64,000 bases of DNA from an uncultured Gemmatimonadales bacterium (GTDB lineage: Bacteria; Gemmatimonadota; Gemmatimonadetes; JACCXV01; JAHWKZ01): contig CAMYLR010000019.1 in assembly GCA_947259315.1 (NCBI GenBank), positions 65,252 through 129,251 of the forward strand. The letters run 5' to 3'. The position numbers and the translations under genes were made by a program. Below are positions 1 through 64,000 of this stretch, piece after piece (the first letter of the stretch is position 1; each line of letters opens with the position of its first letter). Below the pieces are notes generated by a model that did not search any database, had not been told where the DNA came from, and was given only the letters and a program-made list of their open reading frames with translations.

Positions 1-479
1 GGGCCCAGATCGAACAGGCGTCCCGAACCGAGCGTCAGACCGCCCGATATGAACGAAACGATGCTGCCCTGGTAGATCAGAGTCACGGCAGCATCGCCAA
101 AGAAAAGTGGCGGCGGAAGATCGAGCGGATTCTCGGGGCCCATAGGTTGCTGGTCTCCGCCGCTGTTGTTGTTGTTTTGCTCGTTTTCGTCCTCAAAACC
201 TGGAAACACGAGCGCGGTCGCCACCCCATCCTCCCCCGAAACACCGATCACGTCCGGGCCACGATAGGGTCGCTCAGAATCCGGATCCGCCTCAACCACC
301 ATCCGAACTCCCGCCACCGGTACCTGGTTCGTGCGCGAAGCAAAGAACTGAGCACGGACGACAGCCTGATTGGAAGAGTTCTGGATCTCGTCCAAGTCAT
401 TCAGGTCACAGTTCGGAACCGCGATTGGCAAGACACCCAGTAACAGCGCGGTCAGCGAGTTCCTCATCCGATTCTGCAT
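1..479 (-). CDS. Secreted or lipoprotein-like protein after pilN, truncated by the window edge
   Basis: An open frame begins with ATG at 479, one base after the pilN stop, and runs off the window at base 1 (159 codons visible). The N-terminus looks like a signal peptide: a charged start, then a hydrophobic stretch to about residue 20, then P-N-C. The lipobox is imperfect because Asn precedes Cys. Residues about 50-90 (V-P-V-A-G-V-R, later G-V-S-G-E-D-G-V-A) read like a carboxypeptidase-regulatory or Ig-like repeat. An Asn-rich linker and a Pro-rich stretch follow. In pilMNOPQ operons pilO would come next, but nothing here looks like PilO. Its job is unknown; the coupling to pilN suggests a role in pilus assembly. 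Confidence 0.6.
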   Translation of the reverse strand, partial: MQNRMRNSLTALLLGVLPIAVPNCDLNDLDEIQNSSNQAVVRAQFFASRTNQVPVAGVRMVVEADPDSERPYRGPDVIGVSGEDGVATALVFPGFEDENEQNNNNSGGDQQPMGPENPLDLPPPLFFGDAAVTLIYQGSIVSFISGGLTLGSGRLFDLG

Positions 480-480
480 G

Positions 481-1113
481 TCAATCATCCTCCGGCTGCG
501 GCGGCGCGATCACCACCGGCTCGTAGTCCTCAAAGCTCGCTACGAGCGTGAACTCCTGGATCCGAAACGAGTCGCGATCAGCACGCGACACCCCAACCAA
601 ATCGACATCATCGAGCGTCGAAGAAGCTTCCAAACCGCGCATGTATTCGGTCACCGCCGCGGCCGCGAAGGTCGCGCCTTCGATGCGGATTTGATTGGGC
701 TGTAGCTCAGCCCGGTCGATCCGCTCCAGCCATGTGTACGGAGGCAATGACGCTGAAACCGTCTCCATCAACGCCGGCCAGTAATCCCGTCCGTGTACAA
801 CGCCTTCCAAGCGCTCAAGCCGCAACGCCAGCTGCCGCTGCGCGTCCTCCATTGCACGAACGTTCACGAACACTTCGTGCAGCCGTATCGAGTCTGACTG
901 AGCTTCCACGATCGCCGCTCGCGCTTGGGTCATCGCTCGCCGTTCTCCGGAGTACAGCAGCACCGCTGTCAGCAACAGCGCCACGCCGATTCCAACGGCG
1001 ACTAGCGAAGGTGATTGGGGTACCCAATCGAACCGCAACTCGGGAATGCTCGGTCGACCGCCGATGTGCGTCTTGGGGCCCTCGGGGGCGGGGACAAGAT
1101 TGATGCGTATCAT
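481..1113 (-). CDS. pilN: Type IV pilus inner-membrane assembly protein PilN
   Basis: 210 aa. It begins with the M-I-R-I-N-L-V-P motif typical of PilN, whose short cytoplasmic N-terminus docks in a groove on PilM. One transmembrane segment follows at about residues 37-55. The rest is a periplasmic region with a coiled-coil stretch (about 65-105) and a ferredoxin-like C-terminal part. PilN joins the PilM-PilN-PilO alignment complex that links the cytoplasmic motor to the secretin. It lies 5 bases after pilM and is almost certainly co-transcribed with it. The C-terminus is Pro- and acid-rich. Confidence 0.88.
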   Translation of the reverse strand: MIRINLVPAPEGPKTHIGGRPSIPELRFDWVPQSPSLVAVGIGVALLLTAVLLYSGERRAMTQARAAIVEAQSDSIRLHEVFVNVRAMEDAQRQLALRLERLEGVVHGRDYWPALMETVSASLPPYTWLERIDRAELQPNQIRIEGATFAAAAVTEYMRGLEASSTLDDVDLVGVSRADRDSFRIQEFTLVASFEDYEPVVIAPPQPEDD

Positions 1114-1118
1114 AAGCG

Positions 1119-2162
1119 CTACTCGGAATCGCCTCTCAGCCCGAGCCCGATCGGAACCGCCAGCGTGGCGCGGTCCCTGGGCTCGATTGCGCTAGCCATC
1201 ACGCTGGCGTCTTTCTCGAGGGTCCGGAATGGATCGAGATAGTCGACCGGCACCTGCAGGCTGTCGCTCAACGCGGAGCGCAGCCCGGGAATCCCAGCCC
1301 CCTCGCCGGACAGCACGACCTCGGTGAGGTCTTTGTCTTCCTCGCTGGTCGAAAGAAAACCGCGGGCGCGTTCAACTGGCACAACAACGGTCGCCATTGC
1401 AGCGTCCAGAGCCTGACGCGCGTCGGGACTTAGTTCGTGCCCTCCGCGCAGCAGATCCTCGGCCTCTTCAGACGTGATGCCCAGCGACGCCACGAGCGCC
1501 TCGATGAACTGCCGCTTGCCGTCACTGGTGTCACGTGTGAGGATCGGCCGACCGGCCTCGACGAGACTGATATTCGTGACCTCGTAGCCGACGTTTACCA
1601 GGCAATACACACCGCTGCCGGCGGTCTCGTAGTTGTGTTCGAACGCCGTCTGAACCGCGAACGCATCGATGTCGATCACGCCAGTACGAAAGCCGCTCTC
1701 CTCGAACAATCGGACCCGCGTTTCTACCAACTTCTTCTTGGCAGCCACGATCAACACCTCCATCTGGAGGCCGTCGCCGTCGGGATCGAGGATCTCGAAG
1801 TCGAGACTCACATTGTCCATATCGAACGGCACGTGTTGCTCGGCCTCCCACCGGATGACCTGACGAGCTTCTTGCTCCCGCATGCGGTCCATCTTGACGC
1901 GCTTCACGATGACATTACGGCCCGACACGGAGGTGACTGCCACACGCTCCTTGAGGCCAAGTCGCTCTCGGAGCGCCCTTAGCGACTGGACCACGAGGTG
2001 GTAGTCCATCACGTCACCAGCCACGATCGCTCCCGGCTCGAGCGGCTCACGCTCTAGCGTCAACACCCGGGCACGGGGGCCGTCGTTCTCGATAGCTGCC
2101 ACGGTGATCTGCCTCGAACCGAGGTCGATCGCCAAGCAGCCTCGCGATCGCCGAAGAATCAT
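1119..2162 (-). CDS. pilM: Type IV pilus assembly ATPase-like protein PilM
   Basis: 347 aa, the usual length for PilM. Actin/FtsA-like fold: the phosphate-1 motif A-I-D-L-G-S-R-Q-I is at residues 11-19, an S-G-R-N-V motif is near 104, and a C-terminal L-S-G-E-G-A-G-I-P-G nucleotide loop is near 285. PilM is cytoplasmic, binds the PilN N-terminus and couples the inner-membrane alignment complex to the PilB/PilT motors. It is first in its operon. A sigma-54-type promoter lies about 170 bases upstream. Confidence 0.93.
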   Translation of the reverse strand: MILRRSRGCLAIDLGSRQITVAAIENDGPRARVLTLEREPLEPGAIVAGDVMDYHLVVQSLRALRERLGLKERVAVTSVSGRNVIVKRVKMDRMREQEARQVIRWEAEQHVPFDMDNVSLDFEILDPDGDGLQMEVLIVAAKKKLVETRVRLFEESGFRTGVIDIDAFAVQTAFEHNYETAGSGVYCLVNVGYEVTNISLVEAGRPILTRDTSDGKRQFIEALVASLGITSEEAEDLLRGGHELSPDARQALDAAMATVVVPVERARGFLSTSEEDKDLTEVVLSGEGAGIPGLRSALSDSLQVPVDYLDPFRTLEKDASVMASAIEPRDRATLAVPIGLGLRGDSE

Positions 2163-2547
2163 CGAACCCTCTGGTCGGGGTACCCATGGGGCCTCCGACC
2201 TGGCCTAGAGTCTCGATAACGCCCGGAAAGCCCTTTTCGGGGCCTTGCGGTCGCACCACAAAAACAGTCAAATGCGTGGCCTCAGCCACGCTTCGCTAGC
2301 GGATAGGGCGGGTTTTCAGCGGTATTGCCATGCAACTCCGGTGCCAGCCCCGAAGGCTCGCTCGGGCGACCCGAGGCCATCTGGCGATACGCCATGCACA
2401 TACCAGGTTGTGGCGGATTGCCGTCGAACGGGCGATCGGGCCGCCAAACCAGATTGTGTGTCTCGATACAGCCCCAAACGGCGCTTTTCGTTGGCGTTTA
2501 TGGCGGAAAGCGGCGCGGTATTTGCGACCTCGATCGACGAGCCTGAA
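2163..2547. other. Divergent intergenic region between pilM and a lone prepilin gene
   Basis: 385 bases without a convincing gene. It contains the sigma-54-type promoter firing leftward into pilM (2332-2346), which leaves a leader of about 160 nt. A short inverted repeat (CTCGGG and CCCGAG separated by 3 bases) lies close to 2363-2378. I found no clear promoter for the rightward prepilin gene and no riboswitch signature I could defend. Confidence 0.5.
2332..2346 (-). promoter_or_regulatory. Sigma-54 (RpoN) promoter of pilM operon
   Basis: On the minus strand the sequence reads TGGCAC-CGGAG-TTGC, followed by AT: an exact match to the -24/-12 consensus with the required 10-base GG-to-GC spacing. 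Predicted transcription starts near 2320, about 160 nt before the pilM ATG. The sigma-54 activator PilR is encoded about 6 kb away, which supports a shared regulon. Confidence 0.75.
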
Positions 2548-3192
2548 ATGAAGCCTGATCGACGACCCCGCAGAGTGCACGCGAACCCACCTGGATCGAA
2601 CAGCCGGCGGGTGGGTCGTCGTGGCGTGACGCTCGCCGAAGCGGTCGTCGTCATCACCTTGATCGGCTTGCTCGCGGGTTTCTCGATTCCGCGCTTCCTC
2701 GAGCCCACGCCGGCCTCTATCGTCACCGAAGAAGCGGACCTGCTCGCGTGGACCGTGCGTCTGGCACGTTACCGAGCGATCACGCTCGGCCAACGGATAT
2801 ACGTCGAGTTCGAGCCCAACGGCACGAGGAACAGTTACACCGCATACATCTCGACCACCGACCCACCGCTACCCACGGCAGGCGGAGTGGCCAAGACGCG
2901 GATCCCGTTCCCTGACATCGTTGGCGGCATGTCCGGGCGCGCGTTGCCCGATCGACTGACGTTCGAGTCGCCGGAACACGGGATCACGCCACCAGCGGCA
3001 ACAGGAATAGACCTGCTCGACAAAGGAGTGGGCTTCGATTCTCGTGGTCGGGCGTTCTGGCTCGGCGCGAGCGATGTCGGTCTCGGATTCGTCGTCGTTC
3101 GCCATCAAATGAGCAACGACGTTCGGGCGGTCACCGTGGCTCGGCAGGGCGAGGTGCGTGTGTGGAGATTAAACCAGTACGGCTGGCAGTAG
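2548..3192 (+). CDS. Lone type IV prepilin, FimT/GspH-like
   Basis: 214 aa from ATG 2548. A leader ending R-R-G is followed by V-T-L-A-E, a prepilin-peptidase site with the conserved Glu at mature position 5, then about 20 hydrophobic residues. The rest looks like a GspH/FimT minor pseudopilin (conserved L-A-R-Y-R-A-I-T-L-G helix, then beta-rich). The leader is long (26 residues). A GTG at 2611 would give a 5-residue leader but lacks a good ribosome site, as does 2548. It is encoded opposite to all other minor pilins here and converges on a PilX-like gene with only 12 bases between stops. Confidence 0.78.
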   Translation: MKPDRRPRRVHANPPGSNSRRVGRRGVTLAEAVVVITLIGLLAGFSIPRFLEPTPASIVTEEADLLAWTVRLARYRAITLGQRIYVEFEPNGTRNSYTAYISTTDPPLPTAGGVAKTRIPFPDIVGGMSGRALPDRLTFESPEHGITPPAATGIDLLDKGVGFDSRGRAFWLGASDVGLGFVVVRHQMSNDVRAVTVARQGEVRVWRLNQYGWQ

Positions 3193-3204
3193 TTCGATAG
3201 CGCG

Positions 3205-4395
3205 CTAACGCGCTGACCACGACAATCGACGCGGTCCTCCCAACCCTCCCGTCGAGGTCTGAATCGCGGTACACGAGTATTGAATAAGCGTTTTGCCGGT
3301 AGCCACGTTGCGGCCGTCGTCGACCCGTCGCAGCATGACCACCGAACCGAAGATCTTGGTCTTGCCGGTCAACTTATCGATCCGATCGGCGATCACGATA
3401 CCATTGAAAGTGCCCTTGTTGATATTCCCGAGCGTGGCCGGTGCGTACTGGGGATCGGCGGCCTTGACCGGGTCGTAGAGAGGATGACTCGGATCGTGCT
3501 CGCGCGGATCGTAGAGCGGGTTGTGGACGATGAGCACGCCCGACCCGTCGATATCGCCCGAGCCAGCTCCATTGGAACCGAAGTCATCGGTGACGTAGGT
3601 GACACCGGACAGTGTATCGGGAGGATCGGCGTCAAACTCCTGCCCGGTCTGCTGGTAGCCATCCAACGCTCCAGGGTCGAGCCCCAGGACCTCCTCAGGC
3701 GTGTTGAACGCGGTCGCCGGGTCGTGTCCGACATACGGCGGAACGCTATCCGCGTAGGCCTCGTCGCCCTCGAACTCGACCGAGCCACCGCTATCGACAT
3801 CGTGGTCCGGATCGGTCAGGACGACGGCCGGCTTGTCGCCGCCGCAGGAGTCATCGTCCGACGCATCGACTCCGGAGATCGTGACGTTGCCCCGAACCTT
3901 CATCCCCGAGCTGGACGTGAACGGCGCGGCGGCTTGAAACGTCCCACCCCCCACGCTCACCCGCAGCTCCTCAGAGGATTGGTAAGGTCCCCGGGTCGCC
4001 AACGAGCTCAATATCCAGACCGGCTGCCCATCATCGTCGGTGTTGTATCCCACCGCAGAGCTCCACGACACCGGCAGCTGGCCAGCCCCGAAATCGAATG
4101 AATCGCGGGTGATCTCGACGCCGTAGTCGTAGCCACCGATCGAACCTACTACCGGCCATCCATCCTCTGGTCCACTTACGCCGAAGTGTGCTACGGCGTG
4201 CTCGAGTCCGCCATTGGCTGCGGCGCTGGCGCGGTTCGAGAGGTTGTAGAGCGCGGCGACCCGTACCTCGGTCGACGTCAGGATCGCGGCCGCGCTTCCG
4301 ACCAAGGACAGCGCGACTAGCAGTGCGAGTACGGCTGGCAGCGCGAATCCCGCGTGGCCGAGTCTGCTCGCCGTCTGAGGCCGCCTGTGTGTCAT
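3205..4395 (-). CDS. PilX-like minor pilus assembly protein, cluster 1
   Basis: 396 aa. The N-terminal leader ends H-A-G, then F-A-L-P-A-V and a hydrophobic helix (mature residues 1-22). Glu5 is missing, as is usual in PilX/GspK-type tip proteins. The long C-terminal part is Asp/Gly-rich and resembles PilX proteins with a beta-helical tail. The ATG overlaps the stop of the PilW-like gene (ATGA), and this is the last gene of the cluster. PilX-type proteins prime pilus assembly at the tip together with the FimT, PilV and PilW types. Confidence 0.75.
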   Translation of the reverse strand: MTHRRPQTASRLGHAGFALPAVLALLVALSLVGSAAAILTSTEVRVAALYNLSNRASAAANGGLEHAVAHFGVSGPEDGWPVVGSIGGYDYGVEITRDSFDFGAGQLPVSWSSAVGYNTDDDGQPVWILSSLATRGPYQSSEELRVSVGGGTFQAAAPFTSSSGMKVRGNVTISGVDASDDDSCGGDKPAVVLTDPDHDVDSGGSVEFEGDEAYADSVPPYVGHDPATAFNTPEEVLGLDPGALDGYQQTGQEFDADPPDTLSGVTYVTDDFGSNGAGSGDIDGSGVLIVHNPLYDPREHDPSHPLYDPVKAADPQYAPATLGNINKGTFNGIVIADRIDKLTGKTKIFGSVVMLRRVDDGRNVATGKTLIQYSCTAIQTSTGGLGGPRRLSWSAR

Positions 4396-4955
4396 TCGTA
4401 GATAGCGTTCCGGACCGCAACCTGGGTCCGCAGCGCCCCTGGCATTGTGCCTTCGGGCATGAGATAGGTCATCGACACCGCAACCAACTCGATGCTCTCC
4501 ACCGTTTGAGCTGTCGTTCCGTCGGAATCTGCGAAATACCCGAACGACAGGTCGGCCACGCCGTCCATCACCTCGATGTCCACCGCTTGCTCACGCCGAA
4601 TCAGCGCCCCCGGATCGGCTTGGAAGAAGTACAAAACGTCCTCGGCTTCATCGTTGAGGTCACCATCGGCATTCAGGTCAGCCGTCCATCCAAAGCTGTC
4701 GGCCGTCCAGTGCGTGATCGTCGCGCCCGTGATCCCACGCGGGTCGTAGCCGGCGTTTCTGGCCTCCCGAATCAGCATGTCGAATCCAGCGCGGGCGTTC
4801 TGTTCCGAGCGTACACCGTCGTTCTGGGCGACGTAAGCCTGGTGCTGGGCGACAAACTGGTTGAGTGCCGCGAGACCCAGAATTGCGATTATGACTAACG
4901 CGACCAGGAGCTCGATTAGAGTGAAGCCGGCGTTGGACCCGAGATTCGTCCTCAA
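4392..4955 (-). CDS. PilW-like prepilin, cluster 1
   Basis: 187 aa from a TTG start at 4955 that overlaps the PilV-like stop (TTGA), with GAGGAG 6 bases upstream. Leader of 9 residues ending N-A-G, then F-T-L-I-E-L with Glu5 and a classic pilin helix. Downstream, A-R-N-A-G-Y-D-P-R-G is the typical PilW/ComGF-type motif. The end overlaps the PilX-like ATG. The reading frame stays open further upstream, but the longer version would run antisense-like through pilV and lacks pilin character, so the TTG start is preferred. Confidence 0.82.
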   Translation of the reverse strand: MRTNLGSNAGFTLIELLVALVIIAILGLAALNQFVAQHQAYVAQNDGVRSEQNARAGFDMLIREARNAGYDPRGITGATITHWTADSFGWTADLNADGDLNDEAEDVLYFFQADPGALIRREQAVDIEVMDGVADLSFGYFADSDGTTAQTVESIELVAVSMTYLMPEGTMPGALRTQVAVRNAIYE

Positions 4956-5341
4956 TCGCGACTCCTCATAGTGGCTGTCTGCACGGTGAACGTCTCGTCC
5001 CGCTCGCTCCACTCCGCCGCGATCTCGATCGTCGCCACGTTCTCCACCGGAACGTCGTTGGCCACCGTCCACGTTCGCGTGAAAATGACATCGCCAACCG
5101 AGGTTTGATCTGCCCCGCCCTCGATGGAGGCAAACGGCGTCGATTGGAACTCCTCGACTTTTTCGTACAGCAGTTGGTCGGCACGTGTGCGATTGCTCGC
5201 GCTGCGGTTGGCGTGGATCACCGTCAGCAGCAGACCGGAGACCCCGAGAATCCCAATCACGAAGATCACCAGCGCCACGGCGAACTCGACGATCGTGAAG
5301 CCGTCGTTCGAGCGTGCTCGTCCGAGCCTTGGCGTTCTCAC
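4952..5341 (-). CDS. PilV-like prepilin, cluster 1
   Basis: 129 aa from GTG 5341, which overlaps the upstream stop (GTGA); GGGAGGGG lies about 9 bases upstream. An in-frame ATG at 5359 would add six residues. Leader ends N-D-G, then F-T-I-V-E-F with Glu5 and a hydrophobic helix ending I-G-I-L-G-V-S-G-L, the usual PilV/GspI signature. The C-terminal domain is small and beta-rich. It is a minor pilin of the pilus-initiating complex. Confidence 0.8.
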   Translation of the reverse strand: MRTPRLGRARSNDGFTIVEFAVALVIFVIGILGVSGLLLTVIHANRSASNRTRADQLLYEKVEEFQSTPFASIEGGADQTSVGDVIFTRTWTVANDVPVENVATIEIAAEWSERDETFTVQTATMRSRD

Positions 5342-5823
5342 GGGGTGGGCCCCTCCCACCGGACGAGACCGCTCGCGAGGATGCTGACGCGTTGATAAGC
5401 CCGCCCGTCATCCAGCGCGATCGCCGTCGGGCCTTCGACCCGACCGTGGGGCTTGAACACGATCTCACCGCTATCACCGCCCCCGATCGTCATCGCGACC
5501 CGATCGGGCAAGCTGACCGTTCGAAACGCGGTCCAACCCGCGCCGTTGTCGTACTGAACTTGATAAGTGTTTCCAGCCGAAACCGAGAACCGGTAATCGC
5601 GTTGTTCAGCGGTGGCCCGGCTGCGCGCTTCGACCAAGGCGGAGTGCGCGCGGCGAGCCTCCCGGACTACGTCATACGGTGAGGAGGAGGGGGCCAGGCT
5701 GGGGATCGCGACGGCCGCGAGGATCCCGATCAGAGCCACGATCGTGAGCGTTTCGACCAGCGTTATACCGGTTTCGCGCTTCACGACTTGGCCTTGGAGT
5801 GTCTTCCCACCTGAAAGATGCAT
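5338..5823 (-). CDS. FimT/GspH-like prepilin, cluster 1
   Basis: 161 aa. Leader ends E-T-G, followed by I-T-L-V-E-T with Glu5, then A-L-I-G-I-L-A-A-V-A-I-P. The helix A-R-R-A-H-S-A-L-V-E-A-R and a C-terminal beta domain fit the GspH/FimT family (minor pilins, some of which bind DNA during uptake). First gene of the fimT-pilV-pilW-pilX cluster, preceded by a possible sigma-54 element (5875-5890). The shorter leader from V-V-K-R is possible if translation begins at an internal GTG. Confidence 0.8.
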   Translation of the reverse strand: MHLSGGKTLQGQVVKRETGITLVETLTIVALIGILAAVAIPSLAPSSSPYDVVREARRAHSALVEARSRATAEQRDYRFSVSAGNTYQVQYDNGAGWTAFRTVSLPDRVAMTIGGGDSGEIVFKPHGRVEGPTAIALDDGRAYQRVSILASGLVRWEGPTP

Positions 5824-5874
5824 CGATCCCGAGCCTAGGTTGACGACTTAAATGCGATCCCGCGCTATGGAAGA

Positions 5875-5890
5875 TGCAAACTCCGTTCCG
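5875..5890 (-). promoter_or_regulatory. Possible sigma-54 promoter of minor-pilin cluster 1
   Basis: The minus strand reads CGGAAC-GGAGT-TTGCAT. The GG and GC are 10 bases apart and the -12 box is perfect, but the -24 box differs from TGGCAC at two positions. A start near 5863 would give a 40-nt leader to the FimT-like ATG. It is weaker than the pilA and pilM sites and is listed because of its position. Confidence 0.4.
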
Positions 5891-5960
5891 ATGCTCGCTC
5901 ATGGGCTCCAAATCTGTTCAATTGAAGGAGTTACGACCCGTGGTGGGGGTGTTTGGACGG

Positions 5961-6356
5961 TCACCGGACCTCCTGCCAAGCCGAAATCCGCAAGCTTCCC
6001 CCAGCATCGGACGAGATCCACGCCTCGACCCGCCGCTCGGCTGACCCCTGGACACCGGTCGCCACCACCCTGAAACCACCCGCAGCGGGTTCCCATCGTG
6101 CCTGGTACGTCGCCGACCCGATGGTGCCGCGGATGCTGTCGGGCGTCGTGGCACGGGCGGGTTGTCGTGCCACCGCTGCCAACGCTTCGGCAAGCCCAGC
6201 CTCGGCACCACCGAGGGCGGCGGCGAAATCTCGGTGATGAATGGCAAGCTTGAGATCTAGCACGGCGGTTACAAAGGCCGCCGTAGATAGGGCACCAAGG
6301 ATAATCAGTGCCCATAACACCACGGGCAATGCGGTGCCGGCTCGTCGAGGGTTCAC
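5961..6356 (-). CDS. PilX/GspK-like prepilin, cluster 2
   Basis: 131 aa from a GTG at 6356 that overlaps the PilW-like stop (GTGA); an ATG at 6389 would add 11 residues. Leader N-P-R-R-A-G, then T-A-L-P-V-V-L and a hydrophobic helix. Glu5 is absent, as in GspK/PilX tip components. It is much shorter than its cluster 1 counterpart (396 aa), with the Asp/Gly-rich C-terminal domain missing. Last gene of cluster 2, 137 bases before cluster 1. Confidence 0.72.
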   Translation of the reverse strand: MNPRRAGTALPVVLWALIILGALSTAAFVTAVLDLKLAIHHRDFAAALGGAEAGLAEALAAVARQPARATTPDSIRGTIGSATYQARWEPAAGGFRVVATGVQGSAERRVEAWISSDAGGSLRISAWQEVR

Positions 6357-6931
6357 GGCGCTGGGCTGTTCCGACGCGCCACGCGCCACCCGACGACCAC
6401 ATCTGGATCGTGCCGCGGCGAAGCCAGCCGCGCACGTACCTCGAAGAGTCGAATCGCAGCTGGATCGGGCACCGCGCCAAGCTCGGCACCCAGACCATCG
6501 AAGTACCGGAAGCTGGCCGAATCAGGCCATGCGGCGGGCAACCGAGGGCCTCCGTTGACGCCCCGTTTCCACGTTCCCGGCCCGACCGCATACGCGATCC
6601 GCTCACTGGGGTTGCCAGCGGTTGGTATGACCGCACCGCTGGCGTTCCAGTCACCGGAAAACTCCAGCGTCTCGGCCCGTGCGCGGCTGATCCCGGCGCC
6701 CGCCATCGACGTCGGGTCGTAACCCGCTCCGCGCAGTTCCACCGTCAAGAGCGTCGCCGCGGATCGCGTCTCCTGCCAAGCACGTTGGGATTCGAGCAAA
6801 TCGGCGACGATCCGGTTACCGGTCCAACAAAGCGAGATCGCCGCTCCGGTCACAAACAAACCCACGGTCGCCGCCACCAACAGCTCGATCTCGGTAAGAC
6901 CCGCCCGCTTGAGGCGCGGCAGCATCAACAT
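6353..6931 (-). CDS. PilW-like prepilin, cluster 2
   Basis: 192 aa. Leader ends K-R-A-G, then L-T-E-I-E-L with Glu5 and a hydrophobic helix. The motif E-L-R-G-A-G-Y-D-P-T-S matches the PilW family and the equivalent position of cluster 1. ATG 6931 overlaps the end of the PilV-like gene by 7 bases; a second in-frame ATG sits at 6925. Confidence 0.78.
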   Translation of the reverse strand: MLMLPRLKRAGLTEIELLVAATVGLFVTGAAISLCWTGNRIVADLLESQRAWQETRSAATLLTVELRGAGYDPTSMAGAGISRARAETLEFSGDWNASGAVIPTAGNPSERIAYAVGPGTWKRGVNGGPRLPAAWPDSASFRYFDGLGAELGAVPDPAAIRLFEVRARLASPRHDPDVVVGWRVARRNSPAP

Positions 6932-7299
6932 CCTGCCACCGACTCACGAAAACGGCGGGTTACGAGATTCGCGGTCGCCGGTGCTCTAGCCCCGGCCACG
7001 ACTCGCACGCGAGCCTCGCTCAAACAGGGTGCCAACACCACCACACTCCACTCTACGGTGCCGGTCACCGATCCCCACGCCACCGGTGCGGCGCCAAATC
7101 CCTCTCCGGCTGACCACGGAGCGGCGCGCCAAGCTTCGATCCACGACTCCGCTGCGCTCAGCGCGAGCGCCGATTTGAGCGCGCGTTCGCGGGCCCCGTA
7201 CGCGTGAGTCGTGCTGCCGGCGAGTGCCAACCCGCCAACCGTGAGCAACACCAGCGCCACCGCCACTTCGACAAGCGTCCACCCGCCCGAACCACTCAT
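6925..7299 (-). CDS. PilV-like prepilin, cluster 2
   Basis: 124 aa from ATG 7299, which overlaps the upstream stop (ATGA). Leader M-S-G-S-G-G, then W-T-L-V-E-V with Glu5. Trp at mature position 1 is unusual, because Phe or Met is normal. Helix ends L-T-V-G-G-L-A-L-A-G, as in PilV/GspI proteins. It contains one Cys in the middle and one at the C-terminus, which may pair in the periplasm. Confidence 0.75.
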   Translation of the reverse strand: MSGSGGWTLVEVAVALVLLTVGGLALAGSTTHAYGARERALKSALALSAAESWIEAWRAAPWSAGEGFGAAPVAWGSVTGTVEWSVVVLAPCLSEARVRVVAGARAPATANLVTRRFRESVAGC

Positions 7300-7739
7300 C
7301 GATCCTCGATCGCACCAGAGGGCAGCACGCGAAGCCCGTACCAGCGTCCATCCGGGTCGCGTCGCACACCGATCCATGTGGTGCTGTACAGATTGCTCGT
7401 GCCGCGCGGACTGAAGAGGATCTCTTGTCGATGTGCGGTCGTCTTCAACGCCAACCCCGTTCGTAGCTCGCGACGCCGCAAAACCCGTCGATCGACATCC
7501 TCGACCTGGTACGCTGAAACGACCGTGTCGAGCACGACCCTTACCGTCGCCCCATCTAGGATGGCGTGCTGACGCGCTCCGGTGACGTCGCTGCGAAACG
7601 TGTTGGCCGCGACATACGCTCCCAGCCGGCGCTCGACGCGAAACACGGCTGGTATAGCGAGCGAAAGCAATATCGCCGCGACGATCGAAGCCGCGACGAA
7701 CTCGAGAACGGTGACGCCAAGCCGGCTGCGAGTGACCAT
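7296..7739 (-). CDS. FimT/GspH-like prepilin, cluster 2
   Basis: 147 aa from ATG 7739, giving a compact 8-residue leader (ends R-L-G) before V-T-V-L-E-F with Glu5. A GTG at 7805 would extend it by 22 residues, but neither start has a strong ribosome site. The helix and the motif R-S-D-V-T-G-A-R-Q-H-A fit GspH/FimT. Opens the second fimT-pilV-pilW-pilX cluster. Insulated from pilA upstream by an intrinsic terminator, so it needs its own promoter, which I could not identify. Confidence 0.75.
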   Translation of the reverse strand: MVTRSRLGVTVLEFVAASIVAAILLSLAIPAVFRVERRLGAYVAANTFRSDVTGARQHAILDGATVRVVLDTVVSAYQVEDVDRRVLRRRELRTGLALKTTAHRQEILFSPRGTSNLYSTTWIGVRRDPDGRWYGLRVLPSGAIEDR

Positions 7740-7865
7740 CGACAGGGCGCCTACGCAAAACGAGGACCGGTGCCTATTCCCTGCGGGGTGGAGGGTCTGG
7801 GACACGAGAGAATTGGGCCGGAGTGTCGACAGCCCGACGTTTCAACGCGGGATCGCCCCAGACAG

Positions 7866-7906
7866 CCAAAAAACAAAAACGACGCAAGAGCCCAAGCTCT
7901 CGCGCC
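7866..7906 (-). terminator. Intrinsic terminator of pilA
   Basis: On the minus strand, GCGCGAGAGC-TTGG-GCTCTTGCGT forms a long stem, followed by a T-rich run (TCGTTTTTGTTTTTT). It starts about 30 bases after the pilA stop and makes pilA a single-gene transcript. Confidence 0.88.
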
Positions 7907-7938
7907 GCTTCCGTGGCCCGAAACTGACTGTTAGACGA

Positions 7939-8304
7939 CTACGGCGCGGCGACGCAGGCGCTGATCACGCCGACGCTCGAATCCACGCACCAGTCGTTGC
8001 TGCTCGAAGCGTGCTGCGCCGACATCGTGTAACCGGTCGCATCGCCCGAGTCGACATCCAGCGTCACACCCTGCGACGAAGTCTGGTTCAGATCGGCCGC
8101 GTCGGCGGCGTACGTCTGGTTTTCAGCGAAATACACTTCTTGCGACGTCATGGCGTTCCTCAGGTCGCTCTTGGCTGCCGCGTCAAACGCCTTCTCCTTG
8201 GTGCTGGCGAAGCGCGGGATCGCGATAGCGGCCAAGATGCCGATAATCACCACGACGATCAGCAGCTCGATTAGGGTGAAACCCTTGGTGTTCCGAATCC
8301 TCAT
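7939..8304 (-). CDS. pilA: Major type IV pilin PilA
   Basis: 121 aa. Leader M-R-I-R-N-T-K-G, cleavage before F9, Glu at mature position 5, then the canonical pilin helix ending A-A-I-A-I-P-R-F. Short C-terminal domain with Cys106 and Cys117 bounding an 11-residue D-region, likely a disulfide. The size matches the short pilins of some deep-branching bacteria. AGGAG lies about 11 bases before the ATG. It has its own sigma-54 promoter and terminator and sits beside pilR/pilS, so it is the expected target of that system. Confidence 0.92.
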   Translation of the reverse strand: MRIRNTKGFTLIELLIVVVIIGILAAIAIPRFASTKEKAFDAAAKSDLRNAMTSQEVYFAENQTYAADAADLNQTSSQGVTLDVDSGDATGYTMSAQHASSSNDWCVDSSVGVISACVAAP

Positions 8305-8390
8305 GTTCCTACGACTCCTTTTGCCTAGCAGCTCGTGTCAACTTTCCAACGGTTCTGCTCCGTTGCTCTGCGGGGTCACCATCCCACTTC

Positions 8391-8405
8391 GCAAGACGGG
8401 TGCCA
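8391..8405 (-). promoter_or_regulatory. Sigma-54 (RpoN) promoter of pilA
   Basis: The minus strand reads TGGCAC-CCGTC-TTGC: an exact -24/-12 match with correct spacing. Transcription should start near 8379, leaving a leader of about 75 nt before the pilA ATG. PilR binding sites would be expected in 8410-8550 but were not identified. Confidence 0.85.
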
Positions 8406-8550
8406 GACCGACAACGAGCCTGCTTGGTAGATCGTAACGTATTGTTGCATAACGCTTTATGACAACGAAATGAGGGTGGAAAAGGGGTTCCTAGATCGGT
8501 TTCTCGACCCACCCGGCGGTGCGGCTGTCTTGCAGATTGCGACCGATCGC

Positions 8551-9984
8551 TTACGACGCGATCTGAATCCCGTAGCGATCGATCTTGCGGTACAGCGTAG
8601 ACGGGTCAATACCCAGTATCTCCGCTGCGCGCGCTTTGTTCCCTTCGGTCTTGGCGAGTACCCACTGGATATACGCCTGCTCGATCGTTTCCATCGTCGG
8701 GGTGGGGACGGGCGAATCCGACACCAGTGGCTGTTCGGGCTTCTCCCTGATCTTCTCGGGCAAGTCCGGGAGGTCGATCGTGCGGCCGGGCTGATCACCG
8801 CCGCTCCAACCGGCGAGCACGAGCAGTCGCTCGACGACGTTCTCGAGCTCGCGGACGTTCCCCGGCCAGTCGTAGGCGCAAAGCGCCTCCCAGGAGCGTT
8901 TGGTGAAGATCTTGTCCTGAGAGCGGTTTCCACCAGGCAGCGAATCCGGGAACCCGGCGCGTGTCAGCACGTGATCGAGCAGGTCGGGGATGTCCTCCGG
9001 CCGCCCCCGCAGCGGTGGAATCGTGATCGGGATGACGTTTAGCCGATAGAAGAGGTCCTGACGGAATTCTTCGCGCTCGACCTCTTTTTCCAAATCTTTA
9101 TTGGTGGCCGCCAAGATCCGCACGTCAACCGGGACCGCTTCGGTCGCCCCGACGGGTATGATCTCCCGTTCCTGAAGCACGCGCAGGAGCTTGACCTGAA
9201 TCGCTGGGCTCGTATCAGCGATCTCGTCCAGAAACAGAGTTCCACCAGCCGCGACTGTGAACAACCCTTCCTTGTCTCGGATGGCGCCCGTGAAGGAGCC
9301 CTTGACGTGGCCAAATAGTTCCGATTCCAACAATGACTCGGGGAGCGCTCCGCAGTTGATGGGCACGAAGGGCCCCTTGCCACGACTCGAGTGATCGTGG
9401 ATGTACCGCGCGAACAGCTCCTTACCGGTGCCGCTCTCCCCCATCAGCAGCACGGTGCTCTCTGCCGGCGCGACTTGGGTGGCGATCTCGAGCACTCGTT
9501 GGAAGGCGATGCTTTGACCCACTGGTTCGACCTCTGCCTCACTCCCGGCTCGCCGTGCCAACGCTTGATTCTCGCGAGAGAGCTTGACGTTCCGCTCCTC
9601 CAGTGCGTGCATCTCGATCGCCTGGCGCGCGTTCAGAATCAACTCCTGGTTCTTGTACGGCTTTCTCAAGTACCGGAACGCGCCTTCGTTGCAGGCCTGC
9701 ATGGCGAAATCCTCGTCACCCTGGGCAGTGATCAAGATCACTTTGGCGAGCGGATCCTGAGATCGAGCCTGCTTCAGGACCGCTATGCCATCGCGCCCTG
9801 GCAGGCGGAGATCGGTCACCACGAGATCGATGGGGCCGTTCTCTTCGAGCCATCCGACAGCCTCGTCACCGGTTCCGGTGGCGGTCACCTCGAAACCGTT
9901 GCGCTCGAACAGCACCGAGAGCGCTTCGAGCACGCTTGGCTCGTCATCGACCAGGAGCACGCGTGGGGATCTGGACTTTTTCAT
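8551..9984 (-). CDS. pilR: Sigma-54-dependent response regulator PilR
   Basis: 477 aa, NtrC type. Receiver domain at 8-125 with D13/D14, phospho-acceptor D58 and K108. AAA+ domain at about 150-390: Walker A G-E-S-G-T-G-K at 182-188, sigma-54 contact loop G-S-F-T-G-A at 229-234 (Ser replaces the usual first Ala), Walker B L-F-L-D-E-I at 250-255. Fis-type HTH at about 440-470 (A-A-E-I-L-G-I-D-P-S-T-L-Y-R-K). It lies between pilA and pilS, and two sigma-54 promoters lie within 6 kb, so PilR is a better name than a generic NtrC. Confidence 0.9.
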   Translation of the reverse strand: MKKSRSPRVLLVDDEPSVLEALSVLFERNGFEVTATGTGDEAVGWLEENGPIDLVVTDLRLPGRDGIAVLKQARSQDPLAKVILITAQGDEDFAMQACNEGAFRYLRKPYKNQELILNARQAIEMHALEERNVKLSRENQALARRAGSEAEVEPVGQSIAFQRVLEIATQVAPAESTVLLMGESGTGKELFARYIHDHSSRGKGPFVPINCGALPESLLESELFGHVKGSFTGAIRDKEGLFTVAAGGTLFLDEIADTSPAIQVKLLRVLQEREIIPVGATEAVPVDVRILAATNKDLEKEVEREEFRQDLFYRLNVIPITIPPLRGRPEDIPDLLDHVLTRAGFPDSLPGGNRSQDKIFTKRSWEALCAYDWPGNVRELENVVERLLVLAGWSGGDQPGRTIDLPDLPEKIREKPEQPLVSDSPVPTPTMETIEQAYIQWVLAKTEGNKARAAEILGIDPSTLYRKIDRYGIQIAS

Positions 9985-10064
9985 CTTGCGCTTCGCCGTT
10001 TCATCACGCGGGTTGTAAGAGATTCGGGGGGCTCACCAATATACCGCGGCCGGGCATCCAACGC

Positions 10065-11768
10065 CTACGAACTGCGAGGCAGCGCGACTCGAAATCTCGA
10101 CCCGCGGCCGCGATCGCTATCGGCCCAAACCATTCCCCCGTGTAGCTCTACGATTCGGTGTACGATTGCAAGACCCATTCCGAAACCCGTCTGGCGGGTG
10201 GTAAAGAAAGGATCGAAGACCCGGTCTTTCACCTCGGGATCGATCCCCGGGCCGTTGTCGCGCACCTCCAGCGCCACGAAGGGCCCGGCGCCCTCCAGCT
10301 CTGGGAGCATCGCGTCGCCGCCAACTCGCACTTCAACCTGCGGGTCAGCCACGCCGTCGACCGCCGCCCTGGCATTGCTCAGCAGGTTGAGGCAAACCTG
10401 TTTGATCAGATTGTGATCGCCCTCGATCCGGTGGGGCGCCCCGGGTCGCACAAACACCGTTCGCGGACCGCTGTCTCCGGCTGCCATGCGATCCACCTCG
10501 ATCGCGTCCTCGACCACCGCCACGACATCCACCGGTTCGAGTTTTCGGATCCTAACGCCAGAGAACTCCTTGAAATCATCGATTAGCGCGGTTAGCCGGT
10601 CGGTTTCACGAATCGTGAGGTTGATCAGCCGCGACTCATCGCGCTCACCGGCGCTGCCGCCAGCGCCCAATAGCTCGACAGCTGATCGGATCGCCGCCAG
10701 TGGGTTCTGAATCTCGTGTGCCAATCCAGCCGAGAGCTCGTTTACCGCGCGCAATCGATCCGCCTGCCGCGCGAGCTCCTCGAGACGCTTCACGTTCTCA
10801 ACATCCCTGACGATCGCCGCCGCTCCGCGCCTCCCGCCGCGTGGATCGTACAGTACAGTGGTAGTCACACCAACCGCTCGAGAATCGCCCTCCTCGTCGG
10901 CAAAGCTCAACTCTGTGTACTCGACCTCGCGCTCAGAGCGCAGCGTACCCAGCAGCAACCGATAGAGGGTCGCCAGGCCGGATTTCTCTGTTCGTTCTGG
11001 TACCGTCCCGCCCAGCGGAATGCCCTTGATTCCGAGTTGCGCGCGGGCCGTAGAGTTTATGAAATCGATCTCTTCACGGTCATTGATCGACAGCACGCCA
11101 CTCTCGATCGTATTGAGCAGGTTTTCGACGTCAAGCGGGGATCGAGCGAGCTGCATTTCCAGCTCCATCAACCGATCGCGCTGCGCCAGCATCCGTCGTC
11201 CGACGATCCCGCTCGCCACACCGACGACTAGGAATACGATAACCGACAAAGCGAGGCTCCACAGGATCGTAGTCACCTGTCCGGAGATGTTCGGCAGTAC
11301 GACCGCCCCCGATTCTGCACCCAGCTGGGGGGCGATCTGCCAATAAGCAGTGGCCAAGTACACAATCACCACGGTCACCGCGGTCACCATGGCACCACGA
11401 AGACCGAGCAGCAAACCAGCCGCCGCCACGAGCAGGATGTAAAACAGCGCGAACTCGCTCCCGACCCCACCGGTCAGGAGAACCGCGATGGTAATCAGTG
11501 ACAGATCGTGAATGACCTGGGCGCCCAGGAAACGGGAGCCTGGCTGGTGGCTCTTGCCGTAAATCCAGGAAGCCAGGGTGAAAACGGTTGGTACACCCAC
11601 GATCAGGAGGACCAGCGGGGTAGATGACGGCTCGGCAACGGTTGTCGTGCGAACGACCGTAGCCGCCAGCGCCAACGCGTACGCCACCGCCAGTCGGGCC
11701 GCATAGACCCCAGAGAGGAGACTGCGCTCGTCGAGCGTGCGAAGGGAACTTTGGAGGGTTTGGGCCAT
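10065..11768 (-). CDS. pilS: Membrane sensor histidine kinase PilS
   Basis: 567 aa from ATG 11768; the frame is open further upstream, but that part would overlap the DUF1501 gene. About six transmembrane helices in the first 190 residues, as in PilS, then a PAS-like domain, then HisKA with A-G-L-A-H-E-I-Q-N-P (His about 351). The ATPase domain has N-box L-N-L-L-S-N-A, G1 D-N-G-P-G-I and G2 G-F-G-M-G-L-A. It phosphorylates PilR; in Pseudomonas, PilS senses unassembled pilin in the membrane. pilR starts 80 bases after its stop. Confidence 0.9.
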   Translation of the reverse strand: MAQTLQSSLRTLDERSLLSGVYAARLAVAYALALAATVVRTTTVAEPSSTPLVLLIVGVPTVFTLASWIYGKSHQPGSRFLGAQVIHDLSLITIAVLLTGGVGSEFALFYILLVAAAGLLLGLRGAMVTAVTVVIVYLATAYWQIAPQLGAESGAVVLPNISGQVTTILWSLALSVIVFLVVGVASGIVGRRMLAQRDRLMELEMQLARSPLDVENLLNTIESGVLSINDREEIDFINSTARAQLGIKGIPLGGTVPERTEKSGLATLYRLLLGTLRSEREVEYTELSFADEEGDSRAVGVTTTVLYDPRGGRRGAAAIVRDVENVKRLEELARQADRLRAVNELSAGLAHEIQNPLAAIRSAVELLGAGGSAGERDESRLINLTIRETDRLTALIDDFKEFSGVRIRKLEPVDVVAVVEDAIEVDRMAAGDSGPRTVFVRPGAPHRIEGDHNLIKQVCLNLLSNARAAVDGVADPQVEVRVGGDAMLPELEGAGPFVALEVRDNGPGIDPEVKDRVFDPFFTTRQTGFGMGLAIVHRIVELHGGMVWADSDRGRGSRFRVALPRSS

Positions 11769-11832
11769 GAGCTGTAAACATGACCCTTCAAGGTCTATGC
11801 CGACACCCCACCCCCAGGAGGCGCCTGCCGAG

Positions 11833-13161
11833 CTAGGCCAGCACTCCGCGGAAGCGTCGCGAATCGATGGTATAACCAGGGAAGACGCGATCCGTGTTGC
11901 GGGCACCTAGATGACGGACAACGACCTCACCGAAAACGTCGCGGAAGTCGGTCGTGATCGCCAAATCGCGCCGCTCGTAGAGCTGGCCGGCTTCGAGCCC
12001 GGGCCACGTGCCGAACACGCTACCGCCGGACACGGCGCCACCGAGGATCAGCATGCAATTGCCGTGGCCGTGATCGGTGCCGCCGCTGCCGTTTTCGGCC
12101 ACCGTGCGACCAAACTCAGACATCGTGATCACCACCACGTCGTCCATACGCTCGTCCAGATCTCCGTAGAGAGCCGCGATCCCAGCTGCGAGCTCGCGTA
12201 GCCGGTTGGCCAGCTGGCCTCTCGACCCACCCTGAGCCAAGTGAGTGTCCCAACCCCCGAGATCGGCGAACGCCACCTCGAGACCGACATCGGCTTTGAC
12301 GAGTTGAGCGATCTGTTGAAGTGAACGGCCAAACGGCGTGCGCGGGTACTCCACGCCATCCCGCGGTGAGTAGCGCGTCGGATCGGCCTGGCGCAGGAGC
12401 TCGATCGCATCAAACGACTGATCCGCGGCACCGCTCACGACATCGCCCGATGAGCCGCGGTACAATTCCGAGAACGTCGTCTCGAGCGATCGGTCCCTCC
12501 CCCCCGCCACCCCAAACCGCTGCAGATCGGGGATGGCCAACGTCGGGTAGGCGCCACGCAGTGCCAACGGTAGCTCCGGGGCGATGGCGATACCGCGCAA
12601 GAGATCACTCGCCAGGCCTGCCTGCCCCGCGGCATGGTCGGCAGCGTGGGCGTTGCCACCGGCCAACGTGCGGCCGTCACATTCGACGCATCGATTCTCA
12701 GCAAGCAACCGGTTCAACCACCCGTCACGCGTCGTCTTGACCCCCGGTGCGGCCGTCTCCATGAAGTCTTGGGCTTCAAAGTGAGAACGCGTCGGGTGCG
12801 GTGATCCGCAGGCGTGAACCACCGCCAGCTCACCCCGCCGCCAGAACGGCAGAACCGGCTCAAGAGACGGATGGAGCCCAAAGAAGCCGTCCAGATCGAG
12901 CGCACCCTCTTCCGCGCTGGCGCGTGGTGGATCGATCGCGATTGATCGCCGCACTCGGTAATACGCTTTCTCGCCAAATGGCACGACCATGTTGAGCCCG
13001 TCGACAGCGCCACGCTGGAAGATGCAGATGAGCGTCTTCTTTCGAGTGGCGGCCGCCGTATCCGCCAGCAGTGCTCGGGTGAGGAACTCGGGTGGCATTC
13101 CTAAGGTCAAGAGCGCCAAACCGCTGTTTTTCAGAAACATCCGTCTCGGTATCGTGCGCAT
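11833..13161 (-). CDS. DUF1501 family protein, Tat-exported
   Basis: 442 aa from ATG 13161, chosen because GGAGG lies 7 bases upstream and because it yields a twin-arginine signal (P-R-R-M-F-L-K, then a hydrophobic stretch). DUF1501 proteins have a sulfatase/alkaline-phosphatase-like fold. The motif I-T-M-S-E-F-G-R-T with the later G-T-D-H-G-H-G-N metal-type site is visible near 350-380. The molecular role of the family is not established. It is nearly always paired with a DUF1800 gene, as here, 22 bases upstream. Confidence 0.85.
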   Translation of the reverse strand: MRTIPRRMFLKNSGLALLTLGMPPEFLTRALLADTAAATRKKTLICIFQRGAVDGLNMVVPFGEKAYYRVRRSIAIDPPRASAEEGALDLDGFFGLHPSLEPVLPFWRRGELAVVHACGSPHPTRSHFEAQDFMETAAPGVKTTRDGWLNRLLAENRCVECDGRTLAGGNAHAADHAAGQAGLASDLLRGIAIAPELPLALRGAYPTLAIPDLQRFGVAGGRDRSLETTFSELYRGSSGDVVSGAADQSFDAIELLRQADPTRYSPRDGVEYPRTPFGRSLQQIAQLVKADVGLEVAFADLGGWDTHLAQGGSRGQLANRLRELAAGIAALYGDLDERMDDVVVITMSEFGRTVAENGSGGTDHGHGNCMLILGGAVSGGSVFGTWPGLEAGQLYERRDLAITTDFRDVFGEVVVRHLGARNTDRVFPGYTIDSRRFRGVLA

Positions 13162-13183
13162 TTCTTCGCCTCCGGCGGTCCTG

Positions 13184-14812
13184 TCAGTGGTATTGAAAGT
13201 CCGGCGAACCGAGGACGAGACCGATCGTCCGCATGTTTCGCTCGCGAGTTGTATGGGCATTCATCTCGAGATCGGCTCGCACCACGGATTCAAGTTGCTT
13301 GGTGTCAGCCGCCGGCAATAGCGCATCCAGCACGGTCACCACCGGGTCGATCGTCATCGCTGACTCGGCAAGGAGGTTTAGGTCGACGTTGTCAAACTGT
13401 CCGGCCGCCAACCCCAGCCCGAGGTTCAACCGCTGCAGCATGGCCCCGCTACTTACCCACTCTGGGTCGGTGTCGGGATAACCAGTGGGGGCGGGCTCTA
13501 AGTACGGCACGTGGTCGAGTTCACGCAGGGCACCAAACAACCGGCGCGAGGGTCCGACATCGGCCCCACTCATACGCAGTGCGCTTGCGATGAGCTCGAA
13601 CGGCGATTTCACCTTGGCGTCGATGTAATCCCGATCGTAGAACTGCTCTGCAGTGAACAACGCTCTCGTGACGGCGCCAAGGTCGCCCTCGGTCTTGAGG
13701 TAGACCCCAGCGATCTCATCGATCAGGGCTGTTGGCGGGCTATCCGAGACGAACGCCTGTGCCAGCTTTGTCGCGAGGTGACGGGCCGTGGACGGGTGGA
13801 GCGCCAACATGTGCAATACCTGTAGGCCGTCCTCGACGCCACGCCCTGCCGGCAAGGAATGCCCCAGAACGGTCTTCGAACCCATGTCATGCATCGGTGA
13901 CCGAAACTCGAACTCTACCCTCTCCGGCATGCCACGCCGGGGCTGGTTCGGCTCGCGTCGCATGGTGCGTCCCCGTTCTCTGCCGTCATCCAGGGTCCAG
14001 CCAGTAAACGCGCGTGCCACCTCGACCACGTCTTCCTGCGTATACCCGCCTTCCACGCCCAGCGTGTGAAGCTCGAGGAGCTCGCGCGCATAGTTCTCAT
14101 TCAGCCCCAACGTTCCTCCCCGGCGACCAACGAATCGGGCAGCCTGGGACTCGGCGCCTGCCGACCGCCAATTGTCGAGAAAGATCAACATCGCGGGGTG
14201 AGAAGCGGTCGCTTGCAGCATCTCTTCGAACTTGCCGAACACATATGGTCGGATCGCCTCGCTCTCATAGTCACCGACCAGCCAACGGGTGGGGCCCTTG
14301 GCCCAAAAAACGTTGAAATGGTTGAACCAAAACTCGGTCATTACGGCTTCCAGCTGTCGTTCCGAATAGACGGCGCGTTGCAGACGCACGCTCGCCAACT
14401 CGCCCAGAATCCGACCGGGCGGCGAGACCCCGCGCTCCCGCATGAGCTGGCGAAGGCGCTCCGGGGTCAGCGAGTCCTCTGCGCCTAGTTGTTCTTGCAA
14501 GACTCGAGGTGGCGGGTACTCCGCTAGCAGCTCCGTTGGGGTCATCGTCGCTGCGTCGTAGGCGCTGAGCCGGGTCTCAAACACTGTGTCGTCGATATGT
14601 GTGGGACGCATCTGCGAATCGAGCCACGCCTCTGCGCCGATCTCCATCACCTTCGCTATGTCATCGGGGCGGGGCCCGTACGTAGCCCGTTTGAGGAGGT
14701 GCACGGCTTCTGTCTCCGAGGTCTCGCTCTGCGCGACCGCAGGCCGATCCCATCCGAAGAGTGCAATGGTCAACATCAGCTGACCCAACACGAACCGATT
14801 CATTCTGACCAT
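13184..14812 (-). CDS. DUF1800 family secreted protein
   Basis: 542 aa with a Sec-type signal peptide ending A-V-A-Q. DUF1800 hallmarks: H-L-L-K-R-A-T-Y-G-P at about 37, W-F-N-H-F-N-V at about 165, and N-E-N-Y-A-R-E-L-L-E-L-H-T-L-G at about 236. GGGAG precedes ATG 14812 by 8 bases. The function of the family is unknown. It forms a two-gene unit with the DUF1501 gene downstream. The location beside pilS may be accidental. Confidence 0.85.
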   Translation of the reverse strand: MVRMNRFVLGQLMLTIALFGWDRPAVAQSETSETEAVHLLKRATYGPRPDDIAKVMEIGAEAWLDSQMRPTHIDDTVFETRLSAYDAATMTPTELLAEYPPPRVLQEQLGAEDSLTPERLRQLMRERGVSPPGRILGELASVRLQRAVYSERQLEAVMTEFWFNHFNVFWAKGPTRWLVGDYESEAIRPYVFGKFEEMLQATASHPAMLIFLDNWRSAGAESQAARFVGRRGGTLGLNENYARELLELHTLGVEGGYTQEDVVEVARAFTGWTLDDGRERGRTMRREPNQPRRGMPERVEFEFRSPMHDMGSKTVLGHSLPAGRGVEDGLQVLHMLALHPSTARHLATKLAQAFVSDSPPTALIDEIAGVYLKTEGDLGAVTRALFTAEQFYDRDYIDAKVKSPFELIASALRMSGADVGPSRRLFGALRELDHVPYLEPAPTGYPDTDPEWVSSGAMLQRLNLGLGLAAGQFDNVDLNLLAESAMTIDPVVTVLDALLPAADTKQLESVVRADLEMNAHTTRERNMRTIGLVLGSPDFQYH

Positions 14813-14907
14813 GTAATCGCTCCCATCGGATGTTCGAAAACTTGGACACCGTCGACGGGAACTTTGTTAACCGGTGAGCAACCGGTATGCGCTCGGAAGG
14901 CGGTTAT

Positions 14908-16470
14908 CTAGCGGGTCAACGCCCGGATCTGGGTCAGTCCTTCCTCCGTCCACTCAGGGGGGCTCGCATCATCGGCGATCGCATGCGCGGTGTGGAAGAT
15001 CAGCCGCGCCACACGTGCTGCCTTGTCGGCATCGATCTTATCCACTTCGTCCGAGGGCTGGTGGTAGTCCTCGTGCACGCCGGCAAAAAAGAACAAGGCG
15101 GGGATCTCTTTGCGGGCGAAGTTGAAGTGATCGCTGCGGAAAAAGAAACGCTCCTCCGGCCACGGGTCGGGGACCACGGTGAGGCCCAGCGACGTATTCT
15201 CCGAAGCGACCGCACGCACGAGCGGTCCGAGCGACGAGTACTCCTGACCGATCACCACAACGCTGTCGGGAGCGTTGCGGGCGATCATGTCTACGTTGAT
15301 GTTGGCCACGATGCTCTTCAGTGGCACTGTCGGATGATCGCTGAAGTAGCGTGAACCAAGAAGCCCCTTCTCCTCGCCGCTGACGGCCAGAAAGAGCAGC
15401 GATCTCGCCGGCGGTTCTTCGAGCGTCGCAAATGCCTCCGCAACCTCCACCAGCGCCGCTGTTCCCGAGGCATCATCGTCGGCCCCGTTATAGATCGAAT
15501 CCCCGGTTGCGTCAGCGGTACCGATGCCGACGTGGTCCATATGTGCGCTGAAGACCACGTACTCGTCGCGCAATTGGGGATCGCTGCCACGGATGACGGC
15601 TACGACGTTCGGTGGGCGGGAATCTTCAAACGTCGACGGGAAGGCTGCGAAGTGTGCTTCTATGCCCGCAATGGGCACCCCGTCCGCGTTTGGACTCGGC
15701 GCTGCAGTGAACTCAGCTCGGTCCAGAATACTAGTGGCGGCCGTATTCGAGACGTAGAACACGGGGATCTCATCGGGGTTGGCGAGTACCCGTCTCGGTT
15801 GAGCCGACAGTTCCGCCATGCGGCCGATCATCTCTGCGGGAAACTCGGCGCCAAGCATCAAGAGTAGCGCTGACGCGCCACCCTCCTCGGCTTGGCGTCG
15901 AGCGCTTGCCGCGCGGAGACGAAAGTCACGATCCGGAGCGCCGGGCAGGGACACAACCATGACGCTTCCTCGAACGTCGGCCGACGCGGGCAGTCCGGCT
16001 TCCGGCAAATCACCGAAATACACCAACGACCCGTGTTGCATGTCCTGCCCCACGCGATCGACCGCCGGCGAGGCGAAGAAGTCGACCCCATACTCCAACA
16101 TCTGGTTGTTCGAGCCATCGGCGTTCACGACACCGAAGTGGACCGACTCCGTATCGAGCGCTCGCAGCGGCAGCGAGTAGCGTTGCAGGAAGCTCCCCCC
16201 GTCACCGCCGGGCTCGAGGCGCAACGCTTGGAATTGTCCGGCCAAGTATTCAGCTGCCATCTCCAGTCCAGGGCTCGGGGTGTCCCGTCCAGCCAACTCA
16301 TCGCTCGCCAGGTAGGCGATCCTGGCGCGCATGTCTTCCGCGGTAATGGTCGCCTCTGCGGCCCTGAGAAGGTCATGATCGGTGTTGGGCTCCGAATTAA
16401 CCCCGGACCGGGTACACGCGCTCGACAGCGCCACAAGCGTGACCACAAAGAGGGTACGCGGGCGCATCAC
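14908..16470 (-). CDS. M28 family metallopeptidase with PA domain, lipoprotein
   Basis: 520 aa. Lipobox L-S-S-A-C at about residue 19. A protease-associated insert spans roughly 130-290. Two-zinc M28 ligands are all visible: A-H-M-D-H, G-A-D-D-D-A-S-G, S-G-E-E-K-G, N-V-D-M-I and H-E-D-Y-H-Q-P-S-D-E. Likely an envelope-anchored aminopeptidase. Its ATG overlaps the stop of the cupin gene, so the two are co-transcribed. Confidence 0.87.
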   Translation of the reverse strand: MMRPRTLFVVTLVALSSACTRSGVNSEPNTDHDLLRAAEATITAEDMRARIAYLASDELAGRDTPSPGLEMAAEYLAGQFQALRLEPGGDGGSFLQRYSLPLRALDTESVHFGVVNADGSNNQMLEYGVDFFASPAVDRVGQDMQHGSLVYFGDLPEAGLPASADVRGSVMVVSLPGAPDRDFRLRAASARRQAEEGGASALLLMLGAEFPAEMIGRMAELSAQPRRVLANPDEIPVFYVSNTAATSILDRAEFTAAPSPNADGVPIAGIEAHFAAFPSTFEDSRPPNVVAVIRGSDPQLRDEYVVFSAHMDHVGIGTADATGDSIYNGADDDASGTAALVEVAEAFATLEEPPARSLLFLAVSGEEKGLLGSRYFSDHPTVPLKSIVANINVDMIARNAPDSVVVIGQEYSSLGPLVRAVASENTSLGLTVVPDPWPEERFFFRSDHFNFARKEIPALFFFAGVHEDYHQPSDEVDKIDADKAARVARLIFHTAHAIADDASPPEWTEEGLTQIRALTR

Positions 16471-17207
16471 TCAGCCCCCCCCGCCTCCCAGAGGATGAGG
16501 ACGTCAAGATCACCCTCCAGCGAGTCGAAGGAGTGATCGGACCCGGCCCTCACAAACACGATCGAACCGGGTTCAACATCGATCGCGTCGTCATCGATGC
16601 GAAACCTCCCCTTGCCGTTCACTACGAAGTTCACCTCGTCGAAAGCGTGTACCAGCGTCTTGTCTCCACCGAGCTGTTCGGGCAACATGTACATCCCAAA
16701 CCTGAGCGAAGGCAGATCGAGAAACAAGCTCCAGACGTTCCGCCCAGCGTCTCGGTCATCAACGATATCCGTCATCTGAAACCCCTCCCAAGCAGGCCCA
16801 GCCTCGGCCGGGGGACCGTTAACGAACACGACCAAGGTACGCAGGTCCTCGATGATCTCCACGAAGCGGTGGCTGGCCTCGGCCTCGACGTACACGATCG
16901 AGCCGGGCTCGATCGAGAACGCGTCGTCCTCCACTTCGATCACAGCTCGACCGGAAACGACATAGTAGACCTCATCTCGACGATGTGGAGATTGTCGATC
17001 GATCGCGCCGGCGGGCAGGTCGTACAGCCCGACGCTGAACGAGGCACGATCTACAAAGCTCAGGTAGTTGCGCCCGCTAGCCTCGCGCCGCTCGATCAGA
17101 TCCGCCAGCCGATGCGCCTCCCAAGCCGGTTGCCCCTGTGCATGCGCCGTCACGGCACCGGAGATCCCCAGACACAGCGAGAATATTGCGGTCGGTAAGA
17201 AGCGCAC
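16467..17207 (-). CDS. Secreted two-domain cupin protein
   Basis: 246 aa from GTG 17207, chosen because it starts a clean signal peptide ending T-A-H-A-Q; the frame is open upstream but reads as non-coding. Two cupin barrels: the first has H-R-R-D-E-V-Y-Y-V and P-G-S-I-V-Y-V; the second has H-A-F-D-E-V-N-F-V and P-G-S-I-V-F-V. Metal-binding His/Glu are partly kept. Substrate unknown. It overlaps the M28 peptidase start by 4 bases. Confidence 0.7.
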   Translation of the reverse strand: MRFLPTAIFSLCLGISGAVTAHAQGQPAWEAHRLADLIERREASGRNYLSFVDRASFSVGLYDLPAGAIDRQSPHRRDEVYYVVSGRAVIEVEDDAFSIEPGSIVYVEAEASHRFVEIIEDLRTLVVFVNGPPAEAGPAWEGFQMTDIVDDRDAGRNVWSLFLDLPSLRFGMYMLPEQLGGDKTLVHAFDEVNFVVNGKGRFRIDDDAIDVEPGSIVFVRAGSDHSFDSLEGDLDVLILWEAGGAE

Positions 17208-17314
17208 AGCAGCTAGGACGAGCCAACCCCGCTCCGCGCTCAATGCTACTGTTGTCCCGAACTTCAAGGCGGCGATAGGCGACACGAGTCGAGGCGCTCG
17301 AGAAAGACAAGCGA

Positions 17315-17332
17315 GGCGTACCGAGGTACGCC
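17315..17332. repeat. Perfect 8-bp inverted repeat downstream of pilC
   Basis: GGCGTACC and GGTACGCC separated by 2 bases, in the 178-bp gap between pilC and the cupin gene. As RNA it forms a 7-bp stem with a 4-base loop. There is only a weak T tract on the minus side, so it may be a poor terminator of the pilB operon or a protein-binding palindrome. Confidence 0.4.
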
Positions 17333-17385
17333 ACAGCGCAGCCTGACGAGCGGAACGAAGACCCGTGCCGCCTTGCGCTGCCTCT

Positions 17386-18585
17386 CTACTGGACGGTTTT
17401 GATGAGGTCGAAAATCGGCAGATACAACGCCACCAGCATACCGCCCACAAGACCACCTAAGACAACGATCATGACCGGTTCCAGAATTGACGTCAGCCCA
17501 GTAACCGATGTCTCGACCTCATCGTCGTAGAAGTCCGCGATCTTTTCAAGCATCTCGTCGAGACCACCCGTCTGTTCGCCAACGTTGATCATCTGCACAA
17601 CCATCGGGGGGAACACCCCACTTCGACCCAAGGGATCGGAGATCGTGTCGCCACCCGCGATCGACACTCGGCTCTCCATGACCGCGTTTTCGATCACGCG
17701 ATTACCGGTCGTCCGGGCCGTGATCTCGAGTCCCTCCAGGATCGGGACACCGCTCTGAACGAGCGTGCCCAGGGTGCGGCTAAAACGAGCGATAGCGGCC
17801 TTCCTCAGCACCGGACCCATCAGCGGTAAGCGCAACAAGAGCCGATCGATGGTAAGACGTCCGTTCGAGGTCATGTAATAAGCGCGGATGGCGTAGCCAA
17901 TCAGGGCCACACCAGCCAACAGTGCCCACCAGTAGGCGATGAGGAAGTCGGAGACCGCGACCAGCAAACGTGTCGGCCACGGAAGTGCTACGCCGGCACC
18001 GCTGAAAAACACCGAGAAAGTCGGGATCACGAACACCAGTAAGATGGCGATCGCGATAACGGCGACGAGGATAACCACCGCCGGGTACAACATCGCTGTC
18101 CTGACTTTGCGCTTGAGGCGGCCAGCGGCCTCCATGTAATCAGCCAGTCGCAGCAGAATCGTGTCCAAAACGCCGCCGATTTCACCCGCGGCAACCATGC
18201 TGACGTAGATGTCGTTGAAGAATTCCTTTTGACGTCGCATCGCATCGGCGAGTGTCGTTCCAGACTCCACGTCCCGAAGCAGCGAACGAATCTGATCCCC
18301 CACCACGGGTCGCGTTTGCTGCTGAGCCAGAATGTCCAGCGACCGAACCAACGGCAAGCCAGCGTTGATCATCGTTGCGAACTGACGGGTGAAATGAATC
18401 CGATCCTTGGCGCGAATACGGTTTCCGAACGGGATCGCGATTTCCCGTGGCTTTGTTCTTACGCTAATGACGATCAGCCTGCGGCGTCGAAGCTGACCCA
18501 CCACCTCCTGCTCGCTGGCGGCGGTCATCTCCCCTGACTGGCTCTCGCCGGTCACACTGCGGGCCTTCCACAGGTACGTTCTCAC
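17386..18585 (-). CDS. pilC: Type IV pilus platform protein PilC
   Basis: 399 aa, standard length for PilC/GspF. Two GspF domains (about 65-190 and 270-390) with three transmembrane helices; the family motif F-T-R-Q-F-A-T-M-I-N-A-G-L-P-L is at about 65 and G-E-I-G-G near 140. It forms the inner-membrane platform turned by PilB and PilT. Last gene of comEA-pilB-pilT-pilC, 17 bases after pilT. Confidence 0.93.
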   Translation of the reverse strand: MRTYLWKARSVTGESQSGEMTAASEQEVVGQLRRRRLIVISVRTKPREIAIPFGNRIRAKDRIHFTRQFATMINAGLPLVRSLDILAQQQTRPVVGDQIRSLLRDVESGTTLADAMRRQKEFFNDIYVSMVAAGEIGGVLDTILLRLADYMEAAGRLKRKVRTAMLYPAVVILVAVIAIAILLVFVIPTFSVFFSGAGVALPWPTRLLVAVSDFLIAYWWALLAGVALIGYAIRAYYMTSNGRLTIDRLLLRLPLMGPVLRKAAIARFSRTLGTLVQSGVPILEGLEITARTTGNRVIENAVMESRVSIAGGDTISDPLGRSGVFPPMVVQMINVGEQTGGLDEMLEKIADFYDDEVETSVTGLTSILEPVMIVVLGGLVGGMLVALYLPIFDLIKTVQ

Positions 18586-18602
18586 GGCGAGTCCTTACGC
18601 CT

Positions 18603-19724
18603 CTATCGCCCGTTGCCCACAGCGGGCGCGTACTCGCCGATCAGGCGCCTGAGCTCATCCGGTTCTTCGCTCCGGCTCAAAGCCTCTTCCATCGTCACCG
18701 AACCCTGTCGGTAGAGTCCGAACAGCGCGTGATTCATGGTCTGCATGCCGTGTTTCGACCCAGCCTGCATCGCCGAGTAGATCTGATGGGTCTTATCCTC
18801 ACGGATCATCGCGCGAATGGCGTTCGTCACCACCAGCACCTCGGCGGCCATGATTAATCCGCCACCGACCTTGGGCAGCAACTGCTGTGTTACAACCCCC
18901 TCGAGCACGGCAGCGAGCTGAGTTCGGATCTGTGGTTGTTGGGTAGGCGCGAAGACATCGATCATGCGATCGACCGACTCGGCTGCTGAGTTGCTGTGCA
19001 AGGTGGCAAACACAAGATGCCCCGTCTCGGCCATTGTGATCGCGGCGGCGATCGTCTCCGGATCCCGCATCTCACCAATCAAGACGACATCTGGATCTTG
19101 CCGCAACGCGTACTTCAGCGCCGCGGTGAACGAGTTGGTATCCGTTCCGACCTCGCGCTGATTTACCATACTCAGTTGATGATTGTGCACGAACTCGATC
19201 GGGTCCTCGATCGTCAAGATGTGGACCCTGCGTTCGCGATTGATTTTGTCGATCAGCGCGGCAAGTGTCGTCGATTTGCCTGATCCGGTCGCTCCGGTGA
19301 CGAGTACCATCCCATTTGGTCGGCCGGCAAAATCAGACACGTGAAAGGGGAGCCCGAGCGATTCGAAGCTCGGGATCCCGAACGGGATCGTGCGAATCGC
19401 CACGGCCGTTGCGCCGCGCTGGCGGTACACGTTGGCCCGAAACCGCGCCAGGCCTGCGATCCCGAACGAAAAATCGAACTCCGAGGCCATATCAAACTGT
19501 TCTCTTAGCTGGTCGGTTAGCAGCGCGTCTGTTGCGGCAACCGTATCCATCGGCCCTAGCACCGAGCGCCACACAGCGCTGTCTTGCAGCACACCTTGGA
19601 TGCGCAGCTTTGGTGGCTGACCAACCGTTAGGTGGAGGTCTGACCCGCCCAGCTGAACCAGCTCTTCGAGCAGGGCTCGGACATCGAGCGTGGCACTTTC
19701 ATCACTGCGCTCTTGGAAATTCAT
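18603..19724 (-). CDS. pilT: Pilus retraction ATPase PilT
   Basis: 373 aa. Walker A G-A-T-G-S-G-K-S-T, Asp box with E-D-P-I-E-F, Walker B L-I-G-E-M-R-D, His box T-L-H-S-N-S-A. The PilT-specific A-I-R-A-M-I-R-E-D-K-T-H-Q-I motif at about 290 separates it from PilB and GspE. Drives pilus retraction, and so twitching and DNA import. The ATG overlaps the pilB stop by one base (TGATG). Confidence 0.95.
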   Translation of the reverse strand: MNFQERSDESATLDVRALLEELVQLGGSDLHLTVGQPPKLRIQGVLQDSAVWRSVLGPMDTVAATDALLTDQLREQFDMASEFDFSFGIAGLARFRANVYRQRGATAVAIRTIPFGIPSFESLGLPFHVSDFAGRPNGMVLVTGATGSGKSTTLAALIDKINRERRVHILTIEDPIEFVHNHQLSMVNQREVGTDTNSFTAALKYALRQDPDVVLIGEMRDPETIAAAITMAETGHLVFATLHSNSAAESVDRMIDVFAPTQQPQIRTQLAAVLEGVVTQQLLPKVGGGLIMAAEVLVVTNAIRAMIREDKTHQIYSAMQAGSKHGMQTMNHALFGLYRQGSVTMEEALSRSEEPDELRRLIGEYAPAVGNGR

Positions 19725-21517
19725 CAGACGAGCGCCGTTTCTCGAAGAACTTCGTCGAGCGTTGTCATCCCCTGCATCATCTTCGCTAGACCGTCTTCGC
19801 GCAGCGTGACCAGGCCGTTCTTGAGAGCGTGAGCCCGGATCTCGTCAGTGGTGGCGTGATTGGTGATCAGCTGCCGGAGTGGACCGGTTATTCGCATGAC
19901 CTCATACAAACCGATCCGGCCGCGATAGCCGGTATCGTCGCATTCGTCGCAACCCGCCCCTTCGTAATAGACGGCATCGAGTCCTGGGCCCTCGATTCCA
20001 GCATCCTCGAGCGCTTCGCGGGCGTACTGATGCGGCTTCTTGCAAGCCAGACAGATCTTGCGCACGAGTCTCTGAGCGACGATGCAGCGCATCGCGGTGG
20101 CCACCAAGAATGGTTGCATGCCCATATCGACCAGACGGTTGACGGTCGAAGGAGCGTCGTTGGTATGAATCGTAGACAGCACGAGGTGACCCGTCAGTGC
20201 GGCTTTGATGGCTATCGATGCGGTCTCGAGGTCCCGGACCTCGCCAACCATGATGATGTTCGGGTCTTGTCGTAGAAACGCTCGCAGCGATTGCGCGAAA
20301 TCGAGGCCTATCTCTTCTCGAATCTGGACCTGGTTAATTCCCTTGAGGTTGTATTCAACCGGGTCCTCTGCCGTCATGATGTTGACCCCCGGTTGATTGA
20401 GACGCGTCAGTGCCGAGTACAAGGTGGTTGTCTTTCCCGAGCCCGTCGGGCCGGTAACCAGGATGATCCCAAAGGGGGCCTCGATCGAATCGAGAAAATC
20501 GTGCAGCGCCTCTACCGGGAACCCGAGCCGCTCGAGATCGAGCGTGAGATTCCCCTTATCGAGGATCCGCATCACGATCTTCTCGCCAAACAACGTGGGC
20601 AGCGTAGATACGCGAAAGTCGATGACTCGTTTCGCCATCCTGAGCTTGATTCGACCATCTTGAGGCACGCGCCGTTCGGCGATGTTCAAGTCAGCGAGGA
20701 TCTTGATGCGGGATATCAAAGCCGCTTTCATGCGCGGCGGCGGGGAGATCATTTGGCGCAACACCCCGTCGATGCGGTACCGAATCCGTAGTTCGTCCTC
20801 ATACGGTTCGACATGGATGTCCGATGCCCCGCGCTGAACAGCGTCCGCGAGCAACGAATTGATGAACTTGACAACCGGCGCGGCCTCGACTTGCGCCGCC
20901 AGTACGCCGAGGTCTTCGTCCTCCGGTGTCTCTTCGATGACCTCGAGCTCGAACTCGCCGAGATCCTCGAGCAACCTGCGATAGGAGCCCTCGCCTTCCT
21001 CGTCGTAGTGAGTATCGATCGCCTCGAGAATCGAGTACTCATCGGCGACTCTCGGCTCGATGTCGTAGCCGGTGAGGAACTTGAGATCATCGATCGCCGT
21101 CCACTCCCTAGGATCGGTCATGGCGAGCACGATCATGCTGCCGTCGCGGCTTACGGGGAACACCTCGTACTTTCGAGCGATTTCCGGCGGGATCAACTTG
21201 AGCGCGGATGGATCGATCTCGACGTCAGCGAGGTCGATACCATCGATGCCAAACTGGCGCTCGAGAAGTGTGGTAATCGTTTGTGGCTCGACGTAGCCAA
21301 GCTCGATCAGATTGTAACCGAGTCGGTGACCACTCGTTTTCTGCCTGGCGTGGGCCTTGGATATCTGCTCGGCAGTGACAAACCCCCCGCGAAGCAACAT
21401 CCCGGGGATCGTCTCACCGCTCTGCAGACGAGCTTCTACGTCCGGTGATCTCTCCTCATCCGTGGTTCCCGAGTCGGGGTCGGACGCCTTGTTGGCTCGA
21501 GCCGAGGCACGCATCAT
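19724..21517 (-). CDS. pilB: Pilus extension ATPase PilB
   Basis: 597 aa. An N-terminal MshEN domain (about 35-160) carries two motifs of the type that binds cyclic di-GMP; the second reads R-L-G-x2-L-x3-G-x6-I-x3-L-x2-Q. The C-terminal ATPase has G-P-T-G-S-G-K-T-T near 355, E-D-P-V-E-Y, M-V-G-E-V-R-D and T-I-H-T-N-D-A. A C-x2-C ... C-x2-C zinc site follows (C-L-A-C and C-D-E-C). Powers pilus extension. The ATG overlaps the end of the ComEA-like gene. Confidence 0.95.
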   Translation of the reverse strand: MMRASARANKASDPDSGTTDEERSPDVEARLQSGETIPGMLLRGGFVTAEQISKAHARQKTSGHRLGYNLIELGYVEPQTITTLLERQFGIDGIDLADVEIDPSALKLIPPEIARKYEVFPVSRDGSMIVLAMTDPREWTAIDDLKFLTGYDIEPRVADEYSILEAIDTHYDEEGEGSYRRLLEDLGEFELEVIEETPEDEDLGVLAAQVEAAPVVKFINSLLADAVQRGASDIHVEPYEDELRIRYRIDGVLRQMISPPPRMKAALISRIKILADLNIAERRVPQDGRIKLRMAKRVIDFRVSTLPTLFGEKIVMRILDKGNLTLDLERLGFPVEALHDFLDSIEAPFGIILVTGPTGSGKTTTLYSALTRLNQPGVNIMTAEDPVEYNLKGINQVQIREEIGLDFAQSLRAFLRQDPNIIMVGEVRDLETASIAIKAALTGHLVLSTIHTNDAPSTVNRLVDMGMQPFLVATAMRCIVAQRLVRKICLACKKPHQYAREALEDAGIEGPGLDAVYYEGAGCDECDDTGYRGRIGLYEVMRITGPLRQLITNHATTDEIRAHALKNGLVTLREDGLAKMMQGMTTLDEVLRETALV

Positions 21518-22236
21518 CGTTTCCCTTCGGGGTCGGAGGCCCTCGCTCGAGACGAGATGGCCAACCGGGTGGCGCGTTGCAGGATGCCCAGCTTTGCTGG
21601 CCCAATCCCTTGGATAGCAAGGACTTCGCCCCAGTTGCGAAAGCCCCGCTGCCGTATCCGTTCGCGTACTATTGACTTAGCAAGTTTCGGACCGATCCCA
21701 GGCAACGCCTCCAGGAATGCACCGTCGACCCGGTTCAAATCGGGCTGAAGCTGGCGATCAGCGGCCCCCGGCGTGACGCCCTCCATGGGCCATTCCAGGT
21801 ACGGTTGCAGCCGATCCAGCGTCTTCGGCCCGATACCCGGCACCGCCAGCAAGTCGTCTGCGTCGTCAAACCGACCGTGGCGAGTCCGGTGTTCCAAAAT
21901 CGCCGCCGCCGTCTTCGGCCCGATGCCCGGTAGCCGGTCCCAAGCCACTTGATCGGCGAGGTTCGGGTTGATCAGCTCTGGCGGTGCGTCGGCCAGCTTG
22001 CGCTCGGCTCGCAGCTCGAGCGCCGCGGCGTAAAGCTGAGTCAGCCAATCGTCGGGTCCCAACCGAGCGGCTACCGCTTCGATCGATGCCAACGGCGGAT
22101 CGAGCTGCCGCTCGACGAATTCGACCAAAATCGAAGGCCACGCGGCCCACCCAGCCACCACACCAAGACCCCATGCCGACACGATGAGGGTTAGCGCGCG
22201 CTGCTCGACAGCCGTCAAGCGGTGTTGAAATCGCAT
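21514..22236 (-). CDS. ComEA-like membrane-anchored helix-hairpin-helix protein
   Basis: 240 aa. One N-terminal membrane helix (about 15-38), a spacer, then two ComEA-type double HhH modules: L-P-G-I-G-P-K-T with V-P-G-I-G-P-K-T, and L-P-G-I-G-P-K-L with I-Q-G-I-G-P-A-K. HhH domains bind the DNA backbone without sequence preference. Being first in the pilB-pilT-pilC operon points to periplasmic DNA capture during pilus-driven uptake. Twice the HhH content of a normal ComEA. Confidence 0.8.
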   Translation of the reverse strand: MRFQHRLTAVEQRALTLIVSAWGLGVVAGWAAWPSILVEFVERQLDPPLASIEAVAARLGPDDWLTQLYAAALELRAERKLADAPPELINPNLADQVAWDRLPGIGPKTAAAILEHRTRHGRFDDADDLLAVPGIGPKTLDRLQPYLEWPMEGVTPGAADRQLQPDLNRVDGAFLEALPGIGPKLAKSIVRERIRQRGFRNWGEVLAIQGIGPAKLGILQRATRLAISSRARASDPEGKR

Positions 22237-22361
22237 CCGTGTGCAGGTGTCATATAATCGACGATTCGTTCCTCTTGGTGCTCTCCGTGTGTCAAGATTC
22301 GAGCCACGCGACGTCTGTTCGTGTTCGGGCCAGCAGCTGCGCGCTAACTACATTCCTGACG

Positions 22362-23084
22362 ATGAAGAGTGACGACACCCCGGTCGCTCAGCACAACAGC
22401 GATCGATCGTGGAGAGGTTTCTGGGAGTCGGCGAGCAGCTGCCGGTTGAACCACGCCGAGGCCGAGCACTTCATCGAGGCCCTGCAGCAGCATGTCGGTC
22501 TTGAGCCCACCTGGCGCGTGCTCGACTTCGGCTGTGGCTTCGGCTTCACAGCCGGCTTGATGGCCCCGAGGGTGGCATCGGTCTCCGTCTGGGACTCAGC
22601 CGCCAATATGCGTGCGCACGCCCGCGATCATCTCGCCCCGCATGGCAATGTGAGTTTTCTCGATCTCGGGACCGGAATCGCGCTACCCAACGGGGTGCGC
22701 TTCGATCTCATTGTCGTAAACAGCGTTGTCCAGTACATGTCCGCGGACGAGCTGGCTGGCTGGCTAACCGCGTGGCGCGACGGATTGGCTCCGGAGGGCA
22801 GGCTCGTTCTGTCGGACTTGATCCCGCGCGGGTACGATGTCCGCCGCGACATTCCAGCGGTGCTGCTGTTCAGCTTGCGCCGTGGAACGCTGTTCCGCGC
22901 CTTGATCGAGGGCGTGAAGGAGTGGCGCCGCTATCGACAGGTGCACCGCTCCGTATCACTGTTGACGATCGCCTCGGAGGAGTTCGCCGAGCAGGCGAGG
23001 GGGCTCGGACTTGAGACCGAGGTTCTGCCCGCGAACCTGAGTCCGCATCCGGCTCGGGTGAGTCTCGTTTTGACCCCCGGTTAG
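22362..23084 (+). CDS. Class I SAM-dependent methyltransferase
   Basis: 240 aa from ATG 22362; the frame is open to 22239, but that region holds the divergent promoters. Motif I L-D-F-G-C-G-F-G-F at about 53, acidic residue D at the end of strand 2, and motif V-V-N-S-V-V-Q-Y-M around 125. Substrate cannot be deduced. Divergent from the ComEA-like gene and 7 bases before the NADH dehydrogenase; a link to quinone chemistry is possible but unproven. Confidence 0.75.
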   Translation: MKSDDTPVAQHNSDRSWRGFWESASSCRLNHAEAEHFIEALQQHVGLEPTWRVLDFGCGFGFTAGLMAPRVASVSVWDSAANMRAHARDHLAPHGNVSFLDLGTGIALPNGVRFDLIVVNSVVQYMSADELAGWLTAWRDGLAPEGRLVLSDLIPRGYDVRRDIPAVLLFSLRRGTLFRALIEGVKEWRRYRQVHRSVSLLTIASEEFAEQARGLGLETEVLPANLSPHPARVSLVLTPG

Positions 23085-23091
23085 CGCCGAC

Positions 23092-24357
23092 GTGGCCCGC
23101 CATCATGACCGGGCGAGACCCAAGGTAGTCATCGTTGGCGCCGGATTCGGCGGCCTTCAGTGTGCACTCCGCCTCGCCAGTAAACCCGTTGACGTCTTGC
23201 TGATCGATCGAAACAACTACCATCTCTTCACCCCGTTGCTGTATCAAGTCGCGAGCTCGCTTCTGAACCCTAGCGAGATCGCGATCCCCGTGCGGTCAGT
23301 CGTGAGCCGAGCACGAAACGTGCGCTTCCGACTGGGAAACGTGACCGGCGTTGACTTCAAAACCCGACGCCTACAGATCACCGACGGAGCCGACATCGCC
23401 TACGATTATTTGGTGCTCGCCGTCGGGTGTGCCACCAATTACTTCAACCTTGACCCCCAACGGGATGGCCTTTCGGGGGTCAAGGACTTACCCGAGGCAC
23501 TGGCGCTTCGCAATCGAGTGCTCGAACAATTCGAGATCGCTCTGACGGAACCGGACGAGGAGAAGCGGACTAAGCTGATGAGCTTTGTCATCGTCGGTGG
23601 AGGCCCAACCGGCGTCGAGTACGCAGGTGCGTTAGCCGAGCTCTTCCGTCGTGTGCTGGTTCACGATTTTCCCGATCTCGACCTGACCCGAGCGCGGGTC
23701 GTTCTCATTGAAGGCCGAGATCGATTGCTGATCGATTTCCCGTCGCCTCTCGGGAACTATGCCCGCGAGCGGCTTCAAAAACTAGGCGTCGAAGTTCGTC
23801 TCGGGTCACTCGTTCAGGGCTACGAAAACCGATTCGCACATCTCGACAATGGCGAGCGGATTCCGGCTGGTACTCTGATCTGGGCGGCGGGGGTTCAACC
23901 AACCGGTCTCACTCAGCATCTGACAGTGCCTCGTGCGACAGCCGGCCGCGTAGAGGTCGACGATTTTCTACGAGTCGCTGGCCAGGATCGCGTTTACGCG
24001 ATCGGGGATATGGCAGCCGTGCGCGATGCGAGTGGGCTTCTTCCCATGATGGCCCCGCCTGCCATGCAAGCTGGGCGGCATGCGGCGGACAACATCCTGC
24101 GCGACGTTCGCGACCAGCCCGCACAACGATTTCGATATCGAGACAAGGGGATCATGGCGACAATCGGGCGCAACGCGGGCGTAGCCCGTATCGGGCGGTT
24201 AAGGCTCAAGGGGTTTGTCGGGTGGGTCGCGTGGTTGCTAATCCACTTGTATTTCCTCATCGGGTTTCGGAATCGCGTGGCGGTGTTGCTTCAGTGGGGG
24301 TGGAACTACTTCAAGTACGATCGCCCGATCCGAATCATAACCCGCAGTGATAACTGA
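23092..24357 (+). CDS. ndh: Type II NADH:quinone dehydrogenase
   Basis: 421 aa, GTG start. FAD-binding V-I-V-G-A-G-F-G-G at 13-21, NADH-binding V-I-V-G-G-G-P-T-G-V-E near 165, and A-I-G-D-M-A-A at about 303. The C-terminal part has a hydrophobic helix and an amphipathic tail for membrane attachment. Oxidises NADH and reduces quinone without pumping protons. Converges with the glutaminyl-cyclase-like gene (6 bases between stops). Confidence 0.88.
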   Translation: MARHHDRARPKVVIVGAGFGGLQCALRLASKPVDVLLIDRNNYHLFTPLLYQVASSLLNPSEIAIPVRSVVSRARNVRFRLGNVTGVDFKTRRLQITDGADIAYDYLVLAVGCATNYFNLDPQRDGLSGVKDLPEALALRNRVLEQFEIALTEPDEEKRTKLMSFVIVGGGPTGVEYAGALAELFRRVLVHDFPDLDLTRARVVLIEGRDRLLIDFPSPLGNYARERLQKLGVEVRLGSLVQGYENRFAHLDNGERIPAGTLIWAAGVQPTGLTQHLTVPRATAGRVEVDDFLRVAGQDRVYAIGDMAAVRDASGLLPMMAPPAMQAGRHAADNILRDVRDQPAQRFRYRDKGIMATIGRNAGVARIGRLRLKGFVGWVAWLLIHLYFLIGFRNRVAVLLQWGWNYFKYDRPIRIITRSDN

Positions 24358-24363
24358 TTACCG

Positions 24364-25314
24364 TTATTGACCGCCCTGGCGCCGGATCATCGTCAGCACC
24401 ACGTCGCCAACGATTTCGAGTGTGGCCGAGGAGACTTTGTCGAGGGTGTCTTCGGGGGTATGCCAGAACGGGTAGTCGAAGTCGATGATGTTGATCGTGC
24501 GGATCCCGGCCTCGTTGAGCGGCACGTGATCATCGGTGATCGGCTGTCCCGGGGGACTCGCAGGGAAGACTGCCGCGTACCCCAGCTCGTGTGCAAGATC
24601 CCACACTCGGTCCACGACCTCGGGTGCAAACTGCAAGCTGAAACCCTCCTTCGGGAACCTCGGGTCCTGGTCACCGACGAGGTCGAGCAAGATCCCGTAG
24701 AGTGGCCGATACGTATCGCCGCGAATCTCGGCGAAGTGTCTTGCGCCTAAAAACATATCGGGCGTAAAGGTGGCCAGCGTGACGGGATCGTGACCCCAAT
24801 CCTCTCCGTCCGTCAACAACAAGTCGACACCGATCTCGGGTGGCCTTTCCGCCAACGCATCGGCGATCGCGAGAACGATCGCCACTCCCGACGCTCCATC
24901 GTTGGCACCCGGTATCGGATTGTCACGGTCGGCGGGATCTGCCGCCCTCTCGGCCACTGGTCGAGTATCCCAATGGGCAAGGACCAATACGCGCGACGTC
25001 GCTTCGGGCTTGAAGCTCGCCCAGACGTTCGTGAGCGACAGCGTTTCGCCCTCCTGCGTTACGTGCGTGAACCCCATCTGCTCGGTGACATCTGCACGTG
25101 CTTCCAGAAACGTCGTCATCCAAGCCAGTGCTTCGGTGTGAGCAGTGGTGCCCGGAACCCGCGGTCCGAATGCTACCTGACGCTGAACGAGCGTGTCCGC
25201 GAGCTGGCGGTCGAACTCCATCGTGCGACCCGACGGCGTGGGCCCCCCGTCACAGCTTCCCACTACCAGCACTAGGACAAGCACACGCAGGAGCCCAACG
25301 AGCCGGTTCAACAT
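24364..25314 (-). CDS. Glutaminyl-cyclase-like M28 family lipoprotein
   Basis: 316 aa from ATG 25314, giving a signal with lipobox V-V-G-S-C; a longer start at 25356 would spoil it. M28/QC zinc ligands: G-A-N-D-G-A-S-G, D-G-E-D-W-G and D-D-H-V-P-L, with the C-terminal F-W-H-T-P-E-D-T motif that matches animal and bacterial glutaminyl cyclases. It probably forms pyroglutamate at N-termini of exported proteins. In type IX-secreting Bacteroidetes this enzyme processes exported proteins, and here it sits next to sprA. Confidence 0.8.
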   Translation of the reverse strand: MLNRLVGLLRVLVLVLVVGSCDGGPTPSGRTMEFDRQLADTLVQRQVAFGPRVPGTTAHTEALAWMTTFLEARADVTEQMGFTHVTQEGETLSLTNVWASFKPEATSRVLVLAHWDTRPVAERAADPADRDNPIPGANDGASGVAIVLAIADALAERPPEIGVDLLLTDGEDWGHDPVTLATFTPDMFLGARHFAEIRGDTYRPLYGILLDLVGDQDPRFPKEGFSLQFAPEVVDRVWDLAHELGYAAVFPASPPGQPITDDHVPLNEAGIRTINIIDFDYPFWHTPEDTLDKVSSATLEIVGDVVLTMIRRQGGQ

Positions 25315-25364
25315 GACAGCGTTGCTTGACAATCGCGGTACAATAAGATCAGTCATTCTCCCAC

Positions 25365-28300
25365 CTAGAAAAGAAAATCGAGAAATGCCTCCATTCCCAC
25401 CGTTGTATTCCGTAGATCTCGTTTTCGATCATCTCGCGACAGGTAGCTGACCGCAAACCCCGATACCACCCGTCCAAACTCATACGCCACCGAAGGGCGA
25501 ATCTCCGTCGTCAGTGTTTCGACGTTCAAGACTGGTTCTTCTTCGCCCGCCAGCACGGTTGAGTCCTCTCGGAAACGTCGGTTGAACGACACCGATGTCA
25601 ACAACGGCTGTCTCAGCTTCGCCTTCCACAGTGTCGGAAATGGAATGTACAACGTAGTACCAGGACGGATGTTGTAGTTGAAATTGACCGAGAAATCAGT
25701 GGACAATTTCTCCCGACGATTGTCCACCTCTTCACCCCTGATCGCTGCAGTGATCGTCTCACTGTGCGAAGCGCGAAAATCGGTCGACATCCCATTGACC
25801 CACGTGAGTCGAACCGCAACCACCGGATCCCACAATCGACGATCGACGTCACCCAGCAGTTGATCATTCGAGGTGTCGCTAGTCGTTCGACGCTCGAAGC
25901 TGGACGAAATCGTTGCGCCCGCGATCGTCCTACGTACCGGGCCCGGTAACCAGAGATCGGTCCATCTGACGCTAACATCGGGCCAAGTGCGCACCGATTG
26001 CTCGTTCACGCCTTGTAGATATCGACTGACATTGTCCGTCTCTCGATAAGCTCCTCGAATTTGAAGGGTCCGTACCGGCTGGAGCGTAGTAGAGAGACCC
26101 CAGTCATCGCTCTCTGTGAAACTCTGAGGTTCCTCGGCGCTTTCGTTGTCAAGGCTCCCGAAGCCCCACCCGAAGCCAAAACTGGGGTCATCCTCCTCCT
26201 GCACGTACAACACGCTCTCGCGCTGGCGACGATCAAAGCGGATCGGTCCCAAGAATCGGCTCCACCAAGCGGTCCGAGAGGGGGCAGGTGTAGCGCTCCC
26301 TTCCCCGGACGACCCCAACGCCTGAATGAGTCCAACGACTTGGAACTGTATCGAAAGAGACCTGTTTCTCGTCGCCGCGAAGTCGCGAAGATCAAGACTG
26401 TCGAGGCTTCGACTGGCGGCACGAGTGTGATTCCTGTTCGACGTCGTTCGGTAGCTGTAGCGAGGCGTGAGCCAACTCGCGATCGGAATCGTCCAGTCAA
26501 AGTCGAACGACTGGCCGCGCAGTGCTTCCACCCCCAGCGTCTCTCTCGAGATTACCGTTTCCGGGAACACGAGATCACGCGTTGTGTCCCATCTGAGACT
26601 GGTCCGCATAGATGAAAACAGCTGGAAGTCTATCTGGGCGTTGCCGGTCACGTTCTGCGTCGTATCGGCGGTGAAATCAGTCCCACTCGCCAGGAACTTG
26701 TTACTGTTGCGTTCCTCGAACAGGGTCCTGGTGCTGAGCGCGACAGTGGCCGGGACGAGGTTCAGATCGGCTGCGGCCAACTTTTGAAGCGCTTCGCTGC
26801 CCTTGATCGCTTTGGGGAATGGCAGTTTCGCTATCCAGCCCAAGCCGAGCGGAAGTCCCCGTTTCCTGAACCCGCTCCGATACGCAACCAGGGTTTCCCA
26901 CCGTTTGCGGTCCGTGTCGAGATCCACAGATTTCGAATCTTCTCCTCGGAAAGTCAGGCGAGCCTCTAACTTGTCCAGTGTCGCAGCAACAATCGGATTT
27001 GAAGATCGTCTCGTTCGGAAGGCACGCAGTGAAACGATATCGCGGGTACTCGTTCGCTCCAGCGAGTCTTCCTGCGCGCTGGTGGTAACGAGGATATCAG
27101 ACCCCACCGCGTACAGCGGGATGTCCTTTGTTCCGAAGTGATCGTACGCGAGGGGCAAAGCGATGCCCCATGACTCCGGAAACATCTTCTCAAGATCTAA
27201 TGTCATACTCAGATCAAAGTCGCCGCTATCGAAGTTATTGCGAACCGCGTTTAGATTGCGATATCGACCATCGCGGGTCTCAAACGTCAGGTTGACGCGC
27301 CCGAGATCGGCAAACACCGCCCGGGCGCTGATGAAACCGGCCCCGCCCCCCTCTCTGAGCGGTGCCGTTAGCCGCCACTCGTCGATCCAGAATGAACCGG
27401 TGACGGGAGACCCGGTCGTGTTTTCGACTCCGATCGTGAGTTGGCTCACTTCGGTGATCGTCGGGGCTGGCGTTGTCGATGATGCGATGCGGACACGGTA
27501 GCGGCCGTCATCTGATACGGCGCTTCCGGTATCCGCTCCCACCGTGGCAAGGCTGTCGAGCAAGGTTCGCTTCAGCTCGGTAAAGATATCAAAGTCGATG
27601 ATATGTTCTTCCCAATCGAGATCACGCAGAGGGGCGGTGTACTCGTAGGCATTCAGCGTGTCGATCCCAAACGCAACGAAAAAATTCGGCTGTTGCCCAG
27701 TATCGACATCACGACCCTGAACCCAAAGCCGCATTTCCTCGTAATCGATGTAGGACTCTCGATCGAATAACGGCCGGAAGATCGTTCCACGTGCGCCCAT
27801 CGGAAGTCCGCGGTACCCGAACTCGAGCGACTGCTCGCGGACAATCGTGTTGACCCCAGCGATCTCATCAGCCCTGTCTTGCTGCGCGATTACTCCCGGA
27901 GGACTCCGATACTCGGGGTTCTCGACATCGTTGATCGCGGTGATTTGAAGGCTGTCACTATCCTGGCCAGCGATCGGAAAACCATCGGCGTCGACAATGC
28001 CGCGCTGCAGAAACGTCGACCCAACGATCTCGAGGTTGACGATCTCAAACTCGGTTGGACTCTCGACACCGGTAAACGTCAGCCTGATGGCGCGCACATT
28101 GCGCAAGTCCGGAGACCCGATCGACTGATCGGGAGACACGAGCGGCAGCCGAATGCGACGGAACCCAGTCGCAGGGTTTCGGCTACCTGGCACCTCGAAC
28201 CGATCCCCGGACAGGTCGAACTCCCAACGGATGATGTCTTCCTGCCGGTCGAGAAGACCGTTCAGGTTGTTGTCCTCGGTATCGAGAATCGAGTTGTCCT

Positions 28301-31160
28301 CGGTTCCGTTAGGATTGGCTGGGAAATTGCCGGCGCCGAAAGACTCGTTGAAATCATCTGTCCCATCATCACCGGCAACATTGATGAAGTCGTTTCCCTC
28401 GATTCCATCCAGGCCGACGTCCTCCTCGAAATCCAAGTTGTTGTCTCGCGTATTCGGGTCCGTCTCCTCGGTATCCAAGACGCCGATCCCAACCGGAACC
28501 CCGTCGCGGTCGATCCGAACCGTGTCCTCATCGATCGTGCCGAGATCGACGATCATCGTGCCCCGGTTTCCGCGCAGGAAGAACTCGACAAACTTCTGCC
28601 GGGTCAGATCCTCGCCGGTGGTGGAGACGAGGGTCTGAATCGAGCGCCAAGAAGAGGACCTTTCGCCGGGTGTTTCACCCCGCGGCTCGAGAAGCACAAC
28701 GAATTCACTGTCACCAACGTCAACTCCACGCACGGTGCCTGTCACCTGCTGCTGGTCGATCGCGAAGGTGAACCACCGGGCGTCTGCGTACTCAGCCAAG
28801 CTTAACGTGGTTTGACTCGGTACCGACGCGAAGGTCCACGCACGGAAGAACAGGTTCAGCCGTTTCGCCACTTCGATGTTCTCGAAATCGTTCAGGAAGA
28901 CTTCCCCATCGGTATTTGGATCGGGATTGCTCCAGGCGAGCTCACCACGCAAGGTGAATGTCGACTGTTGTGCACCATCGACACCGGGTAGCCCGTCGAG
29001 CCAACGACTCATGAAGGGCATCCTGCCGGTGTAGACGCCGTCCACCGCTCCGATGACCGTTTGGAACGGTTCGGCTCCGAGAATCGGTCGGTTGGCCAAG
29101 CTCTCCTGATTCTGCACCATTAGGGTCGAGTTGATCGTCATGTTGGGAGCGGGCGCGTACGACCCCGCCGCGCCGTATAACGTCGTCGGAGCCAAGTTGA
29201 ACAAGGGAGCGACCTCGAAATTGATGTCTAGCCGGTCGTTCGGATATCGCTCGGCGAGCCCAGCGGGATCAGTCAGAACGACGCGCCCGAAATCGTAAAA
29301 GATCTGGTAGTCCTCCCCGCGGGTGAGCACCTCTCCGCCGATCGTGATTCGCTCTGAGCCATCGATCAGATTGGCCGCTCCGAGCTCGATCTCGCCGGTC
29401 AACCCACCGCGAGAGAGGTAAGTCGCCTCGATGAAGTAGACCTGATCGTTCAGCGCCGTCCGATTGGGATCGCTGTTGAAATACAGTTGTCGGTTTGGAC
29501 GCTCGATCAGAATCGGTGTACCGATTTCGTCGGTAGGCTCGAAGAACGGTCGGATATTGGGCAACACGAGATAATCCGGGCCCCCGAAAGGATCGCGTAG
29601 GATCCGTGGCACGCTCACGCGTTCATTCACGTCGGTCACACCGAAGATCTCTGAGTATTTGCGTGATTCACCGTCGATCGTCTCAAACGTCTCTTTGAGA
29701 TCCTGAGCGCCGCGGTAGATCGTCAACTCTAGAGCGCCCAGCTGAATGTTCGGCTCCCGCAGCGAGTAGACATTTCTGAGCGTGTAATCCCACGTGAAGT
29801 CCAGCGTGTCGGGATTGATCGGTTTGATCAGTTTGAGGATTTGATCGTCGGCCTCTTGCGGTGTCCCCACCTCTGTCCCATCCGTTGTCACGTAAGCAAC
29901 GGCTAGGACCTCATTGTCGTTGAGCTGCCGACTCATCTGGATAATGACACCGTCCGAGATGACATAATCGTCCCCCTCGATCAGTAGATCGAAGAACCCG
30001 GCATGCGATTGATCGGCGAGTGTGTCGGGAAGCGTGGGATTGATGAACGCCGTTCCCGGCTTCGAAGCCAGCTCGCGGTTGTTGCTAAAGTTCCCGTCGT
30101 CCAACCACACGTTGAAAGAGCCGAGCTCGGGCAGCGACGAAGGGGTGAGCAGAGACGTCCCCGCGCTTGGATACAGGATCCGACCAGGAACGAGGGAGTC
30201 TGGGTGAAACAAGAGAAAGAACCGGTCATTCTGAAACTGCGTGTCTTTGATGTCGAGGCTCACCTCGGATAGGACGCCATCTCCGCTGGGCTCGATCGAG
30301 AGGGACCGCGTGGTCGTCTGTCCCTCTTTGCGGGAGCCGAGAACTCGCAGATCGACCGGGCCAAGTTGAGCCACCGCTTGAGCTCCGAATGTTCCCTGTG
30401 CAACACCGCTCCCCAGGAATCGAGACGGCGGCAGCGCAACCCGTATGTCCCCAACATCGACCTGTTTGAAGATCTCGTCGTCCGTCCCCGCGTACGCAAG
30501 CGAGATCAGCTGCTTGGATTCCAGCTCACGCTGTGAGTTGAAGTCGACGGTTACGTCGAGCTTCGTTCCAACGGTCCCCAGGATCTTGAGATCAAGTGTT
30601 TGATCCAGATCGAGATCGAAACCGCCTGCCGCTCGCCTAAGGAGCTCGGGACGGATATCGGGGTCTTGAGTACTGCGCGATCCGAGCGCACCTAGGTGCA
30701 GCTTGCCCTGCACATCGAACACCGACCCCTCACCAAATACAGCCGCTAACGGGGCCGGGACCCTGAGCGGATTTTCCAGCTCGGGTATCAAACCTTCGGC
30801 AGCCTGGGACCGGCCGGAGAGCCGGCCGACCACGATGCTCGCCCATAGCTCCTCACGCGCACGAGCCTGGGCACGTCGTGTGTAGGCATCGAGGCTGAAG
30901 CCCATGGCGGCTGGACGGCGCGCTCCAGCGGAGGGCACATCGGCACCCTGCGGAACGACAGAACCCAACCGCGGATCAAACTCGAGCAGGCTGTCGGCCG
31001 GGAGACGCACCACGCTGGGCTGCCAACGCTCCGTTCGCCAGACAAGACCAGGGGTCCGTTGCTCTTGCTGCGCAGATAGTGGGCTGGCGACCGCCACTGC
31101 CAGGGCAACGCCCCAGATCAGGCGGGTCACACATCGAGTCGGGGGAGCAGTCAGACTCAT
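25365..31160 (-). CDS. sprA: SprA-like giant outer-membrane protein (type IX translocon)
   Basis: 1931 aa from ATG 31160, with a signal peptide ending P-L-S-A-Q. The N-terminal region has the SprA signature (F-D-V-Q-G-K-L-H-L-G, and L-D-V-T-V-D-F-N-S-Q near residue 225). The long middle section alternates beta-strands with D-x-N-x-D acidic loops and carries family phrases such as Y-R-G-A-Q-D. The C-terminus ends in a Phe (F-L-D-F-L-F), as outer-membrane barrels do. SprA forms the 36-strand translocation pore of type IX secretion in Bacteroidetes. No other type IX gene is visible in the window. Confidence 0.82.
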   Translation of the reverse strand: MSLTAPPTRCVTRLIWGVALAVAVASPLSAQQEQRTPGLVWRTERWQPSVVRLPADSLLEFDPRLGSVVPQGADVPSAGARRPAAMGFSLDAYTRRAQARAREELWASIVVGRLSGRSQAAEGLIPELENPLRVPAPLAAVFGEGSVFDVQGKLHLGALGSRSTQDPDIRPELLRRAAGGFDLDLDQTLDLKILGTVGTKLDVTVDFNSQRELESKQLISLAYAGTDDEIFKQVDVGDIRVALPPSRFLGSGVAQGTFGAQAVAQLGPVDLRVLGSRKEGQTTTRSLSIEPSGDGVLSEVSLDIKDTQFQNDRFFLLFHPDSLVPGRILYPSAGTSLLTPSSLPELGSFNVWLDDGNFSNNRELASKPGTAFINPTLPDTLADQSHAGFFDLLIEGDDYVISDGVIIQMSRQLNDNEVLAVAYVTTDGTEVGTPQEADDQILKLIKPINPDTLDFTWDYTLRNVYSLREPNIQLGALELTIYRGAQDLKETFETIDGESRKYSEIFGVTDVNERVSVPRILRDPFGGPDYLVLPNIRPFFEPTDEIGTPILIERPNRQLYFNSDPNRTALNDQVYFIEATYLSRGGLTGEIELGAANLIDGSERITIGGEVLTRGEDYQIFYDFGRVVLTDPAGLAERYPNDRLDINFEVAPLFNLAPTTLYGAAGSYAPAPNMTINSTLMVQNQESLANRPILGAEPFQTVIGAVDGVYTGRMPFMSRWLDGLPGVDGAQQSTFTLRGELAWSNPDPNTDGEVFLNDFENIEVAKRLNLFFRAWTFASVPSQTTLSLAEYADARWFTFAIDQQQVTGTVRGVDVGDSEFVVLLEPRGETPGERSSSWRSIQTLVSTTGEDLTRQKFVEFFLRGNRGTMIVDLGTIDEDTVRIDRDGVPVGIGVLDTEETDPNTRDNNLDFEEDVGLDGIEGNDFINVAGDDGTDDFNESFGAGNFPANPNGTEDNSILDTEDNNLNGLLDRQEDIIRWEFDLSGDRFEVPGSRNPATGFRRIRLPLVSPDQSIGSPDLRNVRAIRLTFTGVESPTEFEIVNLEIVGSTFLQRGIVDADGFPIAGQDSDSLQITAINDVENPEYRSPPGVIAQQDRADEIAGVNTIVREQSLEFGYRGLPMGARGTIFRPLFDRESYIDYEEMRLWVQGRDVDTGQQPNFFVAFGIDTLNAYEYTAPLRDLDWEEHIIDFDIFTELKRTLLDSLATVGADTGSAVSDDGRYRVRIASSTTPAPTITEVSQLTIGVENTTGSPVTGSFWIDEWRLTAPLREGGGAGFISARAVFADLGRVNLTFETRDGRYRNLNAVRNNFDSGDFDLSMTLDLEKMFPESWGIALPLAYDHFGTKDIPLYAVGSDILVTTSAQEDSLERTSTRDIVSLRAFRTRRSSNPIVAATLDKLEARLTFRGEDSKSVDLDTDRKRWETLVAYRSGFRKRGLPLGLGWIAKLPFPKAIKGSEALQKLAAADLNLVPATVALSTRTLFEERNSNKFLASGTDFTADTTQNVTGNAQIDFQLFSSMRTSLRWDTTRDLVFPETVISRETLGVEALRGQSFDFDWTIPIASWLTPRYSYRTTSNRNHTRAASRSLDSLDLRDFAATRNRSLSIQFQVVGLIQALGSSGEGSATPAPSRTAWWSRFLGPIRFDRRQRESVLYVQEEDDPSFGFGWGFGSLDNESAEEPQSFTESDDWGLSTTLQPVRTLQIRGAYRETDNVSRYLQGVNEQSVRTWPDVSVRWTDLWLPGPVRRTIAGATISSSFERRTTSDTSNDQLLGDVDRRLWDPVVAVRLTWVNGMSTDFRASHSETITAAIRGEEVDNRREKLSTDFSVNFNYNIRPGTTLYIPFPTLWKAKLRQPLLTSVSFNRRFREDSTVLAGEEEPVLNVETLTTEIRPSVAYEFGRVVSGFAVSYLSRDDRKRDLRNTTVGMEAFLDFLF

Positions 31161-31355
31161 GCAGGGTATACGAATCACAGTGGTCCCGCAGGCGCGGGGC
31201 AAGACATCAATATTACTTTGGCCTTGACTCTAGCGCCGAAACAGAGTCGACACCTGAGATTCGCGCGACAGTGGGTTGGCAGACGTGCACACTTTTGAAT
31301 ATAGATCCAGCCGTTTAGCGGGCCACTTGGCGCCCACAGCTTGAGGACCCCCTTT

Positions 31356-32747
31356 ATGAGCCGTTGGCAAGAGTGGATCAGCGCCCGCACGCTGTCCCTG
31401 TACACGCTTCGCGAACACCTCGGTCCGTTCGTCTTCGGGCTCGTCATTTTCACGTTTATCATGCTCATGAATCAGGTGGCCCGGCAATTTCAGTCGCTCG
31501 CCGGCAAGGGATTGGGTGCCAAGGTGATCATCGAGATCTTCCTACTCTCGATTCCGCTCACGGTAGCTGTGACGATCCCTATGGCCGTCTTGGTCGCCAC
31601 GATGGCGGCCTTTGGAAGGCTGGCCGGCGACAACGAGATCACCGCGATGCGGGCCAACGGGGTTGGCTTTCACCAGATATTGATGCCAACGATCATGGCT
31701 GCCCTATTGCTCTCTTTTGCAACAATCTGGTTCAACGACACCATCTTGCCAGATAGCAACCATCGCTTGAGTCGACTCATGCAAGACATCCAGCGTACGA
31801 AACCCACCGTAGTCCTGGAAGAGAAACGGTTCAACGATCCGACCGGTTTGGGAGATTACCGGATATTGCCAGACCGGCTGAACCGTGAGACCAATATGAT
31901 GTACGGACTCAGAATCCTCGACATGTCGGACTTGAGCGTGCAGCGCACCATCTTCGCCGACTCGGGTCGACTCGACTACACAACCAATCAAGAAGATGCT
32001 GTCCTGACACTATGGGATGGCCGGGTCCACCACCGCGATATTACTCAACCTGGCGAGTACGAGATGCTCGACTTCGAGCAACAACAATTGGTCATGCGTG
32101 GTGTGTCGTCGCGGCTCGACCGCGCCCGCGAAGACTCCGGCATGCGCAGCGACCGCGAGATGAATCTCGGCACACTGCTGGAGAACGTCCGTGTTGAACA
32201 AGCGAGAATCGACACCGCACGCCAGGAACTGAGTGGAGTGGTCACTGCCCACGTGGCCACTCTGATCGGAGACACGCTTGTGCTAGCGGCCAAGGACACC
32301 ATCGGTTTTGGAGCCCTAAGAAGCCAGGCACCGATTGATCAGGAACGCTTCCGGGCCAACACTGTGGAGCGACTGAGCCAGGGGGTCGACTACGCATTGC
32401 GCCAGCGAAGCAAGTACCTGGTCGAGTACCACAAGAAGTTCGCCATCCCTTTCGCTTGTTTGATCTTCATTCTGGTTGGGGCCCCCATCGGAGTGCGCGC
32501 CAAGCGCGGGGGGTACGGTTTCGCAATGGGTTTGAGCACGTTGGCATTTGTCTTCTACTACATGGCGCTGACTGGTGGCGAGGATCTAGCCGATCGGCGC
32601 CTTTTGCCTCCGTGGTTGGCGATGTGGTTGGCCAACATCGTGTTTCTCGCGTTCGGGATTTGGCTGTTTAGTCGCGCGTCCCGGGACGCAAGAACGCACA
32701 AGCTCAGGTTGCCCAAGTGGTGGCCCCGGAGAAAGTTGACGGCATGA
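31356..32747 (+). CDS. lptF: LPS export permease LptF
   Basis: 463 aa from ATG 31356, with GAGGA upstream. YjgP/YjgQ family: three membrane helices (about 20-125), a long periplasmic jellyroll region, three more helices (about 355-450). Half of the LptB2FG transporter that extracts lipopolysaccharide from the inner membrane. Followed by lptG with an ATGA overlap. Which of the pair is F or G is assigned by order only. Confidence 0.85.
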   Translation: MSRWQEWISARTLSLYTLREHLGPFVFGLVIFTFIMLMNQVARQFQSLAGKGLGAKVIIEIFLLSIPLTVAVTIPMAVLVATMAAFGRLAGDNEITAMRANGVGFHQILMPTIMAALLLSFATIWFNDTILPDSNHRLSRLMQDIQRTKPTVVLEEKRFNDPTGLGDYRILPDRLNRETNMMYGLRILDMSDLSVQRTIFADSGRLDYTTNQEDAVLTLWDGRVHHRDITQPGEYEMLDFEQQQLVMRGVSSRLDRAREDSGMRSDREMNLGTLLENVRVEQARIDTARQELSGVVTAHVATLIGDTLVLAAKDTIGFGALRSQAPIDQERFRANTVERLSQGVDYALRQRSKYLVEYHKKFAIPFACLIFILVGAPIGVRAKRGGYGFAMGLSTLAFVFYYMALTGGEDLADRRLLPPWLAMWLANIVFLAFGIWLFSRASRDARTHKLRLPKWWPRRKLTA

Positions 32748-33868
32748 TTTTCATGCGTCGCCTCGACCGGCACGTGATGGGAGAGTTCCTCAAGATCCTC
32801 GGTCTTGCGTTGTTCGCGTTCACGGCAATTTTCGTAATGATTCACTTGATGGATCACATCGACCTCTACCTCGACCAGGAAGCTCCCTGGAGCGCGATCA
32901 GCAAGTACTACTTCTACCAAACTCCATACAACCTGTTGTTGACGCTTCCAATGGCGATGTTGGTCGCGACGATCTTGTCGATCGGCGATTTGGGTCGACA
33001 CGGTGAACTGACAGCCATGAAATCGAGCGGGCTCAGCCTCTATCGGATCACTCTACCGGTGATTCTGTTCTCATTTCTCGTCAGTCTCGCTGGTCTCGTC
33101 TTTGGTGAAACCTGGATTCCGGTCTTGAACGCCAGGGTCAACGATGTTTATGAGGAGGAGATCATCGGCGAGGGGCCCAGGCGCGACGACTATCGCGGCA
33201 ACTTCGTCTATCAGAACGAGCAGGGTTACACGTACATCGTGCGAGCGCTGTTCGTCGAAGAAGGCGACACGATTCAAACCGGAGCATCAGCTGACCAGGT
33301 CGAGATTCAGCGCCAGTTCAAAGACGGAACGTTCCTTCGTATCAACGCGCCACAAATGGTATGGGAGCCACAAACCGAAACGTGGGTGCTCCAACGTGGA
33401 GAGATGCGCCTGTTTCCAGCCGACGGCGACGAGCGGATGTTCACGTTCTCGCTACTGCGATCGCCGGAGTTTGTCGATCGGCCCGAAGAACTTCTAGCAG
33501 AAGACAGGGAGCCCGAGGAGATGGGCTACGCGGATCTCGATGCATATATCGCCAAGCGACGTCAACTCGGCGCTGATACACTGGAAGAAGAAGTCGATCT
33601 CCAGATGAAGCTGTCGTACCCGTTCGCGAACTTGATCATCGTCTTGTTCGGAGTTGCGCTCGTCGGGTCCGCTGCCCACACGAGTCGACACGGAGGAGCG
33701 ATGGGTTTCGGCATCGCGCTCTTTCTGACGATCGTATTCTGGGGGTTTCTGCGGGTTGGGCAGGGGATCGGCTACGGGGGCGGATTGGGGCCGGTGTGGG
33801 CGGCATGGCTTGCAAACGGCGTGTTCTTCGTGGTCGCTCTGATCTTGCTGTCGCGGGCTCGGACCTAG
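32744..33868 (+). CDS. lptG: LPS export permease LptG
   Basis: 374 aa from ATG 32744, overlapping the lptF stop by 4 bases; an upstream GTG/ATG in frame would lie inside lptF. Same architecture as LptF: helices, periplasmic beta domain (about 140-270), helices, with the motif L-S-Y-P-F-A-N-L at about 285. Partner of LptF; the ATPase LptB is not in the window. Its TAG stop shares the CTAG with the stop of the gene on the other strand. Confidence 0.87.
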   Translation: MIFMRRLDRHVMGEFLKILGLALFAFTAIFVMIHLMDHIDLYLDQEAPWSAISKYYFYQTPYNLLLTLPMAMLVATILSIGDLGRHGELTAMKSSGLSLYRITLPVILFSFLVSLAGLVFGETWIPVLNARVNDVYEEEIIGEGPRRDDYRGNFVYQNEQGYTYIVRALFVEEGDTIQTGASADQVEIQRQFKDGTFLRINAPQMVWEPQTETWVLQRGEMRLFPADGDERMFTFSLLRSPEFVDRPEELLAEDREPEEMGYADLDAYIAKRRQLGADTLEEEVDLQMKLSYPFANLIIVLFGVALVGSAAHTSRHGGAMGFGIALFLTIVFWGFLRVGQGIGYGGGLGPVWAAWLANGVFFVVALILLSRART

Positions 33869-34572
33869 CGCGTCTCCAACCGCGCTGTGAGCCGCGCTTG
33901 CACGGTGCGCGCTTCATCGGTCGCCGCCTGCATCAGCTCACGTGTTGCGTCATCAGCCGCCGGATGGCTCCAGAGCGCATTGGATTCCGAGGCTGCCTCG
34001 GTTGAGCCTCGCGAGCCATAGACAACGCGCCAAGCGTTCGCGTAATCGTTCCACGGACCCCGCGGGTCGATGCGGGCAGCTGGTATCAGCGCCAACGGCA
34101 CGATGACCGGCCAAGCCAGGCCACCCACCTCGCCTAGCCTCCCCCACGGTCCACCGTCGCCAAACTCCTGGTCGAGCGCATCCATCACGATCTCGAGCCG
34201 ATCAGGCCCGAGCGACCCCAGCGCCTCATGAGCGGCGGCCACTAAACCATCCGCCGCGAGCAGCGTGCCGGCCGCGCCGTCGACCGCTGTACCGGGTGTT
34301 CGACCTACATCTACACCCGACGCAATGCTGGTGCTGGCGCCTTCCAGACCACCGGCCAGCGCTCCGACGGCGATCCCCCAGACCAGCGATTCAGAGTCCC
34401 CCCATCCAGACCGTCGTGCCGCTGTGCCGCCGATCGCGGCTGGCCACGGTGCGCCGCCAGAACAAACGTCCGCCATCTCGCCGGCCAGCGATTCAGGCAG
34501 CGTGAAGCTGGTCAGCCACTCGCTGAGTGCCACCGCGAAAGAGTCGACCTCGGGTGGGCGAGTCTGGTTCAA
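33865..34572 (-). CDS. Uncharacterised protein after alaS, perhaps a degenerate polyprenyl-synthase fold
   Basis: 235 aa, Ala/Gly-rich, no signal peptide. The stretch G-R-T-P-G-T-A-V-D-G-A-A-G-T-L-L-A-A-D-G-L-V-A weakly recalls the substrate-adjacent region of trans-prenyl synthases (G-R-P ... A-G-D-A-L-L), but both DDxxD metal sites are missing, so it would not be an active enzyme. Its start overlaps the alaS stop (ATGA), so it is translated with AlaRS. I do not recognise a function. Confidence 0.55.
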   Translation of the reverse strand: MNQTRPPEVDSFAVALSEWLTSFTLPESLAGEMADVCSGGAPWPAAIGGTAARRSGWGDSESLVWGIAVGALAGGLEGASTSIASGVDVGRTPGTAVDGAAGTLLAADGLVAAAHEALGSLGPDRLEIVMDALDQEFGDGGPWGRLGEVGGLAWPVIVPLALIPAARIDPRGPWNDYANAWRVVYGSRGSTEAASESNALWSHPAADDATRELMQAATDEARTVQARLTARLETR

Positions 34573-37172
34573 CCGCGAACCAGCGAGGCCACTATTGCCG
34601 GCGCTTGCTCGAGCGCTGCATCGATCTTCTCGACGTCCTTTCCCCCGGCCTGCGCCATGTGTTTCTTGCCCCCACCGCGGCCTCCAATCAACGGCGCCAA
34701 CTCGCCAATCACTTGGGGCGCATCGAGCGTGCCGGCTTCGATCAGATCGTCGGTGACGACCGTCAGAAGGTTGGCCTTCCCCTCCAGCGCAGCGCCAATA
34801 ACCCCGACCCCCGAGCCGATTTGTTCACGAACGGTGTCACCGATCGTTCGCAAATCGTCCATCGAGACGGGTTCGGCTCGGAGCGTCACCACTTCAAACC
34901 CGTTCACGGTCGTTGAGCGCTGAGCGAGTCCGCTCGTTCCGCCCCGCATCGCCTGGCGCCGAGCAGCCTCGAAACGCTTTTCGATCTCGCGCTTCTCTTC
35001 GACCAAGCGATCGATACGAGTCGGTAGCTCTTCTTGGGACACTTTTAGCCGTTGGGAAGCCTCGGCCAGTAGCCGCTCGGCTTGCCTGAATTCTTCGAGC
35101 GCGCGGAAGCCGGTAACCACCTCGAGACGCCGGATGCCACCGGCGACGCTCGACTCGGAAAGGATCTTGACCGCTCCGATCTCACCTGTTCGCGCGACAT
35201 GGCAACCTCCGCACAACTCGATCGATTCATCGTCACCGATCGCAACAACTCTCACCCGGTCGCCATACTTCTCGCCGAAGAGTGCGATCGCACCGCGCGA
35301 CTTGGCGTCGTCAAACCCCATGATCGCCTTATCGACCGGCAGATCGGATAAGACCCATGCGTTGGCCTCATCCTCGATCATGCCGATCTCCTGCGTCGTC
35401 AGTGCCTTGGGGTGCGAGAAATCAAATCGCATGCGGTCGGGCGCGACCAGCGAGCCTTGCTGCCGGACGTGTCCTCCGAGGCGATTCCTAAGGATCGCGT
35501 GAATCACGTGTGTCACCGTGTGATGGCGCTCGGTGTCACGGCGTTGTGCTTCGTCCACCATTGCGCGCACCGTCGCACCTACGACGACATTGTCGGCATC
35601 ACCCTCGACGACCTCGGCCACAGGCACAAACACTTCACCGTGCCGCTCGACGTCGCAGACAGCCAGCCCAAACCCTTCCCCATCGATCACGCCGGTATCG
35701 GCCACTTGTCCACCACCGGTCGCGTAGAATGGGTTCTCGCGCAAAACCAACCTGAGACGATCACCGTCTGGTTCGACGTGCTCGATGGTCGTATCGACCT
35801 CAAGCCGATCGTAGCCGACGAACTTCGAGTCTGCCTCTAGCCTCGGACCCACCGCGTCAACGTCTGCTGTTTCAAAACCGCTCGCTTTGCGAGCCCTCTC
35901 GCGCTGCTCCATCATGCGCTTCTGATAGCCTCGGTCATCGACACCGTGACCTCGCTCTCTGGCGATTAACTCGGTCAGATCGGGTGGAAAACCGTAGGTG
36001 TCGTAGAGCGTAAAGACGTCATCGCCGGGTACATCGGTACCTGCCGGCGTCGTCGCCAGGAGCTTGTCCAGAATCTCCATCCCCTGATCGATCGTCTGAA
36101 GAAAGCGTTCCTCCTCGGCTTCGAGGATCACCCGGATCTGTTGTTCATGGGTTGCCAGCTCCGGGAACGACGCGCCCATTTCAGCGACAACCGTTGGAAC
36201 GATTTCGTGGAGCACCGGCCGATGAACGTCGAGCATCCAGTAGTGGCGCACGGCTCGACGGATGATCCGCCTCAGGACGTAACCGCGACCCTCGTTGGTT
36301 GGATACACACCATCCCCGATTAGAAACGCCGCCGCGCGGCCGTGATCGGCGAGGACCCGAAATGAAACGCCGACCTCGGTGTCCGGCTCGTACGTCCGAT
36401 CGGTCTTTGATGCGATCGCCGCGAGCAAGGGTGTGAACAGATCGCTGTCGTAGTTCGAGTACACGTCTTGAACGACGGCCGCGATCCGTTCCAGCCCCAT
36501 CCCCGTGTCGACAGACGGTCGCGGCAGATCGATTCGCGTGCCATCGGCCCGACTCTCGAACTGCATGAACACCAGATTCCAGATCTCGAGGTACCGACCC
36601 TCGTTGTCGGCTGGCGTGCCATCGCCGTACGCGGGGCCGAAATCCCAGAAGATCTCCGAGCAAGGACCACAGGGGCCCGTGTCTCCCATCGCCCAGAAAT
36701 TGTCTTTGTCGCCCATGCGCAGAACTCGCTCCGCAGGGATCCCGGCGACCTGGGGCCAGAGATCAGCCGCCTCATCGTCGCTCTCATGGACGCTGGCCCA
36801 AAGTCGATCCGCCGGCAACTCGAGATCTTGGGTGAGGAACTCCCACGCCAGCGCGATCGCCTCGCGCTTGAAGTAGTCACCAAACGAAAAGTTCCCCAGC
36901 ATCTCAAAGAACGTATGGTGCCGCGGCGTATATCCCACGTTTTCAAAGTCGTTGTGCTTGCCCGATACCCGGAGACACTTCTGTGATGACACTGCGCGTG
37001 CGTAATCGACCGAGCGCTGACCGGTGAAGATGTCCTTGAACGGCACCATGCCCGCGTTCACAAACAACAACGTCGGGTCGTCCTCAGGCACAAGCGGCGC
37101 CGAGCCTACCTGCTCGTGGCCGTTGGCGACAAAGAAATCGAGGAATCGCTGGCGGAGTTCGTGACCGGTCAT
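34569..37172 (-). CDS. alaS: Alanyl-tRNA synthetase
   Basis: 867 aa, standard length. Class II catalytic core in residues 1-440 with F-F-V-A-N-G-H-E, R-H-H-T-F-F-E-M-L-G-N-F-S-F-G-D-Y-F (motif 2 region) and motif 3 G-M-G-L-E-R near 225. The editing domain has H-H-T-V-T-H (zinc His pair) and C-G-G-C-H. A C-terminal DHHA1/C-Ala part ends with G-G-R-G-G-G-K-K-H-M-A-Q-A-G-G. Charges tRNA-Ala and clears mischarged Ser/Gly. Confidence 0.97.
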   Translation of the reverse strand: MTGHELRQRFLDFFVANGHEQVGSAPLVPEDDPTLLFVNAGMVPFKDIFTGQRSVDYARAVSSQKCLRVSGKHNDFENVGYTPRHHTFFEMLGNFSFGDYFKREAIALAWEFLTQDLELPADRLWASVHESDDEAADLWPQVAGIPAERVLRMGDKDNFWAMGDTGPCGPCSEIFWDFGPAYGDGTPADNEGRYLEIWNLVFMQFESRADGTRIDLPRPSVDTGMGLERIAAVVQDVYSNYDSDLFTPLLAAIASKTDRTYEPDTEVGVSFRVLADHGRAAAFLIGDGVYPTNEGRGYVLRRIIRRAVRHYWMLDVHRPVLHEIVPTVVAEMGASFPELATHEQQIRVILEAEEERFLQTIDQGMEILDKLLATTPAGTDVPGDDVFTLYDTYGFPPDLTELIARERGHGVDDRGYQKRMMEQRERARKASGFETADVDAVGPRLEADSKFVGYDRLEVDTTIEHVEPDGDRLRLVLRENPFYATGGGQVADTGVIDGEGFGLAVCDVERHGEVFVPVAEVVEGDADNVVVGATVRAMVDEAQRRDTERHHTVTHVIHAILRNRLGGHVRQQGSLVAPDRMRFDFSHPKALTTQEIGMIEDEANAWVLSDLPVDKAIMGFDDAKSRGAIALFGEKYGDRVRVVAIGDDESIELCGGCHVARTGEIGAVKILSESSVAGGIRRLEVVTGFRALEEFRQAERLLAEASQRLKVSQEELPTRIDRLVEEKREIEKRFEAARRQAMRGGTSGLAQRSTTVNGFEVVTLRAEPVSMDDLRTIGDTVREQIGSGVGVIGAALEGKANLLTVVTDDLIEAGTLDAPQVIGELAPLIGGRGGGKKHMAQAGGKDVEKIDAALEQAPAIVASLVRG

Positions 37173-37356
37173 GGGTACCGTCGGAAATACGAAGGGGCGG
37201 CATTACCCGCCCTGCTATGTGGTTGCTGCATGGGGACTTGACTCAAGATACAGGCCACCTTGCGAAGCTGCAAAGGGCACCTACACAAATAGTCGGTGTA
37301 TCGCGGGTACATCAACTCAGGGTCAACAAGAAAGCAACGCTTCAAGAGAGGAAACC

Positions 37357-37959
37357 ATGTTCGCTCAGTACTCAGCCCGCAAGCTCCACCCCTTTGCTTA
37401 CGCCGCCGGGTTTGGACTCGCCCTGCTGATCGCGTTCGTACCCAGCGCCAAAGCCCAGGGTGACCCCGACCGGCCGGTCATCACGGGTCGTGTTCCCACA
37501 CCACCGACCGCCGCCGTCGATATGTACATCAAGCTCCCCGACATCGATGGCGAATCCGTGGACGAGAATCACGATAAGTGGATCGACGTTCTGTCGATCG
37601 ACTGGGGAGCGCACAAGCCCGGTGCGACAAATGACGCGGCACGGCGCCGCGGCGATGTGAAGCTCGGAGACATAACCATGACGAAGGGATACGACGCCTC
37701 ATCCCCGAAAATAATGTTGGCGTGTGCCAACGGGACGCATTTCCCGAGCGTCGAGCTCGAGGCGCCGGAGCGCCGGGGTGCCCAGGCGACATACATGAAG
37801 TACAAGCTCGAGAACGTCATGATCACGAGCTACAGTATCGACGCCACCGGCGAGCGACCGATGGAGACGATCACGATGACGTACGAGAAGGTCGAGGCGG
37901 CCGCGATCGACGAGAGCTCTCGGGTGAAAGTGAGGCAGAGCTGGGATCGAGACGACTAG
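37357..37959 (+). CDS. Hcp-like protein with an N-terminal Sec signal peptide
   Basis: 200 aa, GAGAGGA upstream of ATG. Residues 1-34 are a Sec-type signal (hydrophobic A-A-G-F-G-L-A-L-L-I-A-F-V, cleavage after A-K-A-Q). Residues about 54-185 match the Hcp1 fold of type VI secretion tube proteins: D-M-Y-I-K-L, I-D-G-E-S-V-D, I-D-V-L-S-I-D-W-G, D-I-T-M-T-K, A-S-P-K-I-M-L-A-C-A-N-G and the C-terminal E-T-I-T-M-T-Y-E-K-V-E. Real Hcp is cytoplasmic and has no signal peptide. No other type VI gene is nearby, so this is probably a periplasmic or secreted relative, not a T6SS tube. Confidence 0.8.
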   Translation: MFAQYSARKLHPFAYAAGFGLALLIAFVPSAKAQGDPDRPVITGRVPTPPTAAVDMYIKLPDIDGESVDENHDKWIDVLSIDWGAHKPGATNDAARRRGDVKLGDITMTKGYDASSPKIMLACANGTHFPSVELEAPERRGAQATYMKYKLENVMITSYSIDATGERPMETITMTYEKVEAAAIDESSRVKVRQSWDRDD

Positions 37960-37972
37960 GCCTTGGCTAGTC
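37954..37972. repeat. Inverted repeat holding both convergent stop codons
   Basis: GACTAG-GCCTTGG-CTAGTC. The left arm contains the TAG stop of the Hcp-like gene and the right arm the TAG stop of tag on the other strand. The symmetric arms may simply follow from two facing TAG stops. No T tract follows, so terminator function is doubtful. Confidence 0.4.
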
Positions 37973-38545
37973 CCGCTGAGCCAGGGCCGCGCACTCAGCG
38001 TGGCGGTAACAATCCACGGTGTGATCGTTGACCATGCCAGCGGCCTGCATAAACGCATAACAGATGGTGGGACCGACGAAACCAAAACCGCGGCGTTTCA
38101 AGTCCATGCTCATCGCTTCAGACTCGGCGGTCTTGGCTGGAATTTGGGATAGCGTTCGCCACTCGTTCTGGATTGTGTCGCCACCGACGAACTGCCAGAT
38201 GTAGGCGTCAAACGTTCCGTACTCGGCCTGAATCTCCAGGAACGCGCACGCGTTCTTGACTGCTGACGCGATCTTCTGACGATTGCGAACGATACCCGGG
38301 TCACTGAGTAGCTGTTTTGTTTTCTCGTCGTCGTATCGAGCGATCGTCTCGGGCGCGAAATCATTGAATGCCCTTCGATAGTTCTCGCGCTTCTTCAAGA
38401 TCGTCTCCCATGATAGACCGGCTTGTGCGCTATCGAGCAGCAGAAACTCGAATAACCGGCGATCATCGTGAAGTGGAACACCCCACTCTTCGTCGTGATA
38501 GACGATCATCAGATCCGACCCTACCCAACCGCAGCGCCGCTTCAC
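37967..38545 (-). CDS. tag: DNA-3-methyladenine glycosylase I
   Basis: 192 aa, GTG start overlapping the stop region of the next gene (GTGA). Starts with the family R-C-x-W motif (Cys5) and Y-H-D-E-E-W-G-V-P; His17, His174 and Cys178 complete the zinc site with Cys5. Catalytic-pocket region F-E-F-L-L-L-D-S-A-Q-A-G-L-S-W. Removes 3-methyladenine from DNA. Linked by overlap to the dehydrogenase gene downstream. Confidence 0.93.
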   Translation of the reverse strand: MKRRCGWVGSDLMIVYHDEEWGVPLHDDRRLFEFLLLDSAQAGLSWETILKKRENYRRAFNDFAPETIARYDDEKTKQLLSDPGIVRNRQKIASAVKNACAFLEIQAEYGTFDAYIWQFVGGDTIQNEWRTLSQIPAKTAESEAMSMDLKRRGFGFVGPTICYAFMQAAGMVNDHTVDCYRHAECAALAQRD

Positions 38546-39630
38546 GGCTCGACAACCGCCTTGACGACGCGTCCGTGTTCGACATCACCAAGAGCCTCGT
38601 TCATCTCATCCAATCGATAGCGGCGCGTAATCATCCGCTCCCAATCGAACCGGTCCCCGTGGCGGTGGAGGATCCCGACCATGCGATAGAAGTGGTTGAA
38701 GTCGGCGCCCCAAGCACCACGGATCTCGAGGTGCTTCAGGTTGATATCGGTGTGCGGGTTGATCGTCGCTTCACCAGCATCCGTGTAGTGACCAACGATT
38801 ACGTAGCGTCCCGCATCGCGCGTCATGCCGAGCCCTTCGCGAACGGCTGACGGTACGCCCGTGGCCTCGATCGTCACGTCGGCGCCGCGCCCACCCGTCA
38901 ACTCGCGAACCGCCTCGACGCGCTCGGTTGGAGACGTCTCCGACACCGATATCACGTGATCCACTCCGAACGCACGGGCGGTTGCGAGCCGTTCGGCCGG
39001 GTCACCAACGACGATCACCGGATCGGCGCCCGATAGCAGCGCCAGAATCGCTGCGCCAAGGCCAACGGGTCCGCTTCCTTGAACGGAAACCGCATCGCCG
39101 ACTCGAATCCCTGCGCGGTCGACGGCGTGAATCGCGGTCGCCAGCCCACAGCCGGCCGCGATCAATCGGTCTGGTGACACACTCTCCGGCAGGGGAATCA
39201 CCTTGACACCCGGCTTGAGATAGATCGATTCGCTCCACCCACCGAGCAATCCATCTTCAGCGCCATAGGTAACTCCGTACACCTTACGGGAAGGGCACCG
39301 GTTGGGGGCCCGAGCGACCTGACAGTACCAGCACGCGTGACATGTCTCGTGCACGTCATGAAACGTTGCGACGTCGCCCTCGCGAACCGAGTGCCCATCG
39401 ATGTCGACCACCTCGCCCGCGACCTCGACCACGCGACCAACCGACACGTGGCCGGGAATGATCGGATATGGCACACCAGCCAAGCGGCCATGATGGAGAT
39501 GCACATCGGTGCCGCACACTTCCGAGTAGATCGTCTCGAGAAGCACAGATCCCGGCTCTAAATCGCCGGCCGGCCGATCTTGCACTTCGATTGGCCGTCC
39601 GGGACCGGTCATAATCGCCGCGCGGGGCAT
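38542..39630 (-). CDS. Zinc-dependent medium-chain alcohol dehydrogenase
   Basis: 362 aa from ATG 39630, two bases after the recX stop. Catalytic zinc Cys in E-V-C-G-T-D, His in P-G-H-V-S-V-G; structural zinc four-Cys lobe C-H-A-C-W-Y-C-Q-x6-C; NAD(P) fold G-S-G-P-V-G-L-G. Oxidoreductase of unknown substrate; the GroES and Rossmann halves are complete. Could act on polyols, threonine or alcohols. Confidence 0.85.
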   Translation of the reverse strand: MPRAAIMTGPGRPIEVQDRPAGDLEPGSVLLETIYSEVCGTDVHLHHGRLAGVPYPIIPGHVSVGRVVEVAGEVVDIDGHSVREGDVATFHDVHETCHACWYCQVARAPNRCPSRKVYGVTYGAEDGLLGGWSESIYLKPGVKVIPLPESVSPDRLIAAGCGLATAIHAVDRAGIRVGDAVSVQGSGPVGLGAAILALLSGADPVIVVGDPAERLATARAFGVDHVISVSETSPTERVEAVRELTGGRGADVTIEATGVPSAVREGLGMTRDAGRYVIVGHYTDAGEATINPHTDINLKHLEIRGAWGADFNHFYRMVGILHRHGDRFDWERMITRRYRLDEMNEALGDVEHGRVVKAVVEP

Positions 39631-39632
39631 AG

Positions 39633-40097
39633 CTAACCCTCCGGCTCCGGTAGAACCTCGCGGCAAACGTCGTAGATCAGCATGTTGTCAAATCCGCGCC
39701 GTTGGAGGTATCCAGCCAGCCGTCGCCATCGTGCTGCGTCGGGTTTGTCGTAAAGGCGGGGCAAGTACCGCTCGGCCACGCGCCGTGCGAGATCACCGTC
39801 ATCGACGTTTTCATCCGAGAATACCTCATCGACCGCCTGCGCAGCGGTCCGCGCCGGAACACCCTTATCGACCAGCTCGCTCACGACCTGCCGCCGAGCC
39901 CGGGGCTTGAGCCTTACACTATCCAACGTGTACGCCGACGCGTAGCGAAGATCCGAGACCAACTCCTTGCGTGCCAACTCGTCGATGACCGATCGCACAA
40001 TAGACACATCGACGTCACCGCCGCGACTCAACTTCTGACCGAGCTCTTTGACCGTGTGCTCGCGGCGCGCGAGCAGCCGCAACGCCCGCTCCCGCAC
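39633..40097 (-). CDS. recX: Recombination regulator RecX
   Basis: 154 aa from GTG 40097, with GGAGG 11 bases before it. The frame is open further upstream, but that section overlaps msrA and reads as a shadow. Three tandem three-helix RecX repeats: L-L-A-R-R-E-H-T-V-K-E-L, V-I-D-E-L-A-R-K-E-L-V-S-D and the C-terminal G-Y-L-Q-R-R-G-F. Modulates RecA filament growth. Usually next to recA, which is not here. Confidence 0.8.
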   Translation of the reverse strand: MRERALRLLARREHTVKELGQKLSRGGDVDVSIVRSVIDELARKELVSDLRYASAYTLDSVRLKPRARRQVVSELVDKGVPARTAAQAVDEVFSDENVDDGDLARRVAERYLPRLYDKPDAARWRRLAGYLQRRGFDNMLIYDVCREVLPEPEG

Positions 40098-40116
40098 TCG
40101 CTGGATCGCCTCCGGC

Positions 40117-40617
40117 TCAGTCGTGATCGTCGTTGCTCGCCGGGACCGTGCATTGTGCGAGCCCGCGCTTCTCCAGGTATCGCTGGTGATACTCCTCGGC
40201 TCGATAAAATGTCGCCGCAGGCTCGATCTCGGTTGCGATCGGATGCTTGAATCGGCCTGCGCGCTCGAGTTCCGCCTTCGATCTCCGGGCAGCGTCCTCC
40301 TGCTCAGGCGAGTGGAAAAAGACAGCCGACCGGTACTGGGTTCCAACATCGGGGCCCTGGCGGTTGACCTGGGTCGGGTCGTGTGATCGCCAGAACACGT
40401 CCAGTAACTGCTCGTAGGAGACCAACTGCGGGTCAAACTCGACTTGAACGACCTCGGCATGCCCCGTCGTGTCGGTGCAGACATCTTCGTAGGATGGATT
40501 CTCGGTCTTCCCACCCATAAAACCGACCGCCGTTCTGGTCACGCCATCGATCTGGGCGTAGGTGACCTCGATGCCCCAAAAACAACCCGCCCCGAACGTC
40601 GCCTTCTCCGTTTGCAC
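40117..40617 (-). CDS. msrA: Peptide methionine sulfoxide reductase MsrA
   Basis: 166 aa. The catalytic motif G-A-G-C-F-W-G is at 9-15 (Cys12). [12 protein letters not shown] and [18 protein letters not shown] follow, all diagnostic. A resolving Cys is present near the C-terminus. Repairs the S-epimer of methionine sulfoxide in proteins. Confidence 0.96.
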
Positions 40618-40650
40618 GTGCTACCTCCTATACGATGTGAGACAACTTCG

Positions 40651-42963
40651 TTATGGCGCCGTCTCGCCTGCGCCCAGGATCGAGCTGATTTCCCGCCTCA
40701 TTGGTCCCGGTTTCACATGTTGCTTCAAGTAGCGGGTCAACAGCGAGTACAAATGAAGGGTCGTGTTCTGGCCCTCGAAGATCCCGTGCGATCGATTTGG
40801 GTAGACCATGACACTGAACGGCTTGTTGGCCTCCACTAGTGCGTTGATTAACCGTTCCGTCCCTTGATAGTGAACGTTGTCGTCACCGGTCCCGTGGACG
40901 AGTAGGAGATTGCCTTCCAACCGGTCGGCAAACGTGAGCGGCGAGCTACTCTCGTACGCTTCGGGCTCGTCCTGAGGGAGACCCATGTACCGCTCCTGAT
41001 AGATCGTGTCGTACAAGCGGATGTCGGGGACGGGTGCGACGGCCATCGCCGTCCCGAAGATATCTGGGTAGCGGAAGATCGCGTTCAGGCTCTGCGAGCC
41101 ACCACCACTCCACCCCCAAGTCGCGACCCGCGACGGGTCCACGTAGGGTTGTGCGAGTATCTCTCTGGCACCGGCGGCCAGATCGGCCGACGTCAACGTT
41201 CCGAGGCGTTTATAAATCGTCTTGCGCCACTCCCGACCCCGCGGTGCGGGCGTGCCACGCGGATCGAGGCTGGCGACGAGATACCCTTGTTGCGTGAGCA
41301 TCAAGTGCCACAAGTAGCGACCACCGCCCCAGACATCGCGGACGGTCTGACCCCACGGTTCGCCATACACGTAGAACAACACGGGGTATTGTTGCCCGGG
41401 ATCGAAGTCGGGCGGCTTCATGATCCATCCGTCGAGCGTGACGTCACCGGCATCGACTTGGAAAAACTCCATCGGCCCGCGATCGAGCCCCTTCACGTAG
41501 GCTCGCAGCTCCGCGTTGTCGACCAACGTACGCGCGGAAGTATGATCTGGAAGATGGACCAGATCGGTAACGGGAGGATTCCCAAACGACGACCACGTGT
41601 GAAGCGCCCATTCGCCGCCTGGAGCGACGTCATAGCGGTGCGAGCCCGGCTGATCGATTGGAGTCAACCGTTCGGGCGCGCTCGAGCCGTCCAGAGCGAC
41701 ACGAAACAAATATCGATGCACGGCGTCGTCTGGCGAGGCCAGGTAGTAAAGCCAGCCGCCTTCTACATCGATCTTCTCGACCGTGATGATGTCCGTTGGG
41801 CCCGGGGTCAGTGTGCGTACCACAGTGCCATCTCGTGAAATCACGTGCGCGTGACGCCAGCCATCGATTTCGCTGATCCAAACGAACTCCTGGCCACCGG
41901 GCAACCACGCGAGTGCGTTCTCGCGCATATCGACCCACGCACTATCGCGCTCCGTGTAGACCGTTCTGACTGAGCCATCGGCAGATTGACCGAGCATGAT
42001 CTGGAGTGTGTTCTGCAACCGATTCAGGTGTTGGATCACGACCTCGTCCGAGTTGGCAGCCCAATCCATTCGGGCGATGTAGTTGTTTCGCGGGTCGCCG
42101 GGAACATCCAACCAACGCGTGGATTGATCGTCAATGCCCACGACTCCGACGCGGGCCGCCGAGTTGGTGGAACCCGCTTTCGGGTACTGGATCGGGATCG
42201 TGTATGAGTACAGCGAGTCCGTGTTGTTGATGAGCAGGAAGTCGCGCACACCCGAAGCGTCGAGTTGCCAATACGCGATCTCTTGGCCGTCGGGGCTCCA
42301 ACGCCAGCCGTCTTGCAGGTCTAACTCTTCCTCGTAGACCCAATCGAAGGTGCCATTGATGATTGTGCGTGAACCGTCCGTCGTGAGCTGTGCGATCTGG
42401 CCAGTAGCCAACGTCTCGACGTAAACGTTGTTCTCGCGGACATACCCGACCCGGCTGCCGTCGGGTGAGAACTTGGCGAACATAAGGGTCGACGGCTCGG
42501 CATCACCGCCGAGCTGGATCAGCTCGCCGGTCTCGCGATCGAAAACCCAGAAATCGCCGCGCGTGTTCTCGCGCCACACCCGGCGCGAATTGGTGAACAC
42601 CAGCAGCTTCCGAAAGTCGTCAGACCACGTATAGCCTTGAACCGCCAACGGAAGATCGGCGTCCTCGGGGACTAGATCTTTGGCTGATATCAGGACTCTG
42701 CTCTCACCAGTGCGGGCGTCGTGCTGAACGATATCGCGTCCGTCGGCTAGGTCCGGAGACGGCTCGACGGTCGTGTAAGCGGAGCCGTTGAGCCACTGCA
42801 CGGGGCCAAGGAAGTCTCCATGAATCCTGTCCTCTCCAAACAGGCGTTCGAGCGTGACTAGGGACGGATCGGCAGCATCAACGGCTGGCTCTTGACCAAT
42901 CGTGGGCGCCGGGATCGTCAACGAAACGAACCCGAGCAGTATGATCGAGATCAGACGTCGCAT
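40651..42963 (-). CDS. Secreted DPP-IV-like S9 prolyl oligopeptidase
   Basis: 770 aa from ATG 42963, which begins a signal peptide ending T-I-G-Q. N-terminal beta-propeller (about 60-480) with W-V-Y-E-E-E-L, the DPP-IV double-Glu site that binds the substrate N-terminus. Alpha/beta-hydrolase at about 500-770: Ser in G-W-S-G-G-G, Asp in G-T-G-D-D-N-V-H-Y, His in S-H-G-I. Removes X-Pro dipeptides from peptides in the periplasm. Confidence 0.92.
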   Translation of the reverse strand: MRRLISIILLGFVSLTIPAPTIGQEPAVDAADPSLVTLERLFGEDRIHGDFLGPVQWLNGSAYTTVEPSPDLADGRDIVQHDARTGESRVLISAKDLVPEDADLPLAVQGYTWSDDFRKLLVFTNSRRVWRENTRGDFWVFDRETGELIQLGGDAEPSTLMFAKFSPDGSRVGYVRENNVYVETLATGQIAQLTTDGSRTIINGTFDWVYEEELDLQDGWRWSPDGQEIAYWQLDASGVRDFLLINNTDSLYSYTIPIQYPKAGSTNSAARVGVVGIDDQSTRWLDVPGDPRNNYIARMDWAANSDEVVIQHLNRLQNTLQIMLGQSADGSVRTVYTERDSAWVDMRENALAWLPGGQEFVWISEIDGWRHAHVISRDGTVVRTLTPGPTDIITVEKIDVEGGWLYYLASPDDAVHRYLFRVALDGSSAPERLTPIDQPGSHRYDVAPGGEWALHTWSSFGNPPVTDLVHLPDHTSARTLVDNAELRAYVKGLDRGPMEFFQVDAGDVTLDGWIMKPPDFDPGQQYPVLFYVYGEPWGQTVRDVWGGGRYLWHLMLTQQGYLVASLDPRGTPAPRGREWRKTIYKRLGTLTSADLAAGAREILAQPYVDPSRVATWGWSGGGSQSLNAIFRYPDIFGTAMAVAPVPDIRLYDTIYQERYMGLPQDEPEAYESSSPLTFADRLEGNLLLVHGTGDDNVHYQGTERLINALVEANKPFSVMVYPNRSHGIFEGQNTTLHLYSLLTRYLKQHVKPGPMRREISSILGAGETAP

Positions 42964-43221
42964 TCTGCATCCTGTCGGAGATTGTCCGAATATCTCACGC
43001 CCCACTCACGCTATCGCAGTAGAAATTCCTCGGCCAGCGGACTCGAACCGGAAACTGCGTTCCGATGAGACTCTCGATCGTGATTTACTCTTCGGCTGGG
43101 AGCCCCGCGCGAACTCACCTTCAACAAACACGCAGACGTTACGACTATCGACGTCACCCGCCTCGATGCGCTCAACAAAGATCGTCCCGTACAGGAGATC
43201 AATGCCAAGCGACGGCCGCGC
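42964..43221. other. Gap between the S9 peptidase and ppdK
   Basis: 258 bases, no gene assigned. Directly after the ppdK TGA, the same frame stays open for about 66 codons and reads like protein (G-I-D-L-L-Y-G-T-I-F-V-E-R-I-E-A-G-D-V) but has no usual start codon near its beginning. No terminator hairpin seen. Confidence 0.4.
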
Positions 43222-46062
43222 TCAAGTACGGTTGTCTACAGAGCCACCCGAGTCAACGTTGGCGTGCGCCGCGGCTAGGCGGGCCACGGGGATGCGTGGC
43301 GGTGAGCACGAGACGTAGTCGAGCCCGATCTCATGACAGAAGCGAATGGAATCCGGATGGCCGCCATGCTCGCCGCAGATCCCGACCTCCAGGTCGGGCT
43401 GCTTCGATCTCCCCCACTCCACTGTGAGCGCCATCAGTCGACCCAAGCCCATGCGATCCAAAACCTCGAACGGGTTGTCCTGCAAGATCTCTCGATCATT
43501 GTAGAGGGGTAAGAACTTCGTCTCTGCGTCTTCGCGGCTGAAGGAGAACGCCGCCTGTGTCAGGTCGTTCGTGCCGAAGGAAAAGAAATCCGCTACCTCG
43601 GCTAGGCTCTCCGCGCGCAAGCAAGCGCGGACCACCTCGATCATTGTGCCAAACGCGAAGTCGACCGCCACGCCATACTCCTTCCGCACCTCGGCTTCCG
43701 CTTCCTTGACGTACTCTTTGACCCGTGTCAGTTCCTGTGACGTGCACACCTGCGGGACCATAATCTCCGGGCGCACCCGAACGCCTTCCTTCAGGCACTC
43801 AGCCGCAGCCTCGAGCACGGCCCTCACCTGCATCTTGTAGATTTCGGGATAGGTGAGCCCGAGCCGCACCCCCCGGTGTCCCAGCATCGGATTGGTCTCA
43901 CGAAGCTCCTGGGAGCGTCGCAGCATCGCTTCCTTGCGCGCGATCACGCGGTCGACGCGTCGCACGTCTGCCAGCTCTTTAGCAGCGTCGGAGAATCCGT
44001 TATCGGTCTTGGGGGCTCGATCCTCCAGAGACTTCATGGTGCTCGTCAGCACGTCCATCCCCCGCAACGCATCTCGGAGCCGGTGGAGCTGGTCGATTTC
44101 CTCCTCCAGGCGCGCCCGCGCCGGAAGGAACTCGTGGATCGGCGGATCAAGGAGCCGGATGATCACCGGTCGGGGCGACATCGCCTCGAAGATCCCCCGA
44201 AAATCGGCCCGCTGCATCGGCAGCAAGCGACCGAGCGCTGCCGCTCGCTGCTCGTCGTCCTCCGCGATGATCATGTCCACCACGATCGGCAACCGCTCTG
44301 GCGCGTTGAACATCCGCTCGGTGCGACAGAGCCCGATGCCCATCGCTCCGTAGCTGATCGCTCGCAACGCGTCCTCGGGCGTGTCCGCGTTCGCCATCAC
44401 CTGGAGCCGGGCTGCACCGTCGGCCCAGGTCAACAATGTGTCCAACTCGTCGAAAAACTCGGCCTCGACGGTAGGGACGTCGCCCAGGTAGATGTGACCG
44501 GCCGCCCCGTCGATCGTGATGATGTCGCCTTCCTTCACCACGACTTCACCGCTTATCGCCTGCGCGCGATCCTCGTCCACCATGAGCCCTTCAGCTCCGA
44601 CGACACACGGCTTGCCCATTCCTCGAGCGACAACCGCGGCATGGGAGGTTCCGCCTCCGCGGCTCGTCAGAATCCCCTGAGCTGCAAAAAAGCCATGGAT
44701 GTCCTCCGGCTTCGTCTCTTGACGCACCAGGATCACGTTGACACCCTGCCGCCCCAGCAACTGGGCCCGATCGGCGTCAAAGATGACCTGCCCGCAAGCT
44801 GCACCCGGCGAAGCGCCGAGCCCGCTAGCGAGAGGGCTGCCGTCAAAGCTGGGATCGATCCGCGGGTATAGGATCTGCTCGAGATCGTCTGGTGTCACGC
44901 GCAAAAGCGCGCCTTCCCGATCGATCAGCTCCTCGTCGACCATCTCGACCGATGTCTTGACACGCGCGACCGCATTCATCTTCCCGTTGCGCGTCTGCAG
45001 ACAGTAGAGAGTGCCGCGCTCGTTCGTGAACTCGAAGTCCTGCACCTCGCGGTAATGCTCCTCGAGCTTCCTGCTGAGCTCGAGCAGCTGCTCGTACATG
45101 CTCGGCATCTCCTCAGCCATCTCCCGAATCGGCTTGGGGGTTCGAATCCCGGCCACTACATCCTCGCCCTGAGCGTTCACCAGGTACTCACCGTACAGCA
45201 CGTTCTCCCCGGTTCCAGGGTCTCGGGTGAAGGCAACCCCCGTGCTGCTGTCCGGCCCCATGTTGCCGAAGACCATCGCGACGACGTTGGCCGCCGTCCC
45301 GTGAGCCATCTCGGAAGTAATTCCGAACTCGCGTCGGTACTCCACCGCGCGCCGCCCCATCCAGGACCCAAAGACAGCCTTGATGGCGATCTCGAGCTGG
45401 TCATAGGGATCACTCGGGAATGGACGACCGGTGTGCTTACGCACGACCTGAAGGAAGCGGCGGACTATTTCCTCGAGATCTTCAGCCTGCAGATCGACGT
45501 CAGACTCCACGCCCGCCAGCTCCTTCACCGACTCGAACTGCTCATCGAATTTTTCATCCGGAATGTCAAAGGCGACCTTGCCAAACAGCTGGATGAGCCG
45601 GCGATACGCGTCGTAGCCGAACCGCGGATCGCCGGTTTGCGCGATCAGCCCGGCGAGGCTGTGCTCATTGAGACCGAGGTTGAGGATGGTGTCCATCATC
45701 CCCGGCATCGACAGGGCGGACCCGGAGCGTACCGAGACCAGCAACGGATCATTGGGGTCCCCAAAGCTCTTTCCGGTCGCTGCTTTGAGCCGTGCCATCT
45801 CGTCCCGCGCTTGCTCCATTACCCCAGCAGGTAGGTCACCCTGGGGAGATTCCAGGTAGGCGAGGCAGGCCGCCGTGGTGACGACGAAGCCTGGCGGCAC
45901 GTTGATGCCGATCTGAGTCATCTCACACAGGTTGGCGCCCTTCCCTCCCAGAAGTCGCTTGTCCTTTCCGTCGCCTTCCGCGAAGGACCAAACCCATCTC
46001 GTGCCCTTGGTCCCCGCCCCTTCGTCCGAGGTCACTCTCGGTTTGGCTATCGGCTTGCTCAT
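43222..46062 (-). CDS. ppdK: Pyruvate, phosphate dikinase
   Basis: 946 aa from ATG 46062 (GAGGTG just upstream). ATP-grasp domain at about 20-360, K-G-A-N-L-C-E-M at its start. Central phospho-His domain G-G-G-T-S-H-A-A-V-V (catalytic His). C-terminal TIM barrel with L-G-H-R-G-V-R-L, F-G-T-N-D-L-T-Q and a C-terminal C-G-E-H-G-G-H catalytic Cys. Interconverts pyruvate + ATP + Pi with PEP + AMP + PPi. Some 40 residues longer than usual, mostly as an N-terminal lead and a short tail. Confidence 0.96.
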   Translation of the reverse strand: MSKPIAKPRVTSDEGAGTKGTRWVWSFAEGDGKDKRLLGGKGANLCEMTQIGINVPPGFVVTTAACLAYLESPQGDLPAGVMEQARDEMARLKAATGKSFGDPNDPLLVSVRSGSALSMPGMMDTILNLGLNEHSLAGLIAQTGDPRFGYDAYRRLIQLFGKVAFDIPDEKFDEQFESVKELAGVESDVDLQAEDLEEIVRRFLQVVRKHTGRPFPSDPYDQLEIAIKAVFGSWMGRRAVEYRREFGITSEMAHGTAANVVAMVFGNMGPDSSTGVAFTRDPGTGENVLYGEYLVNAQGEDVVAGIRTPKPIREMAEEMPSMYEQLLELSRKLEEHYREVQDFEFTNERGTLYCLQTRNGKMNAVARVKTSVEMVDEELIDREGALLRVTPDDLEQILYPRIDPSFDGSPLASGLGASPGAACGQVIFDADRAQLLGRQGVNVILVRQETKPEDIHGFFAAQGILTSRGGGTSHAAVVARGMGKPCVVGAEGLMVDEDRAQAISGEVVVKEGDIITIDGAAGHIYLGDVPTVEAEFFDELDTLLTWADGAARLQVMANADTPEDALRAISYGAMGIGLCRTERMFNAPERLPIVVDMIIAEDDEQRAAALGRLLPMQRADFRGIFEAMSPRPVIIRLLDPPIHEFLPARARLEEEIDQLHRLRDALRGMDVLTSTMKSLEDRAPKTDNGFSDAAKELADVRRVDRVIARKEAMLRRSQELRETNPMLGHRGVRLGLTYPEIYKMQVRAVLEAAAECLKEGVRVRPEIMVPQVCTSQELTRVKEYVKEAEAEVRKEYGVAVDFAFGTMIEVVRACLRAESLAEVADFFSFGTNDLTQAAFSFSREDAETKFLPLYNDREILQDNPFEVLDRMGLGRLMALTVEWGRSKQPDLEVGICGEHGGHPDSIRFCHEIGLDYVSCSPPRIPVARLAAAHANVDSGGSVDNRT

Positions 46063-46085
46063 CGGCACCTCATCGCGATTGTCAA

Positions 46086-46925
46086 TCAGCACCCTCGTGA
46101 ATGATACCACACCCAGGGCCCTCTCTCGGGCCCTCGCCAGCGTACCCACCCCTCATCGACACGCACCTCGGGCGGGTTCCAGCAGTGATCAGACGGTTGT
46201 TTGACGCGAACCCGCATCCAGTCACCCCGAACCTCGAGCGGCTCGAGCAGGTACTCGTGTTTGGCAACCGGAATCCAAAGAACGCGCTCACTTTCAGCGG
46301 CCGGTTGAGACCGTAGGGCGTGTCGCACATCGGTTCGAAAATAGAGTGGCCATCCATCGCGCATGAACCAATCGGCCCACCGCACGTACTCGACCGGTAG
46401 CCGCCCGCCTGCCAGTTGACAAGGGTGCACCCAGGCAGTCCCGTCACGAGAATCGGTGGCGGTCGCGTAGCGGAAACGCAACCAGCCGTCACCGCGTTCT
46501 TCGAGTACGATGAAACTCGGTATCTCATAGCCCGTCTCGACCATCCCCGAGGCGTCGATCGCGAGGGGTTCCACCCCCGGCCTTTCGGTCTCGACCAACC
46601 ACCCGTTTGCCAACCACGCCCACGGCACCTCACCGGGCCGCTCCGTGAGCGGAAGCCAAACGGCATGGTGCCAGAGCCACCACTCGGGCAGCGTATTGAC
46701 TGCCAGCATGAGATGCCCAACGCCTAGATTCGCGTCGCTAAACCCGTGCATCGGCAAGTACGTCGGGTCAGCCGGGGGCTTTTCTGGAGCCCCGGCCGGT
46801 GGATTCAGTACGGCGATCGACCGATCAGCGCACTCGAGCGGACTCCATTCCTGAATGGCGGTGGCGTGATCCACCGCCATGACACCAATGACAGCAAAAG
46901 CGGCAAGGGCCCGCGTCGATTTCAT
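46086..46925 (-). CDS. Secreted protein of unknown function (SH3-like repeats possible)
   Basis: 279 aa from ATG 46925, overlapping the lat stop (ATGA). Signal peptide ends H-A-T-A. Trp-rich body. Segments W-L-P-L-T-E-R-P-G-E-V-P-W-A-W and D-G-W-L-R-F-R-Y read like bacterial SH3 units, and the C-terminal half repeats similar W-x-R-V-R-V patterns. Two or three Cys are present. I do not recognise a named family. Confidence 0.6.
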   Translation of the reverse strand: MKSTRALAAFAVIGVMAVDHATAIQEWSPLECADRSIAVLNPPAGAPEKPPADPTYLPMHGFSDANLGVGHLMLAVNTLPEWWLWHHAVWLPLTERPGEVPWAWLANGWLVETERPGVEPLAIDASGMVETGYEIPSFIVLEERGDGWLRFRYATATDSRDGTAWVHPCQLAGGRLPVEYVRWADWFMRDGWPLYFRTDVRHALRSQPAAESERVLWIPVAKHEYLLEPLEVRGDWMRVRVKQPSDHCWNPPEVRVDEGWVRWRGPERGPWVWYHSRGC

Positions 46926-48238
46926 TCCACTTCGCGTGCCAAGACCCCGCGCAGAATCGTCATCGCTCGCTGGGCGTCGACCTCGCTGAACGTCAGCGTC
47001 GGTCTGAACCGGAGCGACCTGGGTCCACACGCCAGCGTGGCCAACCCCGCTTCCCAACACGCCTTTCGCACTCGGCTCCGGTGCGCTGTGTTCGGGAGGT
47101 CGATCGCCAACAGAAAACCTCGACCGCGGGCATTCGTCACTATATCGAACTCGGCCTCGATCGCCTGGAGTCCCTCTAATAACACCTTGCCGACCCAGGC
47201 CACATTCTCGACGAGCCGATCTTCCTTGATGATCTGCAGGTAGCGAGCACAGCGGACCATATCGACCAGGTTGCCACCCCAGGTCGAGTTGATACGGGAC
47301 GACACCTTGAAGACGTTGCTCTCCACATCGTCGATTCGACCGGTGCTCATCATCCCGCATACCTGACTCTTCTTGCCGAATGCGATGATATCCGGGATCG
47401 GTCCAAGCTGCTCAAAAGCCCACATCGTTCCGGTAATCCCCATCCCAGTCTGGACCTCGTCGTAGATCAAGAGGGCCTCATGATGGTCGGCCAACCCCCG
47501 CAACCGGTGGAGGAAATCCGGGCGAAAGTGATTGTCCCCGCCCTCACTCTGAATCGGTTCGATCAGAATCGCCGCAATTCCGTGAGGATCACGCTCAAAG
47601 GCAGCCTCGATCTCGGCAACCGACCGATCTTCAGCGGCGGCGACTTTCTGTTCGTCGATGGGGAACTCGATCTTAGGATTGGAGACGCGAGGCCAATCGA
47701 ACTTCGGATAGTCGTCAGTCTTTGTCGGGTCGGTGTTTGTAACGGTTAGCGTGTAACCGCTGCGGCCGTGGAACGCGTCACGAAAGTGTAGGATCTTGTC
47801 GGCGCCGCCGTCGATTCCCTTGTCGCGGTTTTTCTGCGCTTTCCAATCAAACGCCGCCTTCATGGCGTTTTCGACCGCGAGTGTCCCACCCGCGATAAAA
47901 AACAAGTGCTCGAAGGTCTCGGGAACCGCGATCTCCCGGAATGTCTTGACGAACCCGGCATACTCTCTGCTGTACACGTCGCTGTTGGCGGGGTTGGCGA
48001 GCGCGGCCCTCAAGAGCGAGGCCTGAAAGCCCTCGTCTTTCATCTTCGGATGGTTGTGTCCGATTGGCAGGGTCGCGAAGTACGAGTAGCAGTCGAGGTA
48101 CTCCTCCCCAGTAACGGCATTTACCATCGTCGTCCCGTGGGAGTTCTCGAGATCGATGACGAAATGGAAGCCATCCACCAGAATGTTGCTTCTGAGGATC
48201 GGGAAGACCTGGTCTGCCGGTACCGTGATCTCTGGCAT
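46922..48238 (-). CDS. lat: L-lysine 6-transaminase
   Basis: 438 aa from ATG 48238 with GGAGGG 5 bases before it; the frame stays open upstream to 48454. Class III aminotransferase: G-G-T-L-A-V-E-N-A-M-K, F-H-G-R-S-G-Y-T, I-Y-D-E-V-Q-T-G, PLP lysine in F-G-K-K-S-Q-V-C-G. The last motif and L-E-N-S-H-G-T are typical of lysine epsilon-aminotransferases (forming 1-piperideine-6-carboxylate) and not ornithine or acetylornithine enzymes. Likely lysine catabolism. Confidence 0.85.
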   Translation of the reverse strand: MPEITVPADQVFPILRSNILVDGFHFVIDLENSHGTTMVNAVTGEEYLDCYSYFATLPIGHNHPKMKDEGFQASLLRAALANPANSDVYSREYAGFVKTFREIAVPETFEHLFFIAGGTLAVENAMKAAFDWKAQKNRDKGIDGGADKILHFRDAFHGRSGYTLTVTNTDPTKTDDYPKFDWPRVSNPKIEFPIDEQKVAAAEDRSVAEIEAAFERDPHGIAAILIEPIQSEGGDNHFRPDFLHRLRGLADHHEALLIYDEVQTGMGITGTMWAFEQLGPIPDIIAFGKKSQVCGMMSTGRIDDVESNVFKVSSRINSTWGGNLVDMVRCARYLQIIKEDRLVENVAWVGKVLLEGLQAIEAEFDIVTNARGRGFLLAIDLPNTAHRSRVRKACWEAGLATLACGPRSLRFRPTLTFSEVDAQRAMTILRGVLAREVE

Positions 48239-48548
48239 ATCGCCCTCCGCTAGCTGAGTTGGACCAAACGCAACAAACGAATCGCGGCGACTGGCCAGCG
48301 TAAGGGATCGTTCGGCTACGCTGGCGGGCTCGTGGGCGCCGCGCCTTGGCCCACGTTCGGGGGCGCAAAGATCGCCGGACGCGCTTCCGAGGGGAGGAAG
48401 ACTCGGCCTAGGGAGAGGGTTTTCGGCACGTGCTTCACGATAGAAACCTATCATCGACCGGCCGAGATTGGTAGCCCCGTATCGGACCCGTTAGGTTCAG
48501 CGTTACCTGAGGGTCAGAACTAACAAACAAAGCAACAAGGAGCAGATT
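48239..48548. other. Divergent intergenic region between lat and the LysM gene
   Basis: 310 bases without a gene I can support. It must hold the divergent promoters. A GC-rich hairpin (CGTGGGC ... GCCCACG around 48330-48355) is visible; I could not assign it to a riboswitch class. AAGGAG at the right end serves the TTG of the LysM gene. Confidence 0.4.
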
Positions 48549-49016
48549 TTGGGCATCTTCGACTTCGTAAAGGAAGCCGGTGAGGCGATCGGCATTATCA
48601 AGGACAAGGAAAAAGAGGCCCGCGAGGAAGCGGCCGAAGAACGTGGCATAGCCAACAAACTCACGCAGGTCGTTGTTCGTCTGGGCCTCGACATCAAGGA
48701 TCTCCGGATCGATTTCGACGACGCCGTGGCAACGATTCATGGTACAACCGAGACGAACGCTGAACGCGAAAAGGTCATCCTGGCCGTCGGAAACAGCAGC
48801 GGCGTGGCGAAGGTCGATGACCGCATCCAGGTCGTGGCGCCCGAGCCAGAAGCCACGATGTACACGGTTGTCAAGGGAGACACCCTCTCCAAGATCTCGA
48901 AAGATCACTACGGTGACGCGATGCAGTACAGCAAGATATTCGAAGCCAACAAACCAATGCTGACCAACCCAGACCTCATCTACCCGGGTCAGGTGCTGCG
49001 AATCCCGCCCGCGTAG
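48549..49016 (+). CDS. kbp: BON-LysM domain protein, Kbp/YgaU-like
   Basis: 155 aa, close to the E. coli protein. TTG start 6 bases after AAGGAG. Residues 1-30 are a charged helix, 40-90 a BON-type domain, and 103-153 a LysM domain (Y-T-V-V-K-G-D-T-L-S-K-I ... N-P-D-L-I-Y-P-G-Q-V-L-R-I-P). No signal peptide, as in Kbp, a potassium-binding protein of E. coli. An alternative is a general wall-binding protein, which fits the neighbouring recycling genes. Confidence 0.75.
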   Translation: MGIFDFVKEAGEAIGIIKDKEKEAREEAAEERGIANKLTQVVVRLGLDIKDLRIDFDDAVATIHGTTETNAEREKVILAVGNSSGVAKVDDRIQVVAPEPEATMYTVVKGDTLSKISKDHYGDAMQYSKIFEANKPMLTNPDLIYPGQVLRIPPA

Positions 49017-49040
49017 AAAGCGAGCGCAGTACAGTGTCGG

Positions 49041-49073
49041 AGGGGCCTCTCGGGTTCCGGGGGGCCCCTTTGA
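49041..49073 (+). terminator. Probable intrinsic terminator after the LysM gene
   Basis: AGGGGCC ... GGCCCCT stem around a 15-18 base loop, followed by TTTGATC. The stem is strong but the T tract is short, so partial read-through into the next gene is possible. Confidence 0.5.
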
Positions 49074-49083
49074 TCAATCGCGA

Positions 49084-50535
49084 ATGCAGAACCGACTAAT
49101 AATTCTCTTCGAGACCCAATTCGGCGCCCGACCCGAAGCCGTACTCCCAGTGGCCGCAGATGGCTCGGAGAGGACCTATCACCGGTTGGTGGCACCCGAC
49201 GGGCGCACCGCGATCGGCGCGTTCGGGCCCGACCACGAGGAGAATCGGGCTTTCCTTTCGTTTTCGCGTGCCTTCAACCGGGCTGGGCTCCCGGTGCCAG
49301 AGCTCTATGACGACGATGAAGAAGCTGGTGTCTGGCTGATCGAAGACTTGGGCGACACCACGCTGTTCCGAGCTCGGCAAGAGGCTCGCGAGGGTGGTCA
49401 CGAGTTCGACCCCGCGATCCTCGATGCGTACCGCCGCGTGGTGGAAATCCTCCCGCGGTTCCAGGTCGAGGGCGACAAAATCGTCGACTATTCAGTGGCT
49501 TACCCGCGGGCTGCATTCGACCGGCAATCGATCATCTGGGATCTCAATTACTTCAAGTACCATTTCCTCAAACTGGCTCAAATACCGTTCAACGAAGCCA
49601 AGCTCGAGAGGGACTTTGATACATTAGCGACGTACCTACTCACGGCTGACACCGAGCACTTTCTTTATCGTGACTTTCAGTCGCGAAACATCATGCTTCG
49701 CGATGGCGAGCCATGGTTCATCGACTACCAGGGGGGGCGTCGGGGGGCGTTGCAGTACGACATCGCCTCGCTGCTATATGATGCCAAAGCGGACATCCCC
49801 GAAACTGTTCGAGCCGAGCTGCTCGACCATTACCTATCATCCTTGGCGCAACACCTCGACTTCGATCGAGCGACGTTCCTGGAGCAATATCACGGGTATG
49901 TGCTGGTACGGGTCCTTCAGGCGATGGGCGCATACGGTTATCGCGGTTTTTTCGAACGCAAGCCGCGCTTTCTTCAGAGTGTTCCCTACGCGGCTCGTAA
50001 CATCGAACGAATACTGGACGAGGGCATGCCGATCCCACTACCGGAGATGGAGCGGGTCCTGCGCAGCATTATCGCCGAGTGGGGTGATGCCAGCAGCGAG
50101 CCCGATAGCGCTCAACTCACCGTGTACGTCTACAGCTTCAGCTATCGACGTGGTTATCCCCAGGATCAAGGGGGGCACGGAGGAGGGTTCGTCTTCGACT
50201 GCCGGGGACTGACGAACCCGGGTCGCCTGCCGGAGTACGTCGCGCTCACCGGACGCGATTCGGAAGTTGCCGACTACATCGCGGGCCTGAGCGAGCTCGA
50301 GCCATTCTGGGAGAACGCTCGCGCGCTGACCGAAGCCCACGTCGAGGCCTACGAGCAGCGGGGCTTCACCAGTCTGAGCGTCTCTTTTGGGTGCACCGGC
50401 GGACAACACCGCTCGGTGTATCTGGCTGAGAAAATGGCGGGGCATCTCGAGGCTCGTTTCCCAGAGATTCGCGTTCGGCTCCTTCATCGCGAGGAGCCGA
50501 GCTGGCCGCGGATCGCAACGACTCCGGCGGGTTAG
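49084..50535 (+). CDS. Sugar kinase (AmgK-like) fused to a RapZ C-terminal domain
   Basis: 483 aa. Residues about 1-320 form an APH/AmgK-type kinase: L-I-E-D-L-G-D-T, catalytic loop Y-R-D-F-Q-S-R-N-I and D-Y-Q-G-G-R-R-G (metal Asp). Residues about 345-475 match RapZ C-terminal domains: Y-S-F-S-Y-R-R-G-Y-P, F-D-C-R-G-L-T-N-P-G, and the strict G-C-T-G-G-Q-H-R-S-V. AmgK phosphorylates MurNAc or GlcNAc at C1; the RapZ C-domain senses glucosamine-6-phosphate in E. coli. A MurU-like gene starts 5 bases downstream. Confidence 0.82.
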   Translation: MQNRLIILFETQFGARPEAVLPVAADGSERTYHRLVAPDGRTAIGAFGPDHEENRAFLSFSRAFNRAGLPVPELYDDDEEAGVWLIEDLGDTTLFRARQEAREGGHEFDPAILDAYRRVVEILPRFQVEGDKIVDYSVAYPRAAFDRQSIIWDLNYFKYHFLKLAQIPFNEAKLERDFDTLATYLLTADTEHFLYRDFQSRNIMLRDGEPWFIDYQGGRRGALQYDIASLLYDAKADIPETVRAELLDHYLSSLAQHLDFDRATFLEQYHGYVLVRVLQAMGAYGYRGFFERKPRFLQSVPYAARNIERILDEGMPIPLPEMERVLRSIIAEWGDASSEPDSAQLTVYVYSFSYRRGYPQDQGGHGGGFVFDCRGLTNPGRLPEYVALTGRDSEVADYIAGLSELEPFWENARALTEAHVEAYEQRGFTSLSVSFGCTGGQHRSVYLAEKMAGHLEARFPEIRVRLLHREEPSWPRIATTPAG

Positions 50536-50540
50536 AGATC

Positions 50541-51293
50541 TTGGACGCCATGGTACTCGCCGCCGGACTCGGTACACGCCTGAGACCATTCACCAACGAT
50601 ACGCCGAAGGCGCTGATCGAGGTCGATGGCGTTCCGATCCTCGAACGAATCATCCGTTATCTCACGGCGGCAGGGGCCGATCGGGTCATCGTCAACACGC
50701 ACCATCATTCCCACCAGATAGAGCATTACGTCGCCGATCGAAAAGACCGCGAAGTGGAAATCCTACTGTCGGCCGAGCCCGACCGGCCGTTAGGAACCGG
50801 GGGTGGCTTGTTGAACGCAGCATCGTTCTTTCGGCGTGACGAGCCATTCGTGCTGTACAACGGGGATATCATTACCGATCTCGATCTCGTGGCGATGAAC
50901 CGCGCGCACCAAGCCGATGATCGGCTGGCCACTTTGGCGGTCAATCGTCGAGAGACATCTCGATGTCTGCTCTTCGACGACGAAGGTCTGTACGGGTGGG
51001 CAAACCTATCGACTGGTGAGTCGGAAACGTCGCGTCCGACGTGCGGCGAGAACCGCTCAATCCCGTTCGCGGGCGTTCACGTCCTCTCTCCAAGGATCTT
51101 CGACTTGATCAGTGAGCGTGGCGCCTTCTCGATTATCCCGGTCTACCTTCGACTCGCGCAAGCTGGGTATCGTATCCTACCACACGATGTTAGCGCCGCG
51201 TTGTGGCTCGAGATCGGCAACCCAGAGCGGCTCGAGACAGCGCGCCGCGTACTCTCGAAGCTCAAGGATCGAAACGGTCTTTCTCCAGAATAA
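50541..51293 (+). CDS. murU: MurU-like sugar-1-phosphate nucleotidyltransferase
   Basis: 250 aa from TTG 50541; ATG 50550 is equally possible and gives M-V-L-A-A-G-L-G-T-R-L-R-P. The nucleotide-binding signature and P-K-A-L (catalytic Lys) are at the N-terminus; Y-N-G-D-I-I-T-D holds the metal Asp; W-L-E-I-G-N-P-E-R closes the site. Following an AmgK-like kinase, it should convert MurNAc-1-P to UDP-MurNAc. Its 3' end runs 32 bases into a gene on the opposite strand. Confidence 0.78.
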   Translation: MDAMVLAAGLGTRLRPFTNDTPKALIEVDGVPILERIIRYLTAAGADRVIVNTHHHSHQIEHYVADRKDREVEILLSAEPDRPLGTGGGLLNAASFFRRDEPFVLYNGDIITDLDLVAMNRAHQADDRLATLAVNRRETSRCLLFDDEGLYGWANLSTGESETSRPTCGENRSIPFAGVHVLSPRIFDLISERGAFSIIPVYLRLAQAGYRILPHDVSAALWLEIGNPERLETARRVLSKLKDRNGLSPE

Positions 51294-51618
51294 CTGCGCC
51301 TGACTCGCCACCGAACGTAAACACCGATCTGAACGTTCCCTCAACACCGACCTCGGCACCCTCACGTGGAGCTCCCAACTCCCGACTCACCACGTTCATC
51401 GTTCCGGTACCGTCGTCGATCCGGTAAGCACCCTGCCCAAGAGCGCCAAACGCGCGCGTTACTTCACCCTTCACGCGCACCGTTTCGCCCTCGTAACGGC
51501 CGGGATCGTCGAGCAGAGACTGGATCGACATCGTGCCGCGACAAGCCGAGGTGAGCGCGGCGCCGGCGGCCACCGCGCCAACCAACAACATGGTACGAGA
51601 TCGAACTGGAATGGACAT
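51262..51618 (-). CDS. OB-fold lipoprotein
   Basis: 118 aa. Lipobox L-T-S-A-C near residue 26. The body (V-R-V-K-G-E-V-T-R-A, Y-R-I-D-D-G-T-G-T-M-N-V-V) is a bacterial OB-fold of the tRNA-anti/BOF type. Probably envelope-anchored; ligand unknown. The last 32 bases overlap murU tail to tail. Confidence 0.7.
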   Translation of the reverse strand: MSIPVRSRTMLLVGAVAAGAALTSACRGTMSIQSLLDDPGRYEGETVRVKGEVTRAFGALGQGAYRIDDGTGTMNVVSRELGAPREGAEVGVEGTFRSVFTFGGESGAVILEKDRFDP

Positions 51619-51680
51619 CGCAGACTCCTGGTTGAGGCTTGATGTTTTGCTACGATTCCGACGGAGGATAGCTTTTTAGC

Positions 51681-52178
51681 GTGACCGATTCCACGACCGC
51701 CAGCAACCGCATTCAGATCGTGACCTACCGTGATGAGTTCCAGCCGGCGTTCGAGTCGCTCAATCTCGACTGGATCGAAGAGCATTTCTGGGTCGAGGAG
51801 ATCGACCGCCAGGTGTTGAGCGATCCCAAGGGCACGATCATTGACCGTGGCGGAGAGGTTTTCTTCGCCCTCAAAGACGGAAACGCCATTGGAACATGCG
51901 CGCTCATCCAGCATGATAATCGAGTCTACGAGCTATCGAAGATGGCGGTTCACCCGTCAGCTCAAGGACAGGGTCTGGGAAACCTACTGATGGATGCGAT
52001 GATCGCGTGGGCTCGGCAGCGTCACGCAAAGCAGATTTTCCTCGAATCCAACACCGTTCTGGGGATAGCCATCACGCTGTACGAGAAGTACGGGTTTGAG
52101 ACCACCCGCCTAGGCGAGGGGGACGAGTACGAGCGCTCCAACATCCGGATGACGCTCGCGCTTTCCGAGCCGACTTAA
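51681..52178 (+). CDS. GNAT family N-acetyltransferase
   Basis: 165 aa, GTG start; GGAGGA lies 12 bases upstream. Acetyl-CoA loop M-A-V-H-P-S-A-Q-G-Q-G-L-G at about 90-102, then the C-terminal Y-E-K-Y-G-F-E-T motif. Substrate unknown; small-molecule GNATs of this kind are common stand-alone genes. Confidence 0.85.
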   Translation: MTDSTTASNRIQIVTYRDEFQPAFESLNLDWIEEHFWVEEIDRQVLSDPKGTIIDRGGEVFFALKDGNAIGTCALIQHDNRVYELSKMAVHPSAQGQGLGNLLMDAMIAWARQRHAKQIFLESNTVLGIAITLYEKYGFETTRLGEGDEYERSNIRMTLALSEPT

Positions 52179-52244
52179 CATTTGCGTCCCTCCTTCGTCC
52201 GACTCTGTAGACGGAAGGTCTGACACGACACGGATAGAGGAGGC

Positions 52245-52604
52245 ATGATGTTTCGCTTGAGAACGTTGGTCCTGGCTACTGCGGCGCTGCTACTCATTGG
52301 GGCCCCGGCTCGGGCACAGGACGACGGCCAGGTCGTCATCGACAACCCCGGCGACAGACTTGAAGATTTCTGGGATCGACGCGAAGACGTCAGGGACCGA
52401 CGTGAGGACCGCCGGGACCGGGCCGAGGACGTGGCCGACCGGCGCGAGGACATTCGCGACCGACAACACGATGGCGGAGCGCGTGATCGCATCGAAGACC
52501 GGATTGACCGACGCGAAGACTATTTCGATCGGCGTGAGAATCGGCGGGATCGACGCGAAGACGTTCGCGACCGGCGCGAAGATCGGCGCGATCGGCGCAC
52601 CTGA
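52245..52604 (+). CDS. Small secreted protein with D-R-R-E-D heptad repeats
   Basis: 119 aa. GAGGAGG precedes the ATG. Signal peptide ends A-R-A-Q. From about residue 44 to the end nearly every residue is D, R or E, in a repeating D-R-R-E-D-V-R / D-R-R-E-D-R-R pattern with a period of 7 residues (21 nt), interrupted once at about 74-80. Such alternating charge favours a single, very stable helix. Function unknown; it may bind polyanions or wall components. Confidence 0.75.
   Translation: MMFRLRTLVLATAALLLIGAPARAQDDGQVVIDNPGDRLEDFWDRREDVRDRREDRRDRAEDVADRREDIRDRQHDGGARDRIEDRIDRREDYFDRRENRRDRREDVRDRREDRRDRRT
52374..52601 (+). repeat. 21-nt coding repeat (D-R-R-E-D heptads)
   Basis: About ten imperfect 21-nt units of the form GACCGACGTGAGGACCGCCGG within the small secreted protein gene. 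Differences are mainly third-base changes, which suggests old duplications kept by selection on the protein. Confidence 0.7.
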
Positions 52605-52613
52605 TCATCAAAG

Positions 52614-53099
52614 CTAGGAGGGGTTCGCGCCGGCTCCGTTTCCTCGGAAGGACGCGAACCACTCCGCGCGCGGGAAAGAGAACACCATCCCAGCCAGCAT
52701 CAAAACAACCGCCGCAACCAACATGCTTCGCTGTCCCGTCAGCAGCGCGACCGTGACACCGAGAAGCGCCGCCCCTTCGAGCATCGCCCACGCAACGATG
52801 AGCAAACGAATCACTCGTTCAGGCCCTCCGGTCACCGGGCGCGACGCGGGCGAGTCGGTGTGGCACGTCGCCTTGCGCCACACCACGTACCAGCCCGCCA
52901 CCAAGATCGCGGCCACGCCGTACCAAGGCTTGACCAGGAACTGCCAATCTCCCTCGCTCCCATCGATTGGAGAACCGGATCCCGTCACCACGTAGACGAC
53001 CCCCGCGAACAAGAGCACGCCCAACAAAAGCGAAATCGCCAGTATCCGAGAAACACGTAATGCCTGATCGGCGTCTATCCCAGTATTAGCCACGCGCAT
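52614..53099 (-). CDS. Four-helix membrane protein
   Basis: 161 aa from ATG 53099, 14 bases inside the end of the cupin gene; the frame is open upstream, but cupin coding takes precedence. Hydrophobic segments near 18-40, 55-75, 98-118 and 122-140. A short loop contains T-C-H-T-D. No family recognised. It may share a transcript with the cupin gene. Confidence 0.6.
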   Translation of the reverse strand: MRVANTGIDADQALRVSRILAISLLLGVLLFAGVVYVVTGSGSPIDGSEGDWQFLVKPWYGVAAILVAGWYVVWRKATCHTDSPASRPVTGGPERVIRLLIVAWAMLEGAALLGVTVALLTGQRSMLVAAVVLMLAGMVFSFPRAEWFASFRGNGAGANPS

Positions 53100-53439
53100 A
53101 ATCCTCAGCGCCCATGAAGTGCAGCGACACGTAAGGCTCGTCGCCCTCGACCCAGCTGTCGTGGCCGGGGGGAATGGCACACAGAACCCCGGGGGTGATC
53201 TCAAACTCAGCACCATCGTCCATCCGGACCTTGGCGCACCCACTCACACCCAGAACCACATGGGCAACCTCACAGGTCGTCTGACCCAATCCCGGGCCAA
53301 CGTGCCGGGACCATTTCCACCCTGGCTGATAGGTGGCCCGACCAACTGTAAGCTCTCCGACCTTCACCAGCTCGAAGGTCCCTTTTTCGAACGCGCGCTT
53401 TTCGTCCGGCGAGTCCAAGCTCTTCGTGATCAGATCCAT
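53086..53439 (-). CDS. Single-domain cupin protein
   Basis: 117 aa, no signal. Cupin motif 1 W-S-R-H-V-G-P ... C-E-V-A-H-V-V-L and motif 2 G-V-L-C-A-I-P-P-G-H-D-S-W. The metal-binding histidines are retained. Likely a small-molecule binding or isomerase-type cupin; substrate not evident. Six bases separate it from the lipoprotein gene downstream of it on the map. Confidence 0.75.
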   Translation of the reverse strand: MDLITKSLDSPDEKRAFEKGTFELVKVGELTVGRATYQPGWKWSRHVGPGLGQTTCEVAHVVLGVSGCAKVRMDDGAEFEITPGVLCAIPPGHDSWVEGDEPYVSLHFMGAEDYARG

Positions 53440-53445
53440 ATCACT

Positions 53446-53913
53446 CTACTGGCCGCGATAGGCACGCATGGCATTCGACATGACCATGACGAGCTCTGGG
53501 TCAGTGGAGATTCGGACCATCTCCTTGCCCAGCTCAGCCGTCAATTGCGTGACCTGAGAGTGCTCGTCCATGAACTCGCTTCGCAACTCCGCCGGATCGA
53601 TGCCGCCCAGAGCCTCGCCAAGCTCGTTTAATTCTTTCGCCTTTTGCTCAAAAACCGGCGCGTTCTCTTTGGCCGTGGCTTCATCGGTTATGTTGCGAGC
53701 GATCTCGACCAGCTCTTCTAAACTCACCAGGTATATCTCGATCGCCTCCGCGGCATTTGATGGCGCGGGGTTTGTTCCACCCGATCGGTCCTCGCTGATC
53801 TCGGTCTGATCGTTGCTCGAAGCGCCAGTGTCGCTCTCGCTTTCGTTCGTTGAGCAAGCGCCTGTCAACAGCACCGCCAGCCCCAAAACCAAGTGACTCC
53901 CCCACTTGTTCAT
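53446..53913 (-). CDS. Helical lipoprotein of unknown function
   Basis: 155 aa from ATG 53913; lipobox L-T-G-A-C at about 20, followed by a Ser/Asn/Asp-rich linker. The remainder is predicted alpha-helical (E-I-Y-L-V-S-L-E-E-L-V-E-I-A-R-N ...), perhaps a helical bundle. No named family. Confidence 0.65.
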   Translation of the reverse strand: MNKWGSHLVLGLAVLLTGACSTNESESDTGASSNDQTEISEDRSGGTNPAPSNAAEAIEIYLVSLEELVEIARNITDEATAKENAPVFEQKAKELNELGEALGGIDPAELRSEFMDEHSQVTQLTAELGKEMVRISTDPELVMVMSNAMRAYRGQ

Positions 53914-54074
53914 AGGGTTCCCCCAAACAATTAGAGTGCGCTGATATGACAATGGCGGACTCCAAAAGGTATCTACGGGAGACGTGAGTGGCGAACAGCG
54001 CTTGACGGATGGCATTCGTATCTGCAGACTCACCGCCTCAGTTGTTTCCTCACCTATTCCATGGAGGCATCCCT

Positions 54075-54671
54075 GTGGGCTCAATCGTCGAGATTCTGAT
54101 GCAACAACTGGCCGGTAGCGCTTCTAGTGATATCGGAAAATCGTTGGGTACTAACCAGCAGACGACTCAGACCGCGATCGCGGCCGCGTTACCCCTGTTG
54201 CTTGGCGCATTGGCCCGAAACTCCGACGATGCCCAAGGCGCCGAAGCTCTCCACAGTGCACTAGCCAAAGATCACGACGGAAGCGTATTGGACAACCTCA
54301 CCGATTACATCGGGGCGCCAAACCTCGATGACGGCACCGGCATTCTTCGTCATGCGTTTGGAGATCGTCAGGCTGCGGTTGAGCGTGGGGTCAGCAAGGC
54401 GAGCGGTCTTGATACGGCCAACGCCGCGAAGTTGCTCGCCGTCCTAGCCCCGGTCGTCATGGGGATGCTCGGACGCAATCAGCGCCAACAGGGACTGAAC
54501 CCGACGGGATTGGCCGAACTTCTGACTGGTGAGCGCAAGCAGGTCGAGCAGCGGGATGCCGCAGCAGCCGGCCTTGGTCGGTTGCTCGATTCCGACGGCG
54601 ACGGAGACATCAGCGATGATATCGCCAAGCTTGGCAAGGGACTGCTCGAGGGATTCCTGAGATCCCGCTAG
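54075..54671 (+). CDS. DUF937 family protein (YidB-like)
   Basis: 198 aa from GTG 54075, chosen for GGAGG 7 bases upstream; an ATG at 54009 would add 22 residues without pattern. DUF937 features: helical N-terminus, A-L-P-L-L-L-G-A-L near 40, then G-I-L-R-H-A-F-G, and a C-terminal calcium-like loop D-S-D-G-D-G-D-I-S-D-D. Role of the family unknown. Confidence 0.75.
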   Translation: MGSIVEILMQQLAGSASSDIGKSLGTNQQTTQTAIAAALPLLLGALARNSDDAQGAEALHSALAKDHDGSVLDNLTDYIGAPNLDDGTGILRHAFGDRQAAVERGVSKASGLDTANAAKLLAVLAPVVMGMLGRNQRQQGLNPTGLAELLTGERKQVEQRDAAAAGLGRLLDSDGDGDISDDIAKLGKGLLEGFLRSR

Positions 54672-54674
54672 CGC

Positions 54675-55412
54675 TCAGCGGTCGGGTGTGACACCGAGAG
54701 CGTAAAACGCGGCTGCCACGCTGGTGGCAAGGTTCAAACTCGACACGCCTTCTCGCATGGGGATCGCCAGGCGCTGATCCGCTCGTCCGAGGAGTTCATC
54801 GCTCAAACCGCTGCGCTCGGACCCAAAGGCCAGGATCACGTCGTCCGGTATGGTGGCGGTACTCAATGACTGACCGCAGGGGTCCAGAGCGACGATCGGT
54901 CGATCAGCCGTGAGAAGCGCGACCGACCTGGCGATCGGCAGCGCGAACTGGAGACCCGCTCCACCACGCAGGGCCTCTGGGTGCCAGGGGTCGTGGGGTC
55001 CGATCGCAATGACACCGGCCGCTTTCGCAGCCGCGGCGACTCGGATGGCAGCACCGAGGTTGCCCAACCGGGAGGGGTTTTCGAGCAGTACCACCCGACC
55101 CGGCTGAGCCAATACTTCCGCCGACGTCGATATCTTGCGGCGAGCGATAGCAACGATCGGCGTGGCGGGGGGCGTCGGAACCAACCGGTTGAAAACCTCC
55201 CCGCTTACGACCGTAGACTCTGCATTCAAGAACTCGATGACATCGGGCGCCAGCGCGGTCGCAAGATCAACGAGCGCGTCGGGGTCATCAACCGCGATCG
55301 CCACCAGTTCGGCTTCAAAACGGATCGCGTGCTTGACGGGATGAAATCCTTCGAGGACCGCGAGGCGCTCATCGGTACGGGCGCGCCGAAACTGGTCGAC
55401 CAAATCCTTCAA
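54675..55412 (-). CDS. TrmH/SpoU family RNA 2'-O-methyltransferase
   Basis: 245 aa, TTG start overlapping the upstream stop (TTGA). SPOUT knot motifs: N-P-S-R-L-G-N-L-G-A-A-I-R (motif 1), F-G-S-E-R-S-G-L-S (motif 2), I-P-M-R-E-G-V-S-S-L-N-L-A-T-S-V (motif 3). N-terminal substrate-binding domain of about 80 residues. Methylates rRNA or tRNA ribose; target nucleotide unknown. Confidence 0.87.
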   Translation of the reverse strand: MKDLVDQFRRARTDERLAVLEGFHPVKHAIRFEAELVAIAVDDPDALVDLATALAPDVIEFLNAESTVVSGEVFNRLVPTPPATPIVAIARRKISTSAEVLAQPGRVVLLENPSRLGNLGAAIRVAAAAKAAGVIAIGPHDPWHPEALRGGAGLQFALPIARSVALLTADRPIVALDPCGQSLSTATIPDDVILAFGSERSGLSDELLGRADQRLAIPMREGVSSLNLATSVAAAFYALGVTPDR

Positions 55413-56854
55413 GCGTCAGTTTGCAGTCGATCGAGCTCTCGTCGCCGCTTAATTCGACGATGCAACGACGCACCCAGATCGTCCCAAACAGCAGCCCGGT
55501 TGGTTCGATCGACGCCCCCACGCAACCGCTCTTCCAAGGTCGCACCAAACGCGCTGCCACCGGGCTGCCCCTGGGCATCGTGGACGTCAAGCAACACCGT
55601 GCCGCCGCCGGGACCGTCGTTGTAAATCCGCAGCGAGGCGACGTCGAGCGCGTCGTTCATAAACACGATCGCGGCTCCAATCTGTTCGAACGGACGCCGC
55701 GAATCGATCGTCCACCCACCGGTGTTAAAAACCTTCACCTTGCGCTCGACACCCTTCGGGGACACGATGCTCTCGAACGGTTTATGGGTATGGCCAAACA
55801 CGACTGTCAGGTCCTCGGGAACGTGCCCGATCGCCTCCTCCAACTGTCGGAATGACGGCCCAAACACGTACTTCTGTAGTCCCTTCATCGTGCTCTTGGA
55901 GTACGGTCCGTCGCGAACGAATCGCTCAGTGACGAACCGCCCAGCATACCAGTCGAGACTCTTCTTGATCACCATGCGTTCGAGCCGTTCCGACGGCAGT
56001 AATGGAAGGTCGAGTGCCTTAGCCATGCGCGCTGCAAGCTCGCTGGCGCGAGCCCGAACGTGGTCGGGATTTCGAAGCGTCAGGAACAAAGCCTCGAAGT
56101 CCCGGCCGGCTGCGCCCGAGCGCCCCAGCAACGACCAGACGAAATCGACCCATGCGTAGTTCTCGTTCTCGATCTCCTCGACCGTCGCTGGTTCCGGACG
56201 TCCAGGAAAGAGCGCACGTCGCGCGATGCTGAAGAACCGGTAGACGTCTTCGGCATAATGTCCGTGGTGAATCAGCACGCACCGATCGCTCGACTCTCGC
56301 ACCAGTGCCAGATTCGGGTAGATCACCTCGACGCTCGTGACCGGCTTCTCTCCGCCACCGATTCGAGTGGCCAGACTATTCAACAAGTCCGACGGCAATC
56401 CCGCACTGAGCAGTGGGGACGTGACATGCGACGATGGCGGAAGAGCGCGTTGTTTGTCGCTGTCCCCGACCTGGCGCGCGTAGCCGGCTTCGCGTGCGAG
56501 CTCCCAGATGTGATGATCGTGATTGCCGGGGATGTACACGATCGAGTCACACAGCTCGGCGCCAGGTTTGAACAGGCTTTCCATGAGGAAGCCAAATAGC
56601 GTAAGCGTCTCCTGGTAGGACCCGAAGGCGAGCCCGAGCCCGTCGCCCGCTACGATCAGCGTCGGGAGCTGATCACCTTCGTTTTGTTCTACGAGGTGCC
56701 GCAAACACGTAGCCAACCGCTCCAACATGGGTGCGGCGGTGGGCACGCCGTTCCCGGCACCTGGTGGTTTGAGGGGTGTCAGGACGCTCTCCTGCTCCCC
56801 CAGATGGAGGTCCGAAAGGCACACGTAGCGAATGTCGTGGCCTGGGGCTGGCAC
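55409..56854 (-). CDS. Calcineurin-like metallophosphoesterase
   Basis: 481 aa from GTG 56854, one base overlapping the VOC gene stop (TAGTG); a TTG at 56872 would add six residues. Motifs: S-D-L-H-L-G, G-D-G, G-N-H-D-H-H, H-H-G-H and G-H-T-H. The second motif, normally G-D-x-x-D, here reads A-G-D-G-L-G-L. No signal peptide; a long helical insert follows the core. Substrate unknown. Confidence 0.78.
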   Translation of the reverse strand: MPAPGHDIRYVCLSDLHLGEQESVLTPLKPPGAGNGVPTAAPMLERLATCLRHLVEQNEGDQLPTLIVAGDGLGLAFGSYQETLTLFGFLMESLFKPGAELCDSIVYIPGNHDHHIWELAREAGYARQVGDSDKQRALPPSSHVTSPLLSAGLPSDLLNSLATRIGGGEKPVTSVEVIYPNLALVRESSDRCVLIHHGHYAEDVYRFFSIARRALFPGRPEPATVEEIENENYAWVDFVWSLLGRSGAAGRDFEALFLTLRNPDHVRARASELAARMAKALDLPLLPSERLERMVIKKSLDWYAGRFVTERFVRDGPYSKSTMKGLQKYVFGPSFRQLEEAIGHVPEDLTVVFGHTHKPFESIVSPKGVERKVKVFNTGGWTIDSRRPFEQIGAAIVFMNDALDVASLRIYNDGPGGGTVLLDVHDAQGQPGGSAFGATLEERLRGGVDRTNRAAVWDDLGASLHRRIKRRRELDRLQTDA

Positions 56855-57225
56855 TACTCGTGCTGTCGACAAACGGCTTCTACGTTATTGCCGTCGGGAT
56901 CCAGAACGAACGCGCCATAGTAGTCGGGAGAATACATCTCGCGAATCCCGGGCGGGCCGTTGTCCTCGCCACCGGCCGCGATCGCGGCCGCGTAGAACGC
57001 GTCTACAAGTTCCCGATTCGGACAACCAAAGGCGACGTGGACTCTCGTGTGAAGCGGCTCGCGCTGAACGACCCAGAAGTCGGGCTTCCCCGTCTCCTTG
57101 TGCCCAAACCCGGCAGCCACGAGAAACTCTTTCACAACCTCGTACCCGAGCGGGGCTAAGGCCCGCTCGTAGAACAATCGACTTCGAGCCAGGTCAGTTA
57201 CGTTCAGAGTTACATGATCGATCAT
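56854..57225 (-). CDS. Glyoxalase/bleomycin-resistance (VOC) family protein
   Basis: 123 aa from ATG 57225. VOC pattern: I-D-H-V-T-L-N-V-T-D at the N-terminus (metal His), F-Y-E-R-A-L-A-P-L-G-Y-E, later H-V-A-F and G-A-F-V-L-D-P-D-G-N-N-V-E-A-V. One beta-alpha-beta pair per chain, so probably a dimer. Substrate unknown. Last but one gene of the operon that includes the candidate selenoprotein. Confidence 0.85.
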   Translation of the reverse strand: MIDHVTLNVTDLARSRLFYERALAPLGYEVVKEFLVAAGFGHKETGKPDFWVVQREPLHTRVHVAFGCPNRELVDAFYAAAIAAGGEDNGPPGIREMYSPDYYGAFVLDPDGNNVEAVCRQHE

Positions 57226-57226
57226 C

Positions 57227-57571
57227 TCACTGCTCCGTGGTGTGGGACCAGACAAACCCTTCTTGTTCAGGATCGTAGATCCAGATCTTGTGCCAAGGTT
57301 CGCCTCGTGCCTCGCCGCCTAGCACTCGAAGGTCCGGGTGACCGTCCCCGTCGACATCAGTCAACTCAGTAGCGCCTGGTTCCGACGGATTGATGCTGTT
57401 GCGAACCTCGATGATCTGAACGACGGCCCGGTCTTCCTTCCGAATCACATCGAGCTCGTAATTCATGTCTTGCTGGTGGCGCACCTGGATCTCGTGACTT
57501 GGCTGATTCACGCCGTCGGTACAATCGATGGCTAACAGAACCGCGCATATCGTCAACGCCTGCCTATTCAT
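57227..57571 (-). CDS. Small secreted or lipoprotein-like protein with a calcium-type repeat
   Basis: 114 aa from ATG 57571, overlapping the selenoprotein stop (ATGA). N-terminal hydrophobic stretch ends A-I-D-C, an imperfect lipobox. The middle reads D-V-D-G-D-G-H-P-D-L, as in FG-GAP/VCBS-type or dockerin-like calcium loops. Unknown function. Confidence 0.65.
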   Translation of the reverse strand: MNRQALTICAVLLAIDCTDGVNQPSHEIQVRHQQDMNYELDVIRKEDRAVVQIIEVRNSINPSEPGATELTDVDGDGHPDLRVLGGEARGEPWHKIWIYDPEQEGFVWSHTTEQ

Positions 57572-58164
57572 CCCGTTTCCTTTGGCGTGCCACCCCACGT
57601 AGGAATAAACGTCTCCGCCTCGACGCCCAACGCGTCGGCGATGCGGCTGATGTAGTTGAAGTAACCGATCACTTGGACCGCGTCGTGTATCGCATCATCA
57701 CCAAGTCCGTGCTCCCGCAGCGCATCCAGGTCCGCGGGTGCCATATCGTGTTGCTGGTGGGTCAGCTTGGTCGCGAACACACAAAGCTCGCGATCAACTT
57801 CTGACAACCGAGCTGAGCGCCAATCTCTCGCTACCGCATGCACGTAGGCATCGGCCTCATCTCCCGCCGTGAACTGATCCGCGATCTCTTCCCGGAGATC
57901 GTTGGCATGGGCTTGCGTTCAATAGTGACAGTCGAGCTCGGAGGAAACAACGGTCGCCAAGAGCTCTCGCTGTGCGCGCGTTAGCGGCGACCGGCCGCGC
58001 ATTATGTCGATGTACAACCGCATGCTCGACTCCAGTACGCGCGGGTTGAGGCTCATGATGTGAACGATGTTCCACACCCGACCGGCACGACGGATGGCGG
58101 CATCGAAATGCTCGCGCAGCCGACCGGTAGCGTGGTCGATCGGAACTTGGTGAATCCAAGGCAT
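57568..58164 (-). CDS. AhpD/CMD-family peroxidase-related candidate selenoprotein, in-frame TGA read as Sec
   Basis: 198 residues if the TGA at 57919-57921 (codon 82) is read as selenocysteine. The N-terminal part has the family phrase G-R-V-W-N-I-V-H-I-M-S-L-N-P-R. The redox site reads E-L-D-C-H-Y-U-T-Q-A-H, i.e. C79-x-x-U82-x3-H86, where family members carry C-x-x-C-x3-H. The same frame then continues without another stop through A-N-D-L-R-E-E-I to a normal-length C-terminus (Y-F-N-Y-I-S-R-I-A-D-A-L-G-V). A hairpin fitting a SECIS lies 17 nt after the TGA. Expected to reduce peroxides. Selenocysteine AhpD-like proteins are known. The alternative is a nonsense mutation or sequencing error. 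Confidence 0.8.
57882..57901 (-). promoter_or_regulatory. Candidate bacterial SECIS hairpin
   Basis: On the minus strand CGATCTC-CGGGAA-GAGATCG: a perfect 7-bp stem with a 6-base loop. It begins 17 nt after the TGA; the loop begins 24 nt after it, with G at the second loop position. Bacterial SECIS hairpins sit just downstream of the UGA within the coding region and usually carry a G in the first two loop positions for SelB binding. Confidence 0.65.
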
Positions 58165-58173
58165 GCCTGTTCT

Positions 58174-59730
58174 CTACTTTCGCGGGTCGATCGGTGTCAA
58201 CACACCGAGCTCGTTCTCGATCGCCTCGGCGGCGTCCAAACACAAGTCCTCCCGATAGAGCGGGCCGATCACCTGAACGGCCTGCGGTAGCCCGTTAGCG
58301 AGTCCCACTGGCACGGCGGCCGCCGGAAGCCCGAGCAAGTTCGCGGTCACGACAAGCCGCATCGAGCGAAGTAATAACAAAACGGCGTCCGTTCCCCTCA
58401 GATCAGCACCGACGGCGAACGGTTGCTGGGTGGAAACGGGACCCAGAACCAACGGATACTCCTGCGCGAAGTGCGTCCACTGGCGCGCGATCCCGTTTCG
58501 ATCCGCTAACGCGCGCATGTAGCCGCGCAAGCTCAACTCGGGCACCACCGAGAAAAAGTCGTCCAGCATCCTGTACGAATCCCGAGCCAAGAGTTCTTGC
58601 ACCGCGGGTACGAAATCGGTACTCAGCTCGGCTGCCACCAAGCGAGCCCAGAGAGCAGCCGCTTCATCGACCGCCGGCAGATCCACCTCCTCGACCGCAT
58701 AGCCAGCGTTCGACAACACGTCGGCCGCCTTTCGCACACCATCGGCGATGTCCGGATCGGTTCCCTGTCCACCCGGATCCGTCGTCACCGCCACTCTGAT
58801 CGGACCACCCACGGACGGTCCCTCGAGCGGGGCCGGGACCCACCAGGGATCCCGTGGGTCTGGCCCGCTCATCGCGGCAAGAGCGACCCGTAGATCGCGA
58901 ACGTGGCGTGCCATCGGCCCGTTGGTCGCAAACAGCTGAATGGTGATCGAAAACTCGGCCGGCGCCATCGCTGACCTGTCGGGAACGCGCCCCCGCGTAG
59001 GCCGAATCGAGCACACCCCGCAACATTGAGCTGGGTAGCGAAGCGAGCCGCCGTAGTCGTTTCCGACACCCAGCGGGGTCATTCCCAACGCCAGAGCGAC
59101 GGCCTCACCGCCACTCGATCCGCCAGGAGTCCGCGTGCGGACCCACGGGTTCGCCGTCGCCCCACGCAGCGAGCTCTTGGTATGCCACCGCAACGCGAAG
59201 TCAGGCATATTCGTGCGCGCCAGCGGGATCGCGCCGGCGGCCTTGAGCTGGGCGACGAGCGGCGCGTCAACCGGCGGAATTTCTCCTTCAAGTCCAAGAA
59301 CACCCATCGTCGTCGCCGACCCCGCGACATCGATGTTCTCCTTGATCGTGAACGGAACACCGTGCAACGGACCGATCTCTTTCCCGAAGTCGATGGCCCG
59401 GTCCGCTTCTTCTGCGGCTCGCATCGCTGGTTCCTCGAGCACCACCGTAATCGCGTTTACCGCCGAATTGACCTTCTCGATCCGCTCCAGGTGGGACTCT
59501 ACAACAGCTCGGCTGGTGATCCGGCGATCGCGGATCGCAGCCGCCAATTCGGATGCCGACATTACCCACGGCTCATCGCCCATCGTCGGCGTGGGTTGTG
59601 GAACTCGAGCAGATTGCGTTGTAGTCGCCCACAGCTCATCCAACCGCAAATCGGGGATGAGCGCCGCGGTCGATGATGCGAGCCCGTAACCGAGCAGCGC
59701 ACGACGGGAGATCGGACCCTTGATATCCAT
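58174..59730 (-). CDS. Amidase signature family enzyme, probably Tat-exported
   Basis: 518 aa. N-terminus carries [10 protein letters not shown], a twin-arginine-like signal, then a hydrophobic stretch. Catalytic triad: Lys in T-I-K-E-N-I-D, cis-Ser and nucleophile Ser in P-G-G-S-S-G-G-E and G-N-D-Y-G-G-S-L-R. Hydrolyses an amide, maybe of a wall or peptide substrate. First gene of the operon; the candidate selenoprotein starts 9 bases after it. Confidence 0.85.
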
Positions 59731-59821
59731 GATGGCGCTCCAGTTTGCTGGATGATTCCAGATCGCGCGTACGGATTGACCAAACTCAATAATAGATGCG
59801 AAATGCCCGCTCGGCAGCGGA

Positions 59822-59859
59822 CAAAAAACGCGCGCCCGACGAACGGTCAGGCGCGCGCC
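59822..59859 (-). terminator. Strong intrinsic terminator of the lipoprotein gene
   Basis: On the minus strand, a GC-only stem (CGCGCGCC with GGCGCGCG, flanking GAC/GTC pairs with a 5-base loop), followed by TTTTTTGTCC. It lies 26 bases after the stop of the gene at 59885-60982 and isolates it from the amidase operon. Confidence 0.92.
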
Positions 59860-59884
59860 TAGAAGGACCGCTGTTCGTGCAGTC

Positions 59885-60982
59885 TTAGAAGAGGATACCC
59901 AACAGAATGATCAATCCTACCGGGGCCGTGAGATCGCCGAACAGAGTGAACAGATCCTCGGCCAGATCGTAGATCTGAAAGAGAACCAGGAACTCCTCCG
60001 GCGTTAGTGGTTCACCATCGGCGCCCAAGATCGAAGGATCATCGGGATCGCCACTGGCGGTCGCGAACAGCTCACCGTTGAGATAGAACTCCGCTTCCAG
60101 CGAATCATCTGACCCCTCGATCTCGATCGTGACCGACTGGTCCCCGTAGTGCACTTCGAGTCCGATCTCGCCCGCGTCGAGCTCACCATCGATCGACGCA
60201 TCAACGCGAAAATCGCTGGACGCATTCTCCACCTGGACGTCGAGCTCGAATCCCTCGATGTCACCTTCAGCTGCCAGGTCGAAGTCGAGCCGATCGTTAT
60301 CACCCTGAACAAAGCCCTCGATACCGATCGAGCCAGATCCGTTGTCGCCCTCGGCGCGAATCGAGTAATCGAGGAACGTCTGCCCTTCATTGACGACCTC
60401 GAACCTGAGATCGATCCCATTCACACCCGCACCGTTGTCGATCAAGTCAGCGTGACCTGTTTCCTGCGTGACATCGGGCTCACCGATTGAGGTCGTCGCG
60501 TAGAGGATCAACCGGATCCCATTTGCGGGAGCACCGGTACGCAACGGATCGGCGACGTACTTGTTCTGGGCTGGATCGTAAACAAACGTCATGCCGAGCG
60601 AACTATCGGAAATCAGTTGATCGGCTCGGATACCACCGTCGATCAAACCACGCATCGCTCGAATCGTTCCGGCCCGAGCCTCGGACCGTTCCGGCGACCC
60701 GACCAACGCTTCCAACGTGCTCGGCTCGATCAAGAAACCAAAATCGCCCAGGTCGATCGGGACGCTCAGCGCGCGGAAGCTCGCCCAGTCATCGTCGCCA
60801 AACACCGCATCGATACGATTCAGCTCTGCGCTGGCGGTGGCTACATCGAGCGCTTCCGGCTCGGTTGTCCCAACGGGACCCGCGGGGCCATCGCTGTCCT
60901 CAGAGCAGGCCGCCAGAAACCCGACCACGAGCACACCAACAACGACGCGTTCCACTAACGGCCTGACTCCAGAGATCGTCAT
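59885..60982 (-). CDS. Lipoprotein with beta-rich domain and C-terminal hydrophobic tail
   Basis: 365 aa. Signal with lipobox L-A-A-C at about 26, then an acidic linker. Region 50-160 is helical (R-A-M-R-G-L-I-D-G-G); 170-320 consists of acidic beta-strands (V-E-V-H-Y-G-D-Q-S-V-T-I-E-I-E-G). Ends with a hydrophobic segment I-I-L-L-G-I-L-F, so both ends may touch membranes. No family recognised. Transcribed alone and closed by a strong terminator. Confidence 0.6.
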   Translation of the reverse strand: MTISGVRPLVERVVVGVLVVGFLAACSEDSDGPAGPVGTTEPEALDVATASAELNRIDAVFGDDDWASFRALSVPIDLGDFGFLIEPSTLEALVGSPERSEARAGTIRAMRGLIDGGIRADQLISDSSLGMTFVYDPAQNKYVADPLRTGAPANGIRLILYATTSIGEPDVTQETGHADLIDNGAGVNGIDLRFEVVNEGQTFLDYSIRAEGDNGSGSIGIEGFVQGDNDRLDFDLAAEGDIEGFELDVQVENASSDFRVDASIDGELDAGEIGLEVHYGDQSVTIEIEGSDDSLEAEFYLNGELFATASGDPDDPSILGADGEPLTPEEFLVLFQIYDLAEDLFTLFGDLTAPVGLIILLGILF

Positions 60983-61117
60983 GAATGACCCTCCTTCTCA
61001 TCGTGATCGCAACCCATGGTCGGGTACTACCCCGAACCCACCGATGAGTGTCACGAGGAGCGAGGATGTATGACAGTGAACGTGCCGAAACGGGGCGACG
61101 CGAAACCTGGCGCTCGC

Positions 61118-61879
61118 CTACAACACCTGAGGCAGGTTCTCCCAAAGGATGAAAATCGCGACGGGGATGAGGAACACAGCAAACGCCTTTTTCAACACCA
61201 GTTGTGGTACGCGTGTCCCGATCGCGCGCCCGACAAAAGTGCCCACGATTCCGAAGACCAGAAACAGGCCGATGATCGACCAGTCGATGCTGAGGCCAAG
61301 TTCTGACAGGACACCCAAGTACTTGACAAAACCGCTGGCCGACTTGAGCGCGATGATCATCAGGCTCGTGCCGACCGCCCGATGCATCGGCAATCCACCG
61401 AGCACCGCGAGCGCAGGCACGATCAAGAACCCTCCACCCACACCGACGAAACCCGTCAAGATGCCGACAATGACGCCATCGAACCCGAGCTTCCAAACGT
61501 GACGCTCGCCATGATCCTTCTGGAAACGGGCCGGTGTGCGAAACATCAACCCAGAGGCCAGCAACATGACGGCCGCAAACACCGCGAGCTGTGCCGACCC
61601 AGAGACGAACTTGGCCAACCATGCGCCCCCATACGTACCGGCCATCCCGGGGACTCCGAAGAACAGAACGCTGCGCCAGTCGACCAGCCGCCGACGGGCA
61701 TAGAGAAGGGCGCCGGACAGCGCGACCCCCCCGACGATCCCGAGCGAGCCGGCGATCGCGACCTTCTCGCTCTGGCCTACCAGATAGACCAACACCGGCA
61801 CGGTCACGATTGAACCCCCTGAACCCAAAAGCCCCAGGCTCAGGCCGATCGCGATCGCGCCGATCCAGGCTAAGAACAT
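61118..61879 (-). CDS. TSUP family anion permease (TauE/SafE)
   Basis: 253 aa with about eight hydrophobic helices. The N-terminal G-L-L-G-S-G-G-S and the internal G-F-V-G-V-G-G-G-F repeats are the two halves of the TauE/SafE fold. Moves sulfite, sulfonates or other small anions. Its ATG lies 10 bases inside the end of the ABC ATPase gene, so it is on the same transcript. Confidence 0.85.
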   Translation of the reverse strand: MFLAWIGAIAIGLSLGLLGSGGSIVTVPVLVYLVGQSEKVAIAGSLGIVGGVALSGALLYARRRLVDWRSVLFFGVPGMAGTYGGAWLAKFVSGSAQLAVFAAVMLLASGLMFRTPARFQKDHGERHVWKLGFDGVIVGILTGFVGVGGGFLIVPALAVLGGLPMHRAVGTSLMIIALKSASGFVKYLGVLSELGLSIDWSIIGLFLVFGIVGTFVGRAIGTRVPQLVLKKAFAVFLIPVAIFILWENLPQVL

Positions 61880-62616
61880 GTCATCGCCGAAATCAGCCGT
61901 TCGACGGTCGCTTCTTGAGACGAGAAATCGCCCACGACACAGCCATGGCGCAAGACGACGAACCGATTCCCGACGGGTGCCGCATGGCGCGGGTTGTGGG
62001 TGATCAACACGATGCCGACACCACGATCTCGGGCCCGCCGCACCTGCTCGAGCACGATCTCCGCTTGCCGCACACCCATCGCCGCCGTCGGCTCGTCCAG
62101 CAACAGCACCTCCGCACCCCCGTACAGCGCTCGAGCGATCGCGCCGGCCTGACGTTCACCGCCCGAAAGTGTGCCCACCGATTGATCGGGTTCGCGAACC
62201 GTGATGCCAAGCTGTTCGAGCTGCTCCGTGGCGACCGCCCGGCACCGTTGCACGTCGATCCGACGCAGCGGGCCAACTCCAACCGTCGGTTCACTCCCCA
62301 AGAAGAAATTGCGCCACACCGGCATGAGCGGAATCAGCGCCAGATCCTGATATACTGTCGCGATTCCGTGCTCGCGGGCATCGCGCGGGGATGAGAAAGT
62401 GATCGGTCGACCGTCGACGCGGAGCTCGCCGCCGGTCGGCGAGTGAACGCCGGCCAGGATCTTGACCAGCGTTGATTTGCCAGCGCCGTTGTCGCCTAAC
62501 AGACATGTCACCTCGCCCCGCTCGACCGCCAGCGACACATCGTTCAGCGCGGTCACGGCGCCAAACCGTTTCGATACACAATCAGCTTCGAGCAAGGGCG
62601 CGTACACGGTAGTCAC
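61870..62616 (-). CDS. Sugar-type ABC transporter ATPase
   Basis: 248 aa from GTG 62616, overlapping the permease stop (GTGA); the frame continues upstream as a shadow of the permease. Walker [13 protein letters not shown]-loop V-Y-Q-D-L-A-L, signature L-S-G-G-E-R-Q, Walker [12 protein letters not shown] and the H-loop N-P-R-H. Single nucleotide-binding domain, as in FrcA-type transporters; RbsA has two. Pairs with the permease next door. Confidence 0.88.
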
Positions 62617-63605
62617 GCCGAGAGCGCCCGTTGCCGAAGCGTATGGTTGACGATGACCGCCGCCAGCAGGACAATGCCCAAGAAGACCTGAAACCAGTCC
62701 GCATCGACTCGCGTCATGACGATCCCCTGCTGCACCATGCCAAAAATGAGAGCCCCCAGTGCGGCTCCAACCGCCGATCCGTAACCACCGGTCAAGAGCG
62801 TGCCTCCGATCACCGCCGCAGCGATAGCGCGAAACTCCTGCAGCTCCCCGCGCAGAACATCCGCTCCGGTGAAGCGCACCGTCTGCAGTACCGCCACCAG
62901 ACACGCGGCCAACGCGGTGGTAACAAACAAGCCCAGCTTGACCCGGTCCACCGGAACGCCCGAACTGCGGGCGGCCCGGGCATCCCCACCGACCGCGAAG
63001 ATCCAGTTTCCAAGTGGTGTTCTCAGCAGAACCCAAGTCGCGGCTGCGATCAGGAGCAGCCACCAGACGATCGAGACACGAAACACGCCGAACACGTCGC
63101 TGGCGAAGAGCTGACGTGCGGGATCGTAGCCGGAGACTGAGTCGAGTCCGCCGAGCTGCGTGCGACCCGTCCAATGGCGGCTCAGGGCGATCGTGAGACC
63201 GCGGAAGGCGAACAGCGTACCCAGCGTCACAATGAACGAAGGCAGACCCGTGCGGACGACCAACAAGCCGTTGAACAAGCCAACCAGAGCAGATAGCACG
63301 AAGACCGCTCCGATGGCGGGCCACAGCGGCCAACCAAAATGAGTCGTCAAGAGCATCAGCGACATGGAAGCGAAACCGATGATCGACCCGACCGAGAGGT
63401 CGAACTCACCGCCGATCATCAGCAGCGAAACGGCGACCGCGAGGATGCCGAGTGGTGCCGCCGCGTTCAAGTAGGCGGCCATTCCGAGCGTGCTGCGGAA
63501 CGGTTCGCCCGCAGCGAGCGCAAAGAAACCCCACACGGCAAAAGCGGCCGCTACCGCGCCAAGCTCTGGTCGCCGGGCTACAGCGCTTGTCAGGCGCAGA
63601 GACAT
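62613..63605 (-). CDS. Sugar-type ABC transporter permease (RbsC/FrcC-like)
   Basis: 330 aa, nine to ten hydrophobic helices. Family motif [11 protein letters not shown] at about 66 and the permease EAA-like region [11 protein letters not shown]. Should work with the ATPase in carbohydrate or nucleoside uptake or export. No periplasmic binding protein gene accompanies it; upstream is a small ferredoxin-like gene. Its start lies 16 bases inside the end of that gene. Confidence 0.85.
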
Positions 63606-63892
63606 TCGGTCACCCTTTCGACGTCCACTTGAACAGCACGAATCGGGTGACGAGAGTCCTCGATGTTACGGCATCCCTCGACCGCCGCCAGCAGGTCCGA
63701 CGCCGCTTCGTCGGCCAGGACAACCATAATGAGACCCGCTTGATGTGGCGCGGTCTCGCCATACCAACCTTGAGTCCCGGGTGAGTGCCCCTCCATGGAG
63801 AAACGACTAAACAACCGGATCTCCTGTCCCGCGAGCAGGTCCTCGACCGACCCCTGATCCTCTTCGAGATACATCAACAATATGAGCTTCAC
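63590..63892 (-). CDS. Small PII/CutA-like protein downstream of an RND pump
   Basis: 100 aa, GTG start overlapping the RND stop (GTGA). Reads as a beta-alpha-beta fold: M-K-L-I-L-L-M-Y-L at the start, G-L-I-M-V-V-L-A-D in the middle, [11 protein letters not shown] at the end. Similar small ferredoxin-like proteins accompany metal-efflux RND pumps. Exact family uncertain. Confidence 0.55.
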
Positions 63893-64000
63893 GGTTTGTC
63901 CAGCTCCTCCTCATCCGTCTTGCGCATTAGGAAGTAGATCCCGGGAACAACGACCAATGTCAGCACCGTTGATGCCAGCGCACCGGCGATAAGCGAAACG
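63889..64000 (-). CDS. C-terminal end of an RND efflux pump, truncated by the window edge
   Basis: The last 36 residues are visible. They contain A-G-A-L-A-S-T-V-L-T-L-V-V-V-P and I-Y-F-L-M, the usual last membrane helix of AcrB/CusA-type pumps, then an acidic tail. The stop overlaps the GTG of the small downstream gene. The rest lies beyond base 64000. Confidence 0.75.
   Translation of the reverse strand, partial: VSLIAGALASTVLTLVVVPGIYFLMRKTDEEELDKP

What the first reader, a model, noticed from the sequence alone, without database searches (positions are those of the whole stretch)
57568..58164. Candidate selenoprotein: AhpD/CMD-family protein with in-frame TGA at the second redox cysteine
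Two ORFs on the minus strand (81 and 91 residues) are in the same frame and together make one normal-length AhpD-type peroxidase-related protein. The only interruption is a TGA at codon 82. It lies exactly where C-x-x-C-x3-H family members have the second catalytic Cys, giving C-H-Y-U-T-Q-A-H. No other stop or frame change is needed, and sequence on both sides is conserved-looking. A random nonsense mutation hitting precisely this codon is unlikely. Without the Sec reading the annotation would split it into two false short ORFs.
Basis: partly seen in the sequence, partly recalled or inferred. Interest (0 to 1): 0.88.

Follow-up and report, generated by a model that had tools for sequence, protein, structure and literature searches.

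The report
AhpD-like selenoprotein in a Gemmatimonadota bacterium
A gene that looks broken by a stop codon almost certainly encodes one intact antioxidant-type enzyme that carries selenocysteine, the 21st amino acid, in its active site; it is a well-supported member of an already known selenoprotein family.

Summary
The minus-strand ORF at 57568-58164 has one in-frame TGA, at codon 82 (57919-57921), in C79-H-Y-U82-x3-H86. Read through, it is a 198-residue protein that passes the TIGR01926 "peroxidase-related" cut-off and folds like D. radiodurans AhpD (6k40). The genome, a Gemmatimonadota MAG, encodes tRNA-Sec(TCA), SelA, SelB and SelD, and its SelD also has an in-frame TGA. All 80 nearest named-collection relatives, from several phyla, keep TGA at this codon. 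Selection is purifying on both sides of it. A hairpin fitting the published bacterial SECIS model lies 24 nt downstream. It has a 6-7 bp stem and a C-G-[G/T]-G loop, is frozen at synonymous sites, and shows compensatory C-G/U-A change. Cys-containing paralogues lack the hairpin's fixed codons, and the three of their genomes tested lack a detectable tRNA-Sec. A second AhpD-like selenoprotein gene lies elsewhere in the genome. AhpD-like CxxU proteins of TIGR01926/COG2128 have been a published selenoprotein family since 2005, so this is a new member of a known kind. It adds an all-Sec sample of relatives and a clear RNA-level SECIS signature. Substrate and reductant remain unknown; nothing is shown at protein level.

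The parts
57568..58164 (-). Complete AhpD-like selenoprotein gene, 198 aa plus TGA stop, read through the internal TGA
   Evidence: TIGR01926 120.4 bits (cut-off 81.8); Pfam CMD 44.8 bits; AlphaFold pLDDT 92.6; closest PDB fold 6k40
57919..57921 (-). In-frame TGA read as selenocysteine (codon 82, second redox position of CxxU)
   Evidence: Same codon TGA in 80/80 nearest named-collection relatives and in the top class matches; Cys in PDB and Cys-form homologues
57928..57930 (-). Cys79, first residue of the CxxU motif
   Evidence: Invariant in alignment A4
57882..57901 (-). SECIS hairpin: stem CGAUCUC/GAGAUCG, 6-nt loop CGGGAA, loop starting 25 nt after UGA
   Evidence: Fold -8.9 kcal/mol, z -2.6; consensus fold; compensatory pair and frozen synonymous sites; meets the bSECIS model quoted in PMC13188914
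57568..57571 (-). ATGA overlap of the selenoprotein stop with the start of the next ORF (57227-57571), suggesting coupled translation
   Evidence: order kept in congener
58174..59730 (-). Amidase-family gene (PF01425, NF005687) ending 9 bp upstream of the selenoprotein start; probable operon partner in this genus
   Evidence: same order in L023/L054
57227..57571 (-). Small 114-aa ORF with hydrophobic N-terminus (lipoprotein-like), no Pfam family
56854..57240 (-). VOC/glyoxalase-fold protein (PF00903), overlaps the preceding ORF

Best explanation
The locus encodes one AhpD-like (TIGR01926) selenoprotein. SelB carrying Sec-tRNA binds the hairpin just downstream of UGA82 and decodes that UGA as selenocysteine, giving a C79-x-x-U82-x3-H86 redox centre in an all-helical AhpD/CMD fold. 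The selenol most likely takes the role of the second Cys of the AhpD CxxC pair, with Cys79 as its partner in a reversible selenenylsulfide, in reduction of peroxides or in passing electrons to a peroxidase. Shown here: gene structure, conservation of the TGA, hairpin, complete Sec machinery, predicted fold. Inferred: actual Sec insertion, which residue attacks the substrate, the physiological substrate and the reductant.
For: Single in-frame TGA in an otherwise intact frame. tRNA-Sec(TCA) 75.3 bits, SelB 372 bits, SelA 472 bits, SelD 366 bits, all over cut-off; SelD carries its own in-frame TGA. TIGR01926 over cut-off. Congener keeps TGA at 86% identity, with dN/dS 0.057 before and 0.109 after it. 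TGA in all 80 nearest relatives in the named collection. SECIS: all six pairs in 75 of 79 sequences; CTC at codon 90 in 79/79, CGG/CGT at codon 91 in 79/79, GAG at codon 93 in 79/79; C-G in 60 and U-A in 15, U-G in 1, against 3 non-pairs, at the varying pair. Cys paralogues L134-L137 lack the SECIS codons; tRNA-Sec found at E<1e-11 in 54 of 61 genomes with TGA forms and 0 of 3 with Cys forms. AhpD fold: TM 0.83 to 6k40, whose CxxC matters for H2O2 resistance in vivo (PMC8945050).
Against: No protein-level evidence. Hairpin energy over a longer 68-nt stretch is not unusual (z 0.06), so the SECIS case rests on conservation rather than stability. 7 of 61 genomes with TGA forms gave no strong tRNA-Sec hit, which may be MAG incompleteness or the stricter filters of that search. 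The Cys-form comparison is small (4 genes, 3 genomes). Relatedness inflates the covariation and co-occurrence P values.
Confidence: 0.96

Rival explanations
1. Pseudogene or sequencing error: TGA is a nonsense mutation or miscall of TGC/TGT, and the gene is dead or really encodes Cys.
For: A Cys codon is one base away from TGA and metagenome assemblies contain errors; frameshifted copies exist (L090; G119).
Against: Same TGA in the congener and in 80/80 nearest relatives; purifying selection on both sides; SECIS conserved at synonymous sites.
Confidence: 0.01
2. UGA is read as another amino acid (reassigned code or plain readthrough), not selenocysteine.
For: The frame is open under any UGA-sense code.
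Against: The gene itself ends in TGA, the SelA and SelB frames contain no internal stops, the only family residue at this column besides TGA is Cys, and the full Sec pathway and a SECIS are present.
Confidence: 0.01
3. Two-product gene: UGA82 serves partly as a regulated stop, giving a short 81-residue product in low selenium besides the full selenoprotein.
For: UGA recoding is partial by nature; 30-40% recoding in vivo is reported in the abstract of PMC4513850.
Against: The fragment would lack U82 and the helices after it, so a function is unlikely; no sequence feature points to a separate product.
Confidence: 0.02
4. Same selenoprotein, but its reaction is not peroxide reduction: CMD-fold proteins include other redox enzymes (for example the debrominase Bmp8, 6ohi), and the amidase/VOC neighbourhood could mean a catabolic or detoxifying substrate.
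For: Bmp8 is among the structural matches; the amidase and VOC neighbours are retained in the congener.
Against: Closest structure and subfamily are the AhpD-like peroxidase-related proteins; no close match to the amidase or VOC gene was found beside the gene in other relatives.
Confidence: 0.25

Closest known systems
AhpD-like selenoprotein family (TIGR01926 / COG2128, CxxU; 'AhpD-like protein' of the Sargasso Sea, 'AhpD-like 1' of GOS)
   Same: Same NCBI subfamily over its cut-off, CxxU motif, downstream bacterial SECIS (PMC1088965, PMC2398784, PMC13188914)
   Different: No documented Gemmatimonadota member was found in the papers read; the sample of its nearest relatives contains no Cys form, whereas the family at large has more Cys (902) than Sec (299) members in GOS (PMC2398784)
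NF041238 AhpD_rel_CFYUT alkylhydroperoxidase-related (seleno)protein
   Same: Matches its C-terminal half (positions 152-337 of 357); same C-x-Y-U-T signature
   Different: 76 bits against a cut-off of 175; lacks the N-terminal ~150 residues; not a member
D. radiodurans AhpD DR_1765 type (PDB 6k40) and 2oyo, 2pfx, 3c1l, 2prr
   Same: Fold (TM 0.79-0.83) and the Glu/CxxC/His layout
   Different: CxxC instead of CxxU; 22-34% identity in the structural alignments
Classical M. tuberculosis AhpD (PDB 1gu9)
   Same: E-x11-C-x2-C/U-x3-H spacing (the M. tuberculosis spacing is from general knowledge)
   Different: Weak fold match (E 0.035, TM 0.43); belongs to a different subfamily (TIGR00777 not matched)

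Membership tests
TIGR01926 peroxidase-related (AhpD-like) subfamily | HMM score over the curated cut-off of 81.8 bits | tested here: met
   120.4 bits, residues 2-182
TIGR01926 peroxidase-related (AhpD-like) subfamily | CxxC/CxxU-x3-H redox motif in a CMD fold | tested here: met
   C79, U82, H86 invariant in A4; CMD fold
Bacterial selenoprotein | In-frame UGA aligned with Cys of homologues | tested here: met
   Cys; TGA
Bacterial selenoprotein | bSECIS: 4-16 bp stem, 3-9 nt loop, G in the first two loop positions, loop 16-37 nt after UGA | tested here: met
   6-7 bp, 6-nt loop CGGGAA, 24 nt spacing; model as quoted in PMC13188914; its free-energy limit was not tested
Bacterial selenoprotein | Genome encodes SelA, SelB, SelC (tRNA-Sec) and SelD | tested here: met
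Bacterial selenoprotein | Selenium in the protein | not testable with these tools
   Needs mass spectrometry or 75Se labelling
NF041238 AhpD_rel_CFYUT | Score over the cut-off of 175 bits across 357 positions | tested here: not met
   76 bits, C-terminal half only; 69.3 bits, below cut-off, in the genome search
Classical AhpD (TIGR00777) | Score over the cut-off | tested here: not met
   No match reported for P0001 at E<=0.001

The most novel reading that the evidence does not exclude
This branch of AhpD-like proteins is an ancient, essentially obligate selenocysteine clade shared across Gemmatimonadota, Chloroflexi, Planctomycetota and others, in which Sec is never replaced by Cys because the reaction needs a selenol, and whose substrate may not be a simple peroxide.
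Probability: 0.3. Interest if true: 0.45.

Novelty: new member of a known kind. Interest (0 to 1): 0.27.

Why it matters
Ordinary annotation would split this gene, and its many relatives, into two short ORFs. It adds a solid selenoprotein in a phylum for which no selenoprotein study was found, and a clean example of a SECIS detectable from frozen synonymous sites and compensatory change inside a coding sequence. If the all-Sec pattern holds, the clade offers a test of where selenium cannot be replaced by sulphur.

Tried and rejected
Pseudogene, sequencing error and code reassignment were rejected (see rivals). The 68-nt fold showed no unusual stability; only the 25-nt hairpin did (z -2.6). An initial automated tally of codon 82 was offset by one codon and was redone from the match coordinates. 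The one apparent exception, L090, was checked and has the TGA, followed by a frameshift. Membership of NF041238 was tested and rejected. Other TGA-interrupted frames in the window with a CxxU/UxxC context (10708 +, 58666 -, 12716 -) were not followed up; 58666 lies inside the amidase gene, in another frame, and looks like chance. No tRNA or Rfam element was found in the window itself.

Full report
What is there. On the minus strand, 58164 to 57568, one frame runs from ATG through 81 codons, a TGA at 57919-57921, 116 more codons, and a terminal TGA. No other stop or frameshift is needed.

What the protein is. Read through (TGA taken as Cys for the programs), the product scores 120.4 bits against TIGR01926 (cut-off 81.8) and 44.8 bits against Pfam CMD. 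Relatives of known structure (6k40, 2oyo, 2pfx) carry Cys exactly where the TGA lies. AlphaFold gives pLDDT 92.6, pTM 0.89, and the best PDB match is D. radiodurans AhpD 6k40, TM 0.83. Glu67, Cys79, residue 82 and His86 are invariant in a 22-row alignment. Their spacing equals that of the catalytic residues of M. tuberculosis AhpD (general knowledge, not tested here).

The genome makes selenocysteine. The window lies in a 2.4 Mb assembly of 33 contigs, 96% complete. It has a tRNA-Sec with anticodon TCA (75.3 bits), SelB (372 bits), SelA (472 bits) and SelD (366 bits), all over the curated cut-offs. SelD itself has an in-frame TGA near its N-terminus, in the context CAG-U-ASKL. So at least three genes here appear to use the codon this way: SelD, the window gene and the paralogue at C31:85203-85739 (45% identity, CHYU).

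Conservation of the codon. The only same-genus genome with a match keeps TGA at 86% protein identity. NG86 dN/dS between the two is 0.057 before and 0.109 after the TGA, so both halves are under purifying selection as one protein. In 394 genomes of the class, every listed match of 53% identity or more that covers this codon has the TGA; the one listed without a stop (G119) is the downstream piece of a frameshifted copy whose upstream piece has the TGA. A scan of named genomes with a profile of the part after the TGA returned 80 loci, titled Gemmatimonadota, Chloroflexi/Anaerolineae, Planctomycetota, Actinomycetota, Krumholzibacteria and others. Of these, 79 have TGA at codon 82 by coordinate, and the eightieth, L090, has it too, followed by a frameshift. 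The closest record is a Gemmatimonadota MAG (CSMAG_2013), which places the window in that phylum. The profile was built from Sec forms, which biases the sample towards them.

The SECIS. Nineteen nucleotides after the UGA begins the stem GAUCUC, then loop CGGGAA, then GAGAUC, extendable by one C-G pair. The published bacterial model asks for a 4-16 bp stem, a 3-9 nt loop, a G in the first two loop positions (often followed by G or U), and 16-37 nt of spacing (PMC13188914). All are met; the model's free-energy limit was not checked. Across 79 relatives all six pairs form in 75. At the third pair C-G occurs 60 times, U-A 15 times and U-G once, with 3 non-pairs (Fisher P 7e-14, not corrected for relatedness). 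Codon 90 is CTC in 79/79, codon 91 CGG or CGT in 79/79 and codon 93 GAG in 79/79. In the 30-sequence set, Leu90 and Arg91 have codon entropies of 0 and 0.47 bits against 2.03 and 2.17 expected from the same genes, while most other invariant Leu and Arg columns vary freely. CGG/CGT gives a loop C-G-[G/U]-G, the preferred SECIS loop. The paralogue and the G002 relative form hairpins at a slightly different place, also with GG in or beside the loop.

Cys forms as control. Four Cys-containing paralogues (about 40% identity) were read. They have TGC at this codon and none has the CTC-CG[G/T]-GAG signature. Three of their genomes were in the tRNA-Sec survey and show only tRNA-Ser-level background (best E 3.5e-8 to 3.6e-7), against 54 of 61 surveyed genomes with TGA forms at E < 1e-11 (Fisher P 0.003; counted by hand from the two tables).

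Neighbourhood. Upstream lies an amidase (NF005687) ending 9 bp before the start. Downstream, an ATGA overlap leads to a small lipoprotein-like ORF, then a VOC-fold protein and a metallophosphoesterase. The order is the same in the congener (L023/L054), but tblastn found no such neighbourhood in the other relatives. The ATGA overlap fits ribosomes reaching the second TGA.

Mechanism and limits. The likeliest reading is SelB-dependent Sec insertion and a selenol-thiol pair doing AhpD-type redox chemistry. For the D. radiodurans relative, loss raises H2O2 sensitivity and the CxxC residues matter (PMC8945050); transfer to this protein is inference. The electron donor, the substrate and the identity of the attacking residue are open.

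Known or new. AhpD-like CxxU selenoproteins of COG2128/TIGR01926 were reported from the Sargasso Sea in 2005 (27 sequences, PMC1088965), were fourth most numerous in GOS (299 Sec, 902 Cys, PMC2398784), and are listed with TIGR01926 in a 2026 review (PMC13188914). A search for selenoprotein work naming Gemmatimonadota found no paper on the subject in the held library. This is therefore a new member of a known kind, with unusually clear evidence. The modest extra is the uniform use of Sec among the nearest relatives.

Noticed in passing
L025 (G000:C31:85203-85739, - strand): Second AhpD-like gene in the same genome with in-frame TGA at CHY-U; TIGR01926 160.8 bits; its own hairpin ACGGAG-CGGGU-CUCCGU lies just downstream of the TGA.
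   Followed up: partly
L016 (G000:C6:214406-215329, - strand): SelD of this genome is itself a selenoprotein gene (in-frame TGA, context RCAG-U-ASKL).
   Followed up: partly
L102, L107, L121, L122 versus L081, L087, L093, L108, L120: Four MAGs titled Gammaproteobacteria carry AhpD-like genes almost identical just after the TGA to Gemmatimonadota (BD2-11 clade) ones, suggesting mislabelled or contaminated bins, or recent transfer.
   Followed up: no
L024 (G002:C94:7281-7727): Same-family genome has an AhpD-like Sec gene with a shortened N-terminal region, closer to the second paralogue type.
   Followed up: no
window 57227-57571 (-): 114-aa ORF without a Pfam family, hydrophobic N-terminus and a DVDGDGHPDL (FG-GAP/EF-hand-like) stretch, start overlapping the selenoprotein stop; kept at 77% identity in the congener.
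   Followed up: partly
window 52245-52604 (+): Low-complexity ORF built of repeated RREDxRDRRED-like units after a signal-like N-terminus.
   Followed up: no
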